Part shown: positions 1-64,000 of the stretch, piece by piece
Numbering within the stretch: the first letter of the stretch is position 1
Layout of the letters: each line of letters starts with the position of its first letter
DNA from: Limimaricola variabilis
Lineage (GTDB): Bacteria > Pseudomonadota > Alphaproteobacteria > Rhodobacterales > Rhodobacteraceae
Assembly: GCF_014195545.1 (NCBI RefSeq)
Contig: NZ_JACIBX010000007.1
Span: 1 to 64,000 of the forward strand
Direction of reading: 5' to 3'
DNA: 64,000 nucleotides
The notes under the pieces: model-generated
Seen by the model: only the letters and a program-made list of their open reading frames with translations
The model's database searches: none
What the model was told of the DNA's origin: nothing
Translations under genes and position numbers: made by a program

Positions 1-27
1 GGTCGTCAGCCAGAAAAGGTTGCTCAT
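1..27 (-). CDS. IS5-family transposase, N-terminal fragment (window edge)
   Basis: Nine codons read MSNLFWLTT from an ATG at base 27 and continue beyond the window. The ATG is preceded, on the minus strand, by GAGGAG at good spacing. The start MSNLFWLT recalls the N-terminus of IS5-family transposases, but nine residues is very little to identify a protein by. An overlapping ATG at base 34 in another frame is less well placed relative to the ribosome binding site. Confidence 0.45.
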
Positions 28-95
28 TGATCATGCTCCTCGGGGAGCCTGAATCACGCAGCCTCATCAAGATCAATGGGTCCTGAGCCTAGGTG
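1..95 (-). mobile_element. End of an IS5-family-like insertion sequence (partial, runs off the left edge)
   Basis: The left edge carries the first codons of a transposase on the minus strand with a GAGGAG ribosome binding site about 8 bases upstream. From memory, the peptide start MSNLFWLT is typical of IS5-family transposases of Rhodobacterales and related bacteria. Bases about 60-95, which include GGGTCCTGAGCC, probably hold the terminal inverted repeat. The exact end and any target duplication cannot be fixed, because the other end lies outside the window. The right limit given here is approximate. Confidence 0.45.
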
Positions 96-247
96 CAATG
101 CCACCGAGATGCTCCGGCATTTCGTGCCGGTATGTCCCGTGATCCATGCAGGCAACGCAAGGCGGGAATGACTGGCATCCGGCGGCGGACAGGTCCATCT
201 GAAGCGGGCGGGCAGGATCGCCCGCAGCTGAACCGGAACTGTCGAAA

Positions 248-406
248 ATGCCCCCGAATACCCGTTACGCCCGCCCCACCCAGAGCCAGGTCGATGCCCT
301 GCTGGCCGAAGCCCGCCGGATGCGCGCCGAGGCAATCGCAGGGCTGGTCCGTGGCATGGTCGCGCGGCTGGGCGTGGCCACGGCCGCGCGCCCGCTCGCG
401 GCGTGA
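248..406 (+). CDS. Small basic helical protein (52 aa), unknown function
   Basis: A 52-codon frame starts MPPNTRYARP and ends RPLAA. It is Arg/Ala-rich, with a likely amphipathic helix over residues 12-45 (QSQVDALLAEARRMRAEAI and onward) and no cysteines. Similar short proteins with an MRAEA-type helix are common hypothetical proteins in Rhodobacterales; no function is known to me. The ribosome binding site is weak (GGAA about 9 bases upstream). A hairpin follows 6 bases after the stop, which supports a real, independently terminated gene. It lies between the insertion-sequence end and the convergent oxidoreductase gene. Confidence 0.5.
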   Translation: MPPNTRYARPTQSQVDALLAEARRMRAEAIAGLVRGMVARLGVATAARPLAA

Positions 407-411
407 GCGAC

Positions 412-433
412 GGCGTGGTCGCCTGACCACGCC
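412..433. terminator. Hairpin between convergent genes, possible bidirectional terminator
   Basis: A perfect 9-bp stem (GGCGTGGTC / GACCACGCC) with a GCCT loop lies between the stop of the 52-aa gene and the stop of the convergent oxidoreductase gene. No long T run follows on either strand, so termination efficiency is uncertain. Confidence 0.4.
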
Positions 434-444
434 ACCATGCTCTC

Positions 445-3400
445 TCATCCAAGCTGCGCGCGCAGCGCCTCGACCTGCGGTTTGACGCGCTCGACTGCTT
501 CGGCCTTCACCGGGCCGAAGCCGCGGATCTCCATCGGCGCCAACAGCAGAGCGCGAAGGATATCCGGGTCGGCCTGCGCGGCCGTCTTGGCGCAATCTGC
601 CATCACGCCCTCGAACCAGCCGATCAGCGCGCGCTCCATTCGCCGTTCGGCGGTATAGCCGAACGGATCGAGCCGCGTGCCGCGCAGCCGCTTCATCCGG
701 GCAAGCCGGTTGAAGACGGGTCCGATCCACGGCCCGAAGCCTCGCTTGCGCGGCCTCCCGCGGGAATCGCGCCCCAAGGGGAGCAGCGGCGGTGCGAGGT
801 GGTGGGTGACGGTGAAGTTTCCGTCGAACTCCTTGCGCAGCTTGTCCGCGAAGCCGGATTCGACGTGCAGCCGTGCCACCTCGTACTCGTCCTTGTAGGA
901 CATCAGTTTAAACAGCGACCGCGCGGCGAGGCCGGTCAGCTCGTTGGCATGTGCCTCGGGCAAAGCGGCGCGGAAGCTGGCGAGCTTCTCGCGGTAACGT
1001 GCCGCCCAGTCCGCGTCCTGATAGGCTTCGAGGAAGTCGGCCCGGCGCGCGATCAGTTGCTCGACCGTCTCCTCGGCCCGCTCGCTGCGGCCGAGCGCGT
1101 CGGGACGAGCAGCCATCAGCCGGCCACTGGCCAGCGCCGCGCGGTTCTTCTCGACCGAGACGCCGTTCAGCTCGATCGCCTGTTCCAGCGCGGCGAGGCT
1201 GACGGGCACCAAACCGCGCTGCCAGGCATGCCCGAGCATCATCACGTTGGAGTAGACGGCATCGCCCAGGAGCGCCTCGGCGGCGGCATTGGCGTCAAAG
1301 GCGTCGAGCCCCTCGGCCCCGACCGCCTGGGCGATCGCCGCTTCCCGGGCATCCACCTTCAGGTCGGCGTCGCGATGCAGCACGAGATCGCCGGTGGGCA
1401 TTTCGGCACGGTTGAGCACGACCCGCGTGCCGGGGCGGTAGCAGACGCTCGCCTTGGGCGAGGAGGATGCGACGATGTCGCAGGCGATCACCGCGTCGGC
1501 GCTGCCCTGCTCGATGCGGACCTGGCTGATCTCGTCTGGGCTGCGGGCGAGGCGGATATAGGACAGCACCGTGCCGAACTTCTGCGCGAAGCCGGTGAAG
1601 TCGAGCACGCTCGCGCCCTTGCCCTCCAGATGCGCCGCCATGGTGATCAGCGCGCCGACCGTGACCACGCCCGTGCCACCCACGCCCGACACCAGCAGGT
1701 CGTAGGGCCGCGACAGGGTGGGGAGGTCCGGCAACGGCAGTTCGCGGGCGGTCTCGATCACGTCAAGGCCCGCACCTCCACGCTTGCGGCGCGTCGCGCC
1801 CTCGACGGTGACGAAGCTCGGGCAGAAGCCTTCGAGGCAGGAGAAATCCTTGTTGCAGCTCGACAGGTTGATCTTCCGCTTGCGGCCGAACTCGGTCTCC
1901 AGCGGCTCGACGCTCAGGCAGTTCGACGCGACCGAGCAGTCGCCACAGCCTTCGCAGACCAGCTCGTTGATCACGGCAAAGCGCTTGGGGTCCTCCATGG
2001 TGCCGCGCTTGCGGCGGCGGCGCTTCTCGGTGGCGCAGGTTTGCTCGTAGATCAGCACGGTGACGCCAGGGATCTCGCGCAGTTCGCGCTGGATCCGGTC
2101 GAGATGGCGGCGGTGGTCGATGGTCGTGCCCTTGGGAAAATCCGCGTGATCGAATTTCAGCGGGTCGTCCGAGACCAGCGCGATCCGCTCCACCCCTTCG
2201 GCCCGGCAGGACTGGGCGATGCCCTGCACGCTGACGGGGCCATCCACCGGCTGGCCGCCGGTCATGGCGACGGCGTCGTTGTAGAGGATCTTGTAGGTGA
2301 TGTTGGTTCCCGCCGCGACCGCCTGCCGGATCGCGAGGCTGCCGGAATGGTACCAGGTGCCTTCGCCGAGGTTCTGAAAGATGTGGCGGTTGCCGTTGAA
2401 CTTCGACGCGGTGACCCAAGGCACGCCTTCGCCGCCCATCTGCGCATAGCCCAGCGTTTCGCGGTCCATCCAAGAGGCCATGACGTGGCAGCCGATGCCC
2501 GAATTCGCCTGGCTGCCCTCAGGCAGCTTCGTCGAAGTGTTGTGCGGGCAGCCCGAGCAGAAATAGGGCGTGCGCGTCGCGCCGGGGATCGACAGCACCG
2601 GTGGCGGCGTCTCGGTCAGCGCGCGGGCGCGGGCCGGAAAGCCTTCTTCGGGGAACATCTTGTCGAGCCGCCGCGCCAGCACCGGCAGGAGCACCTTGGG
2701 GGACAGCTCCCCGGTCCAGGGGAGGAGTGGATTGCCCGGCCCGTCGAACTTGCCGACCATGCGGGCGGGCTTGTGGCCGGGCCAGTCGTAGAAATATTCC
2801 TTGAGCTGGCTCTCGATGATGCCACGCTTCTCCTCGACGACCAGCACCTCCTGCTTTTCCTGCACGAAGTCGAGCGCCGCGCGGCGGGCCAGCGGCCAGA
2901 CCATGCCGACCTTGTAGATGTCGATCCCGAGGCGGCGGCACTCGGCCTCGTCGAGGCCCAGGAGGCGCAGCGCCTCCATCAGGTCGAGATGGCCCTTGCC
3001 GGTGGTGACGATGCCGAAGCGGGCGTCGGGGATGTCGTAGATCGCGTGGTCGATCGGGTTGGCCTCGGCAAAGGCCTGCACTGCGGCCAGCTTGTGCTGC
3101 ATCCGCGCTTCGATCTCGGGGCTGGGCAGGTCCGACAGCCGGACATGCAACCCGCCCGGCGGCGCGGTGAAGTCGGGCTGCACGAACTCGCGGGGCGGCA
3201 GCAGCTCGACCGAACGGCCGCTCTCCACCGTCTCGGACACTGCCTTGAAGCCGACCCAAATGCCGGAAAAGCGCGACAGCGCGAAGCCCCATTCGCCGAA
3301 GGGAAGGTATTCGCCGACCGAGGCCGGGTTCAGCACCGGCATGAACCACGCCATGAAGGCGACGTCGGACTGGTGCGACATCGAGGAGGAGACGCAGCCA

Positions 3401-3858
3401 TGGTCGTCGCCTGCGACGACCAGCACGCCGCCCTTGGGCGAGGAGCCATAGGCGTTGCCATGCTTGAGCGCGTCGCCCGAACGGTCGACGCCCGGCCCCT
3501 TGCCGTACCACATGGAGAACACGCCATCGACCTCGCGCCTGGGGTCGAGCGCGACCTGCTGGGCGCCGAGCACGGCAGTCGCGCCCAGATCCTCGTTCAC
3601 GGCGGGAAGGAACTCGATCCGATGCGCTTCGAGCTGCGCCTTGCCGCGCCACATCTCGAGGTCGAGCGCGCCCAGCGGAGAGCCGCGATAGCCCGAGACG
3701 AAGCCCGCGGTGTTCAGCCCCGCCTCGTGGTCGCGCCGCGCCTGGTCAAGCATCACCCGAACCAGGGCCTGCGTGCCGGTCAGGAAAACGCGCCCCTCGG
3801 TGCGGTCATAGCGGTCCGACAGACGGTAGCTGCGGAAGCGGTGCGATTGATCGGTCAT
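445..3858 (-). CDS. Indolepyruvate ferredoxin oxidoreductase, fused alpha-gamma form
   Basis: Thiamine-diphosphate and Fe-S enzyme that oxidatively decarboxylates aryl-2-oxoacids such as indolepyruvate or phenylpyruvate to arylacetyl-CoA, reducing ferredoxin. The protein is 1137 aa, the size of the single-chain alphaproteobacterial form that fuses the archaeal IorA- and IorB-like parts. Visible landmarks are GYRGSPLGALD near residue 57 (substrate/TPP domain), FCSGCPHN near 440, GGEGVPW near 490, a Cys cluster beginning CEGCGDC near 636 for the 4Fe-4S centres, and GVGGTG near 724 opening the gamma-type domain. The start at 3858 (MTDQSHRF) is chosen over an in-frame upstream ATG because GGGAGGA lies correctly before it. 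The Lrp-type gene diverges 129 bases away and probably regulates it. Its position next to the paa genes suggests it feeds arylacetyl-CoA into that pathway; this is inference. Confidence 0.95.
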   Translation of the reverse strand: MTDQSHRFRSYRLSDRYDRTEGRVFLTGTQALVRVMLDQARRDHEAGLNTAGFVSGYRGSPLGALDLEMWRGKAQLEAHRIEFLPAVNEDLGATAVLGAQQVALDPRREVDGVFSMWYGKGPGVDRSGDALKHGNAYGSSPKGGVLVVAGDDHGCVSSSMSHQSDVAFMAWFMPVLNPASVGEYLPFGEWGFALSRFSGIWVGFKAVSETVESGRSVELLPPREFVQPDFTAPPGGLHVRLSDLPSPEIEARMQHKLAAVQAFAEANPIDHAIYDIPDARFGIVTTGKGHLDLMEALRLLGLDEAECRRLGIDIYKVGMVWPLARRAALDFVQEKQEVLVVEEKRGIIESQLKEYFYDWPGHKPARMVGKFDGPGNPLLPWTGELSPKVLLPVLARRLDKMFPEEGFPARARALTETPPPVLSIPGATRTPYFCSGCPHNTSTKLPEGSQANSGIGCHVMASWMDRETLGYAQMGGEGVPWVTASKFNGNRHIFQNLGEGTWYHSGSLAIRQAVAAGTNITYKILYNDAVAMTGGQPVDGPVSVQGIAQSCRAEGVERIALVSDDPLKFDHADFPKGTTIDHRRHLDRIQRELREIPGVTVLIYEQTCATEKRRRRKRGTMEDPKRFAVINELVCEGCGDCSVASNCLSVEPLETEFGRKRKINLSSCNKDFSCLEGFCPSFVTVEGATRRKRGGAGLDVIETARELPLPDLPTLSRPYDLLVSGVGGTGVVTVGALITMAAHLEGKGASVLDFTGFAQKFGTVLSYIRLARSPDEISQVRIEQGSADAVIACDIVASSSPKASVCYRPGTRVVLNRAEMPTGDLVLHRDADLKVDAREAAIAQAVGAEGLDAFDANAAAEALLGDAVYSNVMMLGHAWQRGLVPVSLAALEQAIELNGVSVEKNRAALASGRLMAARPDALGRSERAEETVEQLIARRADFLEAYQDADWAARYREKLASFRAALPEAHANELTGLAARSLFKLMSYKDEYEVARLHVESGFADKLRKEFDGNFTVTHHLAPPLLPLGRDSRGRPRKRGFGPWIGPVFNRLARMKRLRGTRLDPFGYTAERRMERALIGWFEGVMADCAKTAAQADPDILRALLLAPMEIRGFGPVKAEAVERVKPQVEALRAQLG

Positions 3859-3987
3859 GGCGGAGTCCTCCCTGACTCTGGCTCGTTTCACTCTGGACCC
3901 GACGGTCTGGATATTGCTTTCAGTTTCGCGCGATCAGCGGTAGTTTGCGGAATGCCGTTTCAGACGGACGCCTGATTTCGGAATGAC

Positions 3988-4452
3988 ATGGTCGCATCTC
4001 TCCAGCCTGCCGACATCCGCATCCTCGCCGCTCTTCAGGAGGACGGCCGTCTGTCGAACGCCGATCTGGCCGAGAAGGTCGGCATGTCGGCCTCGTCCTG
4101 CTGGCGGCGGGTGCGGGCTCTCGAAGAGGCGGGCGCGATCGAGCGACCGGGGGTCCGGCTCAACCCCGAAGCCTGCGGCCTGACTTTCCAGGCGATCGTG
4201 CATGTCAGCCTCGTGCGCCACGAAATGCGGCCCGTCGAGGATTTCATTCGCGCGGTGCGGGCCCGGTCCGAGGTACAGGAATGCTATGCCACCACGGGGC
4301 AGGCGGATTACCACTTGCGGGTGCTGTGCCGCGACCTTGCCGCCTACAACGCCTTTCTCGAGGAATTCCTGTTTCGCCAGCCCGCGGTGGCCAGCGCGCA
4401 GACCAACATGGTGCTGCGCGCCGTCAAGACGCGGGGCGTGCTGCCGCTCTAG
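3988..4452 (+). CDS. Lrp/AsnC-family transcriptional regulator
   Basis: A 154-aa protein with an N-terminal AsnC-type helix-turn-helix (residues about 6-60; LSNADLAEKVGMSASSCWRR) and a C-terminal RAM/AsnC ligand-binding domain (about 70-145). The size is normal for the family. It is transcribed divergently from the indolepyruvate oxidoreductase gene, the usual layout for an Lrp-type regulator and its target. An aromatic amino acid or 2-oxoacid is therefore a likely effector, by inference only. Its TAG stop overlaps the stop of convergent paaY by 4 bases. The ribosome binding site is GGAA 5 bases before the ATG. Confidence 0.92.
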   Translation: MVASLQPADIRILAALQEDGRLSNADLAEKVGMSASSCWRRVRALEEAGAIERPGVRLNPEACGLTFQAIVHVSLVRHEMRPVEDFIRAVRARSEVQECYATTGQADYHLRVLCRDLAAYNAFLEEFLFRQPAVASAQTNMVLRAVKTRGVLPL

Positions 4453-5057
4453 CGGGTCGGCGTGGCGAGGTATTTTGGATCATAGGCCGGCGCCTCGATC
4501 CGGCGGCGGCCTTCCTCGGCGCGGGGCAGGGGATCGCAAGGCACCAGCTTGTCCCGGGCTTCGGCGGCGAGGCGGGTGTAGATCGCCGTGCCCTGGCTCT
4601 TCCACGCCACCTCGTCCTCGGTGAGTTCCCGGATCACCTTGGCGGGCATGCCCACCACCATCGAGCGCGGTGGGATCTGCATCCCGGCCTTCACGAAGGC
4701 CAGCGCGGCGACGATGCTCTCGGCCCCGATCACCACGTCGTCCATGATCACCGCGTTCATGCCGACCATGGCGTTCTCGCCTACCCGGCAGCCATGCAGC
4801 ACCGCGCCATGGCCGACATGGCCGCGTTCCTCGATCACCACGTCCTTGTTCGGAAAGGCGTGCATGACGCAGGTTTCCTGCAGGTTGGCGTTGGCGCCGA
4901 CGATGACGCGGCCGAAATCGCCGCGCAGGATCGCGCCGGGGCCGACATAGGCGCCGGGCCCGATAAGGGCATCGCCGATCAGGACGGCTTCGGGGTGAAC
5001 GAAGGCGGTCGGGTCGACCACCGGGACCACCCCGTCATAAGCATAGACACGGGCCAT
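4449..5057 (-). CDS. paaY: Phenylacetate degradation protein PaaY (hexapeptide-repeat thioesterase/carbonic anhydrase-like)
   Basis: A 202-aa left-handed beta-helix protein of the gamma-carbonic anhydrase-like family, with repeated I/V-G-x-x hexapeptides from about residue 12 to 130 (LIGDALIGPGAYVGPGAILR and following turns). In the Paa pathway, PaaY is a thioesterase that relieves CoA trapping in dead-end products. It is the last gene of the paaABCDEZY unit, coupled to paaZ by a TGATG overlap. The length matches the E. coli protein (about 196 aa). Its stop overlaps that of the convergent Lrp-type gene. Confidence 0.93.
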   Translation of the reverse strand: MARVYAYDGVVPVVDPTAFVHPEAVLIGDALIGPGAYVGPGAILRGDFGRVIVGANANLQETCVMHAFPNKDVVIEERGHVGHGAVLHGCRVGENAMVGMNAVIMDDVVIGAESIVAALAFVKAGMQIPPRSMVVGMPAKVIRELTEDEVAWKSQGTAIYTRLAAEARDKLVPCDPLPRAEEGRRRIEAPAYDPKYLATPTR

Positions 5058-7102
5058 CAGAGGTCCCGCTGCTCTTTGGCGACCAGCGTCAGCACGTCGT
5101 ATTGCGCCACCACCTCGGCATCGTCGCGCAGCACGGTGCAGTCCCAGCGGACCTCGCCGTAATCATCCGTCTCGCGCGGATTGATTTGCTTGGCGGTAAG
5201 CTGGACGCGCAGGCTGTCTCCCGCGTTCACCGGGGTCATGAAGCGCAGATTGTCGACGCCGTAATTGGCGAGCACCGGCCCCTCGTCGGGCTGCACGAAG
5301 AGACCGGCGGCGAAGGAGACGATCAGATAGCCATGCGCGACGCGGCCCTCGAAGAACGGGTTCCGCTTGGCGGCGGCTTCGTCCATGTGGGCGTAGAAGG
5401 TGTCGCCGGTGAAGTTGGCGAAGTGCTCGATGTCCTCGACCGTCACCTTGCGGGCGGGCGTGACGACGGTGTCGCCGATCTCCAACTCCGCCAGCGACTT
5501 GCGGAACGGGTGCACTTCGGTCTCGCGGCGAGTGGCGCCCGGCATCCATTGGCCAATGACGGCGGTGAGCTGGTCCGGCGTGCCCTGAAGCGCGGTGCGC
5601 TGCATGAAGTGCTTCACGGCGCGCATGCCGCCCAACTCCTCGCCGCCGCCCGCGCGACCCGGCCCGCCATGCACCATCTGGGGCAGGGGGGAGCCGTGAC
5701 CGGTCGAGGTCTTGGCCGAGAGGCGGTTGCCGAACAGCACCCGGCCATGCAGCTTGGCGATGCCGCGACCCAGCGTCTTCGCGACTTCGGTATCGTCGGT
5801 GAAGACCGAGGCGACCAGCGAGCCCGCGCCGCGATTGGCGATCTCAATCGCCTCGTCCAGCGTGTCATAGGGCATCAGCGTGCAGACCGGGCCGAAGGCT
5901 TCGATCTCGTGCGGGGCCTTGGCGGTCAGGGGGGTGTCGCAGACCAGAACGCAGGGCGCGACGAAGGCGCCCTTCTCGGGTACCGAACCCGGGGCGATGG
6001 CGATGCGTGCCTCGGCACCGATCGCATCAATCGCGCGGCGCACTTCTTCGACCTGATCGGTCGAGGCCAGAGCGCCCATGCGGGTGGCGGCGTCATCGGG
6101 ATGGCCGATCACCGTCTTCTCGATCCGCGCCCGTAGCGCCTCGACCGCCGGTTCGACCAGCGCGCGCGGCAGGATGGCGCGACGGATCGCGGTGCATTTC
6201 TGACCCGCCTTGGCGGTCATCTCGCGATGCACTTCCTTGACGAACAGATCGAACTCCGGGCTTTCGGGTGTGGCATCTTGACCAAGGATGCAGGCGTTGA
6301 GGCTGTCGGCCTCGGCGGTGAAGCGCACAGCGTTCTCGATGATCGCCGGCGTGTTGCGCAGCTTGCGCGCGGTCGCGGCCGAGCCGGTGAAGGTCACCAC
6401 GTCCTGACAGGTGACGCGGTCCAGAAGGTCGCCGGTGCGACCGCAGATCAGTTGCAGCGCGCCCTCGGGCAGCTCACCGGTTTCCAGTATCAGCCGCACA
6501 CAGGCTTCAGTCAGATAGGCGGTCTGGCTCGCGGGCTTCACGATGGCGGGCATGCCGGCGAGCCATGTCGGCGCGAGCTTTTCCAGCATCCCCCAGACCG
6601 GGAAGTTGAAGGCGTTGATGTGGATCGCCACGCCTTCCAGCGGCATCAGGATGTGCTGGCCGATGAAGCTGCCATCCTTGGATAGGATCTCCGGCGCGCC
6701 ATCCGGGATGACTTGCGCGTTGGGCAATTCGCGGCGGCCCTTGGAGGCGTAGGAGAGCATCGTGCCGATGCCGCCCTCGATATCGATCCAGCTGTCGGAA
6801 CGGGTCGCGCCCGTGGCGGTGGAGATCGCGTAGAGTTCCTCCTTGCGCTCCATCAGCGCCAGACCGATCCGCTTCATCATCATCGCGCGCTGATGCGTGG
6901 TCATCTCGCGCAGGGCCGGGCCGCCTTTTTCGCGGCCATGGCGCAGCATCTCCTCCATGTCGATGCCGGTGGCGTCGACCCGGGCGACCGGGTCACCGGT
7001 CGCGGCATCGGCCACGACCTGGCCCTCGCCAGTGCCGGCCTGCCAGCGGCCAGCGACATAGGACTCGAGGCGGCGCGGTTCGGTGGGAATGGCGTCCAGC
7101 AT
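5057..7102 (-). CDS. paaZ: PaaZ, bifunctional oxepin-CoA hydrolase / semialdehyde dehydrogenase
   Basis: A 681-aa protein, the same length as E. coli PaaZ. The N-terminal aldehyde dehydrogenase domain (about 1-520) carries the catalytic Cys in GQKCTA near residue 301. The C-terminal MaoC-type (R)-hydratase domain (about 540-681) carries the motif running from FTGDTFYAHMDEAAAK to HGYL. It opens the oxepin-CoA ring and oxidises the resulting semialdehyde to 3-oxo-5,6-didehydrosuberyl-CoA. The start at 7102 (MLDAIPTEPRR) lies 2 bases after the paaE stop. The open frame extends far upstream, but that part is antisense-free overlap with paaE and paaD, so this start is used. It is translationally coupled to paaY by TGATG. 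Confidence 0.96.
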   Translation of the reverse strand: MLDAIPTEPRRLESYVAGRWQAGTGEGQVVADAATGDPVARVDATGIDMEEMLRHGREKGGPALREMTTHQRAMMMKRIGLALMERKEELYAISTATGATRSDSWIDIEGGIGTMLSYASKGRRELPNAQVIPDGAPEILSKDGSFIGQHILMPLEGVAIHINAFNFPVWGMLEKLAPTWLAGMPAIVKPASQTAYLTEACVRLILETGELPEGALQLICGRTGDLLDRVTCQDVVTFTGSAATARKLRNTPAIIENAVRFTAEADSLNACILGQDATPESPEFDLFVKEVHREMTAKAGQKCTAIRRAILPRALVEPAVEALRARIEKTVIGHPDDAATRMGALASTDQVEEVRRAIDAIGAEARIAIAPGSVPEKGAFVAPCVLVCDTPLTAKAPHEIEAFGPVCTLMPYDTLDEAIEIANRGAGSLVASVFTDDTEVAKTLGRGIAKLHGRVLFGNRLSAKTSTGHGSPLPQMVHGGPGRAGGGEELGGMRAVKHFMQRTALQGTPDQLTAVIGQWMPGATRRETEVHPFRKSLAELEIGDTVVTPARKVTVEDIEHFANFTGDTFYAHMDEAAAKRNPFFEGRVAHGYLIVSFAAGLFVQPDEGPVLANYGVDNLRFMTPVNAGDSLRVQLTAKQINPRETDDYGEVRWDCTVLRDDAEVVAQYDVLTLVAKEQRDL

Positions 7103-7104
7103 GC

Positions 7105-8175
7105 TCAGTGTCCTTCGTAGTCGATGATGATTTCGTCCGAGAGCGGCAGGCACTGGCAGGTCAGCACCAGCCCGTCCGCCACCTCGTTGTCCTCGAGCGC
7201 GTAGTTCTGCATCATCTCGACCTCGCCGGACTTCACCCGGCCGATGCAGGTCGAGCAGACGCCCGCCTTGCAGGAGAAGGGCGCATCGATGTCGTGCTCG
7301 CGCGCCGCGTCCAGCACCGATTGGCCGGTACGGGGCATCTTGAAGCTGCGCGACACGCCGTCGAGGATCACGGTCGCGCGGACCATGTCGCCGCTCTCGC
7401 GCGCGGCCTGCGCGGCGGCCCGCATCTTGGCGCGCCCGGGCTGGGCGGCGCCGAACAGCTCGAACTTGATCTTCTCCTTCGGCATGCCCGCCTCTTCGAG
7501 CGCGGCCGCCACGTCCTTCATCATCGCCTCGGGGCCGCAGATGAAGGCCATCTCGGCCTTGGGGCTGACCCAGGGGCCGAACAGCGCGCGGCATTTCTCG
7601 GCGTCGATCCGGCCCGAGAACAGCTCGATCTCCTGCGCCTCGCCCGAGAACACGTGCACCACGTTCAACCGGTCGAGATAGCGGTCCTTCAGATCGCCGA
7701 TCTCGCGCTTGAACATCACCGATGACAGCCGCCGGTTGCCGTAGACCAACGTGAAGCGGGCAGCGTGAGAACCTGAGAGGATGCTCTTGGCGATCGACAG
7801 CACCGGGGTGATGCCGGAGCCTGCGGCAAAGCCGAGATAGTGCTTTTCGCCTGCTTCTTCGGGCGCATGAAACCGACCTTGCGGCGGCAGCGCCTCGAGC
7901 GTGTCGCCGACCTTCAGATCGTGCTTGGCAAAACTTGAAAAGGCGCCACCATCGACCTTCTTGATGCCGACCCGCAGCCCCTCCTCGGGAGTGGCGCAGA
8001 TCGAGTAGGAGCGGCGCAGCTCCTCGCCCTCGAATTCGCGGCGAAAGGTAAGATACTGGCCGGGTCGGAAGCGGAACTTCTCGCAGTCGCCCTTGGCGGG
8101 GGCGAGCGAGACCACCACCGCGTCGCGGGTGTCGTGGTCGATGCCGGTGACGGTCAGCGGATAGAACTCTTGCAT
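7105..8175 (-). CDS. paaE: PaaE, NAD(P)H-dependent reductase of phenylacetyl-CoA epoxidase
   Basis: A 356-aa reductase that passes electrons from NAD(P)H through FAD and a plant-type 2Fe-2S centre to the PaaA di-iron site. The FAD-binding motif RRSYSICATPEEGLRVGIKK lies near residues 52-71 and an NAD-binding domain follows. The C-terminal ferredoxin domain (about 265-356) has CKAGVCSTC near 300 and the fourth Cys in LTCQC near 340. The start at 8175 (MQEFYPLTVT) overlaps the paaD stop as TGATG. Domain order and length match E. coli PaaE. Confidence 0.96.
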   Translation of the reverse strand: MQEFYPLTVTGIDHDTRDAVVVSLAPAKGDCEKFRFRPGQYLTFRREFEGEELRRSYSICATPEEGLRVGIKKVDGGAFSSFAKHDLKVGDTLEALPPQGRFHAPEEAGEKHYLGFAAGSGITPVLSIAKSILSGSHAARFTLVYGNRRLSSVMFKREIGDLKDRYLDRLNVVHVFSGEAQEIELFSGRIDAEKCRALFGPWVSPKAEMAFICGPEAMMKDVAAALEEAGMPKEKIKFELFGAAQPGRAKMRAAAQAARESGDMVRATVILDGVSRSFKMPRTGQSVLDAAREHDIDAPFSCKAGVCSTCIGRVKSGEVEMMQNYALEDNEVADGLVLTCQCLPLSDEIIIDYEGH

Positions 8176-8660
8176 CAGATTGCCTTGAAGTAATCGAAGG
8201 GCTCGCGGCAGTCGCGGCAGCGGAACTGCGCCTTGCAGGGGGTGGAGCCGCGCACCGCGATGGCCTCGGTGTTTTCCGAGCCGCAAAGCGGGCAGGCGGC
8301 GCTCTGGGCCGACAACATGCCGGCGCAGTTGGCGGCATTCAGTTGCGGCGGGGCGATACCGTAATCGAGCAGCTTCTGCCGCCCCTCATCGCTGATCCAG
8401 TCTGTCGACCAAGGCGGCGACATCCTGCGCCGCACCTCGACCTTGTCGATGCCACGGTCGCGCAGCGCGGTTTCGATGTCGAGCGCGATCACCAGCGTCG
8501 CGGGGCAGCCGGCATAGGTCGGCGTGACATCGACGACCAAGGTGTCCTCCTCCCAACCGATGTCGCGGACGATGCCGAGATCAACGACCGAGATCGCCGG
8601 GATCTCGGGGTCGGGCACCTCGCCCAGCCAGCCGCGCACGGTGTCGGGATCGGGGCGCAT
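8175..8660 (-). CDS. paaD: PaaD, MIP18-type assembly factor of the phenylacetyl-CoA epoxidase
   Basis: A 161-aa protein. An N-terminal DUF59/MIP18-like domain (about 5-100; VPDPEIPAISVVDLGIVRD and TPTYAGCPA) is followed by a C-terminal zinc-ribbon-like part with CPLCGSE near 128 and CRDC near 151. PaaD is needed for a functional epoxidase and is thought to act in Fe-S or metal-centre maturation. The start at 8660 (MRPDPDTVRGW) follows the paaC stop by 5 bases. Note that the name PaaD is also used for the thioesterase in some nomenclatures; here it is the DUF59 protein. Confidence 0.95.
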   Translation of the reverse strand: MRPDPDTVRGWLGEVPDPEIPAISVVDLGIVRDIGWEEDTLVVDVTPTYAGCPATLVIALDIETALRDRGIDKVEVRRRMSPPWSTDWISDEGRQKLLDYGIAPPQLNAANCAGMLSAQSAACPLCGSENTEAIAVRGSTPCKAQFRCRDCREPFDYFKAI

Positions 8661-8665
8661 CGCGC

Positions 8666-9415
8666 TCACCAGCGTGCGTCGGGGAAGCTGCGCGGGATCG
8701 ACTGCATCTCGGCCAGGATATAGCCCATGGTCTCGGTGTGGATGCCGGTGCGGCCGCCGATGCGGGCGTGGCCGTTGCCGGGGATTTCCAGCGTTGCGCG
8801 GGACATCGTGGCGGCGGTCTCGGCCTCGAAAGCCGCGCGGACCCGGTCGAGGCCGGGCAGCACGCCCTGCGCCGCGAGCGTCTCCTCGACCTCGTCGGTC
8901 GCCATCAGGTCGTCCGCATAAGGCCACAGCGCGTCGAGCGCGCCCTGCATCTTGGCACGGCTCTCCTCCGAACCGTCGCCCAGCCGCACGATCAGGTCGC
9001 GCGAGCGGTCGATGTGATAGCGCACCTCCTTGACCGATTTCTGTGCCAGATCGCGGATCGCCTCATGGCCGCTCTCGCAAAGCGCCTCCTGCATCGGCAG
9101 GTGCCAGGCGTCGAACAGGTATTGCCGCATCAGCGCATGGGCGAAGTCGACATTGGGTCGCTCAACCAGTTGCGCGTTGAGGAACTGCCGCTCGGTGCGG
9201 AAGAAGGCGAGGTCGTCGGGGGTGCGACCCTTGCCTTCAGCCTCGGCGGCGATCTCGTACCACAGCTGGGTCTGGCCGATCAGGTCGAGCCCCATATTGG
9301 CAAAGGCGATGTCCTCCTCGAGCACCGGAGCATGGCCGCACCATGCGGCGGTCTGCTGGCCGAGGATCAGCGTGGTGTCGCCCATCCGCAGGCAGAAGGT
9401 GACAAGCGGATCCAT
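8666..9415 (-). CDS. paaC: PaaC, structural subunit of phenylacetyl-CoA epoxidase
   Basis: A 249-aa ferritin-like helical protein that pairs with PaaA and stabilises it without being the catalytic subunit. Landmarks are MDPLVTFCLRMGDTTLILGQ at the N-terminus, EDIAFANMGLDLIGQ near residue 35 and HTETMGYILAEMQSI near the C-terminus. The start is taken at ATG 9415, which forms TGATG with the paaB stop. A GTG one codon earlier (9418) is possible. It is the third gene of paaABCDE. Confidence 0.95.
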   Translation of the reverse strand: MDPLVTFCLRMGDTTLILGQQTAAWCGHAPVLEEDIAFANMGLDLIGQTQLWYEIAAEAEGKGRTPDDLAFFRTERQFLNAQLVERPNVDFAHALMRQYLFDAWHLPMQEALCESGHEAIRDLAQKSVKEVRYHIDRSRDLIVRLGDGSEESRAKMQGALDALWPYADDLMATDEVEETLAAQGVLPGLDRVRAAFEAETAATMSRATLEIPGNGHARIGGRTGIHTETMGYILAEMQSIPRSFPDARW

Positions 9416-9699
9416 CACATCGCCCCCACGTCGTCGGGGATCTTGAAGAAGCTCGGGTGGCGGTAGACCTTGGACTTCGGCGCGGCGAAGTTCTGCTCGG
9501 CGGTGTCCGGATCGAAAGCGGTGATCTTGTTCGATTCCACCACCCAGATGCTCATGCCCTCGTTGCGGCGGGTATAGACGTCACGCGCGTTCTTCAGCGC
9601 CATTTCGGCGTCGGGCGCATGCAGCGAGCCGACATGCCTGTGCGACAGCCCGTGCTGACCGCGGATGAAGATCTCCCACAGGGGCCATTCCTTGCTCAT
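9415..9699 (-). CDS. paaB: PaaB, small subunit of phenylacetyl-CoA epoxidase
   Basis: A 94-aa protein matching the usual size of PaaB (about 95 aa). It starts MSKEWPLWEIFIRGQHGLSH and has the conserved HVGSLHAPDAEMALKNARDV segment. PaaB bridges PaaAC heterodimers in the multicomponent mono-oxygenase. The start lies 5 bases after the paaA stop, and the stop overlaps the paaC start. Confidence 0.95.
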   Translation of the reverse strand: MSKEWPLWEIFIRGQHGLSHRHVGSLHAPDAEMALKNARDVYTRRNEGMSIWVVESNKITAFDPDTAEQNFAAPKSKVYRHPSFFKIPDDVGAM

Positions 9700-9704
9700 G
9701 TCGC

Positions 9705-10673
9705 TCACTCCGCCGCGATGGTCTGCTGTTTCTCGGCATGGGCGGTCAGCCCGTCGCGATACCACGCGCCGTCGTCCCAGGCCTTGTTGCGCGCCGCCAG
9801 CCGGTCGCGGTTGCACGGGCCGTTGCCCTTGAGCACCTCGTAGAACTCCGTCCAGTCGGGCTCTCCGAAATCGTAGCCGCCCTTGTCTTCGTTCCAGGCG
9901 AGGTCGGGGTCGGGCACGGTGAGGCCCAGCCATTCGGCCTGCGGCACGGTCTGGTCGACGAATTTCTGGCGCAGCTCGTCATTGGTGTTCTGCTTGATGC
10001 CCCACTTCATCGACTGCTCGGAATGCACCGAGTCCTTGTCGGAAGGGCCGAACATCATCAGCGAGGGCCACCACCAGCGGTTCAGCGCGTCCTGCGCCAT
10101 CGCCTTCTGATCCTCGGTGCCCTGGCAAAGCTGGCGCATGATGTCGAAGCCTTGGCGCTGGTGGAAACTCTCTTCCTTGCAGATGCGGATCATGGCGCGC
10201 GAATAGGGCCCGTAGGAGCAGCGCTGCAGCGGCACCTGGTTCATGATCGCCGCGCCATCGACCAGCCAGCCGACCGCGCCGATATCGGCCCAGGTCAGGG
10301 TGGGGTAGTTGAAGATCGATGAATACTTGGCCTTGCCCGCCAGCAGCTGCGCGGTCATCTCGTCGCGCGAGATGCCCAGCGTTTCAGCCGCGCAATAAAG
10401 GTAGAGCCCGTGCCCGGCCTCGTCCTGCACCTTGGCCAGCAGGATCGCCTTGCGCTGCAGGCTCGGCGCCCGGGTGATCCAGTTTCCCTCGGGCAGCTGG
10501 CCCACGATCTCGGAATGGGCGTGCTGGCCGATCTGGCGGATCAGCGTCTTGCGATAGCCCTCGGGCATCCAGTCATTGGCCTCGATCCGCACGCCGCGGT
10601 CGATCTTGGCTTGGAACTCCCGGTCCTTCTCCGAGGTCTCGGCGGCCCCGGTCTCGACGAGCTGTGCATACAT
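9705..10673 (-). CDS. paaA: PaaA, catalytic di-iron subunit of phenylacetyl-CoA epoxidase
   Basis: A 322-aa ferritin-fold oxygenase subunit that converts phenylacetyl-CoA to ring-1,2-epoxyphenylacetyl-CoA. Two iron-ligand clusters are visible: [18 protein letters not shown] near residue 88 and [14 protein letters not shown] near 165. The start at 10673 (MYAQLVETG) has GGAGA 8 bases upstream; an in-frame upstream Met is not preceded by a good site. It is the first gene of the paaABCDEZY unit, behind a 156-bp promoter region that follows paaX. Confidence 0.97.
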
Positions 10674-10735
10674 GACAGGTCTCCTACGGATGAGGTGCGC
10701 GGCAATCACCTCACGGGATTCTACGCTTCCTGCAA

Positions 10736-10772
10736 ATTATGTGACACGTAAAGCGGCACGTTTCAAGTCACA
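10736..10772 (-). promoter_or_regulatory. Putative paaA promoter within a TGTGAC/GTCACA dyad
   Basis: Between paaX and paaA the minus strand shows TTGAAA (10766-10761) and CATAAT (10741-10736) with a 19-base spacer, slightly longer than ideal. A 6-bp inverted repeat, TGTGAC at 10740-10745 and GTCACA at 10767-10772, encloses the promoter. This is the position expected for an operator of the PaaX-type repressor encoded just upstream. Both the assignment and the promoter are inference. Confidence 0.4.
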
Positions 10773-10829
10773 AGTCGGAGGTCGCGTGATGCTTCTGTCG
10801 CTGTTCCGCCCAGCGGAACGGGGAGGGGG

Positions 10830-11681
10830 TCAGTCGTAGGAGAGATCGGCGATCCGCCGGGCGGTCCGGGTCGGATCTGCCCGGAGAGGGCCGTCGCGGT
10901 CGACGAAGTCTCGGGCCACGGCGGCATCGGCGCCGGGCGTGAGATGCAGGTAGAGCCGGGCGAAGAGCGCTCGCACCGCCGGTCCCTGCCAATCCTCGGG
11001 CAGCATGCCCAGCGGCAGCGCCGGATCGGACAGCGCGATGTCGCGGTAGACATGGACCAGCAGCAGCCGCAGGCCGAGCGCCTCCTCGGGGCTGCATGAG
11101 ACGCCGTCGAGCGGGGCGAAGGCCGTCATGAAGCGCGTCATCCGTTCGGCCAATGCCTCGAGCGGCCAGGCCGCGCGGGCCATCTCTGTGAGATCGTCAT
11201 CGGTGGTGGCGCGAAAATGCGGCGCGCCCAGTCGCGGCAGCGGATCGCCGCGATCGGGCAGGATCGCCAGATAGGGGTCGGCCATGCCGAAGCGCAGCCG
11301 CGTCAGCCGCGCCACCAGCGCCTCGCGGCCCGGCCCCTGCGGCAGGGCGACGAGGTGCCAGCCCTTCAGCGGCTCGGCCCGGGGGCGGCGATAGATCAGC
11401 CGGGCGGCGCGCTGGAATTCCTCTGCCGCCGAGGGGGTCAGCCGGTAATAGCTGCGCCGCCCGTCCTTCACGCCCTCGATCCTCTCGGCCGCCACCAGTC
11501 GCGAGACGGCGGTGCGCACCCGGCTCTCGCTCAGCCCGACGGCGGCACAGGCGGAGATGATGTTGCCCATCCAGATCTCGCCGCCGCGCGGTGCCACCAC
11601 GTCGCCGTAGAGCGTAACGATGAAGGCGCCGGCGCTGACCGGATGGGCGGCGAGGGCATGGTCGAGGGCGTCAGGCGACAT
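10830..11681 (-). CDS. paaX: PaaX-family phenylacetyl-CoA-responsive repressor
   Basis: A 283-aa protein with the PaaX domain order: N-terminal winged helix (about 10-80; FIVTLYGDVVAPRGGEIWMG and LSESRVRTAVSRLVA), a central domain, and the PaaX C-terminal domain. PaaX proteins repress paa genes until phenylacetyl-CoA binds. The start at 11681 (MSPDALDHAL) has GGAG 6 bases upstream. A GTG at 11735 would add 18 residues but is less well placed. It is the last gene of paaG-paaI-paaK-paaX and lies directly upstream of the paaA promoter. Confidence 0.92.
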   Translation of the reverse strand: MSPDALDHALAAHPVSAGAFIVTLYGDVVAPRGGEIWMGNIISACAAVGLSESRVRTAVSRLVAAERIEGVKDGRRSYYRLTPSAAEEFQRAARLIYRRPRAEPLKGWHLVALPQGPGREALVARLTRLRFGMADPYLAILPDRGDPLPRLGAPHFRATTDDDLTEMARAAWPLEALAERMTRFMTAFAPLDGVSCSPEEALGLRLLLVHVYRDIALSDPALPLGMLPEDWQGPAVRALFARLYLHLTPGADAAVARDFVDRDGPLRADPTRTARRIADLSYD

Positions 11682-11738
11682 GTCGGCTCCGGGTTGTGCG
11701 CGAGGACCCGTGTACTGCCCTCGCGTCAAAGGCACAAT

Positions 11739-13049
11739 TCAGCCCTTGGGCCGAGCGTCGACGACGCGGCGTGCCTTGCCCTCGGAGCGGGCGATGCTGC
11801 CGCAAGGCTTGATCTCGACCTTGCAGGACACGCCGACCACGCTTTTTACATGGCCGGTGAGCTCGCGCGCGGCGGCCTGCGCCGTCGCCTCGTCGACCTC
11901 CCTCTTGCATTCGCAATGGATGCACATCTCGTCCATCCGGCCGCTCCGCGACAGGTGGATCTGGTAATGCGGGGCGAGCGCCGCGCATTTCAGGATCTGC
12001 TCCTCGATCTGGGTCGGGAAGACGTTGACCCCGCGCAGGATGATCATGTCGTCACTGCGCCCGGTCACCTTTTCCATCCGCCGCATCGAGCGCGCGGTGC
12101 CCGGCAGCAGCCGGGTCAGGTCGCGGGTGCGGTAGCGGATGATCGGAAAGGCCTCCTTGGTGAGCGAGGTGAAGACCAGCTCGCCCTTCTGGCCGTCCTC
12201 GACCGGCTCGCCGGTCTCGGGGTCGATGATCTCCGGGTAGAAATGGTCCTCCCAGATGTGCAGCCCGTCCTTGGTCTCGACGCATTCCTGCGCGACGCCA
12301 GGGCCCATCACCTCGGACAGGCCGAAGATGTCGACCGCGTCCATGTCAAAGGCCTGCTCGATCTCCTCGCGCATCGCGTTGGTCCAGGGCTCGGCGCCGA
12401 AGATTCCGGTTCGCAGCGAACTTTGCCGCGGATCGAGCCCGGCGGCGCGATAGGCGTCGAGGATCGACAGCATGTAGGAGGGGGTGACCATGATGATCGA
12501 CGGCTTGAAATCCTCGATCAGCGTGATCTGCCGCTCGGTCATCCCGCCCGAGACCGGCACCACGGTGCAGCCCAGACGCTCGGCCCCGTAATGCGCGCCG
12601 AGGCCCCCGGTGAACAGGCCGTAGCCATAGGCGACGTGGCAGATGTCGCCCGGTGCGCCGCCCGCGGCGCGGATCGAGCGGGCCATCAGGTCGGCCCAAG
12701 TGTCGATGTCGTTCCTGGTATAGGCGACCACGGTCGGCTTGCCGGTCGTCCCCGAGGAGGCGTGCAGCCGCGCGATCCGGTTCTGCGGCACGGCGAACAT
12801 GCCGAAGGGATAGTTGTCGCGCAGGTCCTGCTTCACGGTGAAGGGAAACTTCCTGATGTCCGACAGGGACTTTAGATCGTCGGGATGAACGCCGCAGGCG
12901 TCGAACTTCGTCTTGTAGAAGGGCGAGCCCTCATAGGCGCGGGTCAGGGTTTCCTTCATCCGCCGCAATTGCAGCGCGGCGATCTCGTCGCGCGAGGCGG
13001 TTTCGATCGGGTCGAGGGGCGCGCGCGCCCCGGTGGGTCTTGTGAGCAT
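11739..13049 (-). CDS. paaK: Phenylacetate-CoA ligase PaaK
   Basis: A 436-aa AMP-forming ligase that activates phenylacetate to phenylacetyl-CoA, the first committed step of the pathway. Landmarks are the P-loop-like ASSGTTGKPT near residue 96, YGYGLFTGGLGAHYGAERLG near 141, GAEPWT near 218, and RTRDL near 317 in the hinge region. The length matches E. coli PaaK (437 aa). It sits 40 bases after paaI and 57 bases before paaX on the same strand. Confidence 0.96.
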   Translation of the reverse strand: MLTRPTGARAPLDPIETASRDEIAALQLRRMKETLTRAYEGSPFYKTKFDACGVHPDDLKSLSDIRKFPFTVKQDLRDNYPFGMFAVPQNRIARLHASSGTTGKPTVVAYTRNDIDTWADLMARSIRAAGGAPGDICHVAYGYGLFTGGLGAHYGAERLGCTVVPVSGGMTERQITLIEDFKPSIIMVTPSYMLSILDAYRAAGLDPRQSSLRTGIFGAEPWTNAMREEIEQAFDMDAVDIFGLSEVMGPGVAQECVETKDGLHIWEDHFYPEIIDPETGEPVEDGQKGELVFTSLTKEAFPIIRYRTRDLTRLLPGTARSMRRMEKVTGRSDDMIILRGVNVFPTQIEEQILKCAALAPHYQIHLSRSGRMDEMCIHCECKREVDEATAQAAARELTGHVKSVVGVSCKVEIKPCGSIARSEGKARRVVDARPKG

Positions 13050-13089
13050 CTCGTCCTCCCTCTGGCGCGTCCTCCCGCGCCGTTTTCCC

Positions 13090-13527
13090 TCAGCGCCGCG
13101 TAACGATGCGCGATGTGCCCCTGAAACTGGCGATCAGCGTGCCGTCCTCGCGGCGCACCGCCACGTCATAAAGCCCCGAGCGTCCGTTGCGGGTCACCTC
13201 GGTGCCGGTGCCGATCAGCAGGTCGCCCAGCCGACCGGGCGCGTGGTAGACGATGTCGCACTGCACCCCGACCGCCTGGTAGTCATAGCTGTTTGCGGCA
13301 AAGGCGAAGACGCTGTCGGCGAAAGCGAAAGTCATGCCGCCATGCAATGTGCCATGGCCGTTCACCATGTCCTCGCGCACACGCATCCGCATCACCGCGC
13401 GGCCCGGCCCCACCTCGAGCAGTTCCATCCCCATCGCCTTGCTGGCGGTGTCCTCGGCCCACATCTCGGCGGTACGCTTCTCGGCCTGCGCCTGCGGGTC
13501 GAGCTTCATCTCAACCGCCCCGCTCAC
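13090..13527 (-). CDS. paaI: PaaI hotdog-fold thioesterase
   Basis: A 145-aa acyl-CoA thioesterase with the hotdog signature VNGHGTLHGGMTFAFADSVF near residue 54, which includes the HGG motif and the acidic catalytic residue. PaaI hydrolyses ring-hydroxylated phenylacetyl-CoA thioesters that would otherwise stall the pathway. The start is a GTG at 13527 in a GTGA overlap with the paaG stop. ATG 13509 (MKLDPQAQ) is an alternative. Confidence 0.93.
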   Translation of the reverse strand: MSGAVEMKLDPQAQAEKRTAEMWAEDTASKAMGMELLEVGPGRAVMRMRVREDMVNGHGTLHGGMTFAFADSVFAFAANSYDYQAVGVQCDIVYHAPGRLGDLLIGTGTEVTRNGRSGLYDVAVRREDGTLIASFRGTSRIVTRR

Positions 13528-14321
13528 TGCGCCCGCCCGGTGAAGACCGGCTCCCGCTTCTCGGTAAAGGCGCGTACGCCTTCGGCGTAGTCGGGCGAGA
13601 AGCCCGCCTTGCGCTGCAGGTCCCGCTCAAGGTCGAGGCTGGCGTCGAGATCCTGCGCGCCTGCCGCCTGGATCGCCTGCTTGGTCAGGCCAAAGCCATA
13701 GGTCGGCCCCTTGGCGAGGGCGGTGGCCAGCGCGGTGGCTTCTTCGATCAGAGCGGCGTCCGGCACCGTTTTCCAGATCAGGCCCCATTCGGCAGCCTGT
13801 TGGGCGGGCAGGGGGGCGCCGGTCAGCGCCAGCGCCTTGGCACGTGCCTCGCCCAGCGCCCGGGTCAGCGTCCAGGTGCCGCCTGAATCCGGCACGAGGC
13901 CGAGCTTGGCGAAGGACTGGATGAAGCGGGCGCTTTCGGCCGCGATGACGATGTCGCAGGCGATGGCGAGATTCGCGCCCGCGCCGGCCGCGACGCCGTT
14001 GACCGCGCAGATCACCGGCTTGGGCAGGTCCCGGATGGCCCGCACCAGCGGGTTCCACAAGGTGCCGATCGTCTCGCCCAGATCGGGCGCACCGCCCTCG
14101 GCGTCGGGGTGGCGCTGGCCGAGATCCTGTCCGGCGCAGAAGCCGCGCCCCGCACCGGTCAGCAGCACCGCGCGCACCGCCTCGTCCTCGGACGCGCGTG
14201 ACAGCGCCCGGCGCAGCGCCGCGTGCAGGTCTGGGGTGAATGCGTTCAGCCGCTCGGGCCGGTTCAGCGTCAGGCGCAGCACGCCGTCCGACAGCTCTTC
14301 GAGCAGATTGGGCTCGGTCAT
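13524..14321 (-). CDS. paaG: PaaG-type enoyl-CoA hydratase/isomerase (epoxyphenylacetyl-CoA isomerase)
   Basis: A 265-aa crotonase-fold protein. The oxyanion-hole segments are GAGRGFCAGQDLGQR near residue 60 and CAVNGVAAGAGANLAIACD near 105. In paa clusters this member isomerises ring-1,2-epoxyphenylacetyl-CoA to oxepin-CoA. The start at 14321 has a strong GGGAGGG site. It is the first gene of the upstream minus-strand paa unit. No second hydratase (paaF), dehydrogenase (paaH) or thiolase (paaJ) is nearby, so a broader enoyl-CoA hydratase role cannot be excluded. Confidence 0.88.
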   Translation of the reverse strand: MTEPNLLEELSDGVLRLTLNRPERLNAFTPDLHAALRRALSRASEDEAVRAVLLTGAGRGFCAGQDLGQRHPDAEGGAPDLGETIGTLWNPLVRAIRDLPKPVICAVNGVAAGAGANLAIACDIVIAAESARFIQSFAKLGLVPDSGGTWTLTRALGEARAKALALTGAPLPAQQAAEWGLIWKTVPDAALIEEATALATALAKGPTYGFGLTKQAIQAAGAQDLDASLDLERDLQRKAGFSPDYAEGVRAFTEKREPVFTGRAQ

Positions 14322-14450
14322 GGTCCCTCCCACAGGTCGCGCACGCCCCGGCCTTCTGGACCGTGCCCGGCATCTAGAAAGGGGCACGGAAATGGGGCGG
14401 CTTCCGCAAAAATGTGTTGCATGTCGGTCGCGGGTGGTCAATGAATAAAG

Positions 14451-14488
14451 CGTCACGCAATGCCAAAAATACGCGCTTTGGCGTGACG
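14451..14488 (+). promoter_or_regulatory. Inverted repeat in the leader between divergent paaG and the liv operon
   Basis: CGTCACGC (14451-14458) is matched by GCGTGACG (14481-14488), with a nested CCAAA (14463-14467) / TTTGG (14477-14481). The dyad ends 15 bases before the first liv start codon and within 170 bases of the paaG start. It could be an operator or an mRNA leader hairpin. No T run follows, so it is not an obvious attenuator. Confidence 0.4.
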
Positions 14489-14503
14489 AAAGGGAGGAAT
14501 GAC

Positions 14504-15646
14504 ATGAGAAGACAAGCCGTTGCCGCCGGCGTCTCGGCGCTGGCGATTCTGACCGCCGCACCCGCCATCGCCGAGATCCGGATCGGCGCCTCGCTCGCCA
14601 TCACCGGCCCGGCCGCCTTTCTCGGCGACCCCGAGGCCAAGACGCTCGAGATGCTGGTCGAGGAACTCAACGCCAATGGCGGCATCAACGGCGAGGAGGT
14701 CGAGCTGATCGTCTATGATGACGGTGCCGATCCCAACAAGGCGCGCACCTTCGCGACCCGTCTCATCGAGGAGGATGAGGTGGTCGCGGTGATCGGCGGC
14801 TCGTCCACCGGCGCGACCATGGCGATGGCGCCGCTCTTCGCCGATTACGAGATTCCCTTCATCAGCCTCGCCGGCGCGGTGGTGATCGTCGACCCGGTGC
14901 AGGAATTCGTCTTCAAGACCCCGCATACCGACCGCATGGCCTGCGAGAAGATCTTTGCCGACATCACGGCGCGCGGCCTGTCGAAGGTGGGGCTGATTTC
15001 GGGCACCGACGGCTTCGGCGCCTCGATGCGTGAGCAGTGCCTCGACGTGGCCGAAGCCTCGGGCGTCGAGATCGTCGCCGATGAAAGCTATGGCGCGACC
15101 GACAGCGACATGACCCCGCAGCTCACCAACATCGCCGCCACCGACGGCATCGAGGCGATTGTGAACCCCGGCTTCGGCCAAGGCCCGGCGGTGGTGACGC
15201 GCAATTACGCCCAGCTCGGGCTGGAACTGCCGTTCTACCAGAGCCACGGCGTCGCCTCCGATGCCTTCCTCGATCTCGCCGGTGAGGCGGCCGAGGGGCT
15301 GCGCCTGCCCGCGACGCCGCTGCTGATCCCCGACCAGCTCGCCGAGGACGACCCGCAGCGTCAGCCGGTGCAGGACTACATCGCGGCCTACGAGGAAAAA
15401 TACGGCGAGAAGCCCTCGACCTTCGGCGGCTATGCCTATGACGCCTTCCATCTGCTGGTCGACGCGATCGAGCGGGCCGGTTCGACCGATCCGGTCGAGA
15501 TCCGCGATGCGCTCGAAGCGACCGAGGGCCATGCGGGCGTCACCGGCGTCTACAGCTTCACGCCCGAGGATCACATGGGGCTCGACCTGTCGGCCTTCCG
15601 CATCCTCAAGGTCGCGGATGGTGGTTGGAAACCGGTCGAAGAATAG
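14504..15646 (+). CDS. HAAT/LIV-type ABC transporter substrate-binding protein
   Basis: A 380-aa periplasmic binding protein of the leucine/isoleucine/valine-type family. The signal peptide covers residues 1 to about 23 (MRRQAVAAGVSALAILTAAP, then AIA before the cut). The mature part starts EIRIGASLAITGPAA, and GGSSTGATMAMAPLF lies near 95. The start at 14504 has GGGAGGA upstream; an upstream in-frame ATG lacks this. It opens a five-gene operon with the two permeases and two ATPases. Divergent transcription from paaG suggests an aromatic or amino-acid substrate, but the ligand is not determinable from sequence. Confidence 0.93.
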   Translation: MRRQAVAAGVSALAILTAAPAIAEIRIGASLAITGPAAFLGDPEAKTLEMLVEELNANGGINGEEVELIVYDDGADPNKARTFATRLIEEDEVVAVIGGSSTGATMAMAPLFADYEIPFISLAGAVVIVDPVQEFVFKTPHTDRMACEKIFADITARGLSKVGLISGTDGFGASMREQCLDVAEASGVEIVADESYGATDSDMTPQLTNIAATDGIEAIVNPGFGQGPAVVTRNYAQLGLELPFYQSHGVASDAFLDLAGEAAEGLRLPATPLLIPDQLAEDDPQRQPVQDYIAAYEEKYGEKPSTFGGYAYDAFHLLVDAIERAGSTDPVEIRDALEATEGHAGVTGVYSFTPEDHMGLDLSAFRILKVADGGWKPVEE

Positions 15647-15658
15647 AAGGGGCGCGTC

Positions 15659-16531
15659 TTGTCGGAGCTTCTGCAATTCCTGATCTCGGGGATCACGGTG
15701 GGCGCGATCTACGCGGCCATCGCCCTGGGCTTCACCCTGATCTACAACGCATCCGGCGTGGTGAACTTCGCCCAGGGCGAATTCGTGGTGATCGGCGGCA
15801 TGACGGCGGCGGCGCTGATCGGTGCGGGCGTCCCGGTCTGGATTGCCGCGCCGCTGGCGGTGATCGCGGGCATGCTTGTGGGGGTTCTGCTCTACCGGCT
15901 GGCGATCCGGCCGGCGGGGCAGGCACCGCTGGTGTCGCTGATCATCATCACGATCGGCGCCAGCATCTTCTTGCGCGGTGCCATGCAGGCGGTCTTCGAC
16001 AAGCAGATCCATCGATATGACGGCTTTTCCGGCGACGCGCCCCTGCGCGTCGGCGGGGCCACCATCCTGCCGCAGAGCCTGTGGATCATCGGCGGCAGCG
16101 TCGCGGTCTTCGCCTTTTTGGCGTGGTTCCTGAACCGCACCCGCGCCGGGCGCGGCATTCGTGCCACCGCGTCGAACCGCATGGCGGCCGCGCTCGTCGG
16201 CATCAACACCGGCCGCGCGATGAACCTGTCCTTCGCGCTCTCTGCGGCGATCGGCGCGCTGGCCGGGGTGCTGGCGACGCCGGTGACCTTCACCAGCTAC
16301 GACGTCGGAGTGCTGATGGCGCTCAAGGGCTTCTCGGCCACCATGCTGGGCGGTGTCGGATCGCCCCTCGGCGCGCTTGCGGGCGGGCTTCTGATCGGGC
16401 TGATCGAGGCTCTGACGGCGGGCTACATCTCGTCGGACTACAAGGACGCCTCCGCCTTCATCGTCATCCTTCTGGTGCTGTTCCTGCGCCCGCAAGGTCT
16501 GTTCGGCGCACGTATCATGGAGCGGGTGTGA
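15659..16531 (+). CDS. livH: LivH-type ABC transporter permease
   Basis: A 290-aa inner-membrane permease with about 8 hydrophobic segments and the LivH N-terminal signature GITVGAIYAAIALGFTLIYN followed by VVNFAQGEF. The proposed start is TTG at 15659 with AAGGGG upstream. The stop overlaps the livM ATG as TGATG. It forms the transmembrane channel with the next protein. Confidence 0.93.
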   Translation: MSELLQFLISGITVGAIYAAIALGFTLIYNASGVVNFAQGEFVVIGGMTAAALIGAGVPVWIAAPLAVIAGMLVGVLLYRLAIRPAGQAPLVSLIIITIGASIFLRGAMQAVFDKQIHRYDGFSGDAPLRVGGATILPQSLWIIGGSVAVFAFLAWFLNRTRAGRGIRATASNRMAAALVGINTGRAMNLSFALSAAIGALAGVLATPVTFTSYDVGVLMALKGFSATMLGGVGSPLGALAGGLLIGLIEALTAGYISSDYKDASAFIVILLVLFLRPQGLFGARIMERV

Positions 16532-17565
16532 TGGCCGGACAGGGGACCACCGTGGCGACCGCGCCGGTCGAAACGGCCCGTCGGGCCCATGTGGGCAATG
16601 GCAAGGCGCGCGCCCTGATCGGACCGGGGCTGTGCACCTTCCTGATCTTCGCGGTTCTCGTCGCCCTCGGCGCGCTGATCTTTCCGTCGAGCTATTTCTA
16701 CCGCGTCGGCACGCTGGTCTGGATCAACACCTTGGCCGTCACCGGCATCGTGGTGCTGCTCGGCTATGTCGGTCTCGTCAGTCTCGGCCATGCCGGGTTC
16801 TTCGCGATCGGCGCCTATGCGACGGCGATCGGCCCGAACTACGGCATTCCCTCGCCGCTCGCCATGGCGGGGGGCGTGGCGCTGGCAGGGCTGTTGGCGC
16901 TGGTCGTGGGCCGGCCGATCCTGCGGCTGTCTGGCTATTACCTCGCCATCGCGACGCTGGGCCTTGGCATGCTGATCTGGATGGTGCTGTCCAAGGAGGC
17001 TTGGCTGACCGGCGGGCCGGACGGCATGACCGTGTCGGGCATGAATGCCCGCAACCTGTTCAAGCTCGTGGGGCTGAAGCTGAAATCGGCCGAGGCGTGG
17101 TACTGGGTCGCGGGCTTCGTCGCGGCGATCGGCGCGGCGATCGCCGTGAACCTCGCGAACAGCCCGTCGGGCCGCGCGCTCCGGGCCATCCACGACAGCG
17201 ACGTCGCCGCGCGCTCGCTCGGCATCGACGTGGCCCGGGCCAAGTCGCGCGCCTTCGTGATCTCGGCGATCTATGCCGCCGTGGCCGGGGCGCTTCTGGC
17301 GCTGGCCAATGGCTACATCACCCCGGAAACCGGGGGCTTCATGCATTCGGTCGAGATGGTGACCATGGCGGTGCTGGGCGGCGCGGCCTCGGTCTTCGGG
17401 GCACTGGTCGGGGCGCTGATCCTGACGGCGCTGCCCCAGTTGCTCACCGTCTTCGCCGATTACGAGCACATGGTGCTGGGCGCGATCATGGTCGTCACGA
17501 TGATCGCCATGCGCCGCGGCCTCGTGCCCTTCATCGCCGATCTGTGGAACCGGAGGAAATCATGA
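16531..17565 (+). CDS. livM: LivM-type ABC transporter permease
   Basis: A 344-aa permease. A hydrophilic N-terminal stretch of about 27 residues is followed by about 9 membrane segments and the LivM signature YVGLVSLGHAGFFAIGAYAT near 75. The EAA-like cytoplasmic loop is SPSGRALRAIHDSDVAARSL near 210. It is coupled on both sides: TGATG with livH and ATGA with livG. Confidence 0.93.
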   Translation: MAGQGTTVATAPVETARRAHVGNGKARALIGPGLCTFLIFAVLVALGALIFPSSYFYRVGTLVWINTLAVTGIVVLLGYVGLVSLGHAGFFAIGAYATAIGPNYGIPSPLAMAGGVALAGLLALVVGRPILRLSGYYLAIATLGLGMLIWMVLSKEAWLTGGPDGMTVSGMNARNLFKLVGLKLKSAEAWYWVAGFVAAIGAAIAVNLANSPSGRALRAIHDSDVAARSLGIDVARAKSRAFVISAIYAAVAGALLALANGYITPETGGFMHSVEMVTMAVLGGAASVFGALVGALILTALPQLLTVFADYEHMVLGAIMVVTMIAMRRGLVPFIADLWNRRKS

Positions 17566-18350
17566 GCCTCGAGATCGACGGCATCGGGATCGCCTTTGGC
17601 GGCATCAAGGCCGTGGACGGGGTGAGCTTCACCGCCAAGCCGGGTGAGGTGACCTCGATCATCGGTCCGAACGGCGCCGGCAAGACGACGCTGTTCAACC
17701 TCGTCTCCGGCGTCTACCGCGCGAGTTCGGGGACCGTGCGCATCGACGGGCGCGACGTGACCGGCCTGCCGGCGCATGAGCTGGCGCGATGCGGCATGGC
17801 CCGCACCTTCCAGAACCTGCAGGTCTTTCCGCAGATGACCGCGCTCGACAACGTCATGACCGGCTGCCACATGCAGGAGAAATCGAACCTGCTGGCCGAT
17901 CTTCTGGGCCTCGGCCCGGCACGGCGTGCGACCGCTCGAAGCCGCGACGCCGCCATGGCCGCGCTGGCGCGCGCGGGGCTTGCCGATCTCGCGCATCGCC
18001 CGGCTTCGGAGATGTCCTACGGCCAGCTCAAGCGGCTGGAGATCGCGCGCGCGCTGGTCACCGGCTGCACGATCCTGCTGCTCGACGAACCGGCGGCGGG
18101 CTGCAACGCAGTGGAGACCCGCGAGGTCGACGACCTGATCCACGCCATCGCCGAGGAGGGAAAGACCGTGGTGCTGATCGAACACGACATGCGGATGGTC
18201 ATGCGCATCTCGTCGCACATCGTGGTGCTCGATCAGGGCCGCAAGATCGCCGAGGGCGGGCCCGAGGAGATCCGCACCAACAGCCAGGTCATCGCCGCCT
18301 ATCTGGGCGTGCATGGCGCTGCCGAAGCCGAGGCCGCCGCCCATGGCTGA
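17562..18350 (+). CDS. livG: LivG-type ABC transporter ATP-binding protein
   Basis: A 262-aa ATPase. Walker A is GPNGAGKTT near residue 36, the ABC signature is MSYGQLKRLEIARAL near 150, and Walker B is ILLLDEP near 168 followed by AAGCNAVE, the HAAT-family variant of the D-loop. The switch His is in IEHDM. It begins inside the end of livM (ATGA) and overlaps livF by 8 bases. Confidence 0.94.
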   Translation: MSLEIDGIGIAFGGIKAVDGVSFTAKPGEVTSIIGPNGAGKTTLFNLVSGVYRASSGTVRIDGRDVTGLPAHELARCGMARTFQNLQVFPQMTALDNVMTGCHMQEKSNLLADLLGLGPARRATARSRDAAMAALARAGLADLAHRPASEMSYGQLKRLEIARALVTGCTILLLDEPAAGCNAVETREVDDLIHAIAEEGKTVVLIEHDMRMVMRISSHIVVLDQGRKIAEGGPEEIRTNSQVIAAYLGVHGAAEAEAAAHG

Positions 18351-19062
18351 GACCACCGAACCGCTCCTGTCGATCACCGGCCTGCGGAGTGCCTATGGGC
18401 CGATCGAGGTGCTGCATGGCATCGATCTCACTGTGAGGGAGGGCGAGATCGTCTCGCTGGTCGGGGCCAATGGCGCAGGCAAGACGACCCTGATGCGCTG
18501 TATCTCCGGCGTGCAGCCGATCAAGGCGGGGGCCATCCGCCTCGCGGGAGAGGATATCGCCCGCCGCCCCGACCACGCCCGTGCAAGCCTCGGCATCGCC
18601 CATTCGCCGGAAGGCCGGCAGATCTTCGGAGATCTGAGCGTGTCCGAGAACCTCGCGCTGGGCGGCTATCACCGCCGTGACGCGCTCGGTCCCGACATGG
18701 AGGAGGTGTATCGCCTGTTCCCGATCCTGCGCGACAAGTCGGCCCTGCCGGCGGGCGGGCTGTCGGGTGGGCAGCAGCAGATGCTCGCCATCGGTCGCGC
18801 CATCATGGGCCGGCCGCGGCTTCTGCTGCTCGACGAGCCGTCGATGGGCCTTGCCCCGGTGCTGGTCGATCAGGTTTTCGCGGTGGTGAAGAGCCTGCGC
18901 GATCGCGGTGTGACGCTGCTGATGGTCGAGCAGAACGCCTATGCGGCGCTGTCGATCGCGGATCGCGGCTATGTCATGGAGCAGGGCGAGATCACGCTAT
19001 CGGGCTTGGCCTCCGAGCTGATCGCCGACCCGCGCATCCGCGAAGCCTATCTCGGCGCCTGA
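18343..19062 (+). CDS. livF: LivF-type ABC transporter ATP-binding protein
   Basis: A 239-aa ATPase. Walker A is GANGAGKTT near residue 39, the ABC signature is LSGGQQQMLAIGRAIM near 140, Walker B is LLLLDEPSMGLAP near 160, and the switch segment is VEQNAYAAL. The start at 18343 (MAETTEPLL) is inside the end of livG; an in-frame ATG at 18313 lies further inside livG and is not preferred. It is the last gene of the transporter operon. Confidence 0.94.
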   Translation: MAETTEPLLSITGLRSAYGPIEVLHGIDLTVREGEIVSLVGANGAGKTTLMRCISGVQPIKAGAIRLAGEDIARRPDHARASLGIAHSPEGRQIFGDLSVSENLALGGYHRRDALGPDMEEVYRLFPILRDKSALPAGGLSGGQQQMLAIGRAIMGRPRLLLLDEPSMGLAPVLVDQVFAVVKSLRDRGVTLLMVEQNAYAALSIADRGYVMEQGEITLSGLASELIADPRIREAYLGA

Positions 19063-19200
19063 CGGCGGCATCCCACAACTTCCGCTTGTACGGAGCGGCG
19101 GGCGGCCCCAGGGTCATGGCATGACCGAGATCCTGCGCATTCCGCCCTCGACAGGCCGACCGCCTCTTCAAGCGCGCTTCACCGCCGGGGAGGGCGCGAA

Positions 19201-19779
19201 TTGGCGATCGTGCTGCCGGGGTTGCGCTATGGCTGCGGCCGTCCGCTGCTGCATAGCACCGCTGCCTTGTTCGAGCGGACAGGCTGCGACGTAGCGCGGC
19301 TGGCGTTCGATTATGCCGAGGATGAGGCCTTCCTGGGCGCCCCCGATGCCGAGCAGTTCGCCCGCATCGCGGCGGATGGGCGGGATGTCGTGGCGCATCT
19401 GTCGGCCATGCGCCCCTACGAGCGGGTTTGGCTGATCGGCAAATCACTCGGCACGCTGTCGATGGTCGCGGCCCTGTCGGCCGGGCTTTGCGCCCCGGAA
19501 CGGACCCGGGCTATCTGGCTGACCCCGAGTCTGCTCGGCACGCCGCTCTTGTCCTGGATGCGCGACTGGCCGGGAAGGGGATTGGCGGTGCTGGGAACCG
19601 AGGATCCCTCCAACCGCGCGGAACTGCGCCAAGCCCTCAGGCGACAGTTTGGGCTGACCCTGTACATGGTGACGGGGGCTGATCATGGCTTTGATCATGT
19701 CGAGGGGCCTGACGCCGCGCAGCGGGCCGTCGCCGAAGCCATCTATGCAGTGAGAGAGTGGAGAGAGCGGGAGCTCTGA
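19201..19779 (+). CDS. Alpha/beta-hydrolase-like protein, start possibly lost to a frameshift
   Basis: A 192-aa protein with an alpha/beta-hydrolase layout: IVLPGLRYGCGRPLL at the start (oxyanion region), the nucleophile elbow IGKSLGTLS near residue 79, and a late His in TGADHGFDHVEG near 162. As read, translation begins at TTG 19201 with GGAGGG upstream. An ATG at 19121 in another frame gives MTEILRIPPSTGRPPLQARF, then TAGEGAN, and runs exactly to this point. One extra base at 19200-19201 would join the two into a protein of about 219 aa. Either a 1-base deletion (natural or sequencing) or a true TTG start is possible. The specific substrate is unknown. Confidence 0.75.
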   Translation: MAIVLPGLRYGCGRPLLHSTAALFERTGCDVARLAFDYAEDEAFLGAPDAEQFARIAADGRDVVAHLSAMRPYERVWLIGKSLGTLSMVAALSAGLCAPERTRAIWLTPSLLGTPLLSWMRDWPGRGLAVLGTEDPSNRAELRQALRRQFGLTLYMVTGADHGFDHVEGPDAAQRAVAEAIYAVREWREREL

Positions 19780-19785
19780 CGCTCG

Positions 19786-19816
19786 AAAAAGCGAAGGGGG
19801 CCAGCTGGCCCCCTTC
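19786..19816 (-). terminator. Rho-independent terminator of the dpp operon
   Basis: A perfect 12-bp palindrome (GAAGGGGGCCAG / CTGGCCCCCTTC, 19793-19816) begins 5 bases after the dppF stop. On the minus strand it is followed by GCTTTTTCG, a fair T run. It also separates dppF from the convergent hydrolase gene and may stop that transcript too. Confidence 0.8.
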
Positions 19817-19821
19817 TCCGT

Positions 19822-20844
19822 TCAGCTTTCCGGCGCCTCGGCCGAGGGCTTGCCCTCACCCTCGGGAAAGAAGCAGGCTGACTTCTGGACGTTCCCGTCG
19901 AGCAGCGGCCGCGCGGCGCGGCACTTCTCCTGTGCCTTCCAGCAGCGCGGTGCGAAGGCGCAGCCCGGCGGCACCGCGAGCGGCGAGGGCAGCTCGCCTT
20001 CGAGCTTGATCCGCTCCTTGGCGGCTTCCGGGTCGGCCCGCGGCGTCGCCGACAGCAACGCCTTGGTATAGGGATGCTGCGGGTTGTCGAAGATCATCTC
20101 CTTCGGACCCGTCTCCACCGCCCGGCCCAGATACATCACCGTCACCTCGTCGGCGACGTGACGCACCACCGACAGGTCGTGGCTGATGAACAGGTACGCC
20201 AGCTGCATCCTCTCCTGCAGGTCGATTAGCAGGTTCAGCACCGAGGACTGGATCGACACGTCGAGCGCCGAGACCGGCTCGTCGAGCACCAGCACTTCCG
20301 GCTCCAGCATCAGCGCCCGGCCGATCGCCACGCGCTGGCGCTGCCCGCCCGAGAACATGTGCGGGTAGCGGTCGAAATGCTCGGGCCGCAGACCCACCAG
20401 ACGCAGCATCTCGCGCGCCTTGGCCTCGCGCTCCGACGCCGGCATGTCGGGCCGGTTGATGAGCAGCGGCTCCATCAGGATCTGGCCGATCCGCTGGCGC
20501 GGGTTGAGCGAGCCGTAGGGATCCTGGAACACGATCTGCACCTTCGAGCGCAGGCCCTTCCAGGCATCGGGGGTGGCGTTGGTCCCGGAGATCTCCAGAT
20601 CGCCGCGGGTCGGCTCCTCGATCAGCGTCACGACTCGGGCGAGGGTGGACTTGCCGCAGCCCGATTCACCGACCACCGCCAGCGTGCGGCCCGGCGTCAG
20701 TTCGAAATCGAGATCCGACAGCGCGCGCACCACGCGGGGCTTGGCGAACAGCCCGCCGCCCACCTCGTAATGGCGCGTCAGCCCGCGTGCGGTGACGACG
20801 GGGCCGGTCTTTGCGGTCGGGGCGTCTGTGGTCACGGCACTCAC
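19822..20844 (-). CDS. dppF: Dpp/Opp-type peptide ABC transporter ATP-binding protein (DppF-like)
   Basis: A 340-aa ATPase. Walker A is GESGCGKST near residue 57, the Q-loop is [13 protein letters not shown], the signature is [15 protein letters not shown] near 165, and Walker B is [12 protein letters not shown] near 185. The C-terminal oligopeptide-transporter domain has the Cys-rich pattern [14 protein letters not shown] near 300, which in this family can bind an Fe-S or metal centre. The GTG start at 20844 overlaps the dppD stop (GTGA); upstream in-frame Met codons lie inside dppD. Confidence 0.93.
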
Positions 20845-21818
20845 GAGGCGAGCCTTTCGTCGGTGTTGAGCGGGTAGTGGCAGCGCGCGAGGCCGAGATC
20901 CGGCCCGCGCGGCGCCGGGGGCACCTTGCGGCAATGATCATCCGCATAGGGGCAGCGTGGCGAGAACAGGCAGCCCTGCGGCCGGTCGAACTGGCCGGGC
21001 ACCACGCCGGGAATGGTCGGCAGCCGCCTGTCGGTCGCGCGCTCGGGCAGGGCCGCGAGCAGCGCCGAGGTGTAGGGGTGGTGCGGCGACCGGAACAGCG
21101 GGCGCACCGGCTGCTCCTCGACCTTCTGGCCGGCGTAATGGACCGAGACGCGCTGGGCGGTCTCGGCCACCACGCCCATGTCGTGTGTGATCAGCACGAG
21201 GCCCATGCCGGTCTCGTCCCTCAGCCGCACCAGCAGATCGAGGATCTGCGCCTGGATCGTCACGTCGAGCGCCGTGGTCGGCTCGTCGGCGATCAGGAGC
21301 TTTGGATTGCAGGAGATCGCCATGGCGATCATCACCCGCTGGTTCATGCCGCCCGACATCTGGTGCGGGAAGGCCTTGAGCCGCTGCTCCGGATCGGGGA
21401 TGCCGACCAGTTCGAACAGCTCCAGCGCGCGCGCCTGCGCGGCCTTGCGGTCCATGCCGAGATGGATCTTCAGCGCCTCGCGGATCTGGAAACCCACGGT
21501 GAAGCACGGGTTCAGCGAGGACATCGGCTCCTGGAAGATCATCGCCAGGTCCTTACCGACGATCTTGCGGCGGGCGCGGGCGGACATCTTCGACAGGTCG
21601 TGCCCGTCGAAGACCATCTCGTCGGCCGTCACCTTGGCGGTCCAGGGCAAGAGCCCCATCAGCGCCAGCATCGACACCGACTTGCCCGATCCGCTTTCGC
21701 CGACGATGGCCAGCACGTCGCCCTTGTCGACGTCGAGATCGACTTGGTCGACGGCGCGGAAGCGGCCGCCGGTGGTCGCGAACTCGACCGAGAGGTTGCG
21801 CAGTCTCAGAAGGCTCAT
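20841..21818 (-). CDS. dppD: Dpp/Opp-type peptide ABC transporter ATP-binding protein (DppD-like)
   Basis: A 325-aa ATPase partner of DppF. Walker A is GESGSGKSV near residue 40, the Q-loop is [15 protein letters not shown], the signature is [15 protein letters not shown] near 156, and Walker B is [12 protein letters not shown] near 175. The C-terminal Cys pattern [14 protein letters not shown] is near 290. It lies 4 bases downstream of dppC. The exact substrate class (di- or oligopeptide, or another oligomer) is not fixed by sequence. Confidence 0.93.
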
Positions 21819-21822
21819 GAGA

Positions 21823-22731
21823 TCAGCTCCGCTTCAGTTTCGGGTCGAGCGCGTCGCGCAGGCCGTCGCCCATCAGGTTGATGGCGAGCACGGTGATCAG
21901 GATCGCCAGGCCGGGCAGGGTGACCACCCACCAGGCGCGCAGGATGAACTCGCGCGCCTCGGCCAGCATGGTGCCCCATTCGGGGGTCGGCGGCTGCGCG
22001 CCCATGCCGAGGAAGCCTAGCGCCGCGGCGTCGAGGATCGCGGTCGAGAAGGACAGCGCGGCCTGCACGATGATCGGCGCGAGGCAGTTCGGCAGCACGG
22101 TGACGAACATCAGCCGCCACAGACCGGCGCCCGCGACGCGGGCCGAGGTGACGTAGTCCTTGCCCATCTCGCCGATCACGCTCGCGCGGGTGAGGCGCAC
22201 GTAATGCGGCTGCAGCACGATCGCGATGGCGATCATCGCATTCAACAGCGACGGCCCCAGGATCGCCACCAGCACCAGCGCCAGCAGCAGCGACGGGAAG
22301 GCGAGGATGATGTCCATCAGGCGCATGATCAGCGCGTCGAGCCATTTCGGGGAGAAGCCGGCGAGCAGGCCCAGCAGGATGCCGCCGGAGGCCGCGATCA
22401 CCACCACGACGATGCCCACGAAGAAGGAGTAGCGCGCCCCGTTCAGAAGCCGCGAGAGCATGTCGCGGCCCAGAGGGTCGGTGCCCAGCGGGAAGGTCCA
22501 GCTGCCGCCCTCCTGCCAGACCGGCGGGACCAGCGTGAACGCGCGGAACTGCTGGGTGGGGTCGTGCGGCGCGATCCACGGCGCGGTGGCGGCGACGAAG
22601 ACGAAGGCCAGGAAGACCCAGAAGCCGAACACCGCGCCGCGGTTTTCGCGGAAGTAGAACCAGAACTCGCGCAGCCGGCCGGGGCGCTTCTCGACCTGGG
22701 TTTCCACCTCTTTGGAGAGTGCGTGGTCCAT
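21823..22731 (-). CDS. dppC: Dpp/Opp-type ABC transporter permease (DppC-like)
   Basis: A 302-aa inner-membrane permease. The N-terminal cytoplasmic segment (1 to about 30) is followed by one helix, a periplasmic loop with the family motif HDPTQQF / [20 protein letters not shown], then five helices. The permease EAA loop is [20 protein letters not shown] near 200. The start at 22731 overlaps the dppB stop as TGATG; a longer frame upstream is only dppB in another frame. Confidence 0.93.
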
Positions 22732-23738
22732 CAGCGCTTCCTGATCTTGGGGTTGATGAGGCCGTAGAGCAGGTCGACGGTCAGGTTCACCACCATCACC
22801 ATCACGGCGATGAGCAGCAGCCCGCCCTGCACGACCGGGTAGTCGCGGCGAAAGATCGAATCGACCATCCACTTGCCGATGCCCGGCCAGGAGAAGATCG
22901 TCTCGGTGAGGATCGCCCCGGCGAGCAGCGTGCCCACCGAGAGGCCGATCACGGTGATCACCGGGATCAGCGCGTTCCTGAGCGCGTGCATCCCGTTGAT
23001 CCGGCCCGGCGGCAGGCCCTTGGCCCGCGCGGTGCGGATGTAGTCCTCGCCCAGCACCTCGAGCATCGCCGAACGGGTCTGGCGCGCGATCACCGCGAGC
23101 GGGATGGTACCGAGCACGATCGTCGGCAGGATCAGGTGCCGCACCGCGGAGGTGAAGGCGCCGTCCTGGCCCGACAGCAGGCTGTCGATCAGCATGAAGC
23201 CGGTGACGTCGTCGAAATAATAGAGCAGGTCGATCCGGCCCGAGACCGGCGTCCAGCCGAGATTGCCGGAGAAGACGATGATCAGCAGCAGCGCCCACCA
23301 GAAGATCGGCATCGAGTAGCCGACCAAGGCCGTCGACATCAGCGTCCTGTCGAACAGCTTGCCGCGGTTCATCGCCGCGATCACCCCCGCCGGAAGGCCC
23401 AGAGCCACCGCGAAGATCATCGCGCAGATCGACAGCTCCAGCGTCGCCGGGAACAGCGCGAAGAACTCGTCCCAGACGGGCTTCTTGGTGACGTAGCTGG
23501 TGCCCAGATCACCCTGCAGCACGCCCGTCAGGTAGTCCCAGTACTGGGCCAGGATGGGGCGGTCGAAGCCGAACTGCACGACGAGTTCGTCGTAGCGTTC
23601 CTGCGTCATGCCGCGCTCGCCAGCCATGACGATGATCGGATCGCCCGGCAGCACCCGGATGAAGGCGAAGGAGATGAGCGTGACGCCGATGAAGGTCGGC
23701 AGGAAGGTCGCGAAGCGCGACAGCACGTAGCGCAGCAT
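22731..23738 (-). CDS. dppB: Dpp/Opp-type ABC transporter permease (DppB-like)
   Basis: A 335-aa permease with six hydrophobic segments. The N-terminus MLRYVLSRFATFLPTFIGVT and LPGDP near 31 are typical of DppB/OppB. The EAA-type loop is RTARAKGLPPGRINGMHALR near 228. It forms the channel with DppC. It is the first gene of the dppBCDF block, 313 bases after dppA. Confidence 0.94.
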   Translation of the reverse strand: MLRYVLSRFATFLPTFIGVTLISFAFIRVLPGDPIIVMAGERGMTQERYDELVVQFGFDRPILAQYWDYLTGVLQGDLGTSYVTKKPVWDEFFALFPATLELSICAMIFAVALGLPAGVIAAMNRGKLFDRTLMSTALVGYSMPIFWWALLLIIVFSGNLGWTPVSGRIDLLYYFDDVTGFMLIDSLLSGQDGAFTSAVRHLILPTIVLGTIPLAVIARQTRSAMLEVLGEDYIRTARAKGLPPGRINGMHALRNALIPVITVIGLSVGTLLAGAILTETIFSWPGIGKWMVDSIFRRDYPVVQGGLLLIAVMVMVVNLTVDLLYGLINPKIRKR

Positions 23739-24051
23739 CTAGCGGCCCGCCTTGCTGGGGACCGGTCGCACGGGGGCGGCGGGTCCGATGGAATGGGGGA
23801 TGACCATGCCGGTACGGGTCTCCTGTTGCTTGGCAATCGGGGTCTCGGTCGGCGGCGGCCCGTGGCAGGGCGGCCTGATGAGCGCGCCTCATATCACACG
23901 GTTCGCGATCCTGTCGAGATTTTGTGATCCTTGACGCGGGGTCTGCCTCAGACTGCGCCGGAGCTGACGCATCGGTCAAGCGGCGGAGCCCGAACACGCG
24001 AAGGGTCCGGGGCCATCACGGCCCCGGACCCTCATGTCGATCTCGCGCGGA
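23739..24051. other. Intergenic region between dppA and dppB
   Basis: This 313-base gap separates the binding-protein gene from the permease genes. It contains a long GC-rich hairpin (entered separately) just after dppA. The remaining roughly 260 bases show no convincing gene, tRNA or strong promoter; a 60-codon plus-strand frame here has no ribosome binding site or recognisable content. Confidence 0.6.
24002..24032 (-). terminator. Strong hairpin after dppA (partial terminator or mRNA-stabilising structure)
   Basis: A 13-bp perfect stem (AGGGTCCGGGGCC / GGCCCCGGACCCT) with a 5-base loop lies 19 bases downstream of the dppA stop. On the minus strand it is not followed by a T run. Hairpins between binding-protein and permease genes often make the binding protein more abundant by stabilising its mRNA or ending part of the transcripts. 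Confidence 0.6.
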
Positions 24052-25635
24052 TTACTCGGCGATCGAGACGTTGTCGAAGATGTGGCCGCCCAGCGGGTGG
24101 ACGACATAGCCCTCGACTTCGGAGCGCATCGGCATCGAGACGACCGAGTGGGCGATGGTGGCCCAGGGCGCCTGCTCCTTGAAGACCTTCTGGGCCTCCT
24201 TGTAGAGCTCGGCGCGCTCTTCCTGCGACGACTTGGTCTTGGCTTCCTGGATCAGGGCCTCGAACTCGTCGTTGCACCACTGCGCGCGGTTCGAACCGCC
24301 GACGCCGTCACAGCCCAGCAGCACGGCGAGGAAGTTGTCCGGATCGCCGTTGTCGCCGGTCCAGCCGAGCAGTACCGCGCCGTCGCGATCCTTGTCCTTC
24401 GAGCGCTCGAGATACTCGCCCCACTCGTAGGAGACGATTTCCACGTCGACGCCGATCTCGGACATGTCTTCCTGGATCAGCTCGGCCATGCGCCGCGCGT
24501 TCGGGTTGTAGGGGCGCTGCACCGGCATCGCCCAGATCTTCATCGACAGGTCCTCGACGCCGGCATCCGCGAGCATCTGCTTGGCGGCTTCCGGATCGTA
24601 GCTGTCGTCCTCGATCTCCTCGTTATAGGACCACATGGTCGGCGGGATCGGGTTCTTGGCGATCTTGCCCGAGCCTTGGAACACCACATCGAGGATCGCC
24701 TGCTTGTCGATCGCCATGTTGAGCGCCTTGCGCACCTCGGGCTTGTCGAACGGCGCCTGAGTCGTGTTGTAGGCGAGGTAGCCGACGTTGAGGCCTTCCT
24801 GCTCCATCACCTCGATGCCCTCGGCTTCCTTCATCGCGGCGATGTCGGCCGGGTTCGGGTAGGGCATGACGTGGCACTCGCCCGCCTGCAGCTTCTGGTA
24901 GCGCACGCTGGCGTCGGGGGTGATCGCGAAGATCAGGTTCTCGACCTTGGCGGGCTCGCCCCAGTAGTCGTCGAAACGCTCGAAGCGGATAACCGCGTCC
25001 TTCTGGTAGGCCACGAACTCGAACGGACCGGTGCCGATCGGCTCCTGGTTGAGCATCTCGGGGTTGTCGGTCAGCGCGTCGGCGTATTCGGCCGACAGGA
25101 TCGAGGCGAAGTCCATCGCCATGTTGGCGATGAAGGGCGCCTCGGGGCGGGTCAGGTTGAACTTGACGGTGTAGTCGTCGACCTTCTCGATGCTCTCGAT
25201 CAGGTCGGGCATCGACATGCCCTGGAAGTATTCCCAGGTGCCGCCCGAGGCGGTGTGGAACGGATGCTCGGGATCGCGCTGCCGCTCGAAGGTGAAGATC
25301 ACGTCATCGGCGTTGAAGTCGCGCGACGGGGTGAAGCGGTCGTTCGAGTGGAACTTGACGCCCTGGCGCAGGATGAAGGTGATCTCGGTGCCATCCTCGG
25401 ACACTTCCCAGCTCTCGGCCAGGCCGGGCACGACGTTGGTGGTGCCGGTCTCGAACTCGACGAGTTGGTTGTAGACGGTGTGCGACGAGGCGTCGAAGGT
25501 GGTGCCGGAGGTATAGAGCGCCGGGTCGAAGCCCTCGGGGCTCCCCTCGGAGCAATAGACCAGGTTCTGGGCCTGTGCCGCGCCGGCGAGCGCGAGCGTA
25601 GCCGCCCCGGCGGCCAACCATGTCTTCATCTTCAT
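24052..25635 (-). CDS. dppA: Dpp/Opp-type ABC transporter substrate-binding protein (DppA-like)
   Basis: A 527-aa periplasmic solute-binding protein of family 5. The signal peptide covers residues 1 to about 23 (MKMKTWLAAGAATLALAGAA). The mature part starts QNLVYCSEGSPEGFDPALYT, and the family-5 signature region lies near residues 70-90 (AESWEVSEDGTEITFILRQG). The start at 25635 has GGGAGA upstream; an earlier in-frame Met would put a charged 28-residue stretch before the signal peptide. Spare Cys residues near 17 and 260 of the mature chain suggest a disulfide as in DppA. Confidence 0.94.
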   Translation of the reverse strand: MKMKTWLAAGAATLALAGAAQAQNLVYCSEGSPEGFDPALYTSGTTFDASSHTVYNQLVEFETGTTNVVPGLAESWEVSEDGTEITFILRQGVKFHSNDRFTPSRDFNADDVIFTFERQRDPEHPFHTASGGTWEYFQGMSMPDLIESIEKVDDYTVKFNLTRPEAPFIANMAMDFASILSAEYADALTDNPEMLNQEPIGTGPFEFVAYQKDAVIRFERFDDYWGEPAKVENLIFAITPDASVRYQKLQAGECHVMPYPNPADIAAMKEAEGIEVMEQEGLNVGYLAYNTTQAPFDKPEVRKALNMAIDKQAILDVVFQGSGKIAKNPIPPTMWSYNEEIEDDSYDPEAAKQMLADAGVEDLSMKIWAMPVQRPYNPNARRMAELIQEDMSEIGVDVEIVSYEWGEYLERSKDKDRDGAVLLGWTGDNGDPDNFLAVLLGCDGVGGSNRAQWCNDEFEALIQEAKTKSSQEERAELYKEAQKVFKEQAPWATIAHSVVSMPMRSEVEGYVVHPLGGHIFDNVSIAE

Positions 25636-25742
25636 GTCGTTCTCCCTGGTGGCCCGACCGTTTTCGGCACAAGCCGTGCCACTCGGTCGATGCGTTGTGA
25701 CGCCACGTTGTCCCAGCACGCCCCGTCAGGCAAGACCCCGCG

Positions 25743-25761
25743 TTCCGCTGACTTCGCGGAA
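25743..25761. promoter_or_regulatory. Inverted repeat between divergent dppA and membrane-protein genes
   Basis: TTCCGC (25743-25748) and GCGGAA (25756-25761) flank a 7-base spacer in the 223-base divergent region. Its position suits an operator, but no regulator gene is nearby and six-base arms can occur by chance at this G+C content. Confidence 0.25.
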
Positions 25762-25858
25762 ACGGGACGGACGGCCGGCTGGGCGGCCAGAGGCGGGATC
25801 GGCTTGCGGTGGCTCGGTCCGGGGGCCATGGTCGCGCCGTTCCCGTATCCGGCGACTC

Positions 25859-27289
25859 ATGGCCCTCTCGTTCCGCTTTCCCTTCCTGTCCGCCCGTACC
25901 GCGCGGGCCGACACGCCGCTCCGGGCCGAGCCGCTGCTCGGCGCGGCGCTGGTCCTGCTCACCGTTCTGGTCGCGCTGAAGGACTGGGCCCCCGCCACCG
26001 GGGCAGGCTTTGGCGCGGCGCTCATGGTGCCGCCGGTGATCCTGCTTCTGGCACTGCGGCTCAGGGGGCGGCGGCTGAACTTCGTCTGGGTCGCGCTGGC
26101 GCTGACCGTGGCGCTCTGGGCGCGGGGTGGGGATTGGACCGCGCCGGTGCTGGCGGGGCTGGGCTCGGCGGCCTTCATCGGTGCCTTCTTCTGCGCGCTG
26201 GCGACGCTGCGCGCGGCGGCCGAGACCTCGACCGCGATCCGCGCCTGTGGCCGCTATCTCGCCGCGCAACCGCCCGGTCGGCGCTACCTCGCCCTGACGA
26301 TGGGCGGGCAGGCCTTCTCGGTGCTGCTCAACTACGGCTCGATCGCCCTGCTGGGTAGCCTCGCGGTCGCCAGTTCGGAACGCGAGCCGGACCCGGAGAT
26401 CCGTTTTCACCGCACCCGCCGGATGCTGCTCGCGGTGCAGCGCGCCTTCGTCTCGGTGCTGCCTTGGTCGCCGCTCTCCTTTGCCGTGGCAATTACTGGC
26501 GGCCTGCTGCCCGGGGCACCTTACAGCGCCACGCTCGGCCCGGCGCTGGTGACCGGCGCGATCATCGCCGGGACCGGCTGGGCGATGGACCAGATCTTCA
26601 AGCCGAAGCTCAGCCGGACCCCGGCCCGCCACCAGCCCGAGGGCGGGCTTTCGGCGCTGCTGCCGCTGGCGCTGCTCCTTGCGTTGCTGGGGGTGCCGGT
26701 CTGGCTGCTGCACGACACCTTCGAGGTGCGGGTGGTCGGCGCGGTGCTGCTCGTCGTGCCGTTGCTGGCGGTGGGCTGGGTCATGCTTCAGGAAGGTGCG
26801 CGGGGCGCCGCCCGCCGGGGGCGCCAGTTCACGACGCGCGAGTTGCCGCGCTACCGGCCGGAACTGACGCTGCTGATGATGGCGGGCTATATCGGCACCG
26901 CGGGGGCCGGGTTGCTGGCGCCCCATGTCGCGGGTTTCGCGCCGTGGATCGCCGCTTTGCCCGGGCCCTTGATCCTCGGTGCGCTGGTCTGGTTCATTCC
27001 GGTGACCGGCCAGCTCGGCATGAACCCGATCCTCGGTGTGACGCTGCTGTTCCCGCTGCTGCCCACGCCAGAGGCGATGGGGGTGAGCCCGGTCGCGCTT
27101 TTCGTGGCGATCACCGCCGGCTGGTGCATATCCGGCATCACCTCGCCCTTCACCGCGACGACGCTGCTCACCGGCAATTTCGCGGGCAAGAGCGCGCTGC
27201 ATGTCGGTTTGAAGTGGAACGGCGCCTATGCCGCCGTGACCGGGGTGCTGCTGACCCTGTGGGCGGTGGGCTTTGGCCTTTGGTCCTGA
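25859..27289 (+). CDS. Multi-pass membrane protein, probable ion/solute transporter-like, unassigned
   Basis: A 476-aa, very hydrophobic protein with about 11-12 likely membrane helices. Helices are paired around a central cytoplasmic stretch (near 170-190, SSEREPDPEIRFHRTRRM). The C-terminal half has GMNPILGVTLLFPLLPTPEA and a Ser/Thr/Gly-rich motif GWCISGITSPFTATTLL near 425, which recalls the re-entrant loops of the ion-transporter superfamily. I do not recognise the family with confidence. The start ATG 25859 has only a weak ribosome binding site; other in-frame starts are no better. It is divergent from dppA and followed by nadA after 71 bases. Confidence 0.8.
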   Translation: MALSFRFPFLSARTARADTPLRAEPLLGAALVLLTVLVALKDWAPATGAGFGAALMVPPVILLLALRLRGRRLNFVWVALALTVALWARGGDWTAPVLAGLGSAAFIGAFFCALATLRAAAETSTAIRACGRYLAAQPPGRRYLALTMGGQAFSVLLNYGSIALLGSLAVASSEREPDPEIRFHRTRRMLLAVQRAFVSVLPWSPLSFAVAITGGLLPGAPYSATLGPALVTGAIIAGTGWAMDQIFKPKLSRTPARHQPEGGLSALLPLALLLALLGVPVWLLHDTFEVRVVGAVLLVVPLLAVGWVMLQEGARGAARRGRQFTTRELPRYRPELTLLMMAGYIGTAGAGLLAPHVAGFAPWIAALPGPLILGALVWFIPVTGQLGMNPILGVTLLFPLLPTPEAMGVSPVALFVAITAGWCISGITSPFTATTLLTGNFAGKSALHVGLKWNGAYAAVTGVLLTLWAVGFGLWS

Positions 27290-27360
27290 TCGCACGATCT
27301 GGAACTTTCCGTCCGGCCCCTGTATGAGCCTGCCGCATCAGCTGACGCAAGGTGAGGCAA

Positions 27361-28413
27361 ATGTTCGAGACACGCATCATGCGCGAGGAGCTTGCGCGGC
27401 ATTACGATCTCGCGCCGTCGGTGGAGGCCGCCGAGCGGCAGGCCCACCTCTTCGCGCGGATGGACAAGGTCCTGAGCCCCGTCGACTGGGCGATGCACGC
27501 GCCCTATGTCGAGGCGATCAACCGCCTCAAGCGCGAGCGTGGCGCGGCGATCCTCGCCCACAACTACATGACCCCCGAGATCTATCACGGCATCGCTGAC
27601 GTGGTGGGCGACAGCCTGCAGCTCGCGATCGAGGCCACCCGCGTCGAGGCGGACGTCATCGTGCAGTGCGGCGTGCACTTCATGGCCGAGACCTCCAAGA
27701 TCCTGAACCCGGCCAAGACCGTGCTGATGCCCGACATGGAGGCCGGCTGCTCGCTGGCCGAGAGCATCACCGCCGAGGGCATCGCCGAGATGCGCGCGAA
27801 GTATCCTGGCGCGCCGGTCGTGAGCTACGTCAACACCACCGCCGAGGTGAAGGCCGCCTCCGACATCTGCTGCACCTCGGCCAACGCGCTGCAGATCGTC
27901 GAGGCGATGGACAGCGACACGGTTATCATGACCCCCGACCAGCACCTCGCGCGCAACGTGGCCAAGCAGTCCACCAAGCGCATCGTCTGGTGGGAGGGCA
28001 GCTGCATAGTCCACGAGCAGTACACCGCCGAGGAGATGCGCGCCTATCGCGCCGCCGACCCCGAGGTGAAGATCATCGCCCACCCCGAATGCACCACCGA
28101 GGTGACGGCCGAGGCGGACTTCACCGGCTCGACCAGCGGCATCATCGACTGGATCGACCGCGAACGCCCCAAGAAGGCGCTTCTGGTCACCGAGTGCTCG
28201 ATGGCGTCGAACATCACCGATGCCTTCCCGGATGTGACCTTTCAGAAGCCGTGCAACATGTGCCCCTACATGAAGATGATCAGCCTCGAAAAGGTGCTCT
28301 GGTCGCTGCACACCATGTCGCCCGAGGTCGTCGTGCCCGAGGAGGTCGCCGTCCCGGCCCGCCGTGCCGTGGAGCGGATGATCGAGCTGTCGCGCAGCCT
28401 GGCCCGCGCGTGA
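27361..28413 (+). CDS. nadA: Quinolinate synthase NadA
   Basis: A 350-aa 4Fe-4S enzyme that condenses iminoaspartate with dihydroxyacetone phosphate to quinolinate in NAD synthesis. Family segments are ILAHNYMTPEIYHGIADVVG near residue 60, VQCGVHFMAETSKIL near 100 (first Cys ligand), SYVNTTAEVKAASDICCTSA near 150, and CNMCPYMKMI near 300 (C-terminal Cys). The start ATG 27361 follows AGGTGAGG at good spacing; GTG 27352 is an alternative. It is the first gene of nadABC. Confidence 0.96.
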   Translation: MFETRIMREELARHYDLAPSVEAAERQAHLFARMDKVLSPVDWAMHAPYVEAINRLKRERGAAILAHNYMTPEIYHGIADVVGDSLQLAIEATRVEADVIVQCGVHFMAETSKILNPAKTVLMPDMEAGCSLAESITAEGIAEMRAKYPGAPVVSYVNTTAEVKAASDICCTSANALQIVEAMDSDTVIMTPDQHLARNVAKQSTKRIVWWEGSCIVHEQYTAEEMRAYRAADPEVKIIAHPECTTEVTAEADFTGSTSGIIDWIDRERPKKALLVTECSMASNITDAFPDVTFQKPCNMCPYMKMISLEKVLWSLHTMSPEVVVPEEVAVPARRAVERMIELSRSLARA

Positions 28414-28420
28414 TCCGACC

Positions 28421-29983
28421 ATGACCCGCCTGCGCACCGAGCGCGTCGTCATCATCGGTGCCGGCCTCGGCGCGATCTCGGCTGCGCTGGCGCTGGCGCC
28501 GCGCCCGGTCCTGATGATCGCGCCCGAGCCGCCGGGGCAGGGAGCGAGCAGCGCTTGGGCGCAGGGCGGCGTCGCCGCCGCAATGGACGCTGCCGACAGC
28601 CCCCAGGCGCATGCCGCTGACACGGTGGCCGCAGGCGCGGGCACCGTCGACGCGGCCATCGCCGATCTGGTCACCCGCGCCGCGCGCGAGCACATCGTCG
28701 AGCTGACCGGCCTCGGCACGCCCTTCGACCGCGATGCCCAAGGCGGCTACGTTCTGTCGCGCGAGGCGGCGCATGGCGCGGCGCGGGTGGTGCGGGTCAA
28801 GGGCGACCAGGCGGGCCGCCAGATCATGGACACGCTGATCGCCGCTTTGGCGCGCTGCCCGTCGGTGCAGGTGCTGCCCGGCGCGCTGCTCACCGGCATC
28901 GAAGCCAAGAACGGCCGCGCCACCGCCGTGGTGATCGAGAGCGCCGCGGGGTCGGCGCCCGTCACCATCGAGGCCCCGGCGATCCTGCTGGCGGGCGGCG
29001 GCTCGGGCGGGCTGTGGCTGCACACCACCAACCCGCCGCGCATCCGCGGCCAGGTCATCGGCGCGGCAGCGCGCGCGGGCGCGGTGATCGCCGACGCCGA
29101 GTTCGTGCAGTTCCACCCCACCGCGATCGCCACCGGCGAGGACCCGCTGCCGCTCGCCACCGAGGCGCTGCGCGGCGAAGGGGCGTGGCTCGTCAACGAC
29201 GCGGGCGAGCGGTTCATGACCGCGCTGCACGCGCAGGCCGAACTGGCCCCGCGCGACATCGTCGCCCGCGCCGTCTTTGCCGAGCGGCAGGCGGGGCGGA
29301 ACCCGGCACTCGACACCCGCATCAGCCTTGGCGCCAGCGTGGTCGAGACCTTTCCCGCCGTGGCCGAGGCCTGCGCCCGGGCGGGGATCGACCCGGTCGC
29401 GGGAACCATCCCGGTTGCGGCGGCTGCGCATTACCATATGGGTGGCGTCGAGACCGACGCGCGCGGACGCAGCAGCCTCGCGGGGCTCTGGGCCTGCGGC
29501 GAGGCGGCCTCCACCGGGCTGCACGGGGCTAATCGCCTCGCTTCGAACGGGCTGCTGGAGGCGCTCGTCTTCGCGCGTCTCTGCGCCGAGGACATCATGC
29601 GGGAAACCGACGCTCCCGATGGCGCATCCGATGTCGACATCGCCTTCGCCACCGGCGGCCGCAGCCCCGCGCCCGAGAGCGTGGCAGCCCTTCGCCGGCT
29701 GATGACCGATCACGTCGCGGTGCTGCGCGACGCATCCGGGCTGCGCCGCGCCCTCGCCGGCATCGCCGTGCTCGAGGCCGCCGAGCCCGCCCCCGCCTTC
29801 CGCACCATGACCGCCACCGCGACGCTGGTCGCCGCCGCCGCGCTGGCGCGCACCGAGAGCCGGGGCGGCCATTGCCGCACCGATCACCCCGAAACCGACC
29901 CCGCCCAGGCGCGTCGCAGCCGACTGACGCTCGACGAGGCCCTGACCATCCGCGCCGAATGCGCGGCCACGGAGACCGCATGA
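28421..29983 (+). CDS. nadB: L-aspartate oxidase NadB
   Basis: A 520-aa flavoprotein that oxidises L-aspartate to iminoaspartate for NadA. The FAD-binding GxGxxG-type motif VVIIGAGLGAISAALAL is at the N-terminus, ASSAWAQGGVAAAM lies near residue 43, the active-site region HGAARVVRVKGDQAGRQI lies near 119, and the C-terminal flavin segment ASTGLHGANRLASNGLLEAL lies near 362. It starts 7 bases after nadA and overlaps nadC by ATGA. Confidence 0.96.
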   Translation: MTRLRTERVVIIGAGLGAISAALALAPRPVLMIAPEPPGQGASSAWAQGGVAAAMDAADSPQAHAADTVAAGAGTVDAAIADLVTRAAREHIVELTGLGTPFDRDAQGGYVLSREAAHGAARVVRVKGDQAGRQIMDTLIAALARCPSVQVLPGALLTGIEAKNGRATAVVIESAAGSAPVTIEAPAILLAGGGSGGLWLHTTNPPRIRGQVIGAAARAGAVIADAEFVQFHPTAIATGEDPLPLATEALRGEGAWLVNDAGERFMTALHAQAELAPRDIVARAVFAERQAGRNPALDTRISLGASVVETFPAVAEACARAGIDPVAGTIPVAAAAHYHMGGVETDARGRSSLAGLWACGEAASTGLHGANRLASNGLLEALVFARLCAEDIMRETDAPDGASDVDIAFATGGRSPAPESVAALRRLMTDHVAVLRDASGLRRALAGIAVLEAAEPAPAFRTMTATATLVAAAALARTESRGGHCRTDHPETDPAQARRSRLTLDEALTIRAECAATETA

Positions 29984-30822
29984 CCCAGATCCCCGACCTG
30001 TTGCTCGAGCCGATGGTGCGCCACGCGCTGCACGAGGATCTGGGCGCGTGGGGCGACGTCACGACCCGGGCCGTGATCCCGGCCACCACCCGCTATGCCG
30101 CGCGGATCAACGCGCGCGAGGCCGGGGTGGTGTCGGGCATGCAGATCGCCGCGATCGCCTTTCGCCTCGTCGATCCGTCGCTGACTGTCACGACCCGTCT
30201 CGCCGACGGCGCGCCCTGCGCCCCGGGCGATACGCTGATGGAAATCGAAGGCGCCGCCGCCTCGATCCTCTCGGCCGAGCGGGTCGCGCTCAACTTCGCG
30301 GGACGGCTCTCGGGCATCGCCACGCTGACCGCCGGTTTCGTAAAGGAGACGGCGGGCACGGCCACGCGCGTCACCTGCACCCGCAAGACTACGCCGGGTC
30401 TGCGCGCGGCCGAAAAGCTCGCGGTGCTGCATGGCGGTGGCTTCAACCACCGTTACGGCCTCTCGGACGCGATCCTGATCAAGGACAACCATATCGCCGC
30501 CGCCGGTGGCATCCGGGCCGCGCTGCAGGCCGCGACGGCCGCGGCCTCGCACATGCTCAAGATCGAAATCGAGGTCGACACGCTCGACCAGCTTGCCGAG
30601 GTGCTGGAAGTCGGCGGCGCCGATGTCGTGCTTCTGGACAACATGTCGACCCCCGATCTCGCCCGTGCGGTCGAGATGGTGTCGGGCCGCCTCGTGACCG
30701 AGGCCTCTGGCAACATGCGACGCGAGCGGGTGGCCGAGGTCTGCGCCACCGGGGTCGATTACGTGTCGTCGGGTGCGCTGACCCATTCGGCGCGCACCCT
30801 CGATCTCGGTCTCGACTTCTAG
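29980..30822 (+). CDS. nadC: Nicotinate-nucleotide pyrophosphorylase NadC
   Basis: A 280-aa quinolinate phosphoribosyltransferase. Motifs are EDLGAWGDVTTRA near residue 17, TRKTTPGLRAAEKLAVLHGG near 132, HRYGLSDAILIKDNHI near 156, and SSGALTHSARTLDLGLDF at the C-terminus. It completes quinolinate to nicotinate mononucleotide. The start overlaps the nadB stop (ATGA). Its stop shares the bases CTAG with the stop of convergent opgC, leaving no room for a terminator between them. Confidence 0.96.
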   Translation: MTQIPDLLLEPMVRHALHEDLGAWGDVTTRAVIPATTRYAARINAREAGVVSGMQIAAIAFRLVDPSLTVTTRLADGAPCAPGDTLMEIEGAAASILSAERVALNFAGRLSGIATLTAGFVKETAGTATRVTCTRKTTPGLRAAEKLAVLHGGGFNHRYGLSDAILIKDNHIAAAGGIRAALQAATAAASHMLKIEIEVDTLDQLAEVLEVGGADVVLLDNMSTPDLARAVEMVSGRLVTEASGNMRRERVAEVCATGVDYVSSGALTHSARTLDLGLDF

Positions 30823-32012
30823 GCGGCGAGCGCCGTTCGGGGCAGCGGAGCGGCTGCCGCCTTGCCCGCCCCGTCGCGATCCGCGGGCCAGTATTGCCGC
30901 GCGGCGGCGAAGGCCAGCTGCAGGGCCAGACCCGTGCCGAGCATCATCGTGTCGAGCGCGAAGTTCTCGCCGGTCTCGGTCTTGATCCCCTGGATCAGGT
31001 AGATCGTGATCGAGCCCAGCGCGAAGACCGGCAGCGCCTGCCGTCCCAGAAGCGCGAAGGGCGCAGCAAGGCGTGAGGCGCAGGCCTGGCGCACTGCACC
31101 CCAGGAGGCCAGCACGTAGAACAGCGCCAACAGGTGCAGCAGCCGCGGCAGATTCAGATAGGGCTTGTTGAAGCTCGTCATGAAGCCCGGCACGCCCTGC
31201 TGGTTGGCCATCCACAGCAGGTGATTGCCAGTCTTGCCGATCGTGGGGATGTTCATCCATGCGAGCGACAGCAGCAGAAAACCGACCGCCACGGCCATCA
31301 GCCAGCGCCGTGCCGGCACCAGCCTGCGGCCCTGTTTGGCAGCGATGCCGGTGACGATGCCCAGCACGAACAGGAGCTGCCAGGCGGGCGGGCTGAATTG
31401 CCAGCCGCCGGTGGGATAGTTGGGCAGCGTCAGCCTGAAATATGACGCCGCGATCCACAGCAGCGTCGAGGCCGCGAGGGTCCATAGCGGACGCCGCACC
31501 GCCGCCCACAGCACCAGCGGTGCGGCCATGAGCAGGACGAAATAGAGCGGCAGGATGTTGGCATAGCCGATCTGGAAGCCCAGCGTCGGCACCCCGATCA
31601 GGAAGCCAAGCGGGTCGCGGAAGAGCAGGCCCATGCCGTGCTTCCACAGCATCGCCGGCATGTCGGCAAAGACCGCAAGTGCGGCGGCGATGCCCAGCGC
31701 GCCAAAGGTGATCAGCAGGTGGACGAGGTAGAGCGTCCAGGCCCGGCGCCAGATCCTGGCCACGCCCTGCCACGGCCACCGGACCCAGAAGCCGGCGGAA
31801 TAGGCCAAGCCGGCCGAGATGCCCGCCATCAGGACAAAACCCTCGGCCGCGTCGGAAAAGCCGAAATTGCGGCTGGTCCAGTCTTCCCAGAAGTTGCCGG
31901 GCACGTGGTTGATGAAGATCATCACCAGCGCAATCCCGCGCAGCACGTCGAGCCTCGGGTCGCGGAACTTGGGCTGGTGGCGCGCCACCGGGATCAAGAC
32001 GGCGTCAGGCAT
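30819..32012 (-). CDS. opgC: OpgC, glucan succinyltransferase (membrane acyltransferase)
   Basis: A 397-aa inner-membrane protein with about 10 helices, of the OpgC/acyltransferase-3-like family. The N-terminal signature is DPRLDVLRGIALVMIFINHV near residue 20, and SDAAEGFVLMAGISAGLAYS lies near 55. In Rhodobacter sphaeroides OpgC succinylates osmoregulated periplasmic glucans. The start at 32012 (MPDAVLIPV) overlaps the opgH stop by 8 bases and has CGGAG upstream. It is the last gene of the operon and convergent with nadC. Confidence 0.9.
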   Translation of the reverse strand: MPDAVLIPVARHQPKFRDPRLDVLRGIALVMIFINHVPGNFWEDWTSRNFGFSDAAEGFVLMAGISAGLAYSAGFWVRWPWQGVARIWRRAWTLYLVHLLITFGALGIAAALAVFADMPAMLWKHGMGLLFRDPLGFLIGVPTLGFQIGYANILPLYFVLLMAAPLVLWAAVRRPLWTLAASTLLWIAASYFRLTLPNYPTGGWQFSPPAWQLLFVLGIVTGIAAKQGRRLVPARRWLMAVAVGFLLLSLAWMNIPTIGKTGNHLLWMANQQGVPGFMTSFNKPYLNLPRLLHLLALFYVLASWGAVRQACASRLAAPFALLGRQALPVFALGSITIYLIQGIKTETGENFALDTMMLGTGLALQLAFAAARQYWPADRDGAGKAAAAPLPRTALAA

Positions 32013-33765
32013 GGAGCGGCTCCGGATGGCTGGGGGCAGGGTCGGCATCGGTCAGAGAGGCCCAGGACGCGCCTATGCTTTCCTGTCGGGCGAGGATCGG
32101 GTCGGGGGCGGTTTCGGAAGGTACCGCGAAGGGGATGCGGCAGGGCAGGGAGGTGATCCAAATCACAAGCGGCGCCGCGATCATCGGCCCCGCGACCGGC
32201 AGCAGCCAGGGGGTCAGCTCGGGCGAGAGTTTCCAGGCGGCGGCCAGTCCGGCCAGCCCTGCCACGGTGATCCAGCGGCTCGCCTGCCAGCTCTCGAACA
32301 GCCCGAGCCGCCCTTCGCCGCGCGCCGCCGCGGGCCAGCCGCCGTCGCGGCCGGACAGAACCTGCAGCACCGAGCGGGTCTGGAACATCAGGAAGATCGG
32401 CGCGGTGATGCTCGACAGCGCGATTTCGACCAGCGTCGAGGTCAGCAGTCGCACCGGGCCGCCGAATCCCGCCGCCCGGCCCGAACGGATGGCCTGCACG
32501 GCGATCAGGAGCTTCGGCAGGATCAGCAGCCCCAGCACGCCGATGATCAGCCCCGCCGTGCGTGCGGTCTCGTTCGGCGGCATCACCGGGAACGACCATC
32601 CCGGCAGGGGGAAGTAATCGGGTGCGACCCTGAGCGAAGGCGCCAGGATCGAGGTGGCGAGAAAGCCCAGCCAGAACAGCGACGAAACATAGGCCAGGAT
32701 GCCCTGCAGAAAGACGAAGCGGCTCCACGGCAAAAGCCCCGGCGCCGCCAGGAGCCGCGCATGCTGCAGGTTGCCCTGGCACCAGCGACGGTCGCGCTTG
32801 GCATGGGCGAGGATGTTCTCGGGGCCTTCCTCGTAGGAGCCGGTCAGGTCGGGATCGAGCCGGACGATCCAGCCCGCTCGGGCGAGCAGCGCCGCCTCGA
32901 CGTAGTCATGGCTGAGGATATGCCCGCCAAAGGGCGGCGGCCCCGAGAGGTCCGGCAGCGCGCAGCTTTCGGCGAAGGCGCGCACGCGGACCATGGCGTT
33001 ATGGCCCCAGAATGGCCCGGTCTCGCCCTGCAGCCGGGCCACGCCGCGTGCGAAAACGGGCGAATATAGCGCCGCCGAGAACTGCATCGCGCGGCCGAAG
33101 ACCGAGCCGGCGCGGATCACGCCGGGCAGGCTCTGCAGCAGCCCCAGCCGCGGCTCGCCCGCCATGCGCCGTGTCATCTCGATGATGGTCTCGGCGCTCA
33201 TCAGGCTGTCGGCGTCGAGGATCAGCGCGAACTCGTAGGCGGCGCCGGAGGTCTTGAGGAAATCCTCGATATTGCCGGCCTTGCGCCCGGCGTTCGAGCT
33301 GCGCCGCCGATAGAAGATGCGGCCTTGTGCGTCGCGATCGCGCAGCAGACGCAGGTACCACGACGCTTCGCGCGCCGCACCAGAGGGCGAGCGCGTGTCC
33401 GACAGGATCGCGAAGTCGAACTGCCCGGCCTGCGCCGTTTCGGCCAGCGCGGCGTCCATGGCGGCGATGCGGGCGAAGGTGGCGCGCGGATCCTCTTCGT
33501 GCACCGGCACGAGGATGGCGCAGCGGCCCTTCGGCTCGGCGCGGCGCGGCGTGGCGCCCGAGCCGGGCCACAGGCCCAGCAGCGCCTGTGCCGCGCCCCA
33601 GGCCAGCCAGAAGGTCGCCATCAGGATCAGCAGGCTGCGCGCAAACTCGACCCACAGGCCGCCGGTCTGGCGCTGGGCAAAGAACAGCACGAAGGCGCCG
33701 GCGGCGAGCCCGAGACTCGCGCCCAGCGCCGCGCCGCGCGCCCCGTAGGGGCGGGGATCGGCCAT
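32005..33765 (-). CDS. opgH: OpgH, membrane glucosyltransferase for periplasmic glucans
   Basis: A 586-aa family-2 glycosyltransferase that builds the beta-glucan backbone from UDP-glucose across the inner membrane. Two N-terminal helices (about 12-70) come before the cytoplasmic catalytic domain: ILVPVHEEDP near 88, the DxD-like motif LILDADSLM near 183, and the QxxRW-type loop RRWCQGNLQHARLL near 325. Several membrane helices follow. It is shorter than enterobacterial OpgH (about 850 aa) and lacks much of the long N-terminus. The start at 33765 lies 1 base after the stop of the small gene upstream. Confidence 0.93.
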   Translation of the reverse strand: MADPRPYGARGAALGASLGLAAGAFVLFFAQRQTGGLWVEFARSLLILMATFWLAWGAAQALLGLWPGSGATPRRAEPKGRCAILVPVHEEDPRATFARIAAMDAALAETAQAGQFDFAILSDTRSPSGAAREASWYLRLLRDRDAQGRIFYRRRSSNAGRKAGNIEDFLKTSGAAYEFALILDADSLMSAETIIEMTRRMAGEPRLGLLQSLPGVIRAGSVFGRAMQFSAALYSPVFARGVARLQGETGPFWGHNAMVRVRAFAESCALPDLSGPPPFGGHILSHDYVEAALLARAGWIVRLDPDLTGSYEEGPENILAHAKRDRRWCQGNLQHARLLAAPGLLPWSRFVFLQGILAYVSSLFWLGFLATSILAPSLRVAPDYFPLPGWSFPVMPPNETARTAGLIIGVLGLLILPKLLIAVQAIRSGRAAGFGGPVRLLTSTLVEIALSSITAPIFLMFQTRSVLQVLSGRDGGWPAAARGEGRLGLFESWQASRWITVAGLAGLAAAWKLSPELTPWLLPVAGPMIAAPLVIWITSLPCRIPFAVPSETAPDPILARQESIGASWASLTDADPAPSHPEPLHA

Positions 33766-33766
33766 G

Positions 33767-33946
33767 TCAGGCGTCCGCGCGCGGAGCGATGAGCGCCCGC
33801 AGGCGGGCAAGGCGGGTCCGCAGCGGGACATGTTCGAGGCGCTGGCGCGGCATTGCCAGCGGTGCGGCGGGCAGGGCACCCAGCCGCGCGGCCTCATGCT
33901 GCAGGTCGGTCTGGGCGTCGGTCCGGGTCGTCACTTGGTCGGTCAT
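33767..33946 (-). CDS. opgI: Small protein between opgG and opgH (candidate OpgI)
   Basis: A 59-aa frame starts MTDQVTTRTDAQTDLQHEAA. It is basic and Leu/Arg-rich in its second half, with no signal peptide or membrane helix. It is translationally coupled to opgG by TGATG, and its stop is 1 base from the opgH start, so it is almost certainly translated. In Rhodobacter sphaeroides an opgGIH plus opgC operon is described; position suggests this is opgI, whose function I do not know. Sequence identity with that gene cannot be checked here. Confidence 0.65.
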   Translation of the reverse strand: MTDQVTTRTDAQTDLQHEAARLGALPAAPLAMPRQRLEHVPLRTRLARLRALIAPRADA

Positions 33947-35550
33947 CAGGCGTTGATCCACTGGTAAAGCCAGGTTTCCGAAAGCTTGCGGCCGAAGCCG
34001 GCGACGTGCGCCGACAGCTCGACCGTGGTGTCGGGGGCGGCGGCGATGTCGAGCACCGCGCGCCAGCGGCCATTGGCCTCGATCCGCTCCAGCGTCTGGG
34101 ACAGGATCTCGCCGCCATGCGCCTCGACGCGCAGCTCGACCTCGGCATCGCCGGAAAGCCGCTCCAGCGCGCCGCCCTCGAGGTCGATGACGAATTTGCG
34201 GGTGCCCGGTGCGCTCTCGACACCCGAGACGCCGCCGGCTCCGGCCCGCGTCTCGGCGACATGGGCGATCTCTGCGGCGGGTTCGGGGTCTAGGTCGCCC
34301 CAGCGCAGGCGATAGGCATACTCGCGTTCGTCGCCGGCGGAAATCTTGTCCTCGGGCACCCAGAAGGCGACGATGTTGTCGTTCGCCTCGAGCTCGGTCG
34401 GGATCTCGACCAGCCGGACCGCGCCACGGCCCCAGTCGCCGACCGGCTCGACCCGCAGCGACGGGCGCCGCTCGTAGCGGGCGCCGCCATCTTGGTAGCT
34501 CTCGAAGTCGCGGTCGCGCTGATAGAGCCCGAAGGCGCGCGGCCCGACCTCTCCGAAATAGGAGGAGGCGAGCCGGGGCGGGTTGTTGAGCGGCCGCCAC
34601 AGCACGTCGCCATCGGCGCGCTCGATGCACAGCCCGTCGCTGTCATGCACAGCGGGGCGGTAGTCGTCGAAATCGGCCCGGTTCTTTTCGGAAAACAGGA
34701 ACATGGAGGTCAGCGGCGCGATGCCGAGCTGCTCGGGCGCGCGGCGGAAGAACAGCCGCGCCGTCACCTCGATCTCGGTGGCCTCGCCCGGGGTAACGAC
34801 CAGCCGATATGCACCGGTCAGCGTCTCTCCCTCGAGCGCGGCATAGATCGTCACCTCGCGCACACCCGGTTCCAGCCAGAACCGGGTGAAGCGGGGGAAC
34901 TCCTCGGCCCGCGATGTGGCGGTGTCGATCGCGACGCCGCGCGCGCTGATGCCGTAGCGGCTGTCGCGGCCCAGCGCCCGGAAGTAGCTGGCGCCAAGGA
35001 AGGCCACGAGCTCGTCCTCGCGGTCCGGGCGGTTGAGCGGCGCGTTGAGCCGGAACCCGGCCACGCCGGGCAGCTCGGCCACTTCTTCCGCCGCCTTGGC
35101 GAGGCGGCCGCGATAGTCGAAATCCTCGGTATCGAACCGCATCGGCCGGGCCAGGCCGTCCTGCAGATGATAGAGCCGCACCGGCTCTTCAAAGAGCCAG
35201 CCCATGTGAAAGGCGTGCAACCGGAACGGCGTCTCGCCGTCGCGAAAGCGGGCCCGCTCTGCGTCGAAGGCGATCAGTCGGTAGTCGTCATAGCCCAGCG
35301 GGCCGAGCGGCAGCTTCGGGCGTTCTGCCGGGGCAGGGGCGGCGGAGGCCAGCGCGCGCATCTCGGCGGTCAGGCTTTCGAAGTCGAAGGCCATGGGGGT
35401 GTCGTCGGGCGCGGGCGGGATCACCCGGGGCGGCTCCTGAGCGGGCGCGCCGGTGCCGCCGATCGCGGCCAGAAAGGCGGCGGAAGCGCCGATCGCGCGC
35501 AGCAGGCCTCGGCGATCGAAGCGCGGGGAATTGTCGGGAAAATCGGGCAT
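33946..35550 (-). CDS. opgG: OpgG, periplasmic glucan biosynthesis protein
   Basis: A 534-aa periplasmic protein of the OpgG/OpgD family, needed for glucan backbone synthesis or branching. A twin-arginine-type signal is visible at residues 12-35 (FDRRGLLRAIGASAAFLAAI). The MdoG domain spans about 55-530, with LGYDDYRLIAFD near 84 and AFHMGWLFEEPVRLYHL near 113. The start at 35550 (MPDFPDNSPRF) puts the Arg pair at a normal distance from the N-terminus; an upstream Met adds 36 unrelated residues. It is the first gene of the opg operon. A Tat signal is more typical of OpgD, so that name is possible. Confidence 0.92.
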   Translation of the reverse strand: MPDFPDNSPRFDRRGLLRAIGASAAFLAAIGGTGAPAQEPPRVIPPAPDDTPMAFDFESLTAEMRALASAAPAPAERPKLPLGPLGYDDYRLIAFDAERARFRDGETPFRLHAFHMGWLFEEPVRLYHLQDGLARPMRFDTEDFDYRGRLAKAAEEVAELPGVAGFRLNAPLNRPDREDELVAFLGASYFRALGRDSRYGISARGVAIDTATSRAEEFPRFTRFWLEPGVREVTIYAALEGETLTGAYRLVVTPGEATEIEVTARLFFRRAPEQLGIAPLTSMFLFSEKNRADFDDYRPAVHDSDGLCIERADGDVLWRPLNNPPRLASSYFGEVGPRAFGLYQRDRDFESYQDGGARYERRPSLRVEPVGDWGRGAVRLVEIPTELEANDNIVAFWVPEDKISAGDEREYAYRLRWGDLDPEPAAEIAHVAETRAGAGGVSGVESAPGTRKFVIDLEGGALERLSGDAEVELRVEAHGGEILSQTLERIEANGRWRAVLDIAAAPDTTVELSAHVAGFGRKLSETWLYQWINA

Positions 35551-35686
35551 CTGGGTCTTTTGGGCGTGAGGTGCGCGAGGTGAATCGCATCGCGTGTCTA
35601 GCCCTCCCATGCGGCAGCCGCGCGCGGGTTGCAATGCGCTTATGCGGCAACCTGCCATGCATCGGCGGAGCCCGGCGACAAGGTGG

Positions 35687-37513
35687 TCAACGCTGCGGCG
35701 GAAGCCGGATCTCGTGCCGCATTCCGGGCAGGCTGCGGCTGTCTATCGTGGCACCGATCTGCGCGCACAACCCGGCCACCAGCCGTGACCCCAGCCCCGA
35801 CGACGGCGCCTCCCGCGTCTCTCCCGGACCGTGTCCGTCATCCTCGACGGTCACCAGCACCGCCCCGTCCGCAGCGCGGCGCAGGGTGACGCCGATCCGT
35901 CCGCGACCCTCGGGAAAGGCGTATTTGATGGCGTTGGTGATCAGTTCGTTGACCACGAGACCGAGGGGCACCGCCATGTCGAGCTCAAGCTCGACCGGCT
36001 CGACCCGGCACTCCAGCTCGATCCGCGTGCCTTGCAGCACCGAGCGGCGCAGCCGTGCCGCGAGATCCTCGAGATAGGCGGCGAAACCGACCCGGCCCGC
36101 CTCCTCATCGAAGCCGAGCTGCGCGTGCAGATCGGCTACCGCCTCAATCCGTTCGGTCGCGGCGACGATCCCCTCGGGCCGCTCGGCCCGGTTCGCCTCG
36201 AGCCGGAGCATCGACAGGATCAGGTGGAGGTTGTTCTTCATCCGGTGGTTCAGCTCGGCCAGCAGCGTCTGACGATGCTCGAGCGCGGCTTCGCGGGCCT
36301 CCGCCTTCTGCTGGGCGGCGGTCACGTCGGTCATCGCACCGATCAGCCGCCGGCTGCCATCCGAAAGCCGGACCATCCGGCCGCGCGTGCTTACCCAAAC
36401 AGGCGGGCCGTCGTCGCGCAGGAGGCGGTAGAGGCGTGAGGTCTCCTCGCCGTCGGCGATCGGCCCGGTCAGGCTGATCTGCAGCGCGTCGCGGTCCTCG
36501 GGATGGACCCGCTCGACATAGTCCCGCAAGGGTCGGGGTCCGCCCAGATGCGTCAGGCCGAACAAGGCATCGGTGCGGGCCGAAGCGGTGACCTGGCGGG
36601 TGTCGGGGTCGTATTCCCAGGTGCCGATCGCCGCGACCTCGACGCTCATCCCCAGCATCATGGCCGAGCGCTCGCGCGCCGCCTCGCGGGCATGCCGTTC
36701 GGTGACGTCGAAATTGACGCCGGTCAGCCGCAGAGCGCGACCACGGGCGTCGCGCATGATCCGGCCGCGCCCCTCGATCCAGCGCAGGCCCTGCTCGGGA
36801 TGGATCGCCCGGAACGCCATGGCGAGCTGCTCGGCATCGCCCTCGATGCTCTGACGCAGCTCGCGTTCGCAGCGGGGCCGGTCGTCGGGATGCAGCCGTC
36901 CCGCCCATGCGGCGATGAGGCCGAGCGGATCCGAGCAGGTCTCGCTCGCGGGATCGAGGCCATAGAGGCGGTACATTTGGGGCGACCAGTCGATCCGGCC
37001 GCCGATGATGTCCCAGTCATACACCCCGAGCGCCGCCGCCTCCTGTGCCTGCTGCAGCCGGGCCTCGCTGTGGCGCAGGGTCTCTTCCATCTCGCGGCGG
37101 TCGGTGATGTCGACGCAGCTGCCGATGAAGCCGACGAGTCGCCCTTCGGGATCGCGGCGCGGCGCCGCACTGTCGAGCATCCAGCGCCACGCGCCGTCAT
37201 GCCGCTGCAGCCGGTATTCCACCTGGAAGGGGCGTCCCGCCGCCAGCGCGTCGGCATAGCCGTCGAGTGCCGGTAGATCGTCGCGGTGGATACCGGTGAT
37301 CCAGCCGCCGCCGATCTCCTCCGCCAGGCTCCGGCCCCGGAACTCCAGCCAGGCGCGGTTGAAATAGGTCCCCTCATAATCGGGGTTCGACAGCCACATG
37401 GGCGAGGGCGAGGCATCCAGAGCGGCGAGAAAGCCCGAATCCACGCCCGGCCCGCCGAGAGGAGCGTTTTCCGCCCCGGCGCGGGGGATCTGATCGACGC
37501 CATCGATCTTCAT
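35687..37513 (-). CDS. Sensor histidine kinase with three PAS domains (HisKA_2/HWE type)
   Basis: A 608-aa soluble kinase with no membrane segment. Three PAS/PAC units lie at about 25-145, 155-270 and 285-400. The dimerisation/His segment is LAELNHRMKNNLHLILSMLR near residue 421, the HisKA_2 form used by many alphaproteobacterial general-stress and light-sensing kinases. The ATPase domain has NELITNAIKYAFP near 526 and VEDDGHGPGE near 565. No LOV cysteine motif is seen. No response regulator lies beside it, so its partner is elsewhere. The start at 37513 (MKIDGVDQIP) has only a weak ribosome binding site. Confidence 0.9.
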   Translation of the reverse strand: MKIDGVDQIPRAGAENAPLGGPGVDSGFLAALDASPSPMWLSNPDYEGTYFNRAWLEFRGRSLAEEIGGGWITGIHRDDLPALDGYADALAAGRPFQVEYRLQRHDGAWRWMLDSAAPRRDPEGRLVGFIGSCVDITDRREMEETLRHSEARLQQAQEAAALGVYDWDIIGGRIDWSPQMYRLYGLDPASETCSDPLGLIAAWAGRLHPDDRPRCERELRQSIEGDAEQLAMAFRAIHPEQGLRWIEGRGRIMRDARGRALRLTGVNFDVTERHAREAARERSAMMLGMSVEVAAIGTWEYDPDTRQVTASARTDALFGLTHLGGPRPLRDYVERVHPEDRDALQISLTGPIADGEETSRLYRLLRDDGPPVWVSTRGRMVRLSDGSRRLIGAMTDVTAAQQKAEAREAALEHRQTLLAELNHRMKNNLHLILSMLRLEANRAERPEGIVAATERIEAVADLHAQLGFDEEAGRVGFAAYLEDLAARLRRSVLQGTRIELECRVEPVELELDMAVPLGLVVNELITNAIKYAFPEGRGRIGVTLRRAADGAVLVTVEDDGHGPGETREAPSSGLGSRLVAGLCAQIGATIDSRSLPGMRHEIRLPPQR

Positions 37514-37622
37514 CGCTCTGCGTTCTGCCCCCCGTGCGTCCCCTCGATCCCCTACTTTTGTGTAGCTCCAACACCACGCTCTTGCCAAGCGAAGTCGTGG
37601 CCGACCCACCATCTGCGCGCGA

Positions 37623-37645
37623 AAACGCCCCGCTTGCAGGCGTTT
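37623..37645. promoter_or_regulatory. Inverted repeat in the divergent kinase/ectoine-hydrolase promoter region
   Basis: AAACGCC (37623-37629) is matched by GGCGTTT (37639-37645) across a 9-base spacer, inside the 218-base region between the divergent kinase and M24 genes. It could be an operator for either. No cognate regulator is encoded next to it. Confidence 0.35.
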
Positions 37646-37731
37646 GTCGTTTTTCGCTCGGCACGTGGCGCAGGCGGCGTTGACCAGGGCGGCCACGGCG
37701 GTCTGGGCTGGTCGTGTCAGGAGATCCCGTC

Positions 37732-38916
37732 ATGCGCCCATACGCCGCCCCTTTCGACGCCGCCGAATACAACCGCCGCCTCGATGCCACGCGCGCCGCC
37801 ATGGACGCGGCCGGGATCGACCTGCTCTTCGTCACCGACCCCTCGAACCAGAGCTGGCTCACCGGGTATGACGGCTGGTCCTTCTATGTGCATCAGGGGG
37901 TCATTCTGTCGCTCGACGGCGACCCCTGCTGGTGGGGGCGGATGCAGGACACCGCCGGCGCGGCGCGCACCGTCTGGATGCCGGAAGCCTGCATCCTCGG
38001 TTATGACGACCGTTACGTGCAATCCGCGACCCGCCATCCGATGCAGGATCTGGCCGCCCGGCTGATCGGCATGGGGCAGGGCCGCGCTCGGATCGGCGTC
38101 GAGATGGACAATTACTACTACTCGGCCAAGGCGCATGCCGTTCTGGAGACGGCGTTGCCAGACGCGACGCTGGTCGACGCGACGGCGCTGGTGAACTGGC
38201 GGCGGCTGGTGAAATCGCCGCCCGAGATCGCGCTGATGCGGCGCGCCGCCCGAATTTCGGAGACCATCGCCCGGCAGGCGATCGAGTTGGCCGAGCCGGG
38301 CCTGCCCAAGAACCATCTGGTGGGGGAGGTGATGCGCGCCGCCGTGCGCGGGGTGGGCGACGACTGGGGCGACTATGCCGCCATCGTGCCGCTGATGCCC
38401 TCGGGCACGGATGCCGCCGCCCCGCATCTGACCTGGAACGGCGACGCGATGAAGCGCGGCGAGGCCACCTTCTTCGAGCTGTCGGGCTGCGTGCGCCGCT
38501 ACCACGCGCCCTTGTGCCGGACCGTTCACCTCGGGCCGCCGCCCGAGGAGATGGCGCGCGCCGCCGAGGCCCTGACCGAGGGGCTCGAGGCAGGATTGGA
38601 GGCCGCGCGGCCGGGAAACACGACGCAGGACATCGCCGCCGCGCTGCATGCCCCGCTCAAGCGGATCGGCATCCACCGGCCGAACCGCTGCGGCTATCCC
38701 GTGGGGCTGAGCTACCCGCCCGACTGGGGCGAGCGGACCGCCAGCCTGCGCAAGGGCGACCTGACGGTGCTGGAGCCGGGGATGACCTTCCACTTCATGC
38801 CGGGCATCTGGATGGAGGGGTGGGGGCTGGAGACCACCGAGACGATCCTGATCCGCGAGAGCGGCCCGGCCGAGACGCTGTGCGACCTCGACCGCAAGCT
38901 CTTCGTGAAGCCATGA
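37732..38916 (+). CDS. doeA: Ectoine hydrolase-like M24-family protein (DoeA/EutD-like)
   Basis: A 394-aa creatinase/prolidase-fold protein. The segments DPSNQSWLTGYDGWSFYVHQ near residue 39, IGVEMDNYYYSAKAHAVLE near 122, VNWRRLVKSPPEIALMRRAA near 155, and GYPVGLSYPPDWGE near 322 match what I know of ectoine hydrolases DoeA/EutD. These open the ectoine ring to N-acetyl-diaminobutyrates. The usual M24 metal-ligand Asp residues are not kept (ELSGCVRRYHAPLCRT near 243), as in creatinase-like members. The start at 37732 has AGGAG upstream. It is coupled by ATGA to an ArgE-like gene. No ectoine transporter or eutABC is nearby, so another cyclic amidine or amide substrate is possible. Confidence 0.82.
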   Translation: MRPYAAPFDAAEYNRRLDATRAAMDAAGIDLLFVTDPSNQSWLTGYDGWSFYVHQGVILSLDGDPCWWGRMQDTAGAARTVWMPEACILGYDDRYVQSATRHPMQDLAARLIGMGQGRARIGVEMDNYYYSAKAHAVLETALPDATLVDATALVNWRRLVKSPPEIALMRRAARISETIARQAIELAEPGLPKNHLVGEVMRAAVRGVGDDWGDYAAIVPLMPSGTDAAAPHLTWNGDAMKRGEATFFELSGCVRRYHAPLCRTVHLGPPPEEMARAAEALTEGLEAGLEAARPGNTTQDIAAALHAPLKRIGIHRPNRCGYPVGLSYPPDWGERTASLRKGDLTVLEPGMTFHFMPGIWMEGWGLETTETILIRESGPAETLCDLDRKLFVKP

Positions 38917-40052
38917 GCGTGTTCGAAGCGGCGGTCGCGCTGCTGGCCGAGATGGTGGCCTATCCGACCGTCTCGGATCGCTCCAACCGGGCGCTGGCCG
39001 AGATGCTGGCCGGGCGGATGGCGGGGCAGGGTGCCCGGATCCGCCTGCTGCCGGATCTGGGCAACGACAAGGTGAACCTCGTGGCCTCCTTCGGCCCGGA
39101 CCGTGCAGGCGGGGTAATGCTGTCCGGCCATCTCGACGTGGTGCCGGCGGGCGAGGGATGGACCTCGGACCCGTTCCGCCTGCGCCGCGAGGACGGTCGG
39201 CTCTTCGGGCGCGGCACCTGCGACATGAAGGGGTTCATTGCTGCCTGCGTGGCGATGGCGCCCCGGCTCGCGACCTGCGGCGCGCCGGTTCACGTCGTCC
39301 TGACCCATGACGAGGAGGTCGGTTGCATGGGCGCCGTGGCGCTCGCCGAGGTCATGGCGCGGGAGGGGCCGCGCCCGGCGATGGCATTCGTCGGCGAGCC
39401 GACCCGCATGGCCGTGATCGAAGGGCACAAGGGCAGCTACGAATACACCACCCGCATCGCAGGCCGCGACGGCCATGGCTCGGCGCCCGACCGCGGCATC
39501 AACGCTGGGATGGTGGCGGCGCGCCTGGCGCTGCGGCTCGATGGACTGGCGGCAGAGTTGCGCGAGAGGCGCCCGCAGGGCCGCTTCGATCCGCCATGGG
39601 CGACGATCAATCTCGGACGGATCACCGCCGGGGCCGCGCGCAACGTGATCGCCGGGCAGGCCAGCGTCGAATGGGAGATGCGCCCGGTCGTGCCCGCCGA
39701 GGCGTCCCACGTGAAACGTGCGCTCGCCGCCTTCGTCGAGGCCGAGATGGCGGCCCAGCCCGGCCTCGTCATCGAGACGGAATGCTTCGGGGAGATAGTC
39801 GGGCTGGAGCCACGCGCAGCCAACGCCGCGCGCGATCTCGCGCTCGATCTGGTCGGGGGGACGCCGGGCCTCGTGCCATTCGGCACCGAGGCGGGGATCT
39901 GGCAGGGGCTGGGGATCGACACGGTGCTGTGCGGACCGGGCGACATCGCGCAGGCGCACCGCCCGGACGAGTATCTCGAGGAAGGCCAACTTGCCGCCTG
40001 CCTCGACATGCTGGAGGGGCTGGCCGCCCGGCTCGGTGCCGGGCGGCTCTAG
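38913..40052 (+). CDS. M20-family deacetylase, ArgE-like
   Basis: A 379-aa zinc-dependent hydrolase. Metal and catalytic residues are visible: LSGHLDVVP near residue 72 (His, Asp), GRGTCDMKGF near 100 (Asp), THDEEVGC near 130 (Glu pair), GEPT near 158, and AQAHRPDEYL near 347 (His). The length and motifs fit acetylornithine deacetylase. It starts within the end of the ectoine-hydrolase-like gene (ATGA), so the two are co-translated. By context it may deacetylate N-acetyl-diaminobutyrate, a job normally done by the unrelated DoeB/EutE enzyme; this is inference. A role as a second ArgE is the alternative. Confidence 0.85.
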   Translation: MSVFEAAVALLAEMVAYPTVSDRSNRALAEMLAGRMAGQGARIRLLPDLGNDKVNLVASFGPDRAGGVMLSGHLDVVPAGEGWTSDPFRLRREDGRLFGRGTCDMKGFIAACVAMAPRLATCGAPVHVVLTHDEEVGCMGAVALAEVMAREGPRPAMAFVGEPTRMAVIEGHKGSYEYTTRIAGRDGHGSAPDRGINAGMVAARLALRLDGLAAELRERRPQGRFDPPWATINLGRITAGAARNVIAGQASVEWEMRPVVPAEASHVKRALAAFVEAEMAAQPGLVIETECFGEIVGLEPRAANAARDLALDLVGGTPGLVPFGTEAGIWQGLGIDTVLCGPGDIAQAHRPDEYLEEGQLAACLDMLEGLAARLGAGRL

Positions 40053-40055
40053 CCA

Positions 40056-40646
40056 TCACTCGGCGGCAGCGTCCGCGCCGTAATCCATCTCGCCGTGGTT
40101 CGTCTCATCATGGTCCATCATACCATGATCCATGCCACCTTCGCCGTCGGTCATGCCCGAATGGTCCATGGTCGAATGATCCATCGTCGACTGGTCCGCA
40201 CCCGGTTCCGGGCGCGGCTCGACCACGAATTCGATCTCGACCGCACCGGCCCGCTCGAAGATCAGCTTCGCGGGAAACCGCGCGCCCACCTCGAAGGGCG
40301 CGTCGATCCCCATGAACATCACGTGGCCGCCTTCACCCGGCGCGAGGGTCAGCGTCTCGCCCGGCGCGATCTCGACGCGCTCGATCGGCTGCATCGTCAT
40401 CATGCCGTCCGTCTCGACGGCCTCGTGCAGCGCCACCTTGGGAAACGCCGCCTCGACACCGATCAGCGCGTCGGCCTGATCGCCGTCGTTGCGGACTTCG
40501 AAGTAGCCCGCCCCGGTGGTGGCACGGGCAGCGGTTTCGATGGCGAAGGGGTGGAGGATGGCAAGGTCGCCTTCCTCGAACTCGTGCGCCTGCGCGGCGG
40601 CACCGAGACCGAGCGCGACAAGAAGCGCAAAGGGGCGTAACATCAT
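40056..40646 (-). CDS. PCu(A)C-type periplasmic copper chaperone with Met/His-rich tail
   Basis: A 196-aa protein. The signal peptide covers residues 1 to about 20, ending AQA before HEFEEGDL. The DUF461/PCu(A)C domain (about 25-150) has the copper motif pattern: HEAVETDGMMTMQ near residue 74 and GGHVMFMGI near 106. A C-terminal extension (about 155-196) repeats MDHS, MDHG and MMDHD units rich in Met, His and Asp, a likely extra copper-binding tail. PCu(A)C proteins deliver Cu(I) to the cytochrome oxidase CuA site. No SCO or oxidase gene is nearby. It is convergent with the ArgE-like gene, 3 bases apart. Confidence 0.9.
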   Translation of the reverse strand: MMLRPFALLVALGLGAAAQAHEFEEGDLAILHPFAIETAARATTGAGYFEVRNDGDQADALIGVEAAFPKVALHEAVETDGMMTMQPIERVEIAPGETLTLAPGEGGHVMFMGIDAPFEVGARFPAKLIFERAGAVEIEFVVEPRPEPGADQSTMDHSTMDHSGMTDGEGGMDHGMMDHDETNHGEMDYGADAAAE

Positions 40647-40834
40647 GACGAATTCCGATCCTTGGTCGCGCCTTCGGGGCGCCTGCCGCCCATAACATCG
40701 GCACCGCGCCCGAAAAAGCGGCTTGGTGTCGCGGCATCGCCCGGCCCTCGGCGTCCCGCGGATTGACCCCATGCCCTTCCTCTGCGCCTCTGACGGCCTA
40801 GTCTGAAGGGCGATTCCGACGAGAGGGCAGGACC

Positions 40835-41851
40835 ATGACGCAGCCATCCGCAGAACAGGACGCGACCGCACTCGCGCCCTTCGTCCGCACCGTGGCGCGC
40901 GGCCCGGGGCGGGGACGGCACCTGACCCGCGAGGAGGCAGCGCAGGCGATGCGGCTGATCCTCGACGGAACGGCGGCGCCCGAAGCGGCAGGGGCGCTTC
41001 TGATGGTGATGCGCTATCGCGGCGAGGACGCAGCCGAGATCGCGGGCTTCGCCGACGCGCTCGCCTCGGGGCCGGAATGGCGCAATGCCGCGCCCGATCT
41101 CGACTGGCCCTCCTACGCGGCTGGACGCACCCGCGGCCTGCCTTGGTTTCTGCTGGCCGCCAAGCTCGTGGCGGGCGCCGGCCACCGCGTCGCGCTGCAT
41201 GGCTGGAACGCGCATCGGCACGAGATCCGCGACGCGCTGCCCGCGCTCGGCATCAAGACGGTCGAGACCGGCGAGGCGCTCGGCCGCGCACTCGACGCCC
41301 ATTCGATTGCCTATGTCCCGCTCGAGGCGTGGTCGCCCGGCGGCTATCGGCTGATCCGCCTGCGCGAGGCGTTCGGGCTGCGCTCCTGCGTCAACACGGT
41401 GCTGCGGGTCGCCAATCCGTTCGGCGCATCCGCGCAGGTCGAAGGCGTCTTCCACCCGCCATATCGCGGGCTGCAGGCCGATGCGGGGGCGCTGATGGGC
41501 CAGCGCAACGTGCTGATCCTCAAGGGCGCGGGCGGCGAGTTCGAGCGCAATCCGTCCAAGGAGATCGAGCTGTTCGGCCTGCTTGACGGCGAGGCGGTCG
41601 ACCTGACCGCGCAGGCGCTGCGCGACGAAACCCGCCGGCTGGCCGATCCCGGTGGGCAGCCGGAGGACCTGCTGCGGCTCTGGCGCGGCGAGAGCGATGA
41701 CCACTTCGCCACCGCGCTGGTCACCGGCACCGCGGCGCTCGCGCTGCTGGCGCTGGGCGCGGCGCCCGGCCTCGCCCGTGCCGAGGCGCTGGCCGAGGCG
41801 CTGTGGCAGGCGCGCGACCGCGCCGCGCTGCCCGGAGCGCAGGCGGCATGA
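40835..41851 (+). CDS. TrpD2-like glycosyl transferase family protein (YbiB-like)
   Basis: A 338-aa protein related to anthranilate phosphoribosyltransferase: an N-terminal helical domain (about 12-85; LTREEAAQAMRLILDGTAAP) and a C-terminal domain with LRSCVNTVLRVANPFGASAQ near 185 and VLILKGAGGEFERNP near 224. The phosphoribosyl-pyrophosphate loop of true TrpD is not obvious. E. coli YbiB/TrpD2 relatives bind nucleic acid rather than make tryptophan. It is coupled by ATGA to the CysG-like gene, suggesting a shared role I cannot define. Confidence 0.85.
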   Translation: MTQPSAEQDATALAPFVRTVARGPGRGRHLTREEAAQAMRLILDGTAAPEAAGALLMVMRYRGEDAAEIAGFADALASGPEWRNAAPDLDWPSYAAGRTRGLPWFLLAAKLVAGAGHRVALHGWNAHRHEIRDALPALGIKTVETGEALGRALDAHSIAYVPLEAWSPGGYRLIRLREAFGLRSCVNTVLRVANPFGASAQVEGVFHPPYRGLQADAGALMGQRNVLILKGAGGEFERNPSKEIELFGLLDGEAVDLTAQALRDETRRLADPGGQPEDLLRLWRGESDDHFATALVTGTAALALLALGAAPGLARAEALAEALWQARDRAALPGAQAA

Positions 41852-42807
41852 AGGCTTTCCCGATGTTTCTCGCCACGACCGGCCGCCGGATCGTGATCCT
41901 CGGCGGTGGCGAGCAGGCGGCGCAGAAGGCGCGTCTGGTCATCCGTACCGATGCCGAGATCGTGGTGGCAGGGCTGGAGTTCGACGAGGAACTGCGGGCG
42001 CTGGCCGATGAGGGGCGCGTGCGGCTCGTGGATGCGCGCGAGATCCGGGCGGAGCTGTTCGACAACGCCGCGATCACCTTCGTCGCCACCGGCTCGGCCG
42101 GCGCGGACGGGGCGCTGCACGCATTGGCCAAGGCCATGGGCGCGCCGGTGGTCAATGTGGTCGACCGTCCCGCCCTGTGCGACGCGCTGACACCCTCGAT
42201 CGTCGACCGCGACCCGGTGGTGGTGGCGATCGGCACCGAAGGCACGGCGCCGGTGCTCGGCCGCCAGATCAAGACCGCCGTGGAGACCATGCTCGAGCCG
42301 CGCCTTGGCGCGCTGGCGGCGCTGGCGGGACGGATGCGCGGCGCGGTGGGGCAGCGATTGTCGGCGCGGGCGCGCCGCGATTTCTGGGTCTGGGTTTTCT
42401 CCGGCCCGGTGCGCGCCGCCCATGCCGCGGGCTCCGAGCGACGCGCGGCGCAGTTGCTAAAGGCACGGCTGGAAGAGGGGCCGGGCCCGGCCGAGGGTTC
42501 GGTCGCCTATGTCGGCGCCGGACCGGGCGAGGTCGACCTGATGAGCCTGCGCGGCGTGCGCCGGATGCAGGAAGCGGATCTGATCGTGCACGCGCCGGGG
42601 CTCGCCCCCGGCCTGCTGGAGCTGGCGCGCCGCGACGCCGAACGGCTGGTCTCGGACGATCCCATCGCCGCCGCGCTGTCGGCGGCGGGCGAGGGCGCGC
42701 GGGTCGTGCTGCTTGTGCCGGGGGCGGGGGAGGAGCTGCCCGGGCCGCTGCGCGAGGCCGCGCTTACGGTCGAGCACGTGCCCGGGATCAGGCCGGGGTT
42801 CGGCTAG
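41848..42807 (+). CDS. cysG: CysG-like precorrin-2 dehydrogenase/ferrochelatase with truncated methyltransferase domain
   Basis: A 319-aa protein. The N-terminal Rossmann part has ILGGGEQAAQKARLVI near residue 15. The siroheme synthase central segment has PSIVDRDPVVVAIGTEGTAP near 113 and the middle domain extends to about 205. Then VAYVGAGPGEVDLMSLRGVR near 217 begins a uroporphyrinogen-III methyltransferase domain, but the protein stops about 100 residues later. Full CysG is about 460 aa, so the SAM-binding and catalytic parts are largely missing. It probably makes siroheme from precorrin-2 but needs a separate methyltransferase. It overlaps the preceding gene (ATGA) and the convergent L,D-transpeptidase stop. 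Confidence 0.85.
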   Translation: MKAFPMFLATTGRRIVILGGGEQAAQKARLVIRTDAEIVVAGLEFDEELRALADEGRVRLVDAREIRAELFDNAAITFVATGSAGADGALHALAKAMGAPVVNVVDRPALCDALTPSIVDRDPVVVAIGTEGTAPVLGRQIKTAVETMLEPRLGALAALAGRMRGAVGQRLSARARRDFWVWVFSGPVRAAHAAGSERRAAQLLKARLEEGPGPAEGSVAYVGAGPGEVDLMSLRGVRRMQEADLIVHAPGLAPGLLELARRDAERLVSDDPIAAALSAAGEGARVVLLVPGAGEELPGPLREAALTVEHVPGIRPGFG

Positions 42808-43346
42808 ACCACGGTGACGTGGGTGCCCAACGCCACCTGGTCATAGAGCGCGATCACGTCCTCGTTGCGCAGCCGGATGCAGCCATTCGAAACCGACGAG
42901 CCGATCGTCTCCGGTTGGGTCGTGCCATGGATGCGGTAATAGGTGTCGCGCCCGTTGCGGAACAGGTAGAGCGCCCGCGCCCCCAGCGGGTTGTCCGGCC
43001 CACCCGGCACGCCGTCGGCATATTGCGCGTATTTTTCGGGCTCGCGCGCGATCATGTCGTCGGTCGGCCGCCAGGACGGCCACTCCTCCTTGCGCTGGAT
43101 CACCGCCGAACCTTTGAACTCCAGCCCCGCGCGACCGACGCCCACGCCGTAGCGCATCGCGACGCCCGGGCGGCGGATATGGTAGAGGTGGAAGTCTTCG
43201 GGGATCACGTAGATGTCGCCCGGCCTCAGGCGCGGATGCACGCGCACTTCGGTCGGCAGCAGCGCGGTACGCTGGTGGGCGGCGAGCGGCCCGGCCAGCG
43301 GCGCGGCCAGCGCCGAGAGAAGCAGGCTGCGACGGGTGATGCTCAT
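42804..43346 (-). CDS. L,D-transpeptidase (YkuD family), Tat-type signal
   Basis: A 180-aa exported enzyme that crosslinks peptidoglycan or attaches proteins to it. The N-terminus MSITRRSLLLSALAAPLAG looks like a twin-arginine signal. The YkuD domain (about 45-180) has the catalytic motif: YRIHGTTQPETIGSSVSNGC near residue 137, followed by IRLRNEDVIALYD. His and the SxGC Cys are both present. It lies 23 bases downstream of the small metal-associated gene and is convergent with the CysG-like gene. Confidence 0.93.
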   Translation of the reverse strand: MSITRRSLLLSALAAPLAGPLAAHQRTALLPTEVRVHPRLRPGDIYVIPEDFHLYHIRRPGVAMRYGVGVGRAGLEFKGSAVIQRKEEWPSWRPTDDMIAREPEKYAQYADGVPGGPDNPLGARALYLFRNGRDTYYRIHGTTQPETIGSSVSNGCIRLRNEDVIALYDQVALGTHVTVV

Positions 43347-43369
43347 GGTCGTCCTCCTCGGGGTCGTTC

Positions 43370-43570
43370 TCAGCCGATGCGCTCGGCGCGGAAACCTGCC
43401 TGCGCCAGCCGGCCACGGATCGCGACGTCACCGACATTGCTGCCGATCTCGGCCACGCGCCGTTCGATGTTCACCGCCACGGTGGCCGAGGGATCGATGT
43501 CGCGGATCGCGCGCTCGATCACGGCGCGGCACAGACCGGTGCGGATATCCGGGATGATATAGCTGTCCAT
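43370..43570 (-). CDS. Small heavy-metal-associated-domain-like protein lacking the CxxC pair
   Basis: A 66-aa protein with the size and pattern of a CopZ/HMA domain: YIIPDIRTGLCRAVIERAIR, then IDPSATVAVNIERRVAEI and LAQAGFRAERI. In CopZ the metal site is MxCxxC; here the equivalent stretch TGLCRAV keeps only one Cys. It may bind metal differently, dimerise through the single Cys, or have lost metal binding. An almost perfect 14-bp palindrome sits about 20 bases upstream of its start. It probably forms a transcription unit with the L,D-transpeptidase gene. Confidence 0.8.
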   Translation of the reverse strand: MDSYIIPDIRTGLCRAVIERAIRDIDPSATVAVNIERRVAEIGSNVGDVAIRGRLAQAGFRAERIG

Positions 43571-43590
43571 ACGGGTGTTCCGATAGTTGC

Positions 43591-43604
43591 CCTTCCTAGG
43601 AAGG
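43591..43604 (-). promoter_or_regulatory. Palindromic operator candidate upstream of the HMA-like gene
   Basis: CCTTCCT/AGGAAGG is a perfect 14-bp palindrome 21 bases upstream of the HMA-like start codon. Its half-sites resemble the CCTTCC/GGAAGG arms of MerR/CueR-type metal operators, but the 2-base centre is shorter than the usual CueR spacing. Regulation by a metal-sensing regulator is therefore only a suggestion. Confidence 0.4.
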
Positions 43605-43666
43605 CACCATCGGCCCGCAGGTCAATATTTGCGGGCTGTTATCGGATGACCGTCCCGAATTCCGGC

Positions 43667-45160
43667 TCAGAACTCCCGGGGGCTGCCGTCCTGCCAGGGC
43701 TTCACGAGATTGCCGAAGCGGGTGAAGCGGCCCTCGAAGCTGAGATCGACCGAACCGATGGGCCCGTGGCGCTGCTTGCCGATGATGACCTCGGCCTTGC
43801 CGTGCAGGCGCTCCATCTCGTCCTGCCAGACCGCCATCTTGTCCATCTCGTGATCGCCCGGCTTCTCACGTTCCTTGTAGTATTCCTCGCGGAACACGAA
43901 CATCACCACGTCGGCGTCCTGCTCGATCGAGCCCGATTCCCGCAGGTCCGAAAGCTGCGGCCGCTTGTCCTCGCGGCTTTCCACCTGACGTGACAGCTGC
44001 GACAGCGCGACGACCGGGATGTCGAGTTCCTTGGCGATGGCCTTCAAACCTTGGGAGATTTCGGAGATCTCGTTCACCCGGTTCTCGCCCTTGCCGGTGC
44101 CCTTCACCAGCTGCAGGTAGTCCACGAACAGCGCATCGAGCCCGTGCGTCCGCTTGAGACGGCGGGCGCGGGCCGCGAGCTGGGAAATCGGCAGGGCCGG
44201 GGTGTCATCGATATAGAGCGGGCAGCTCTCGAGCTGCTTGGCCGCGTCGACGAAGCGGCGGAACTCGGCCTCGGTCATGTCGCCGCGGCGGATCTGCTCG
44301 GAGGGCACTTCGGACGCCTCGGAGAGAATACGCGCAGCCAGCTGCTCGGCCGACATCTCGAGGCTGTAGAAGCCGACGACGCCGCCATTCACGGCGCCTT
44401 CGGTGCCGTCATGGGTTATGCCGCGCTTGTAGGCCTTGGCGATGTTGAAGGCGATGTTGGTCGCGAGCGAGGTCTTGCCCATCGAGGGGCGCCCGGCGAG
44501 GATCAGAAGGTCCGACCGGTGCAGACCGCCGAGCTTCTTGTCGAGATCGACGAGACCGGTGGAGACACCGGCAAGGCCGCCGTCGCGCTGATAGGCGGCG
44601 TTGGCGACCTTCACCGCGTCGGTCACCGCGCGCAGGAAGGACTGGAAGCCCGATTCCGAGCTGCCCTGTTCGGCAAGCTTGTAGAGCTTCTGCTCGGCCT
44701 CGACGATCTGCTCCTTGGGCTCGGAGGAGACCTCGACCTTGGCAGCCCGGTCGGCGATGTCGCGGCCGAGCATGATCAGCTCGCGCCGGATCGCCAGATC
44801 GTAGATCATCTGCGCGTAGTCGCGCGCGGCGAAGCCCGAGATCGCGGCGCCGGCGAGACGCGCGAGATAGGCGGGGCCGCCCAGCTCCTTGAGTCCCTCG
44901 TCATCCTCGAGAAAGGTCTTGAGCGTGACCGGCGAGGCCAGCGCGTTCTTGGCGATGCGCTGGGCGGCGACGTCGAAGATGCGCGCGTGGACCGGATCGT
45001 AGAAATGGTCCTTCGAAACGATCATCGCGATCCGGTCGAACACGTCGTTATTGGTGAGGATCGCGCCCAGGAGCTGCTGCTCGGCCTCGATCGAATGCGG
45101 CATCTGGTCCGGCTTCGCCTCTTCCAGCGCACCCGGACGGAATGTCGTGATCTCGTTCAT
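43667..45160 (-). CDS. dnaB: Replicative DNA helicase DnaB
   Basis: A 497-aa hexameric helicase that unwinds DNA at the fork. The N-terminal domain (about 15-115; PHSIEAEQQLLGAILTNNDV) is followed by a RecA-like domain. Walker A is AGRPSMGKTSLATN near residue 227, Walker B is ALFVDYLQLV near 348, ALSQLSRQVESREDKRPQLS lies near 395, and the C-terminal segment KQRHGPIG is near 470. The start at 45160 (MNEITTFRPG) is preferred; an open frame continues upstream across the leader without a ribosome binding site. The leader carries a consensus DnaA box. Confidence 0.97.
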   Translation of the reverse strand: MNEITTFRPGALEEAKPDQMPHSIEAEQQLLGAILTNNDVFDRIAMIVSKDHFYDPVHARIFDVAAQRIAKNALASPVTLKTFLEDDEGLKELGGPAYLARLAGAAISGFAARDYAQMIYDLAIRRELIMLGRDIADRAAKVEVSSEPKEQIVEAEQKLYKLAEQGSSESGFQSFLRAVTDAVKVANAAYQRDGGLAGVSTGLVDLDKKLGGLHRSDLLILAGRPSMGKTSLATNIAFNIAKAYKRGITHDGTEGAVNGGVVGFYSLEMSAEQLAARILSEASEVPSEQIRRGDMTEAEFRRFVDAAKQLESCPLYIDDTPALPISQLAARARRLKRTHGLDALFVDYLQLVKGTGKGENRVNEISEISQGLKAIAKELDIPVVALSQLSRQVESREDKRPQLSDLRESGSIEQDADVVMFVFREEYYKEREKPGDHEMDKMAVWQDEMERLHGKAEVIIGKQRHGPIGSVDLSFEGRFTRFGNLVKPWQDGSPREF

Positions 45161-45250
45161 CGCAGCTACCCCTTGGCCCTCGCGCCGTGCCCGCGGCGCG
45201 TATCGTCGCTGATAGGATGCGACGGGGCGGGGACGCAACTTGTATAAGGC

Positions 45251-45259
45251 TGTGGATAA
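45251..45259 (-). promoter_or_regulatory. Consensus DnaA box in the dnaB leader
   Basis: The minus strand reads TTATCCACA, a perfect match to the DnaA-box consensus, 91 bases upstream of the dnaB start codon and just downstream of a candidate promoter. A related TTATACAAG follows. It may let DnaA tune dnaB transcription. A single box is not evidence of an origin. Confidence 0.6.
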
Positions 45260-45284
45260 GCTGTGGAGACACCTCGCCCGCCAC

Positions 45285-45314
45285 ATCTTGGCGCGACGAG
45301 GTGCCTTGGGTCAA
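45285..45314 (-). promoter_or_regulatory. Putative dnaB promoter
   Basis: On the minus strand TTGACC (45314-45309) and CAAGAT (45290-45285) are separated by 18 bases. The -35 element is good and the -10 weak. It lies 25 bases upstream of the DnaA box and 125 bases from the dnaB start codon. Confidence 0.4.
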
Positions 45315-45368
45315 CATCTGGTTTCCCTGGGGGCAGATGGTCGGCTGTTTCGGGCCGACCGTCACACC

Positions 45369-46043
45369 TCAGCCACGTGCCGGAGCCCAGCCCTTCGGGT
45401 CGCGCAGATAGCGCTCCACCTCGTCGAGCGTGTCGGCGTCGAACGCCTCCATGGCGCGCGCCTCGGCCAGCACGTCCCACCAGGTGCACAGGTGGATGAG
45501 GCCGATGCCCTTCTCCGCGAGGGCCTCGGTCACGCCCTCGAAGATGCCGTAATAGAAGATCACCGCGGTCCAGTCGCAGGTCGCGCCGGTTTCGCGGATC
45601 GCCTCGACGAAGCTGAGCTTGGAGCCGCCATCGGTGGTCAGGTCCTCGACCAGGATCGCGCGCTGGCCCTCGGTCATCACGCCCTCGATCCGGGCGTTGC
45701 GGCCGTAGCCCTTCGGCTTTTTGCGCACGTAGCTCATCGGCAGGGCCAGTCGCTCGGCGATCATCGCGCCGAAGGGAATGCCCGCCGTCTCGCCGCCCGT
45801 GACGTTGTCGAACGCCTCGAAGCCCGCCTCGCGCATGATCGACACGGCGAGGAAATCCATCACCGTGGCGCGGATGCGCGGGAAGGAGATCAGCATGCGG
45901 CAATCGACATAGGTCGGCGCCAGCTTGCCGGAGGCGTGGGTAAAGGGCTCGGTCGCGTTGAACTTCACCGCGCCGATTTCCAGCAGCATCCGCGCGGTCA
46001 GCCGCGCGATCTCGTCCTTCGGGGGGTAGCCGGTGGGGATCAT
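45369..46043 (-). CDS. pyrE: Orotate phosphoribosyltransferase PyrE
   Basis: A 224-aa enzyme that joins orotate and PRPP to give orotidine 5-phosphate. The phosphoribosyl loop is [20 protein letters not shown] near residue 129, [20 protein letters not shown] lies near 80, and [17 protein letters not shown] lies near 105. It is slightly longer than E. coli PyrE (213 aa). It lies 37 bases downstream of pyrC on the same strand, giving a pyrC-pyrE unit ahead of dnaB. Confidence 0.95.
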
Positions 46044-46080
46044 CTCGAACTCTTCGTGTAGGGAATGCGTCGGGGGAGGG

Positions 46081-47133
46081 TCAGTCTTCGACGCGCCAGT
46101 GCAGCGCGAAGCCGGGGTCGAACACGGTGACGGGGCCGTCGCCGGTCTCGATCCGCTCGGGATAGGTCACGGGTGCGCCCCGGACCAAGGTGATGGTGTC
46201 CTCGTTGACGGGAAGCTTGTAGAAGCGCGGCCCGTTGAGCGAGGCGAAGGCCTCGAGATGGTTCAGCCGGCCCGCCGCCTCGAACACCTCGGCGAGGCAG
46301 GACATGGTGTTGGGCGCGGTGAAGATCCCCGCGCAGCCGCAGGGCTGCAGCTTGGCCGGATCGCTGTGCGGCGCACTGTCGGTGCCAAGGAAGAAGCGCG
46401 GATCGCCAGAGACCGCCGCCTGCACCAGCGCCACACGGTGCCGCTCGCGCTTGGCGACCGGCAGGCAGTAGTAATGCGGCTTGATGCCCCCGGCGAGGAT
46501 GTGGTTGCGGTTGATGATCAGGTGATGCGTGGTGATCGTCGCGGCGAGGTTGCGTGGGCTGTCGCGCACGAAATCCACCGCGTCGGCGGTGGTCACATGC
46601 TCCATGACGATGCGCAGATCCGGCGTCCTGCGGCGGATCGGCTTGAGCACGCGGTCGATGAACACCGCCTCGCGGTCGAAGATGTCGATCGCGCCGTCGG
46701 TCACCTCGCCATGCACGCAAAGCGGCATGCCGATCTCGGCCATGGTCTCGAGCACCGGGCGGACTTTGTCGAAGTCGCGCACGCCGGAGGCCGAATTGGT
46801 GGTCGCGCCGGCCGGGTAGAGCTTCACCGCGGTGGCGATGCCACTCTCATGCGCATGGCGCACATCGGCGGGACCGGTGTCCTCGGTGAGATAGAGCGTC
46901 ATCAGCGGCGTGAAGCCCGAGCCCTCGGGCAGGGCGGCGCGGATCCGCTCGCGGTAGCTCTCGGCCTGCGCGGCGGTCACGACCGGCGGCACGAGGTTGG
47001 GCATGATGATCGCGCGGCCGAAATGGCGGGCGCTCTCGGGGGCCACGGCTTCGAGCATGGCGCCGTCTCGCAGATGCAGGTGCCAGTCGTCGGGGCGGCG
47101 GATCGTGATCCGGTCGGGGCGTGCGTCTTTCAT
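46081..47133 (-). CDS. pyrC: Dihydroorotase PyrC
   Basis: A 350-aa zinc enzyme that cyclises carbamoyl aspartate to dihydroorotate. The metal motif [12 protein letters not shown] is near residue 13, the carbamylated-Lys region [14 protein letters not shown] near 100, the His ligand segments EHVTTADAV near 178 and [11 protein letters not shown] near 136, and [11 protein letters not shown] near 247. The length matches type-II (E. coli-like) dihydroorotases. It is upstream of pyrE. Confidence 0.95.
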
Positions 47134-47196
47134 GGCCGCTCTCCTACACCGGGTCGTTCGGCCTGACCATAGGTCACGAGTGGCCGCGTCCCCGGG

Positions 47197-48150
47197 TCAG
47201 GCGCTGCGCGTCAGCACCCGCGTCTCGGCCGGATCGGCTCCGATCAGCGCCTCGAGCCGTCGCGCGTAATGCTTGGCTTCGGGCGTGGTGATGCCATGGC
47301 GGCACAGCCGGGCGACCTGCGCCGGGCGGTCGGCCTGTTCGAGCTGGCGCAGCAGGCCGCGCAGATAGAGCGGATTGCCGCGACGGCCGCGCCAGATCTT
47401 GGCAAAGGCGGCGCGGTCGAGCCGGTCCTCCATCGCCAGCTCCAGAAGCTCGGGCATCGCGCCGATCTGGTCGAGCACGGGCTCGATGCGGCTGCCGGCG
47501 TTGAAGGCGGGCAGCGCCACGACATTGGGCCGGCGATACAGCGCGGCATGGATCGAATCGGCGGCGTGCCTCGGGTCGTGGATCAGCGTCACCTTAGCGG
47601 CGGCGTCGACCATATCGGGCGCGTAGCCGAAGCGGCTGGTGAAATCGAGCCGCCGCGCGGCGAGGTGGCGCCGGTCCCACCCGGCGATGGCCGGATCGAG
47701 CGTCGCCATCGGGCGCAGCGCCAGCACCCGCGCCCCGGGCGAGGCGACCGAATAGGCGGCGGCGGCATAGCCGCAGGCGTGATGCCCGTGAAACAGCACT
47801 CGCTCGAAATCCTCGAAGAAGCCTTCATCGACCAGACGGTCGACATAGCCCCAGACACGCGGCGAGCGGAACCAGCCCTCGTCATCCGCGATCAGCACTA
47901 GAAGCGACCAGCCGGTGCGCGCCAGCATCTCGAAGCCGCGCGGCAGGGCGCGGGGACGGCGGCGAATCGAATCCCGGGTCTCGAAGGTCACCAGGAGCCG
48001 CGGCCCGGCATCGATGAACAGCGCCGCATGGTGCTGGCCCAGCGGTTCGTAATAGCCGAACTCCTCGCCGATCCGGTCGAGCTGGGCCTGCCAGTCCGCA
48101 GGGGACAGGCCGCTCAAGTCGGTGTGCGGATCAGGCAGGTTCTCGGTCAT
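47197..48150 (-). CDS. Conserved Rhodobacterales protein of unknown function (often mislabelled as PAPS reductase)
   Basis: A 317-aa soluble protein. Landmarks are LSPADWQAQLDRIGEEFGYY near residue 16, GPRLLVTFETRDSIRRRPRA near 49, VLFHGHHACGYAAAAYSVAS near 122, and FTSRFGYAPDMVDAA near 175. The GHHACGYAA turn after a strand loosely resembles an alpha/beta-hydrolase nucleophile elbow with Cys. I recall relatives in Rhodobacterales annotated as phosphoadenosine phosphosulfate reductase, but no PAPS-reductase motif is present. The true function is unknown. The start at 48150 has GGAG 8 bases upstream. Confidence 0.75.
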   Translation of the reverse strand: MTENLPDPHTDLSGLSPADWQAQLDRIGEEFGYYEPLGQHHAALFIDAGPRLLVTFETRDSIRRRPRALPRGFEMLARTGWSLLVLIADDEGWFRSPRVWGYVDRLVDEGFFEDFERVLFHGHHACGYAAAAYSVASPGARVLALRPMATLDPAIAGWDRRHLAARRLDFTSRFGYAPDMVDAAAKVTLIHDPRHAADSIHAALYRRPNVVALPAFNAGSRIEPVLDQIGAMPELLELAMEDRLDRAAFAKIWRGRRGNPLYLRGLLRQLEQADRPAQVARLCRHGITTPEAKHYARRLEALIGADPAETRVLTRSA

Positions 48151-48281
48151 CGGTCGCTCCGGGCTGAGGGAGTGGGTCTCCCATGGCTTACCAGAATCCT
48201 GCGCGATTACGGCGTAAATTGGCAAGGCCAGTGCTCATTTGTCGTCCCGGGCAGCGCCTGAAAGTGGCTGTCCGACACATG

Positions 48282-48294
48282 GTTATTGCATAAC
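48282..48294 (+). promoter_or_regulatory. Short dyad upstream of the OmpA-family gene
   Basis: GTTAT-TGC-ATAAC forms a 13-base perfect dyad about 95 bases before the OmpA-family start codon, in an otherwise GC-rich region. It could be a regulator site. No clear -35/-10 pair is seen around it. Confidence 0.3.
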
Positions 48295-48317
48295 TGCGAA
48301 GTTGACGGACCTTTGCG

Positions 48318-48346
48318 GCCATTGCCCGCGTTGCGCTGGCAATGAC
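48318..48346 (+). promoter_or_regulatory. Hairpin-forming inverted repeat in the OmpA-family leader
   Basis: CATTGCC (48320-48326) pairs with GGCAATG (48338-48344), extendable by a wobble pair on the outer side, with an 11-base loop. It ends 43 bases before the start codon and may fold in the 5-prime leader of the mRNA. Confidence 0.4.
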
Positions 48347-48387
48347 GGATCCGCCCCGCACCCGGGGCGGCCCGAGAGGAGATGTCG

Positions 48388-50544
48388 ATGAAGAAGAGCT
48401 TTCGTACCACGACCGCACTGGCGGCCAGCCTGTCGCTGATGCTGCCCAACCTGGTGCCGCTGGCCCAGGCCCAGCAGGCCGGGCAGGAGATGTTCTGCCT
48501 CGATGGCGAGACGCCGCCCTGCGCGGATGCGCCCGAAGCCGGCGTGGCGCTCTACGAGCTGCCGGTCGAGACGCTGCGCGAAATGGCCGAGGAGGGCCGG
48601 CTCGACGACGAGATGCTGGCCGAATACGGGCTGAACCTCGAGATGCTGCGCGAAGCGGGCGACGAGCAGATCGAGGCGGCGCTCGACATGGCACGCGATT
48701 CGCTCGCGGCCGGGACGGCGATCGCCACCGAGCTCGGCCAGGCGGCCGGCATCGAGATGGAGACCGAGGTCGAGCAGAGCGGTGAACTCGAGGCCGAAGC
48801 CGAAATGGAGACCGAAGGCGCGGCCGGCGATGCCGCCGCCAGCGCTTCGGTGAGCCCCGAGGCGCAGCCCGAAGCGCCGGTAGAGGAGGTTCAGCCTGAG
48901 GCGACCGCCGAGGCCGCGCCCGAGACTGCTGCCGAGCCCATGGCCGAGGCCGCCCCGGCGGACGCAACCGCCGAGACCGCTCAGCCCGAAGCCATGGCCG
49001 AAACCGCCCCGGCGGAAGCCTTGACCGAGACCGTTGAGCCCGAGGTCACCGCCGAGACCGCGGAAGCGGAAGCGATGACCGAGACCGCGCCGGCGGACGC
49101 CCAGGCTGAAGCCATCGCGACCGATGCTCCGGCCGACACGGCGCAGCCCGAGACGACCGCCGAGGCCGAGAGCGCGTCGGAGCCGATGCAGGCCGAGACC
49201 GCGGCCACCGATCCGGCGCAGGCCGATGCCGACCGCGCCGCGCGCGCGGCCGAGCTTCAGGCCCAGCTCGAAGCCGAATCCCAGGCCCAGGCCGAGCAGG
49301 ATGCCGCGGCGACGACCGAGGTGACGGGCGATAGCGAAGCCGGTGCAGAGGCCGAAACCGCTGCCACGGCCGAGACCCCTGCGCCGACCGAGGCCGAAGC
49401 TCCGACCGCGACCCAGGCCGACACCGAGACCGCGGCGCCGGATGAGAACGTCGACCCGACCGCCGAGGAGCCGCAGACCGCGGTGGCCGCATCGGCCGCG
49501 GCGTCCGAGGCCGAGCCGGCCGAGGTGACCGAGACCGAGATCGACGAGGAGAACTCACGTCAGAGCGATGAGGAGTTCGCCGCCAGCGTCTCCACCGAGG
49601 CTTCGAACGAGACCCAGACCGAGTCGAAGAAGAAGGATCGCGACGGCCTGTCCGACTTCCAGAAGGCGCTTCTTCTGGGCGTCGGCGCGGTGGCCGTGGG
49701 CTCGCTGCTCAACAACGGCCGTCAGGTCGTGGCGAACACCGGCGACCGGGTCGTGGTGCAGGGTGAGAACGGGCTCGAGATCTACCGTGACGACGACGCG
49801 CTGCTGCGTCAGCCGGGCGCCGACCTGCGCACCGAGACGTTCAGCGACGGCTCCACCCGGACCACGCTGACCCGCGAGGACGGCACCAAGGTCGTCACCA
49901 TCCGTGATGCGCAGGGCCGCGTCCTGCGCCGCACCCGGGTCTTCGCCGACGGCACCGAGATCGAGCTGTTCGACGATCTGGCACAGTCCGATCCGGTCGA
50001 CGTTCGTTCGCTGCGCGAGATGGAGGCGGCGCCGATCACCATCTCGGCCGCCGAAGCCGACCGTGCCGCGCTGCTCGAGGCGCTCCGCGCCGAGGCTTCG
50101 GTGGATACCGGCCGTGGCTACAGCCTGCGCCAGATCCGCGAAATCGAGCCGGTCCGGGCGCTGGTTCCGGCGATCGATCTGGACACGCTGACCTTCGCCA
50201 CCGGTTCGGCGGCGCTGCGGCCCGAGCAGGCCTCGACGCTGGTCGATCTCGGCCTCGCGATCGAGGAACGGCTGGCCGAGAACCCGCGCGAGGTGTTCTT
50301 GATCGAGGGTCACACCGACGCGGTCGGCAATGACGCCTACAACCTCGCCCTGTCGGACCGTCGGGCCGAGACGGTGGCGCTGGCGCTGACCGAGAACTTC
50401 GCCATCCCGCCCGAGAACCTCGTGGTGCAGGGCTATGGTGAGCGGTTCCTGAAGGTGGAGAGCCAAGGCGACGTTCAGGCCAACCGTCGTGCCACGGTGC
50501 GCCGCATCACGCCGCTGCTGCAGCAGGTTGCCTCCGCGCAGTAA
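48388..50544 (+). CDS. Large OmpA-family outer-membrane/peptidoglycan protein with acidic low-complexity region
   Basis: A 718-aa exported protein. The signal peptide is residues 1 to about 30 (KKSFRTTTALAASLSLMLPN, then PLAQAQ). Residues 45-110 are helical. About 110-410 are an Ala/Glu/Thr/Pro-rich acidic low-complexity stretch. A short hydrophobic segment (FQKALLLGVGAVAVGSLL) lies near 430, a beta-rich part follows, and the OmpA C-terminal peptidoglycan-binding domain covers about 595-715 (IEGHTDAVGNDAYNLALSDR near 640). ATG 48388 is chosen because AGGAG sits 6 bases before it; ATG 48382, two codons earlier, would touch the ribosome binding site. It likely ties the envelope to peptidoglycan. 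The acidic region has no recognised function. Confidence 0.88.
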   Translation: MKKSFRTTTALAASLSLMLPNLVPLAQAQQAGQEMFCLDGETPPCADAPEAGVALYELPVETLREMAEEGRLDDEMLAEYGLNLEMLREAGDEQIEAALDMARDSLAAGTAIATELGQAAGIEMETEVEQSGELEAEAEMETEGAAGDAAASASVSPEAQPEAPVEEVQPEATAEAAPETAAEPMAEAAPADATAETAQPEAMAETAPAEALTETVEPEVTAETAEAEAMTETAPADAQAEAIATDAPADTAQPETTAEAESASEPMQAETAATDPAQADADRAARAAELQAQLEAESQAQAEQDAAATTEVTGDSEAGAEAETAATAETPAPTEAEAPTATQADTETAAPDENVDPTAEEPQTAVAASAAASEAEPAEVTETEIDEENSRQSDEEFAASVSTEASNETQTESKKKDRDGLSDFQKALLLGVGAVAVGSLLNNGRQVVANTGDRVVVQGENGLEIYRDDDALLRQPGADLRTETFSDGSTRTTLTREDGTKVVTIRDAQGRVLRRTRVFADGTEIELFDDLAQSDPVDVRSLREMEAAPITISAAEADRAALLEALRAEASVDTGRGYSLRQIREIEPVRALVPAIDLDTLTFATGSAALRPEQASTLVDLGLAIEERLAENPREVFLIEGHTDAVGNDAYNLALSDRRAETVALALTENFAIPPENLVVQGYGERFLKVESQGDVQANRRATVRRITPLLQQVASAQ

Positions 50545-50566
50545 GCTGCACCTTTGAACGACATGC

Positions 50567-50593
50567 GGGCCGCCCCTCGGGGCGGCCTGTTTT
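50567..50593 (+). terminator. Rho-independent terminator of the OmpA-family gene
   Basis: A 9-bp stem (GGCCGCCCC / GGGGCGGCC) with a tight TC centre is followed by TGTTTT. It starts 23 bases after the stop codon. Confidence 0.85.
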
Positions 50594-50633
50594 CATGTCG
50601 GCCCAGGATCGGGACCCGGGGCGGGGAGGCGTC

Positions 50634-50662
50634 AACAAAAAGGGCCGCCCGATGGGCAGCCC
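50634..50662 (-). terminator. Rho-independent terminator of infC
   Basis: On the minus strand GGGCTGCCC pairs with GGGCGGCCC (one T-G wobble) around a 3-base loop and is followed by TTTTTGTT. It lies 25 bases downstream of the infC stop. It shows that infC is not followed by rpmI-rplT here. Confidence 0.85.
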
Positions 50663-50686
50663 CTTGGATTCGCCGGTGTACGACCC

Positions 50687-51232
50687 TTACTTCTGGGTCG
50701 GCCCGATCATCATGACCATCTGGCGGCCTTCCATCTTCGGCATGTTCTCGACCTTGCCGATTTCGGACACGTCGCTGGCGACACGCTCCAGAAGCTCGCG
50801 GCCCAGTTCCTGGTGGGCCATCTCGCGGCCCCGGAAGCGCAGGGTCACCTTGACCTTGTCACCGGCCTCGAGGAACCGCAGCACGTTCCGCATCTTCACG
50901 TCGTAATCGTTCGTGTCGGTATTGGGGCGGAACTTGACCTCTTTGATTTCAAAGGTCTTCTGGTTGCGGCGCGCCTCGGCTTCCTTCTTCTGCGTCTCGT
51001 ATTTGAACTTGCCGAAGTCCATGATCTTGCAGACCGGAGGCGTGGCGTTGGGCGAGATCTCGACGAGGTCGAGACCGGCCTCTTCGGCCAGGGCGAGGCC
51101 GCGCTCGGGGGTGACGACGCCGATGTTTTCGCCGTTCTGTCCGATCAGTCGGATTTCGGCCACGCGGATACGTTCGTTGACGCGGGGGCCGGTGTCGCGC
51201 GTGGGAGGCGCGTTATGAGGTCTGCGGGCTAT
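50687..51232 (-). CDS. infC: Translation initiation factor IF-3, apparent AUA start
   Basis: A 181-aa protein. The N-domain begins (M)[40 protein letters not shown] lies near residue 40, the linker region is [16 protein letters not shown] near 80, and the C-domain has [20 protein letters not shown] near 100. No ATG, GTG or TTG in frame lies near the conserved N-terminus. ATA at 51232 is preceded by AAGGAC at 8-9 bases, so an AUA start is proposed. infC in E. coli uses AUU, which IF-3 itself discriminates against, giving autoregulation. A GTG at 51163 would remove 23 conserved residues and has no ribosome binding site. Confidence 0.93.
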
Positions 51233-51268
51233 GGTGCACGTCCTTCGGTTGTTCGATTTGGTGGGCAG

Positions 51269-51297
51269 AAGGTAGTCGTCCGGGTAGTGCGATTCAA
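51269..51297 (-). promoter_or_regulatory. Putative infC promoter
   Basis: On the minus strand TTGAAT (51297-51292) and TACCTT (51274-51269) are 17 bases apart, about 37 bases upstream of the proposed AUA start. Confidence 0.4.
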
Positions 51298-51410
51298 GCC
51301 GCAAAACAAGGGGTCCGCCGCGCCATGAGGGTCTTCGGGCGATGGCATATGCCCCAGAGCGTGCTATGTGGGCCGCAAACAGTTCAGGTTTTGCAGCAAG
51401 GAACAGCGCA

Positions 51411-51998
51411 ATGATGAAAATTCTCGGCATCATCGCCGCCGCGGTGCTCGCGGTCGTCGTGGTGACTTCGATCTGGGGCGGCGACGACGCTGAGGTCACG
51501 ACCAACGAAGCCACCGATGAAGAGGTGGGCCAGCTGGCCGAGACCCCGACCGCGGACATCGTCGACGAAGAGGCCGAAGCGCCGGCTGCCGATATCGAAC
51601 CCAATGACGAGATGGGCGAGATCACCCCGCCCGAGGGCGGTGCCGCCGACACCGAGGCGCTGACCGAGGAAGTCGAGGAAGAGACCGTCGACGCGCCCGA
51701 GGGGGCCGAGCCGGTGATCCTGATGGATGACGAGAACCTCGCCGAAGAGGTCGAGGCCCAGGCCGAAGAGGCGCTCGGCACCGAGGCCGCCGGCAACAAC
51801 GAAGGTCTCGCCATCATCGAGGCCGCGCTTGAGCCCGAGACCTTCGACTACGAGGCCGTGCAGCAGGCGATCGCCGACAGCGCGCTCGAGAGCGACCGCC
51901 GCGATCAGCTGGCCACCGCGCTGGAGCGCGCCCGCCGCTACCCCGCGATCCGCGACGCGCTGCTCGAGGACATCCGCGCCGAGCTCGGCGTCGAGTGA
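51411..51998 (+). CDS. Small acidic membrane-anchored protein, unknown function
   Basis: A 195-aa protein. The N-terminal hydrophobic segment (about 3-22; [20 protein letters not shown]) is not followed by a clear signal-peptidase site and is likely an anchor. About 25-120 is very acidic (Glu, Asp, Ala, Thr, Pro), low complexity. The last 65 residues form a probable helical domain ([20 protein letters not shown] and onward). Its composition resembles the acidic part of the large OmpA-family protein 900 bases upstream. I do not recognise the family. The start at 51411 has AGGA 9 bases upstream; in-frame ATG 51414 and a far upstream ATG are less likely. Confidence 0.75.
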
Positions 51999-52058
51999 TC
52001 CGGCTGCGGCCCGGCGCGCCGGGCCGCATCGCTCGCCGATAGCAGCGGCCAAATGCAG

Positions 52059-52096
52059 AAACGCCGCGCGGATCGCTCCGCGCGGCGTTTCTATTT
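52059..52096. terminator. Bidirectional terminator between convergent genes
   Basis: A perfect 14-bp stem (AAACGCCGCGCGGA / TCCGCGCGGCGTTT) with a TCGC loop lies between the acidic-protein gene and convergent fpr. The A/T-rich outer ends supply T-rich tails on both strands (TTTCTATTT and TTTCTGCATTT). Confidence 0.85.
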
Positions 52097-52111
52097 ACAG
52101 GCTTTGAATGA

Positions 52112-52942
52112 TCAGCCGACGAAGGCCTTCTCGATTACGAACTCGGCCGGGTCGGAGTTGGCGCCCTCGCGCAGGCCGGCCTTTTCGAGCAGTTCCTTGA
52201 TGTCGAGGTTGAAGGCGAGGCTGCCGCAGACCATCGCGCGGTCGGTCTCGGGGTCGAGCGTCGGGACGCCGAGATCCGAGAACAGCTCGCCATTCTCGAT
52301 CAGATGGGTGATCCGGCCCATCTTGGGGCTCTCCTCGCGGGTCGTGGTCGGGTAGTAGACCAGCTTGTCGAGGTTCTCCTCGCCGATCAGCTCGCGCAGC
52401 ATCTCGTCGTTCTTGACGCTGTCGACAAGTTCGCGGCCATAGGTCAGCTCGGCCACGTCGCGGCAGGTATGGGTCACGATCACCTGCTCGAACTTCTCGA
52501 AGGTCTCGGGATCGCGCAGCAGCGAGGCGAAAGGCGCGAAGCCGGTGCCGGTCGAGAACAGCCACAGCCGCTTGCCGGGGATCAGCGCGTCATGCACCAG
52601 CGTGCCCACTGGCTTGGGGCGCAGGATGACGTGGTCGCCTTTCTGGATGTGCTGCAGCTTCGAGGTGAGCGGACCGTCGGCCACCTTGATCGAGTAGAAC
52701 TCCAGCTCCTCGTCCCAGTTGGGCGAAGCGATGGAATAGGCGCGCATCAGCGGCTTGCCGTTGTCACCCATCAGGCCGATCATCACGAACTCGCCCGAAC
52801 GGAAGCGCAGGCTCGCGGGCCGCGTGATGCGGAACGAGAACAGGCTGTCGGTGTAGTGACGCACGGACGTCACGACCTGCGCGTCGGGGGACTGGGCCAC
52901 GCGGGCGGCGTTGGTCTGGGTCACTGGGCTTTGCTCGGTCAT
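52112..52942 (-). CDS. fpr: Ferredoxin-NADP reductase Fpr
   Basis: A 276-aa FAD enzyme that moves electrons between NADPH and ferredoxin or flavodoxin. The flavin motif is RAYSIASPNWDEELEFYSIK near residue 68, the NADP-binding motif STGTGFAPFASLLRD near 130, CGSLAFNLDIKELLE near 230, and the C-terminus ends VIEKAFVG as in bacterial Fpr. It lies 52 bases after the DUF934 gene on the same strand as the cys genes, so it may reduce ferredoxin for sulfite reductase. It may also serve oxidative-stress roles. Confidence 0.93.
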   Translation of the reverse strand: MTEQSPVTQTNAARVAQSPDAQVVTSVRHYTDSLFSFRITRPASLRFRSGEFVMIGLMGDNGKPLMRAYSIASPNWDEELEFYSIKVADGPLTSKLQHIQKGDHVILRPKPVGTLVHDALIPGKRLWLFSTGTGFAPFASLLRDPETFEKFEQVIVTHTCRDVAELTYGRELVDSVKNDEMLRELIGEENLDKLVYYPTTTREESPKMGRITHLIENGELFSDLGVPTLDPETDRAMVCGSLAFNLDIKELLEKAGLREGANSDPAEFVIEKAFVG

Positions 52943-52994
52943 GTCTTTCTCGCTCGGCTCGAATAGGGGAGGGGGCGCAGGAGGTAAAGGCGGC

Positions 52995-53402
52995 TCAGCC
53001 GCGCAGCCGCGCTTGGTAGTGATGCGCCTGCCAGTCGGCGCGGGCCAGCCACTGCTCCTCGGGCTGGCGCTCGGCCAGCTCGTCGGAGATCTCGACCTCG
53101 TCGAAACCCGAACGCCGGGCCATGGCGTATTGATCCGCGATCACGTGGCCGGCCGCGCGCAGCCGGCCGGTGAAGCCCAGGCTCCGAAGGTCGCGGGCAT
53201 GGGTGAAGCCGCGCCCGTCGGAAAAGGCCGGGAACAGCACCCGGATGGCGGCGATCTCGCCCAGCCGGCCGACCAGCTCGCGCGGGTCGTCGGCGGGGGC
53301 GATCTCGATCGCGGTGTCGGTCGCGCTCGCCTCGGCCAGCGGCGCGAAGCCGCCGGTGAAGTCGTCGGGAGCAAAGCCCTTGTCGGTCACGATCACGGTC
53401 AT
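52995..53402 (-). CDS. DUF934 protein of the cys operon
   Basis: A 135-aa protein. Conserved DUF934-like segments are RVLFPAFSDGRGFTHARDLR near residue 54, RLRAAGHVIADQYAMARRSG near 80 and FDEVEI near 100. DUF934 genes accompany cysI/cysH widely in proteobacteria without CysJ, and the protein is thought to help sulfite or nitrite reduction; its biochemistry is not settled to my knowledge. It lies 61 bases after cysH. Confidence 0.9.
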   Translation of the reverse strand: MTVIVTDKGFAPDDFTGGFAPLAEASATDTAIEIAPADDPRELVGRLGEIAAIRVLFPAFSDGRGFTHARDLRSLGFTGRLRAAGHVIADQYAMARRSGFDEVEISDELAERQPEEQWLARADWQAHHYQARLRG

Positions 53403-53463
53403 CTGGTCCTCTCGGGGCCGCGCCCCTGTTCGTCACTTCGAAGAATTGGCCAATTCCGGCGTC

Positions 53464-54213
53464 TCAGCTGGTGGCTTCGGCGGGTTTGCCGCGCACCATC
53501 CTGCCGTTCACGAAATGGATACCGCATTCTTCCTTGTCGCTGTCGCGCCAGCGCCCGGCGCGGGGATCCTCGCCCGGCGCGACCTTGCTGGTGCAGGGCG
53601 CGCAGCCGATCGAGGGGTAGCCTTGGGCCACCAGCGGATGCCGCGGCAGCCGGTTCTCGGCGATATAGTCCTGCAGGTCCTCGCTGGTCCAGTGGGCCAG
53701 CGGGTTGATCTTGATCCGCAGGTCGTCCTCGTTCTCGAAGAATTCGAGCGCGGCACGGGTCTTGCCCTGGTAGCGCTTGCGTCCGGTGATCCAGCTGTCG
53801 AAGCCTGACAGCGCGCGCTGCAGCGGTTCGGTCTTGCGGATCGCGCAGCACAAATCAGTGTCGGACTTGTGCAGCAGACCCTCGGGGTCATGCGCGGCCA
53901 GCGACTCGGGGCGGGCCTTGATGGTCCGCATGTCGGTGAAGCGCAGCCGCTCCGCCAGATCCTGCTGGTAGGCCAGCGTTTCGGGAAACAGCATCTCAGT
54001 GTCGACGAACAGCACCGGCGTGGTCCGGTCGATCACCGAGACGAGGTGCAACAGCACCACCGATTCAGCGCCGAAGGAACTGACCATGGCGATCCGGCCG
54101 AGCGCGTGCTCGGCCAGCGCCTTTTCCAGCACGGCCGTCGCGCCGTGGTGACGGTAGCGGCCGTTCAGTTCGGCGACGGTCTCGTCGATCCGATGCGGGG
54201 TCTCATGCAGCAT
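53464..54213 (-). CDS. cysH: Assimilatory adenylylsulfate (APS) reductase CysH
   Basis: A 249-aa thioredoxin-dependent reductase that makes sulfite from adenylylsulfate. Substrate-binding segments are VSSFGAESVVLLHLV near residue 44 and ITGRKRYQGKTRA near 142. The cysteine pairs CCAIRK near 122 and CAPC near 203 bind a 4Fe-4S cluster, the mark of APS rather than PAPS reductase; a C-terminal ECGIHF segment carries the catalytic Cys. It overlaps the cysI end by 11 bases. Confidence 0.94.
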   Translation of the reverse strand: MLHETPHRIDETVAELNGRYRHHGATAVLEKALAEHALGRIAMVSSFGAESVVLLHLVSVIDRTTPVLFVDTEMLFPETLAYQQDLAERLRFTDMRTIKARPESLAAHDPEGLLHKSDTDLCCAIRKTEPLQRALSGFDSWITGRKRYQGKTRAALEFFENEDDLRIKINPLAHWTSEDLQDYIAENRLPRHPLVAQGYPSIGCAPCTSKVAPGEDPRAGRWRDSDKEECGIHFVNGRMVRGKPAEATS

Positions 54214-55882
54214 CCGCTCTCTCCCGTTTCACCTGCTCGGGATAGAGCACGGCCTTGAACGGCTCGGGCCCCAGCCGGCGATAGGCGGCGAGGAAGCTCT
54301 CCTCGCGGCTGGCACGCAGGTCGAGATAGCCGAGAACCAGCCGTTCGATGGCGGGCACGATCTCCTCGGCCGAGAAGCCGGGGCCGGCGCGCTCGCCGAT
54401 CGCGGCATTCTCGTCGCCCGACCCGCCCAGCGTAACCTGGTAGTTTTCGACGCCGGCGCGGTCGAGCCCGAGGATGCCGATATGGCCGACATGGTGATGG
54501 CCGCAGGCGTTGATGCATCCCGAGATCTTGATCTTGAGCGGGCCGACATCGTGCTCCAGCTTCAGCTCCTCGAAGCGCAGCGCGATCTGCTGCGCGACCG
54601 GGATCGAGCGGGCGGTGGCCAGCGCGCAGTAATCCATGCCGGGGCAGGCGATGATGTCCGACACCAGCCCGATATTGGCGGTGGCGAGGCCGTGCTCGCG
54701 CAGCTTGGCATGCAGCTTCGGCAGGTCCGACTTGTGGACATGCGGCAGGATCACGTTCTGCTCGTGGCTGATCCGCAGCTCACCATGCCCGTAGGCGTCG
54801 GCCAGGTCGGCCAGCACGCGCATCTGCTCGGCGGTGGCGTCACCCGGCGTCTGGCCCGGCTTCTTGAGCGAGACCGAAACGATGGCGTAGCCCTCGGCGC
54901 GATGCGCGGTGAGGTTGGTGTCGGCCCAGGAACGGAACACCGGGTCGGCGCCGTAGGCCGCCTCATAGGCGTCCACCGGGGCATTGCGCCAAGCCGGCGG
55001 GGCGAACTGCGTGCGGATCTCCTCGAACATCTTCACGTCCACGCCTGAGAAGGCGGGCTTGGTGCGGGCGAACTGCTCGTTTACCGCGTCACGGAATGCG
55101 TCGAGGCCGTTCTCGAAGACGGTGATCTTGATCCGGGCCTTGTACTTGTTGTCGCGGCGGCCCAGCAGGTTGTAGGCGGCGACGATCGCCTCGCAGTAGG
55201 GCAGCAGGTCCTCCTGGGAGACGAACTCCTCGATCACCTTGCCGATCATCGGGGTCCGGCCGAGGCCGCCGCCGACCAGCACCTTGTAGCCGATCTCGCC
55301 GCGGGCGTTCTCGACGATCTGGATGCCGATATCGTGGGCCTGGATCACCGCGCGGTCATGGCTCGCGCCGGTCACTGCGATCTTGAACTTGCGCGGCAGG
55401 AACTGGAACTCGGGGTGATCGGTCGACCACTGGCGCAGCAGCTCGGCCACGGGGCGCGGATCGGCGATCTCGTCCTGGGCAGCCCCGGCGAAATGGTCGG
55501 CGGTCACGTTGCGGATGGTGTTGCCGGAGGTCTGGATCGCGTGGAGGCCCACGTCAGCCAGCGCCTGCAGCATGTCCGGCACGTCGCTGAGCGCGGGCCA
55601 GTTGTACTGGATGTTCTGGCGCGTGGTGAAATGGCCGTAGCCACGGTCCCACTTTTCGGCCAGGAGCGCCAGCGTGCGCATCTGGTCGGAGGAGAGCGTG
55701 CCATAGGGGATCGCCACGCGCAGCATGTAGGCATGCAGCTGCAGGTAGAGGCCGTTCATCAGCCGCAGCGGACGGAACTCCTCCTCCTTGAGGGAGCCGT
55801 CGATCCGGCGCTCCACCTGTCCGCGGAACTGGTTCACGCGCTCCTGGACGAAGGTGCGGTCGAAGTCGTTGTAGTGGTACAT
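54203..55882 (-). CDS. cysI: Sulfite reductase hemoprotein CysI
   Basis: A 559-aa siroheme/4Fe-4S enzyme that reduces sulfite to sulfide. It has two ferredoxin-like and two catalytic repeats. RGYGHFTTRQNIQYNWPAL lies near residue 80, TSGNTIRNVTADHFAG near 118, and the cluster Cys are in ACPGMDYCALA near 413 and SGCINACGHHHVG near 457. There is no CysJ flavoprotein gene beside it. Ferredoxin reduced by Fpr is a likely donor, by context. The start at 55882 lies 2 bases after the DUF2849 stop. Confidence 0.95.
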   Translation of the reverse strand: MYHYNDFDRTFVQERVNQFRGQVERRIDGSLKEEEFRPLRLMNGLYLQLHAYMLRVAIPYGTLSSDQMRTLALLAEKWDRGYGHFTTRQNIQYNWPALSDVPDMLQALADVGLHAIQTSGNTIRNVTADHFAGAAQDEIADPRPVAELLRQWSTDHPEFQFLPRKFKIAVTGASHDRAVIQAHDIGIQIVENARGEIGYKVLVGGGLGRTPMIGKVIEEFVSQEDLLPYCEAIVAAYNLLGRRDNKYKARIKITVFENGLDAFRDAVNEQFARTKPAFSGVDVKMFEEIRTQFAPPAWRNAPVDAYEAAYGADPVFRSWADTNLTAHRAEGYAIVSVSLKKPGQTPGDATAEQMRVLADLADAYGHGELRISHEQNVILPHVHKSDLPKLHAKLREHGLATANIGLVSDIIACPGMDYCALATARSIPVAQQIALRFEELKLEHDVGPLKIKISGCINACGHHHVGHIGILGLDRAGVENYQVTLGGSGDENAAIGERAGPGFSAEEIVPAIERLVLGYLDLRASREESFLAAYRRLGPEPFKAVLYPEQVKRERADAA

Positions 55883-55884
55883 GC

Positions 55885-56184
55885 TCAGAGCTCCACCTGC
55901 TTGCCGTGGGCGTAGTTCGACGGGCCGCGGGTGCGGAAGGTTTCGCGGAAATGCGTGGGCTCGGGGCCCTCGGCGCCGGCCTTGGCATCGGCGAGATAGG
56001 GACCGACGACGATATCGGCCTGGCTTTGCGCCGCCAGCAGCCGCAGCTCGGCATGCGCCTCCTCGTCGATCAGCTCGGCCTCGCGCATGTCCGGAGTCCA
56101 GCGCCCGTCGGCGGTCAGCCAGACGGCATCGCCCTCAAGGAGGCGGTTGGCGGTCACGACCTTGGGCGTGAACTTGCGGGGCAT
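55885..56184 (-). CDS. DUF2849 protein, first gene of the cys operon
   Basis: A 99-aa protein starting MPRKFTPKVVTANRLLEGDA, with VWLTADGRWTPDMREAELID near residue 21 and FRETFRTRGPSNYAHG near the end. DUF2849 genes precede cysI in many alphaproteobacteria; the role is unknown, perhaps siroheme handling or assembly. The start at 56184 has GGAG 7 bases upstream; an in-frame TTG at 56202 is less likely. It is divergent from the Lrp-type gene. Confidence 0.9.
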   Translation of the reverse strand: MPRKFTPKVVTANRLLEGDAVWLTADGRWTPDMREAELIDEEAHAELRLLAAQSQADIVVGPYLADAKAGAEGPEPTHFRETFRTRGPSNYAHGKQVEL

Positions 56185-56203
56185 GGCTGTCTCCGTCTTC
56201 AAG

Positions 56204-56229
56204 TGTCAGGCTGATATAGGACAGGTGTC
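56204..56229. promoter_or_regulatory. TGTC/GACA repeats in the divergent cys/Lrp promoter region
   Basis: GACAGGTGTC (56220-56229) is a perfect 10-bp dyad, and a further TGTC lies at 56204-56207. On the minus strand TATATC, a possible -10 for the cys operon, lies between them. The arrangement suits an operator for the divergent Lrp-type regulator, by inference. Confidence 0.35.
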
Positions 56230-56323
56230 TTGCTTTTGGCTACCGGTCGCGGCAGATAAGGAATGCGTGTTTCCGCTGGCGCCGTTCGGCGGACATGCGT
56301 TCCGAATTCAAGGAGTGCCGCGA

Positions 56324-56785
56324 ATGTCGTTCCAGCCCGATGAGATCGACCGGAAGATCCTGATCGAGTTGCAGCGCGATGCGTCGCGTTCGCTCGACGA
56401 AATCGCCAAATCGGTGGGGTCGTCGAAGACGCCGGTGTGGAACCGGATCCGCAAGATGCGCGAGCGCGGCATCATCGGGCCGCAGACCGTGGTGCTCGAC
56501 GCCGAGGCGCTGGGCTTCGAAGCCTGCTTCTTCGTGCTGATCCGGACCAGCGCGCATGAGGCCGACTGGCAGGCGCGGTTCCTCGCCACGCTGCGCGACC
56601 GCCCCGAGGTGCAGGAGGCGCACCGGCTGGCGGGCGACATCGACTACATCCTCAAGGTGCGGGTGCGCAACGCGCGTGCCTATGATGCCTTCTACCAGGC
56701 GCTGATCGCCGAGGTGCGGGTGCAGAGCGTCACGGCGCTGCTGTCGATGGAGGAGATCAAGTCCACGGTGGCGCTGCCGCTCTAG
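56324..56785 (+). CDS. Lrp/AsnC-family regulator divergent from the cys operon
   Basis: A 153-aa protein with an AsnC-type helix-turn-helix (about 5-55; EIAKSVGSSKTPVWNRIRKM) and a RAM ligand domain (about 65-145; HRLAGDIDYILKVRVRNARA). The start at 56324 has AAGGAG at 8 bases. It is transcribed away from DUF2849-cysI-cysH, so control of that operon by cysteine or a related ligand is likely but inferred. The stop overlaps convergent P450 by 4 bases. Confidence 0.93.
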   Translation: MSFQPDEIDRKILIELQRDASRSLDEIAKSVGSSKTPVWNRIRKMRERGIIGPQTVVLDAEALGFEACFFVLIRTSAHEADWQARFLATLRDRPEVQEAHRLAGDIDYILKVRVRNARAYDAFYQALIAEVRVQSVTALLSMEEIKSTVALPL

Positions 56786-57948
56786 AAGGCGCGCACCATT
56801 AGCCGTTCCAGCCCGTGGAAATGGTAGAGATCGGCATAGCGCGGCGGCTCCGCGAGCCGCAGCTCGGGGCAGTGGCGCAGAAGCGAGGCCAGCGCCACCC
56901 GCATCTCGAGCCGCGCCAGCGGTGCGCCAACGCAGAAATGGATGCCGGCGCCGAAGCCCAGATGCGCCGGCCCCTTGCGGGCAGGGTCGAAGCGATGGGG
57001 ATCGGCATAGGCCTCCGGGTCGCGGTTGGCCGCGCCCAGCAGGCAGGCGATCCGGTCGCCGCGTACGAAGCGGTGACCAAAGACCTCCAGATCCTCGTAG
57101 ACCCAGCGGGTGAACATGTGCAGCGGCGGGTCGAGCCGCAGCAGCTCCTCGATGCATGGGCCGTCGATCTCGCGATGATCATGCGCCAGCAGCGTGCGCA
57201 CCGCGTTGCCCAGCGAATGCACCGTCGCCTCGTGGCCCGCGTTGAGCAGCAGGATGCAGGTCGAAACCAGCTCCTCGGTGGTGAGCTTCTCGCCCGCCTC
57301 CTCGGCGGCGATCAGCTCCGAGATCAGGTCGTCGGCCGGGTTGCGCCGCTTCTCGGCGATATAGACCGCGAGGAAATCGCAGAACGCCTGCGTCGCCATC
57401 TCGGCCGCGTCTTCCATCGTCCGGGTGCGTCCGGCCTGGTACATGCCGACCATGGCGTTGGACCAAGCCAGCAGGTCGTCGGCGCGGCTTTCGGGCAGGC
57501 CCATCAGCCGGGCGATGACGACCACCGGCACCTTGCGGGCATAGGCGTCGAGCAGGTCGAACGCGCCCTGCGGAAAGCCGTCGATCAGCCGGTGGCACAG
57601 CGCCTCGATTTCCGGCTCCAGCGCCGCGATCCGGCGCGAGGTGAAGGCGTGCAGCACCAGCTTGCGCAGCCGGGTATGCGTCGGCGGCTCCAGTTCCAGC
57701 ATCGAATGCGCTTCGCAGGCGTAGAAGGCAGCGAGATGGCCGGGGATCTCGGGCGCATTCTCGACCGGCGCCTCGCGGCCCATCCGCCGGTCGCGCAGGA
57801 TCGCGGAGACGGCGGCATGCGAGGTGGCGCAGGGCAGGTCGTATTCGCTCCAATGGAACAGCGGCCCGGCGGCCCGCGCCCGGTCGTAGAACGGGTAGGG
57901 GTCCTGGACGAATTCCGGGTCGGTGGGGGATTGGTTCAATACCTGCAT
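56782..57948 (-). CDS. Cytochrome P450
   Basis: A 388-aa soluble bacterial P450. The heme-Cys loop is GFGAGIHFCVGAPLARLEM near residue 338, the ExxR motif is in EELLRLDPPLHMF near 265, and the I-helix is LLNAGHEATVHSL near 233. The typical His-Arg pair is in THTRLRKLVLHAFTSRR near 90. No ferredoxin or ferredoxin reductase gene is adjacent, so electron partners come from elsewhere. The substrate is not predictable. The start at 57948 (MQVLNQSPTD) has a poor ribosome binding site; GTG 57969 is an alternative. Confidence 0.92.
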   Translation of the reverse strand: MQVLNQSPTDPEFVQDPYPFYDRARAAGPLFHWSEYDLPCATSHAAVSAILRDRRMGREAPVENAPEIPGHLAAFYACEAHSMLELEPPTHTRLRKLVLHAFTSRRIAALEPEIEALCHRLIDGFPQGAFDLLDAYARKVPVVVIARLMGLPESRADDLLAWSNAMVGMYQAGRTRTMEDAAEMATQAFCDFLAVYIAEKRRNPADDLISELIAAEEAGEKLTTEELVSTCILLLNAGHEATVHSLGNAVRTLLAHDHREIDGPCIEELLRLDPPLHMFTRWVYEDLEVFGHRFVRGDRIACLLGAANRDPEAYADPHRFDPARKGPAHLGFGAGIHFCVGAPLARLEMRVALASLLRHCPELRLAEPPRYADLYHFHGLERLMVRAF

Positions 57949-58007
57949 GAGGCGAGCGTGCCGCGCCACTCTGGTCTTGGCAAGCGCGCAGACGGTATGA
58001 TGCGCCG

Positions 58008-59723
58008 ATGATTGGATCGCGGATCAGGCGCGCCCTCGGGGTGCTCGGTTTCCTTGCACTGGTGGCGGCGTTGGCGCTGGCCGTGCAGCATTGGGGATTC
58101 CGCGCAGCGCTGAACGAGGCCGCGCGGCGCGGCGTGTCCGACTTGGCGCTGGCCTCGGACCGGCTCACCGGCGAGTTGCAGCGCTATCGCCAGCTCGCGG
58201 TGCTGACCGCGCGCCATCCCGATCTTGCCCCGCGGCTCGACGGGCCCGATGGCGGTCGCGCCGAAGCGCTGCTGCGACAGACCGCCGACATGACCGGGGC
58301 GCTCGACATCGTCCTGCTCGACGCGCGCGGCCGCGAGGTGGCGGCTGCGGTCGAGGGGCCACGCCGGGGCCATATCGGCACGCCTTGGTTCGAGCGGGCG
58401 ATGGACGGCGCGCTGGGCGTCGCGCATCTGTCGAGCGGCCGCTACGGGCGGCGCATCTTCCTCTTCGCGGCGCCGCTTTTCGCCCCCGAGGGGCCGGTGG
58501 CGGGCGTGGTCGTGGTGGTCACCGATGTCGAGGCGATCGAGGCGAGCTGGCGGGGCGACCGCCCGGCGCTGTTCTTCACCGACGAGACCGGGCGTGTCTT
58601 CGTGTCGAACCGCTCGGAACTGGTTGGCCGCGCCGATCTGGGATTGGTGGCGCGCCATCGCGAGGCGGGGCACGAGATCTGGCGGATGAGGGCCGGCCCC
58701 TATCTGCCAGAGCGTGGCCTGCATCTGGCGCAGCCGCTCCCGGTGATCGGCCTGACCGGCGAGGCGCTGCTCGACACCGCGCCGGCGCGGCGCATCGCGC
58801 TGCTGCAGGCGGCCGCGGCGGCGGCGCTCTGCCTCGCCTTCGGTGCGCTGCTGTTTCTCGCGACGATCAGGCGGCACACGCTGGCCCGCGCCAATGCCCG
58901 GCTCGAGGAACGGGTGGCGCGGCGGACCGTGGCGTTGCAGGCCGTCAACGCCGATCTGCAGCGCGAGGTGGCCGAGCGTGCGGCGGCCGAGGAACGGCTC
59001 AGGCGGGCGCAGGCGGATCTGGTGCAGGCGGGCAAGCTCTCGGCGCTGGGCCAGATGTCGGCCGGAATAAGCCACGAGCTGAACCAGCCGTTGATGGCGA
59101 TCCGCAGCTTTGCCGAGAATGCCGAGACCTTTCTGGAGCGCGGCAACACCCAGGCGGCGGGCCGCAATCTCGAACGCATCTCCGAGCTGGCGCGCCGGAT
59201 GGGCCGGATCATCCGCAACCTGCGCGCCTTTGCCCGGCAGGAAAGCGCGGCGGTGGTCGATGTCGATCTCGTCGCCGTGGTCGAGGCGGCGCTGGAAATG
59301 GCAAGCGCCCGGGCCCGGCAGGCGGATGTGACGATCGACTGGACCCCGCCCGGGACCCCGGTCGTGGTCCGCGGCGGCGAGGTGCGGCTGCAGCAGGTGC
59401 TCTTGAACCTCATCGGCAACGCGATCGACGCCATGGAGGGGCGCGAGGACAAGCGCCTCGTCATCGGCCTGAGCCGCGCCAGCGGTCGCGCCCGGCTGAC
59501 GGTGCGCGACAGTGGGCCGGGGATCGGTGAGCCGGACCGGATCTTTGACCCGTTCTACACCACCAAGGAGGTCGGCGCCGCCGAGGGGATGGGCCTCGGG
59601 CTGTCGATCTCCTATGGGCTCGTCCAGAGCTTTGGCGGCGCGATCCGGGGCCGCAACCACGAGGCGGGCGGGGCCGAGTTCACGGTGGAGCTCGATCTGG
59701 CGCGTGAAAGCGAGGCGGCATGA
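58008..59723 (+). CDS. dctB: C4-dicarboxylate sensor histidine kinase DctB
   Basis: A 571-aa membrane kinase. Helix one is about residues 9-27, a periplasmic tandem-PAS-type sensor about 28-265, and helix two about 266-288. A coiled-coil linker (about 295-340) leads to HisKA with ISHELNQPLMAIRSFAENAE (His near 355). The ATPase domain has NLIGNAIDAM near 471, DSGPGIGEPDRIFDPFYTTK near 502, and GMGLGLSIS near 530. Length and motifs fit DctB. It overlaps dctD by ATGA and lies upstream of the dctPQM transporter. Confidence 0.93.
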   Translation: MIGSRIRRALGVLGFLALVAALALAVQHWGFRAALNEAARRGVSDLALASDRLTGELQRYRQLAVLTARHPDLAPRLDGPDGGRAEALLRQTADMTGALDIVLLDARGREVAAAVEGPRRGHIGTPWFERAMDGALGVAHLSSGRYGRRIFLFAAPLFAPEGPVAGVVVVVTDVEAIEASWRGDRPALFFTDETGRVFVSNRSELVGRADLGLVARHREAGHEIWRMRAGPYLPERGLHLAQPLPVIGLTGEALLDTAPARRIALLQAAAAAALCLAFGALLFLATIRRHTLARANARLEERVARRTVALQAVNADLQREVAERAAAEERLRRAQADLVQAGKLSALGQMSAGISHELNQPLMAIRSFAENAETFLERGNTQAAGRNLERISELARRMGRIIRNLRAFARQESAAVVDVDLVAVVEAALEMASARARQADVTIDWTPPGTPVVVRGGEVRLQQVLLNLIGNAIDAMEGREDKRLVIGLSRASGRARLTVRDSGPGIGEPDRIFDPFYTTKEVGAAEGMGLGLSISYGLVQSFGGAIRGRNHEAGGAEFTVELDLARESEAA

Positions 59724-60967
59724 CGAACAGGGTTCTGTTGGTGGACGACGATCGCGCGGTGCGCGAGGCGCTGGGACAGACGCTGGAGCTGGCGGATCTC
59801 GAGCCCATCCTCGCGGGCTCCTATATCACGGCCAAGGACCACATCGCACCTGACTTCGACGGCGTCATAGTCACCGACATCCGGATGCCGGGGCGCGACG
59901 GGTTCCACCTTCTGGAGCGGGCCCGGGAGGTCGATCCCGAACTGCCGGTGATCCTGCTGACCGGCGAGGGCGACATCCCGATGGCGGTCCGGGCGATGGA
60001 GCAGGGCGCCCATGCCTTTCTCGAAAAGCCCTGCGGGCCGAAGGAATTCGTGAGCACGGTGCGGCAGGCGCTCGGTCTGCGGGCAGAGGTGCTGGCCGCG
60101 CGGCAAGCGCGCGCGGCCAAGGTGGCGGGCGATGCGGCGAGCCGGATGCTGGTCGGCCGTTCGGTCCAGGCCGAGGCGTTGCGCGAGCGGGTTCGCGCGG
60201 TGGCGCGCGCCAGCGCCGAAGCGCTGGTCTGCGGCCCCCCGGGCAGCGGCACCTCGAAGGTGGCCGAGGTGATCCACCTGCTTTCGGCCTCTGCCCGTGC
60301 GCCATTCGTGAAGCGCGCGGCGGCCGCCCTCGACGAGGCCGGGCTCGCTGCAGCGTTCGAGGAGGCGGGCGCTGGCACGCTCTATCTCGACGAGATCGCG
60401 GCCCTGCCACCTGGGACGCAATACGCGCTGCTCGACCGGCTGGAGAGCGACGCGGGAACGCGGCCCCGGGTGATCGGCGGCACCACCCGCGATCCGGCTG
60501 CCGAGGCCGATGCGGGCCGTCTCAATCCCGAGCTGTTCTGGCGGCTGGACCTGATGCGCGTTTCCATCCCGCCGCTGCGCGACCGGCCCGACGATATCCC
60601 GGTCCTGTTTCGCCACTACGTCGCCCAGGCCTGCGAGCAGGCCAACCTGCCGATGCCGGAAATCGGCCCCGACCTGGTGGCGCGGCTGATGGCGCAGGAC
60701 TGGCCAGGAAATGCCCGCGCGCTGACCTCGGTGGCGATGCGAGTGGCGATGGGTCTCGATCCGGGGCTGGGCGAGGCTGATACCGGGGACGAGCTAGGGC
60801 TGGCCGAGCAGCTGGCCCGCGTCGAGCGCTCGCTCCTGATCGAGGCGCTCCGCCGTCACGAGGGGCATGCCACCCGCACTGCCGAAGCGCTGAAGCTGCC
60901 GCGCAAGACCTTCTACGACAAGCTGGCGCGGCACGGCCTCAAGCCCGAGGACTACAGGCGCGACTAG
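59720..60967 (+). CDS. dctD: DctD-like response regulator with a degenerate AAA+ domain
   Basis: A 415-aa regulator. The receiver domain (1 to about 120) has the phospho-acceptor D53 in VTDIRMPGRDG, TGEGD near 83 and the conserved Lys in LEKPCG near 103. The central domain aligns with sigma-54 activators, but Walker A reads GPPGSGTSK near 173 with Thr for the essential Lys. The GAFTGA loop is absent: PFVKRAAAALDEAGLAAAFE runs straight into GAGTLYLDEIAAL. The Walker B Asp-Glu is kept. A Fis-type helix-turn-helix (about 375-412; RTAEALKLPRKTFYDKLARH) ends the protein. It is about 30 residues shorter than usual. It probably binds DNA in response to DctB but cannot remodel sigma-54 holoenzyme. 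Confidence 0.92.
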   Translation: MTNRVLLVDDDRAVREALGQTLELADLEPILAGSYITAKDHIAPDFDGVIVTDIRMPGRDGFHLLERAREVDPELPVILLTGEGDIPMAVRAMEQGAHAFLEKPCGPKEFVSTVRQALGLRAEVLAARQARAAKVAGDAASRMLVGRSVQAEALRERVRAVARASAEALVCGPPGSGTSKVAEVIHLLSASARAPFVKRAAAALDEAGLAAAFEEAGAGTLYLDEIAALPPGTQYALLDRLESDAGTRPRVIGGTTRDPAAEADAGRLNPELFWRLDLMRVSIPPLRDRPDDIPVLFRHYVAQACEQANLPMPEIGPDLVARLMAQDWPGNARALTSVAMRVAMGLDPGLGEADTGDELGLAEQLARVERSLLIEALRRHEGHATRTAEALKLPRKTFYDKLARHGLKPEDYRRD

Positions 60968-60968
60968 C

Positions 60969-61018
60969 TGTGCGGTTTTCCGCACAATGCCGTGACGGAG
61001 TGTGCGGCGCGCCGCGCA
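60969..61018 (+). promoter_or_regulatory. Two tandem dyads, probable DctD binding sites upstream of dctP
   Basis: TGTGCGG-TTTT-CCGCACA (60969-60986) is a perfect 7-bp dyad. TGTGCGG-CGCG-CCGCGCA (61001-61018) is the same with one mismatch. Centres are 32 bases apart, about three helical turns, so both face the same side of the DNA. Paired upstream sites are the known layout for DctD in rhizobia. The first dyad begins 2 bases after the dctD stop. Confidence 0.65.
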
Positions 61019-61060
61019 ACGCCAGCCGAGCTACGAGGCATACGCTTCGGGTTCGGTTCT

Positions 61061-61076
61061 TAATATTTTGTAAAAT
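61061..61076 (+). promoter_or_regulatory. Candidate -10 elements of the dctP promoter
   Basis: An A+T-rich island holds TAATAT (61061-61066) and TAAAAT (61071-61076). No good -35 hexamer is at the right distance from either. No GG-N10-GC pair of a sigma-54 promoter was recognised. This pattern suits an activator-dependent housekeeping-sigma promoter, with the dyads about 50-95 bases upstream. Confidence 0.4.
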
Positions 61077-61184
61077 AACGATTTCCACCGTGCTCGGTGA
61101 TTGAGCGGATTCCTGCTTGAGCGGTGGGCAAGCTGCCTGTTTCCTCGGCGCAACCGAAACCAAGTCTCTCGGGAGGAGACCCTC

Positions 61185-62189
61185 ATGAAATACCTTTCGC
61201 TCGCTGCCACCGCCGCCGCCCTCGCCATCGCCGCGCAGGCCGCACAGGCCGATCCGATGGGCTGCGACGCCGGCGAGACGGTGGTGAAGTTCAGCCACGT
61301 CACCAACACCGACAAGCACCCCAAGGGCATCGCCGCCGAGCTTCTCAAGACCCGCGTCAACGAGGAGATGGACGGCACGATGTGCATGGAGGTCTTCCCG
61401 AACTCCACGCTCTACACCGACGAGCAGGTGATCGAGGCGATGCTGCGCGGCGACGTGCAGATGGCGGCGCCGTCGCTGTCGCTCTTCGAGTCGATCACCA
61501 AGGCCTACCGCCTGTTCGACCTGCCCTTCCTGTTCGACGACATCGATCATGTCGATGCCTTCCAGGCCTCCGAGGAGGGCCAGAAGATGCTCGACGGCAT
61601 GCAGCGACGCGGCATCCAGGGCCTCGCCTACTGGCACAACGGCATGAAGCAGATGTCGGCCAATAAGCCGCTGATCGAGCCGACCGACGCGGCCGGGCTG
61701 AAGTTCCGCGTCCAGCCCTCCGACGTGCTGGTCGCGCAGATGGAGGCGCTCGATGCCAGCCCGCAGCCTATGGCCTTCGCCGAGGTATATGGTGCGCTGC
61801 AGACCGGCGTCGTCGACGGGCAGGAGAACACTTGGTCGAACATCTACGGTCAGAAGTTCTTCGAGGTGCAGGACGGCATCACCGAGACCAACCACGGCGT
61901 GATCGACTACATGGTGATCGCCAGCGTCGACTTCCTCGACAGCCTCGACCCGGCTGTCCGTGACCAGCTGGTCACGATCGTCGAGGAGGTCTCCACCGAG
62001 CGGAACGCCGCGGTGAACAAGGTTGATGCCGAGGCGCGTCAGGCGATCCTCGACGCCGGCAGCGAGATCCGCGAACTGACCGAGGAGCAGCGCGCGGCCT
62101 GGGTCGAGACCATGAAGCCGGTCTGGGCGCAGTTCGAGGAAGAGGTCGGCGCCGAAATGATCGAAGCCGCGCAGAACGCAAACAAGTAA
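61185..62189 (+). CDS. dctP: TRAP transporter substrate-binding protein DctP
   Basis: A 334-aa periplasmic protein. The signal peptide is residues 1 to about 23 (MKYLSLAATAAALAIAAQAA, then QAD). The mature part has KFSHVTNTDKHPKGIAA near residue 36, FRVQPSDVLVAQMEALDASP near 181 with the conserved Arg that binds the carboxylate, and GALQTGVVDGQENTWSNIY near 205. It captures C4-dicarboxylates for DctQM. The start at 61185 has GGGAGGAG upstream. It is the first gene of dctPQM. Confidence 0.94.
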   Translation: MKYLSLAATAAALAIAAQAAQADPMGCDAGETVVKFSHVTNTDKHPKGIAAELLKTRVNEEMDGTMCMEVFPNSTLYTDEQVIEAMLRGDVQMAAPSLSLFESITKAYRLFDLPFLFDDIDHVDAFQASEEGQKMLDGMQRRGIQGLAYWHNGMKQMSANKPLIEPTDAAGLKFRVQPSDVLVAQMEALDASPQPMAFAEVYGALQTGVVDGQENTWSNIYGQKFFEVQDGITETNHGVIDYMVIASVDFLDSLDPAVRDQLVTIVEEVSTERNAAVNKVDAEARQAILDAGSEIRELTEEQRAAWVETMKPVWAQFEEEVGAEMIEAAQNANK

Positions 62190-62205
62190 GCGCCACGCAC
62201 GCAAA

Positions 62206-62237
62206 GGGGCCGGGTCGCCGCCGCGCGGCCCGGCCCC
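62206..62237 (+). terminator. Hairpin after dctP (partial terminator or mRNA stabiliser)
   Basis: GGGGCCGGG (62206-62214) pairs with CCCGGCCCC (62229-62237), a 9-bp stem with a GC-rich 14-base loop, 16 bases after the dctP stop and 41 before dctQ. No T run follows. It probably favours dctP mRNA over the permease genes. Confidence 0.6.
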
Positions 62238-62277
62238 TCGCATATCCGCAACACAGCCGAATGAGGGGACAGAGGGG

Positions 62278-62970
62278 ATGAACGCCGTCCACACCAAGCC
62301 CGGCAGGGGGCGTCTGGCGCGCATCGTCGAGGAGTTCGAGGAGGGTATCATCGCCTTCCTGCTCGGCGCGATGACGCTGCTGACCTGCACCAACGTCATC
62401 ATGCGCTACGGCTTCAACAGCTCGATTATCTGGAGCCTCGAGACCGTGCTGGTCCTGTTCGCCTGGCTGGTGCTGTTCGGCATCGCCTACGGCTTCAAGA
62501 TCACCGCGCATCTGGGCGTGGACGCGGTCATCAACCTGCTGCCGCCGCGTGGCCGCCGGGTCGTGGCGCTGATCGCCTGCGCCGCCTCGCTGGCCTATGG
62601 CATTCTGCTGCTGAAGGGGGCGTGGGACTACTGGGCGCCCTTCGCCGACCTGCCCAAGACCACCGGCACCTGGCTGCCCACCGGCTTCGACACCCAGGCG
62701 CGCACCACCTCGTATTTCGAGACCGACCAGATCCCGATGTTCGACTGGCTGCGCTTCCTTGAGGGCTGGATCAACTACGACGAGCGCTATTCCAAGATGC
62801 CGCGCGTCATCCCCTACCTGATCCTGCCGATCTCGGCCGTGCTGATCCTGTTCCGGCTGATCCAGGCCACGATCCGCGTCTGGAAGGGCGAATCCGACAG
62901 CCTAATCGTCAGCCACGAGGCCGAAGAGGCGGTGGCCGACGCCGCGCATCTCAACCGGGAGCTCTCCTGA
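62278..62970 (+). CDS. dctQ: TRAP transporter small membrane subunit DctQ
   Basis: A 230-aa protein with four membrane helices (near residues 25-45, 55-75, 95-112 and 180-200). The DctQ signature region is NVIMRYGFNSSIIWSLETVL near 38, and GIAYGFKITAHLGVD follows. A hydrophilic loop of about 65 residues between helices 3 and 4 is longer than in minimal DctQ but common in this class. It pairs with DctM, whose gene starts 2 bases downstream. Confidence 0.93.
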   Translation: MNAVHTKPGRGRLARIVEEFEEGIIAFLLGAMTLLTCTNVIMRYGFNSSIIWSLETVLVLFAWLVLFGIAYGFKITAHLGVDAVINLLPPRGRRVVALIACAASLAYGILLLKGAWDYWAPFADLPKTTGTWLPTGFDTQARTTSYFETDQIPMFDWLRFLEGWINYDERYSKMPRVIPYLILPISAVLILFRLIQATIRVWKGESDSLIVSHEAEEAVADAAHLNRELS

Positions 62971-62972
62971 CC

Positions 62973-64000
62973 ATGGAAGTCGCGCTTCTCTTTCTCATGA
63001 TCGTCGGGCTGCTGCTGATCGGCGTGCCGATCGCCATCGCGCTCGGCCTGTCCTCGATCGTGTTCCAGCTCCTGTTTTCCGAGACCTCGCTGGCCTCGAT
63101 CGCGCAGTCGCTCTACCAGGCGATGGCCGGGCATCCCTCGCTGCTGGCGATCCCGTTCTTCATCCTCGCCTCGTCCTTCATGTCGACGGGCGGCGTGGCG
63201 CAGCGGATCATCCGCTTCGCGATCGCCTGCGTAGGCCACTTCAAGGGCGGCCTCGCCATCGCCGGCGTGCTCGCCTGCATGATGTTCGCGGCGCTTTCGG
63301 GCTCATCGCCCGCCACGGTGGTCGCGATCGGCTCGATCGTCATCGCGGCGATGCGGCAGGTGGGCTACACCCGTGACTTCGCCGCCGGTGTCATTTGCAA
63401 CGCCGGCACGCTGGGCATCCTGATCCCGCCCTCGATCGTGATGGTCGTCTATGCCTCGGCCACCGACGTCTCGGTCGGGCGGATGTTCCTCGCGGGCGTC
63501 ATCCCCGGCATCCTCGCCGGCGTCATGCTGATGATCACCATCTACGTGATGGCCCGGATCAAGGACATGCCGGCGGGTGACTGGCTCGGCTGGGGCGAGA
63601 TCTGGGCCAGCTTCCGCGATGCGTTCTGGGGGCTGTTCCTGATCGCGATCATCATGGGCGGCATCTACGGCCACCCCTGGGTCGACTTCTCGGGCGGTTT
63701 CCCGATCACCTGGGCGCCCGGCGCCTTCACCCCGACCGAAGCCGCCGCCGTCGCCGCCGTCTACGCCTTCCTCGTCGCCACCTTCGTCTATCGCGACATG
63801 GGGCCGCTGGCGGCGCGCGAGCCGGGCGGACGCCCGACGCCGCTCTACCGCGCGCCCTGGGCGCTGGTTACCGGCTTCGTGCATCGCGACACCCGCAAGA
63901 CGCTGTTCGAGGGCGGCAAGCTTACCATCGTGCTGATGTTCATCATCGCCAACGCGCTGATCCTCAAGCACGTGCTGACCGACGAGCAGATCCCGCAGCA
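62973..64000 (+). CDS. dctM: TRAP transporter large permease DctM (partial, runs off the window)
   Basis: The first 342 codons, starting MEVALLFLMIVGLLLIGVPI, of the sodium-coupled channel subunit. The conserved segments PFFILASSFMSTGGVAQRII near residue 60, GLAIAGVLACMMFAALSGSS near 90 and GTLGILIPPSIVMVVYASAT near 148 are typical of DctM. After about residue 200 it has an extended loop region (WLGWGEIWASFRDAFW, later FTPTEAAAVAAVYAFLVA) seen in longer DctM forms. The 3-prime end lies outside the window. Confidence 0.93.
   Translation, partial: MEVALLFLMIVGLLLIGVPIAIALGLSSIVFQLLFSETSLASIAQSLYQAMAGHPSLLAIPFFILASSFMSTGGVAQRIIRFAIACVGHFKGGLAIAGVLACMMFAALSGSSPATVVAIGSIVIAAMRQVGYTRDFAAGVICNAGTLGILIPPSIVMVVYASATDVSVGRMFLAGVIPGILAGVMLMITIYVMARIKDMPAGDWLGWGEIWASFRDAFWGLFLIAIIMGGIYGHPWVDFSGGFPITWAPGAFTPTEAAAVAAVYAFLVATFVYRDMGPLAAREPGGRPTPLYRAPWALVTGFVHRDTRKTLFEGGKLTIVLMFIIANALILKHVLTDEQIPQ

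Follow-up and report, generated by a model that had tools for sequence, protein, structure and literature searches.

Genes at the dct locus

The window analysed here is a stretch of 64,000 nucleotides from Limimaricola variabilis; the genes and protein features described below lie on its forward strand. The first gene of the locus, dctB (58008–59723), codes for a sensor histidine kinase with HisKA and HATPase domains and a dCache match under the cut-off. Its end overlaps by 4 bp the start of dctD (59720–60967), which codes for a DctD-type response regulator of 415 amino acids without the GAFTGA loop and the Walker A Lys; a regulator with the receiver-AAA+-Fis layout thereby adjoins a DctB-type kinase. 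Genes for a TRAP transporter follow: dctP (61185–62189; solute-binding subunit), the presumed target of DctD, dctQ (62278–62970; small membrane subunit) and dctM (62973–64000; large membrane subunit, named by gene order and sequence), which runs beyond the window end.

Two sets of loci were compared with the window. The first comprises 106 orthologues from different genomes of the family Rhodobacteraceae, window protein included, whose scores against the window protein reach 360 bits or more. This threshold was chosen after the alignment was inspected, and the locus next below it (L143, 356 bits) carries the Walker A Lys. The second comprises 80 loci from titled records, eight of which share a protein with the first set. 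The dctB gene lies upstream of dctD in 105/106 and 79/80 loci of the first and second sets, and dctP downstream in 93/106 and 75/80, respectively.

The window DctD lacks three hallmarks of sigma-54 activators

A domain scan of the window DctD returned a receiver (residues 5–114; 59732–60061), a Sigma54_activ_2 domain, an AAA+ lid and a Fis-type HTH (residues 365–404; 60812–60931). The PF00158 match covers profile positions 1–64 and 88–167 only, and the L1/GAFTGA segment is therefore missing; the alignment places the deletion approximately around residues 203–212 (60326–60355). The span from Walker A to Walker B is 53 residues, compared to 72 in each of five relatives with GAFTGA or GAFPGA for which it was determined. 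The former Walker A motif reads GPPGSGTSK (residues 172–180; 60233–60259), with Thr in place of Lys at position 178, and the first Arg-finger position (residue 269; 60524–60526) is Asn. The GAFTGA loop, the Walker A Lys and the first Arg finger, hallmarks of sigma-54 enhancer-binding proteins, are all absent. The receiver residues D10, D53 and K103 and the Walker B pair D224/E225 (LYLDEI, residues 221–226; 60380–60397) are present. The original prediction held that (i) the GAFTGA loop and the ATP-binding Lys were lost and (ii) the receiver Asp, the Walker B pair and the Fis-type domain were intact. The first point is confirmed by the PF00158 gap, T178 and the alignment of the 106 orthologues, and the second by D53, D224/E225 and the HTH. 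Two further features had not been noted, a new Lys at +2 (K180) and the loss of the first Arg finger.

The losses are shared by a clade of Rhodobacteraceae

Of 394 Rhodobacteraceae genomes sampled, 166 gave an orthologue match at E ≤ 1e-100, and 106 proteins from these were read. None has the GAFTGA loop, and the Walker A Lys is found in 0/106 proteins of the first set and 0/80 of the second, position 178 of the 106 orthologues being occupied by T (48), I (40), V (10), N (4), L (2), S (1) or M (1), and never by K. Arg at position 269 is likewise missing from all 106, whereas it is present in 23/23 GAFxGA relatives. A survey of the family for the same losses, as had been proposed, finds them in all 106 orthologues read: the double loss is real, but it is not a step taken further by this one regulator, as first supposed, and marks a clade.

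Other positions are kept. The receiver residues D10, D53 and K103 are each present in 106/106 orthologues, the Walker B residues D224 and E225 in 101 and 92, the P-loop glycines G172, G175 and G177 in 105, 106 and 103, and the sensor II Arg (R333) in 104. K180 is found in 105/106, and E183, likewise near-invariant, stands beside the old P-loop; GAFxGA relatives mostly have V, M, I or L at the position equivalent to K180. A Lys moved by two residues to serve as a working Walker A is not favoured, as there is no indel at this place relative to the GAFxGA relatives. At the domain level, the AAA+ core is the best-conserved domain in GAFxGA relatives, yet the most variable of the four in the Lys-less clade, with AAA+ core/receiver entropy ratios of 0.88 (23 relatives) and 1.63 (clade subsampled to n = 23), respectively.

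From these residues, the window DctD probably does not bind ATP through its former Walker A motif. Since the P-loop glycines, the sensor II Arg and, mostly, Walker B remain, it may still bind some nucleotide. DctD might resemble Rhodobacter capsulatus NtrC, which requires ATP binding and not hydrolysis (PMC10274813), and activate at sigma-70 promoters with ATP held, but not hydrolysed, by the remaining glycines, K180 and sensor II, all of which are conserved. We consider this unlikely: the Lys and the first Arg finger are each missing in 106/106 orthologues, position 179 is Pro in 19/106, K180 stands three residues beyond the last P-loop Gly and off the Walker A position, and the core that would bind ATP is the most variable domain.

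Three relatives lack the loop and keep all the catalytic residues checked, which suggests that the GAFTGA loop was probably lost before the ATPase residues. The tree, built without a characterised DctD sequence, places the window DctD among GAFTGA DctD-type proteins. That the loop was lost only once across the wider tree was rejected, as L064, L160 and L162, which fall with the GAFTGA proteins, are also without an intact GAFTGA.

Putative tandem sites and a predicted sigma-70-like promoter precede dctP

Two putative DctD sites, recognized from sequence only, lie between dctD and dctP with a centre-to-centre distance of 32 bp: UAS1 (60969–60986), a perfect palindrome, TGTGCGGTTTTCCGCACA, and UAS2 (61001–61018), TGTGCGGCGCGCCGCGCA. 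In 99 loci, tandem palindromes reach a mean best-pair score of 24.7/28, compared to a mean of 15.2 and a maximum of 22 in 1980 shuffles. The two best palindrome sites of the whole genome stand before dctP. A wider regulon was rejected, as these are the only two sites of the genome that match with at most one mismatch; matches with two mismatches elsewhere number 14, versus 26 per strand for a reversed control pattern.

An IHF-like site (61061–61073, reverse strand) matching 7/9 consensus positions lies at +43 from UAS2, an offset conserved in the family: IHF-like scores of at least 7 at +41–46 occur in 53/91 loci (shuffled mean 5.3, maximum 12) and, in the second set, in 36/64 (shuffled mean 4.1, maximum 11). 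The IHF-alpha gene is present in the genome. Further downstream, a predicted −35 element, TTGAGC (61117–61122), at +99 from UAS2, and a predicted weak −10 element, TTTCCT (61140–61145), are separated by a 17-bp spacer. The best −35/−10 alignment falls at +95–103 in 60–61 of 90 loci, at +85–92, one helical turn nearer, in 13–14, and at other positions in 17, whereas 100 shuffled sets run with the same settings placed at most 16 loci in any 9-bp bin; the loci share ancestry, so that each cannot be taken as a separate event, and shuffling preserved base composition only. TTGA occurs at +92–104 in 26/64 second-set loci (shuffled mean 3.0, maximum 9). An E. coli consensus applied without training gave a small excess at +97–100 (10 of 36 scoring loci), and an initial motif sampler run converged on this promoter region out of register (information 8.0 bits versus 6.2 shuffled). 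The window itself has a poor −10 and an IHF-like site of 7/9 only.

The position of the sites bears on the sign of regulation. DctD could be a phospho-controlled repressor of dctPQM, blocking the promoter or locking a loop, as Caulobacter NtrC, also GAFTGA-less, represses at CtrA-activated promoters (PMC10274813). This is distinctly improbable: UAS1 and UAS2 lie about 140–175 bp upstream of the predicted sigma-70-like start, no palindrome match with up to two mismatches covers the predicted promoter of the window, and this promoter is weak, like activated promoters. A weak hint in the same direction comes from Ruegeria pomeroyi, in which mutants of SPO2626 and SPO2627 (TRAP) and of SPO2630, annotated as the regulator of this transporter, share a fitness direction, each having lower fitness in one or more multi-species cultures than in monoculture (PMC10041152).

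No sigma-54 gene is found and dctD has a low dN/dS

No match to PF04552, PF04963 or PF00309 was found in the L. variabilis genome (99.55% complete, 37 contigs). Dependence of dctP on sigma-54, the first outcome named as refuting the original prediction, is very unlikely in this organism, given this negative search for a sigma-54 gene. In the family, rpoN is present in 37/166 orthologue-bearing genomes compared to 90/228 genomes without an orthologue (Fisher p = 3e-4, kinship ignored). Its loss was rejected as the sole driver, as 37 orthologue-bearing genomes keep rpoN: the two are associated, not tied. None of the five enhancer-binding-type proteins read in the genome has an intact GAFTGA, four PF00158 matches of 20–26 bits standing outside this count. 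An NtrC-like protein of the genome, named by sequence, retains the Walker A Lys (GESGTGKS).

On the GAFTGA side, the promoter comparison consists of three loci with an adjoining dctP, whose best −24/−12 scores are 10, 11 and 11 of 12; the best scores of 91 loop-less loci are at most 9/12. The three Lys-bearing loop-less loci score 7, 7 and 8, and the GAFPGA/GAFAGA loci L159 and L063, with adjoining dctP, only 8 and 7. A sigma-54 promoter before the window dctP was rejected, the best candidate reaching 6/12 when GG-N10-GC was required and 7/12 without. That DctD still activates sigma-54 in hetero-oligomers with another enhancer-binding protein would be in line with its mostly intact Walker B and lid and with the orthologue-bearing genomes that keep rpoN; it is highly improbable here, given the missing sigma-54 gene, the lack of an intact GAFTGA among the partners read and the low −24/−12 scores of the loop-less loci.

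A dctD gene decaying on its way out is scarcely credible: the AAA+ core does evolve faster than the other domains, but comparison with Limimaricola soesokkakensis gives a pairwise dN/dS of 0.09 for the whole gene and 0.14 for the AAA+ core, residues 168–199 carry zero non-synonymous changes, and reading frame and sites are preserved across the family. A sequencing slip or a pseudogene was rejected on the low dN/dS and on the same loss in the 106 aligned orthologues.

Proposed mechanism

We regard it as reasonably likely that DctD is a phospho-controlled, ATP-independent activator of the housekeeping polymerase that retains the enhancer-and-loop architecture. The letters themselves establish the loss of the loop, the Lys and the Arg finger, the failure to find a sigma-54 gene, the conserved tandem sites, the IHF-like site and the spaced −35/−10-like element; from these we infer activation rather than repression, together with control by phosphorylation, DctD binding at the two palindromes, looping, dependence on sigma-70 and the lack of ATP binding. 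DctB would phosphorylate DctD, and DctD~P would occupy both palindromes ahead of dctPQM. IHF would probably bend the DNA between sites and promoter, and DctD on its sites would touch a sigma-70-type polymerase at the weak −35/−10, recruiting or stabilising it. ATP would not be hydrolysed, and the former Walker A motif would probably not even bind it; the AAA+ core would persist as a platform for forming oligomers or contacting polymerase, with the near-invariant K180 and E183 on its old P-loop helix. Activation by looping fits because the sites are far upstream and the IHF-like site lies between them and the promoter. On this reading, the plain phospho-dependent DNA-binding mechanism first proposed is largely right, its "activator or repressor" being narrowed to activation by looping.

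A wider reading is more tentative, and we hold it as a whole to be somewhat short of probable: the clade would be a pseudo-ATPase enhancer-binding protein, with tandem enhancers, an IHF bend and nucleotide-free action on a distant sigma-70 promoter, that arose stepwise, loop loss and promoter switch coming first and the ATPase residues later, and whose new K180/E183 surface touches polymerase or a neighbouring subunit.

Comparison with known systems

Sigma-54 activators are a standard example of ATP-powered transcription initiation. The series observed here, with Walker A–B spans of 72, 62 and 53 residues and −24/−12-like, then −35/−10-like promoters, may show such an ATPase machine dismantled with its enhancer-and-loop layout preserved, and the clade makes it testable whether distant enhancer action requires an ATPase. 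"Sigma-54-dependent" annotations in Rhodobacteraceae may often be wrong, and the clade hints at how many such mis-annotated proteins may control organic-acid uptake.

Sinorhizobium meliloti DctD carries the GAFTGA loop and activates sigma-54 transcription. The S. meliloti DctB-DctD system has the same receiver-AAA+-Fis layout, paired kinase and adjoining dicarboxylate-type transporter; among receiver-only PDB matches to the window DctD, its DctD receiver ranks first (1l5y, 162 bits), and the same receiver, as 1qkk, has the highest identity among the 50 matches listed (42%, Z 24.2, rmsd 1.3 over 139 residues). In contrast to it, the window DctD has no GAFTGA, Walker A Lys or first Arg finger, and it presumably controls TRAP transporter genes preceded by a sigma-70-like promoter, in a genome in which no sigma-54 gene was found.

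R. capsulatus NtrC acts from a distance. Its loop is deleted, as in the window DctD, which keeps receiver and HTH, and it activates via sigma-70 (PMC10274813); its choice as a precedent was apt. However, it needs ATP binding (PMC10274813), whereas the window DctD has no Walker A Lys. Caulobacter NtrC has an eight-residue L1 deletion and sigma-70 promoters; growth on ammonium depends on its Walker A K178 as well as on its Walker B D235 (PMC10274813). The window DctD has no such Lys.

Francke et al. 2011 surveyed enhancer-binding proteins with a defective GAFTGA (TyrR, DhaR, HupR; Jannaschia sp. CCS1) and suggest that such proteins moved over to sigma-70 where the organism has no sigma-54 (PMC3162934); the passages on these proteins mention no loop-less DctD clade, Walker A loss or promoter change. 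A DctD without Walker A Lys or GAFTGA is undescribed among the literature matches listed, which consist of titles and abstract openings and lie mostly outside subscription journals.

Vibrio VpsR matches the window DctD in structure with Z 24.5 and an rmsd of 8.6 over 344 residues at 20% identity. To our knowledge, VpsR is not a DctB partner. It binds c-di-GMP, according to the title of its PDB entry, which sets it apart from the window DctD. VpsR is GAFTGA-less, acts at sigma-70 promoters and is reportedly ATP-independent (PMC10274813).

The regulator and its neighbourhood

The dctD-type gene lies at 59720-60967 on the plus strand, as originally predicted, and its 415-aa ORF encodes a receiver, a Sigma54_activ_2-type AAA+ core, an AAA+ lid and a Fis-type HTH domain. 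The P-loop reads GPPGSGTSK, with Thr occupying the Lys position (residue 178), and the PF00158 match is interrupted between profile positions 64 and 88, the expected place of the GAFTGA loop; these features bear out the prediction that both the loop and the Walker A Lys have been lost. Its start overlaps a DctB-type kinase gene (58008-59723) at that gene's 3' end, and downstream come dctP (61185-62189), dctQ (62278-62970) and dctM, the last assigned from gene order. The region before dctB, 52112-57969, holds minus-strand genes resembling a sulphur-assimilation cluster (FAD/NAD reductase, PAPS reductase, sulphite/nitrite reductase), a plus-strand gene for an Lrp/AsnC-type regulator and then a minus-strand cytochrome P450 gene, which is separated from dctB by 38 bp.

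The double loss is a clade trait

A best match at E <= 1e-100 was found in 166 of the 394 sampled genomes of the family, the Lys-bearing G206 being left out. We read 106 proteins among these genomes, the window's included, namely those scoring at least 360 bits against the window protein; this cut was chosen after the alignment had been inspected, and the next protein (356 bits) bears the Lys. Residue 178 is never Lys in these orthologues (Thr in 48, Ile in 40, Val in 10, Asn in 4, Leu in 2, Ser and Met in 1 each). In 105 of them Walker A to Walker B covers 53 residues, in the other 52, and Arg is absent from the first Arg-finger position in all 106 but present in 23/23 loop-bearing (GAFxGA) relatives. 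Receiver residues D10, D53 and K103 are each kept in 106/106. Upstream lies dctB in 105/106, and downstream, within the flank examined, dctP in 93/106. A second set of 80 loci from titled records, 8 sharing a protein with the first set, gave a similar picture: the Walker A Lys is found in 0/80, 79 loci carry Lys and one carries Arg at +2, and the gene upstream is dctB in 79/80, with dctP downstream in 75/80. The closest of these 80 is from Limimaricola soesokkakensis (88% identity). The losses that the original prediction proposed to seek in other Rhodobacteraceae DctB-DctD pairs do recur, and are not local to the window; they are a clade trait rather than an isolated oddity. The presence of DctD is patchy, as G107, a genome of the window's genus, has no match to the window DctD better than E 2e-60, and the regulator seems to have been lost or gained within the genus.

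The loop was probably lost before the ATPase

A tree was computed by a quick search with the Walker A and loop columns removed, using 34 of the 106 Lys-less sequences, branch support from SH-aLRT alone and a midpoint root for drawing only. All 34 lie to one side of a branch with SH-aLRT 99, and the 12 GAFTGA sequences to one side of another (98). Between them, without forming one group, lie three loop-less, Lys-bearing proteins, L143 (G206), L144 (G057) and L145 (G263), which retain K178, R269, R275, D224, E225 and R333. The Walker A-B span is 72 residues in five measured GAFTGA/GAFPGA relatives, 62 in these three and 53 in the Lys-less clade. In the simplest history that these sequences suggest, the loop was lost first and the ATPase second. 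Loop loss occurred elsewhere too: no intact GAFTGA is present in L064, L160 or L162, which the tree places on the GAFTGA side. Four long-branch proteins adjoin the Lys-less clade (L054, L055, L146 and L148, from G171, G156, G105 and G123); the Walker A Lys is kept (Arg in L055), whereas both the loop and the acidic Walker B residues are gone. The lineage has a dctB-like kinase and no dctP match in the flank examined. This lineage probably took a different route to ATPase loss.

A new constraint on the former ATPase core

In the GAFxGA relatives (n=23) the AAA+ core is the best conserved domain, with a mean column entropy of 1.16 compared with 1.32 for the receiver (ratio 0.88). In the Lys-less clade, from 50 subsamples each cut to n=23, none of the other three domains varies as much as the core (1.40 vs 0.86 for the receiver; ratio 1.63, range 1.56-1.77). 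The P-loop glycines are nevertheless retained, and two residues are nearly invariant, K180 (105/106, Arg in the other) and E183 (105/106, Asp in the other), where GAFxGA relatives have mostly V/M/I/L and R. A new constraint thus appears to have taken the place of the old one. Between the window and L. soesokkakensis genes dN/dS is 0.09 overall and 0.14 in the core, and residues 168-199 show no amino-acid change. An AlphaFold2 model built with 79 of the 106 sequences has a mean pLDDT of 94.3, and its core can be overlaid on the ATPase domains of enhancer-binding proteins, with Z 24.4 and rmsd 1.7 across 208 residues for FlrC (4qht_B); the AAA+ fold is therefore predicted to be preserved while two catalytic residues are gone.

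Putative sites and promoter before dctP

Two palindromes, putative UAS, lie between dctD and dctP (60969-60986 and 61001-61018), and no further site with at most one mismatch was found in the L. variabilis genome. Pairs at spacings of 31-34 bp were considered across 99 loci with a dctP match, and the best pair is spaced by 33 bp in 66, 32 in 29, 34 in 3 and 31 in 1; the mean pair score is 24.7/28, against 15.2 in 1980 shuffles (maximum 22), and three loci score below 20. For the downstream elements, offsets count from the second site's end, in the 91 loop-less loci with a pair score of at least 20. An IHF-like element (in the orientation reverse to WATCAANNNNTTR) sits at +43 and is followed by A/T-rich DNA; scores of at least 7/9 at +41-46 occur in 53/91 loci (shuffled mean 5.3, maximum 12), and TTGA at +92-104 in 45/91 (4.3, maximum 12). 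An iterative alignment that scanned downstream from +31, with the E. coli consensus as its seed, placed a -35/-10 element (consensus TTGAGC-17-TTTTCT-like) at +95-103 in 60/90 loci, one helix turn nearer (+85-92) in 13/90 and elsewhere in 17; a repeat gave 61 and 14, whereas no 9-bp bin held more than 16 in any of 100 shuffled sets. In the second set, 67 of the 72 loci whose protein lies outside the first were scorable and 64 have tandem sites, with TTGA at +92-104 in 26/64 (3.0 on average in shuffles, maximum 9), while 36/64 reach the IHF-like score (4.1, maximum 11).

The three GAFTGA loci adjoining dctP score 10, 11 and 11 of 12 for a -24/-12 promoter (L147, L052 and L152), none of the 91 loop-less loci exceeds 9/12 (window 7), and the Lys-bearing loop-less trio reaches 7, 7 and 8. 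As the scores split by loop and not by Lys, the promoter change appears to accompany loop loss rather than Lys loss, the GAFTGA side comprising a mere three loci. The family's two GAFTGA loci, L147 and L052, have the tandem sites too; L152, from another family, has none (best single site 10/14).

Sigma-54 and the other enhancer-binding-type proteins

No match to PF04552, PF04963 or PF00309 was obtained in the L. variabilis genome (37 contigs, 99.55% complete); each search was positive in 4/14 control genomes, including E. coli and Caulobacter. PF00158 matches nine places, four of them weakly (20-26 bits). The five proteins read, named by sequence and position, are the window DctD, an NtrC-like protein with the Lys but no loop, an NtrX-like protein, L003 with a loop deletion and one with GAFPGA. 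None has an intact GAFTGA, the four besides DctD being L001-L004. In this genome, which lacks sigma-54, they look like a set that has been converted as a whole. Loop-less DctD also coexists with sigma-54, as rpoN is present in 37/166 family genomes with the orthologue vs 90/228 without. G206 and G263, of the Lys-bearing loop-less trio, have rpoN; G057 has none among the matches listed, nor by PF00309. The family also has another DctD-like group (L056, L058, L060, L063, L066 and similar loci), which carries GAFPGA, GAYPGA or GAFAGA, replacing the sigma-54-contacting Thr, and is possibly another sigma-54-independent group; of the genomes of the five loci named, G035 and G237 have rpoN, and G208, G122 and G378 have none among the matches listed.

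Proposed mechanism and comparison with known systems

We propose that DctB phosphorylates DctD, that DctD~P would bind the tandem enhancers before dctP, and that, with DNA looping assisted by IHF, it would touch sigma-70 polymerase at a weak promoter, the AAA+ core acting as a scaffold that uses no ATP. The IHF-alpha gene is present in the genome, and the preference for two distances, +99 and about +89, points to a face-of-the-helix requirement. A weak in vivo hint comes from Ruegeria pomeroyi: SPO2626, SPO2627 and SPO2630 mutants are reported to show fitness below solo culture in at least one multi-species culture, and SPO2630, a putative orthologue, is annotated as a C4-dicarboxylate TRAP regulatory protein (PMC10041152).

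The concept is already known from earlier reports. Sigma-70 dependence was suggested for GAFTGA-defective proteins where the organism lacks sigma-54, Jannaschia being among those named (Francke et al. 2011, PMC3162934). Among the literature matches listed, none describes a DctD clade with both losses, the graded series or the promoter change. As described in PMC10274813, VpsR is loop-less with ATP dispensable, loop-less Caulobacter NtrC requires residues of both Walker motifs, and R. capsulatus NtrC, the precedent originally invoked, is indeed loop-less with a sigma-70 partner and requires ATP binding, not hydrolysis. In contrast to the latter, the window DctD has lost the Walker A Lys and, additionally, an Arg finger, and so has gone further, as had been proposed. 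We file it, by its sequence, as a DctD by descent and not a sigma-54-dependent activator by function.
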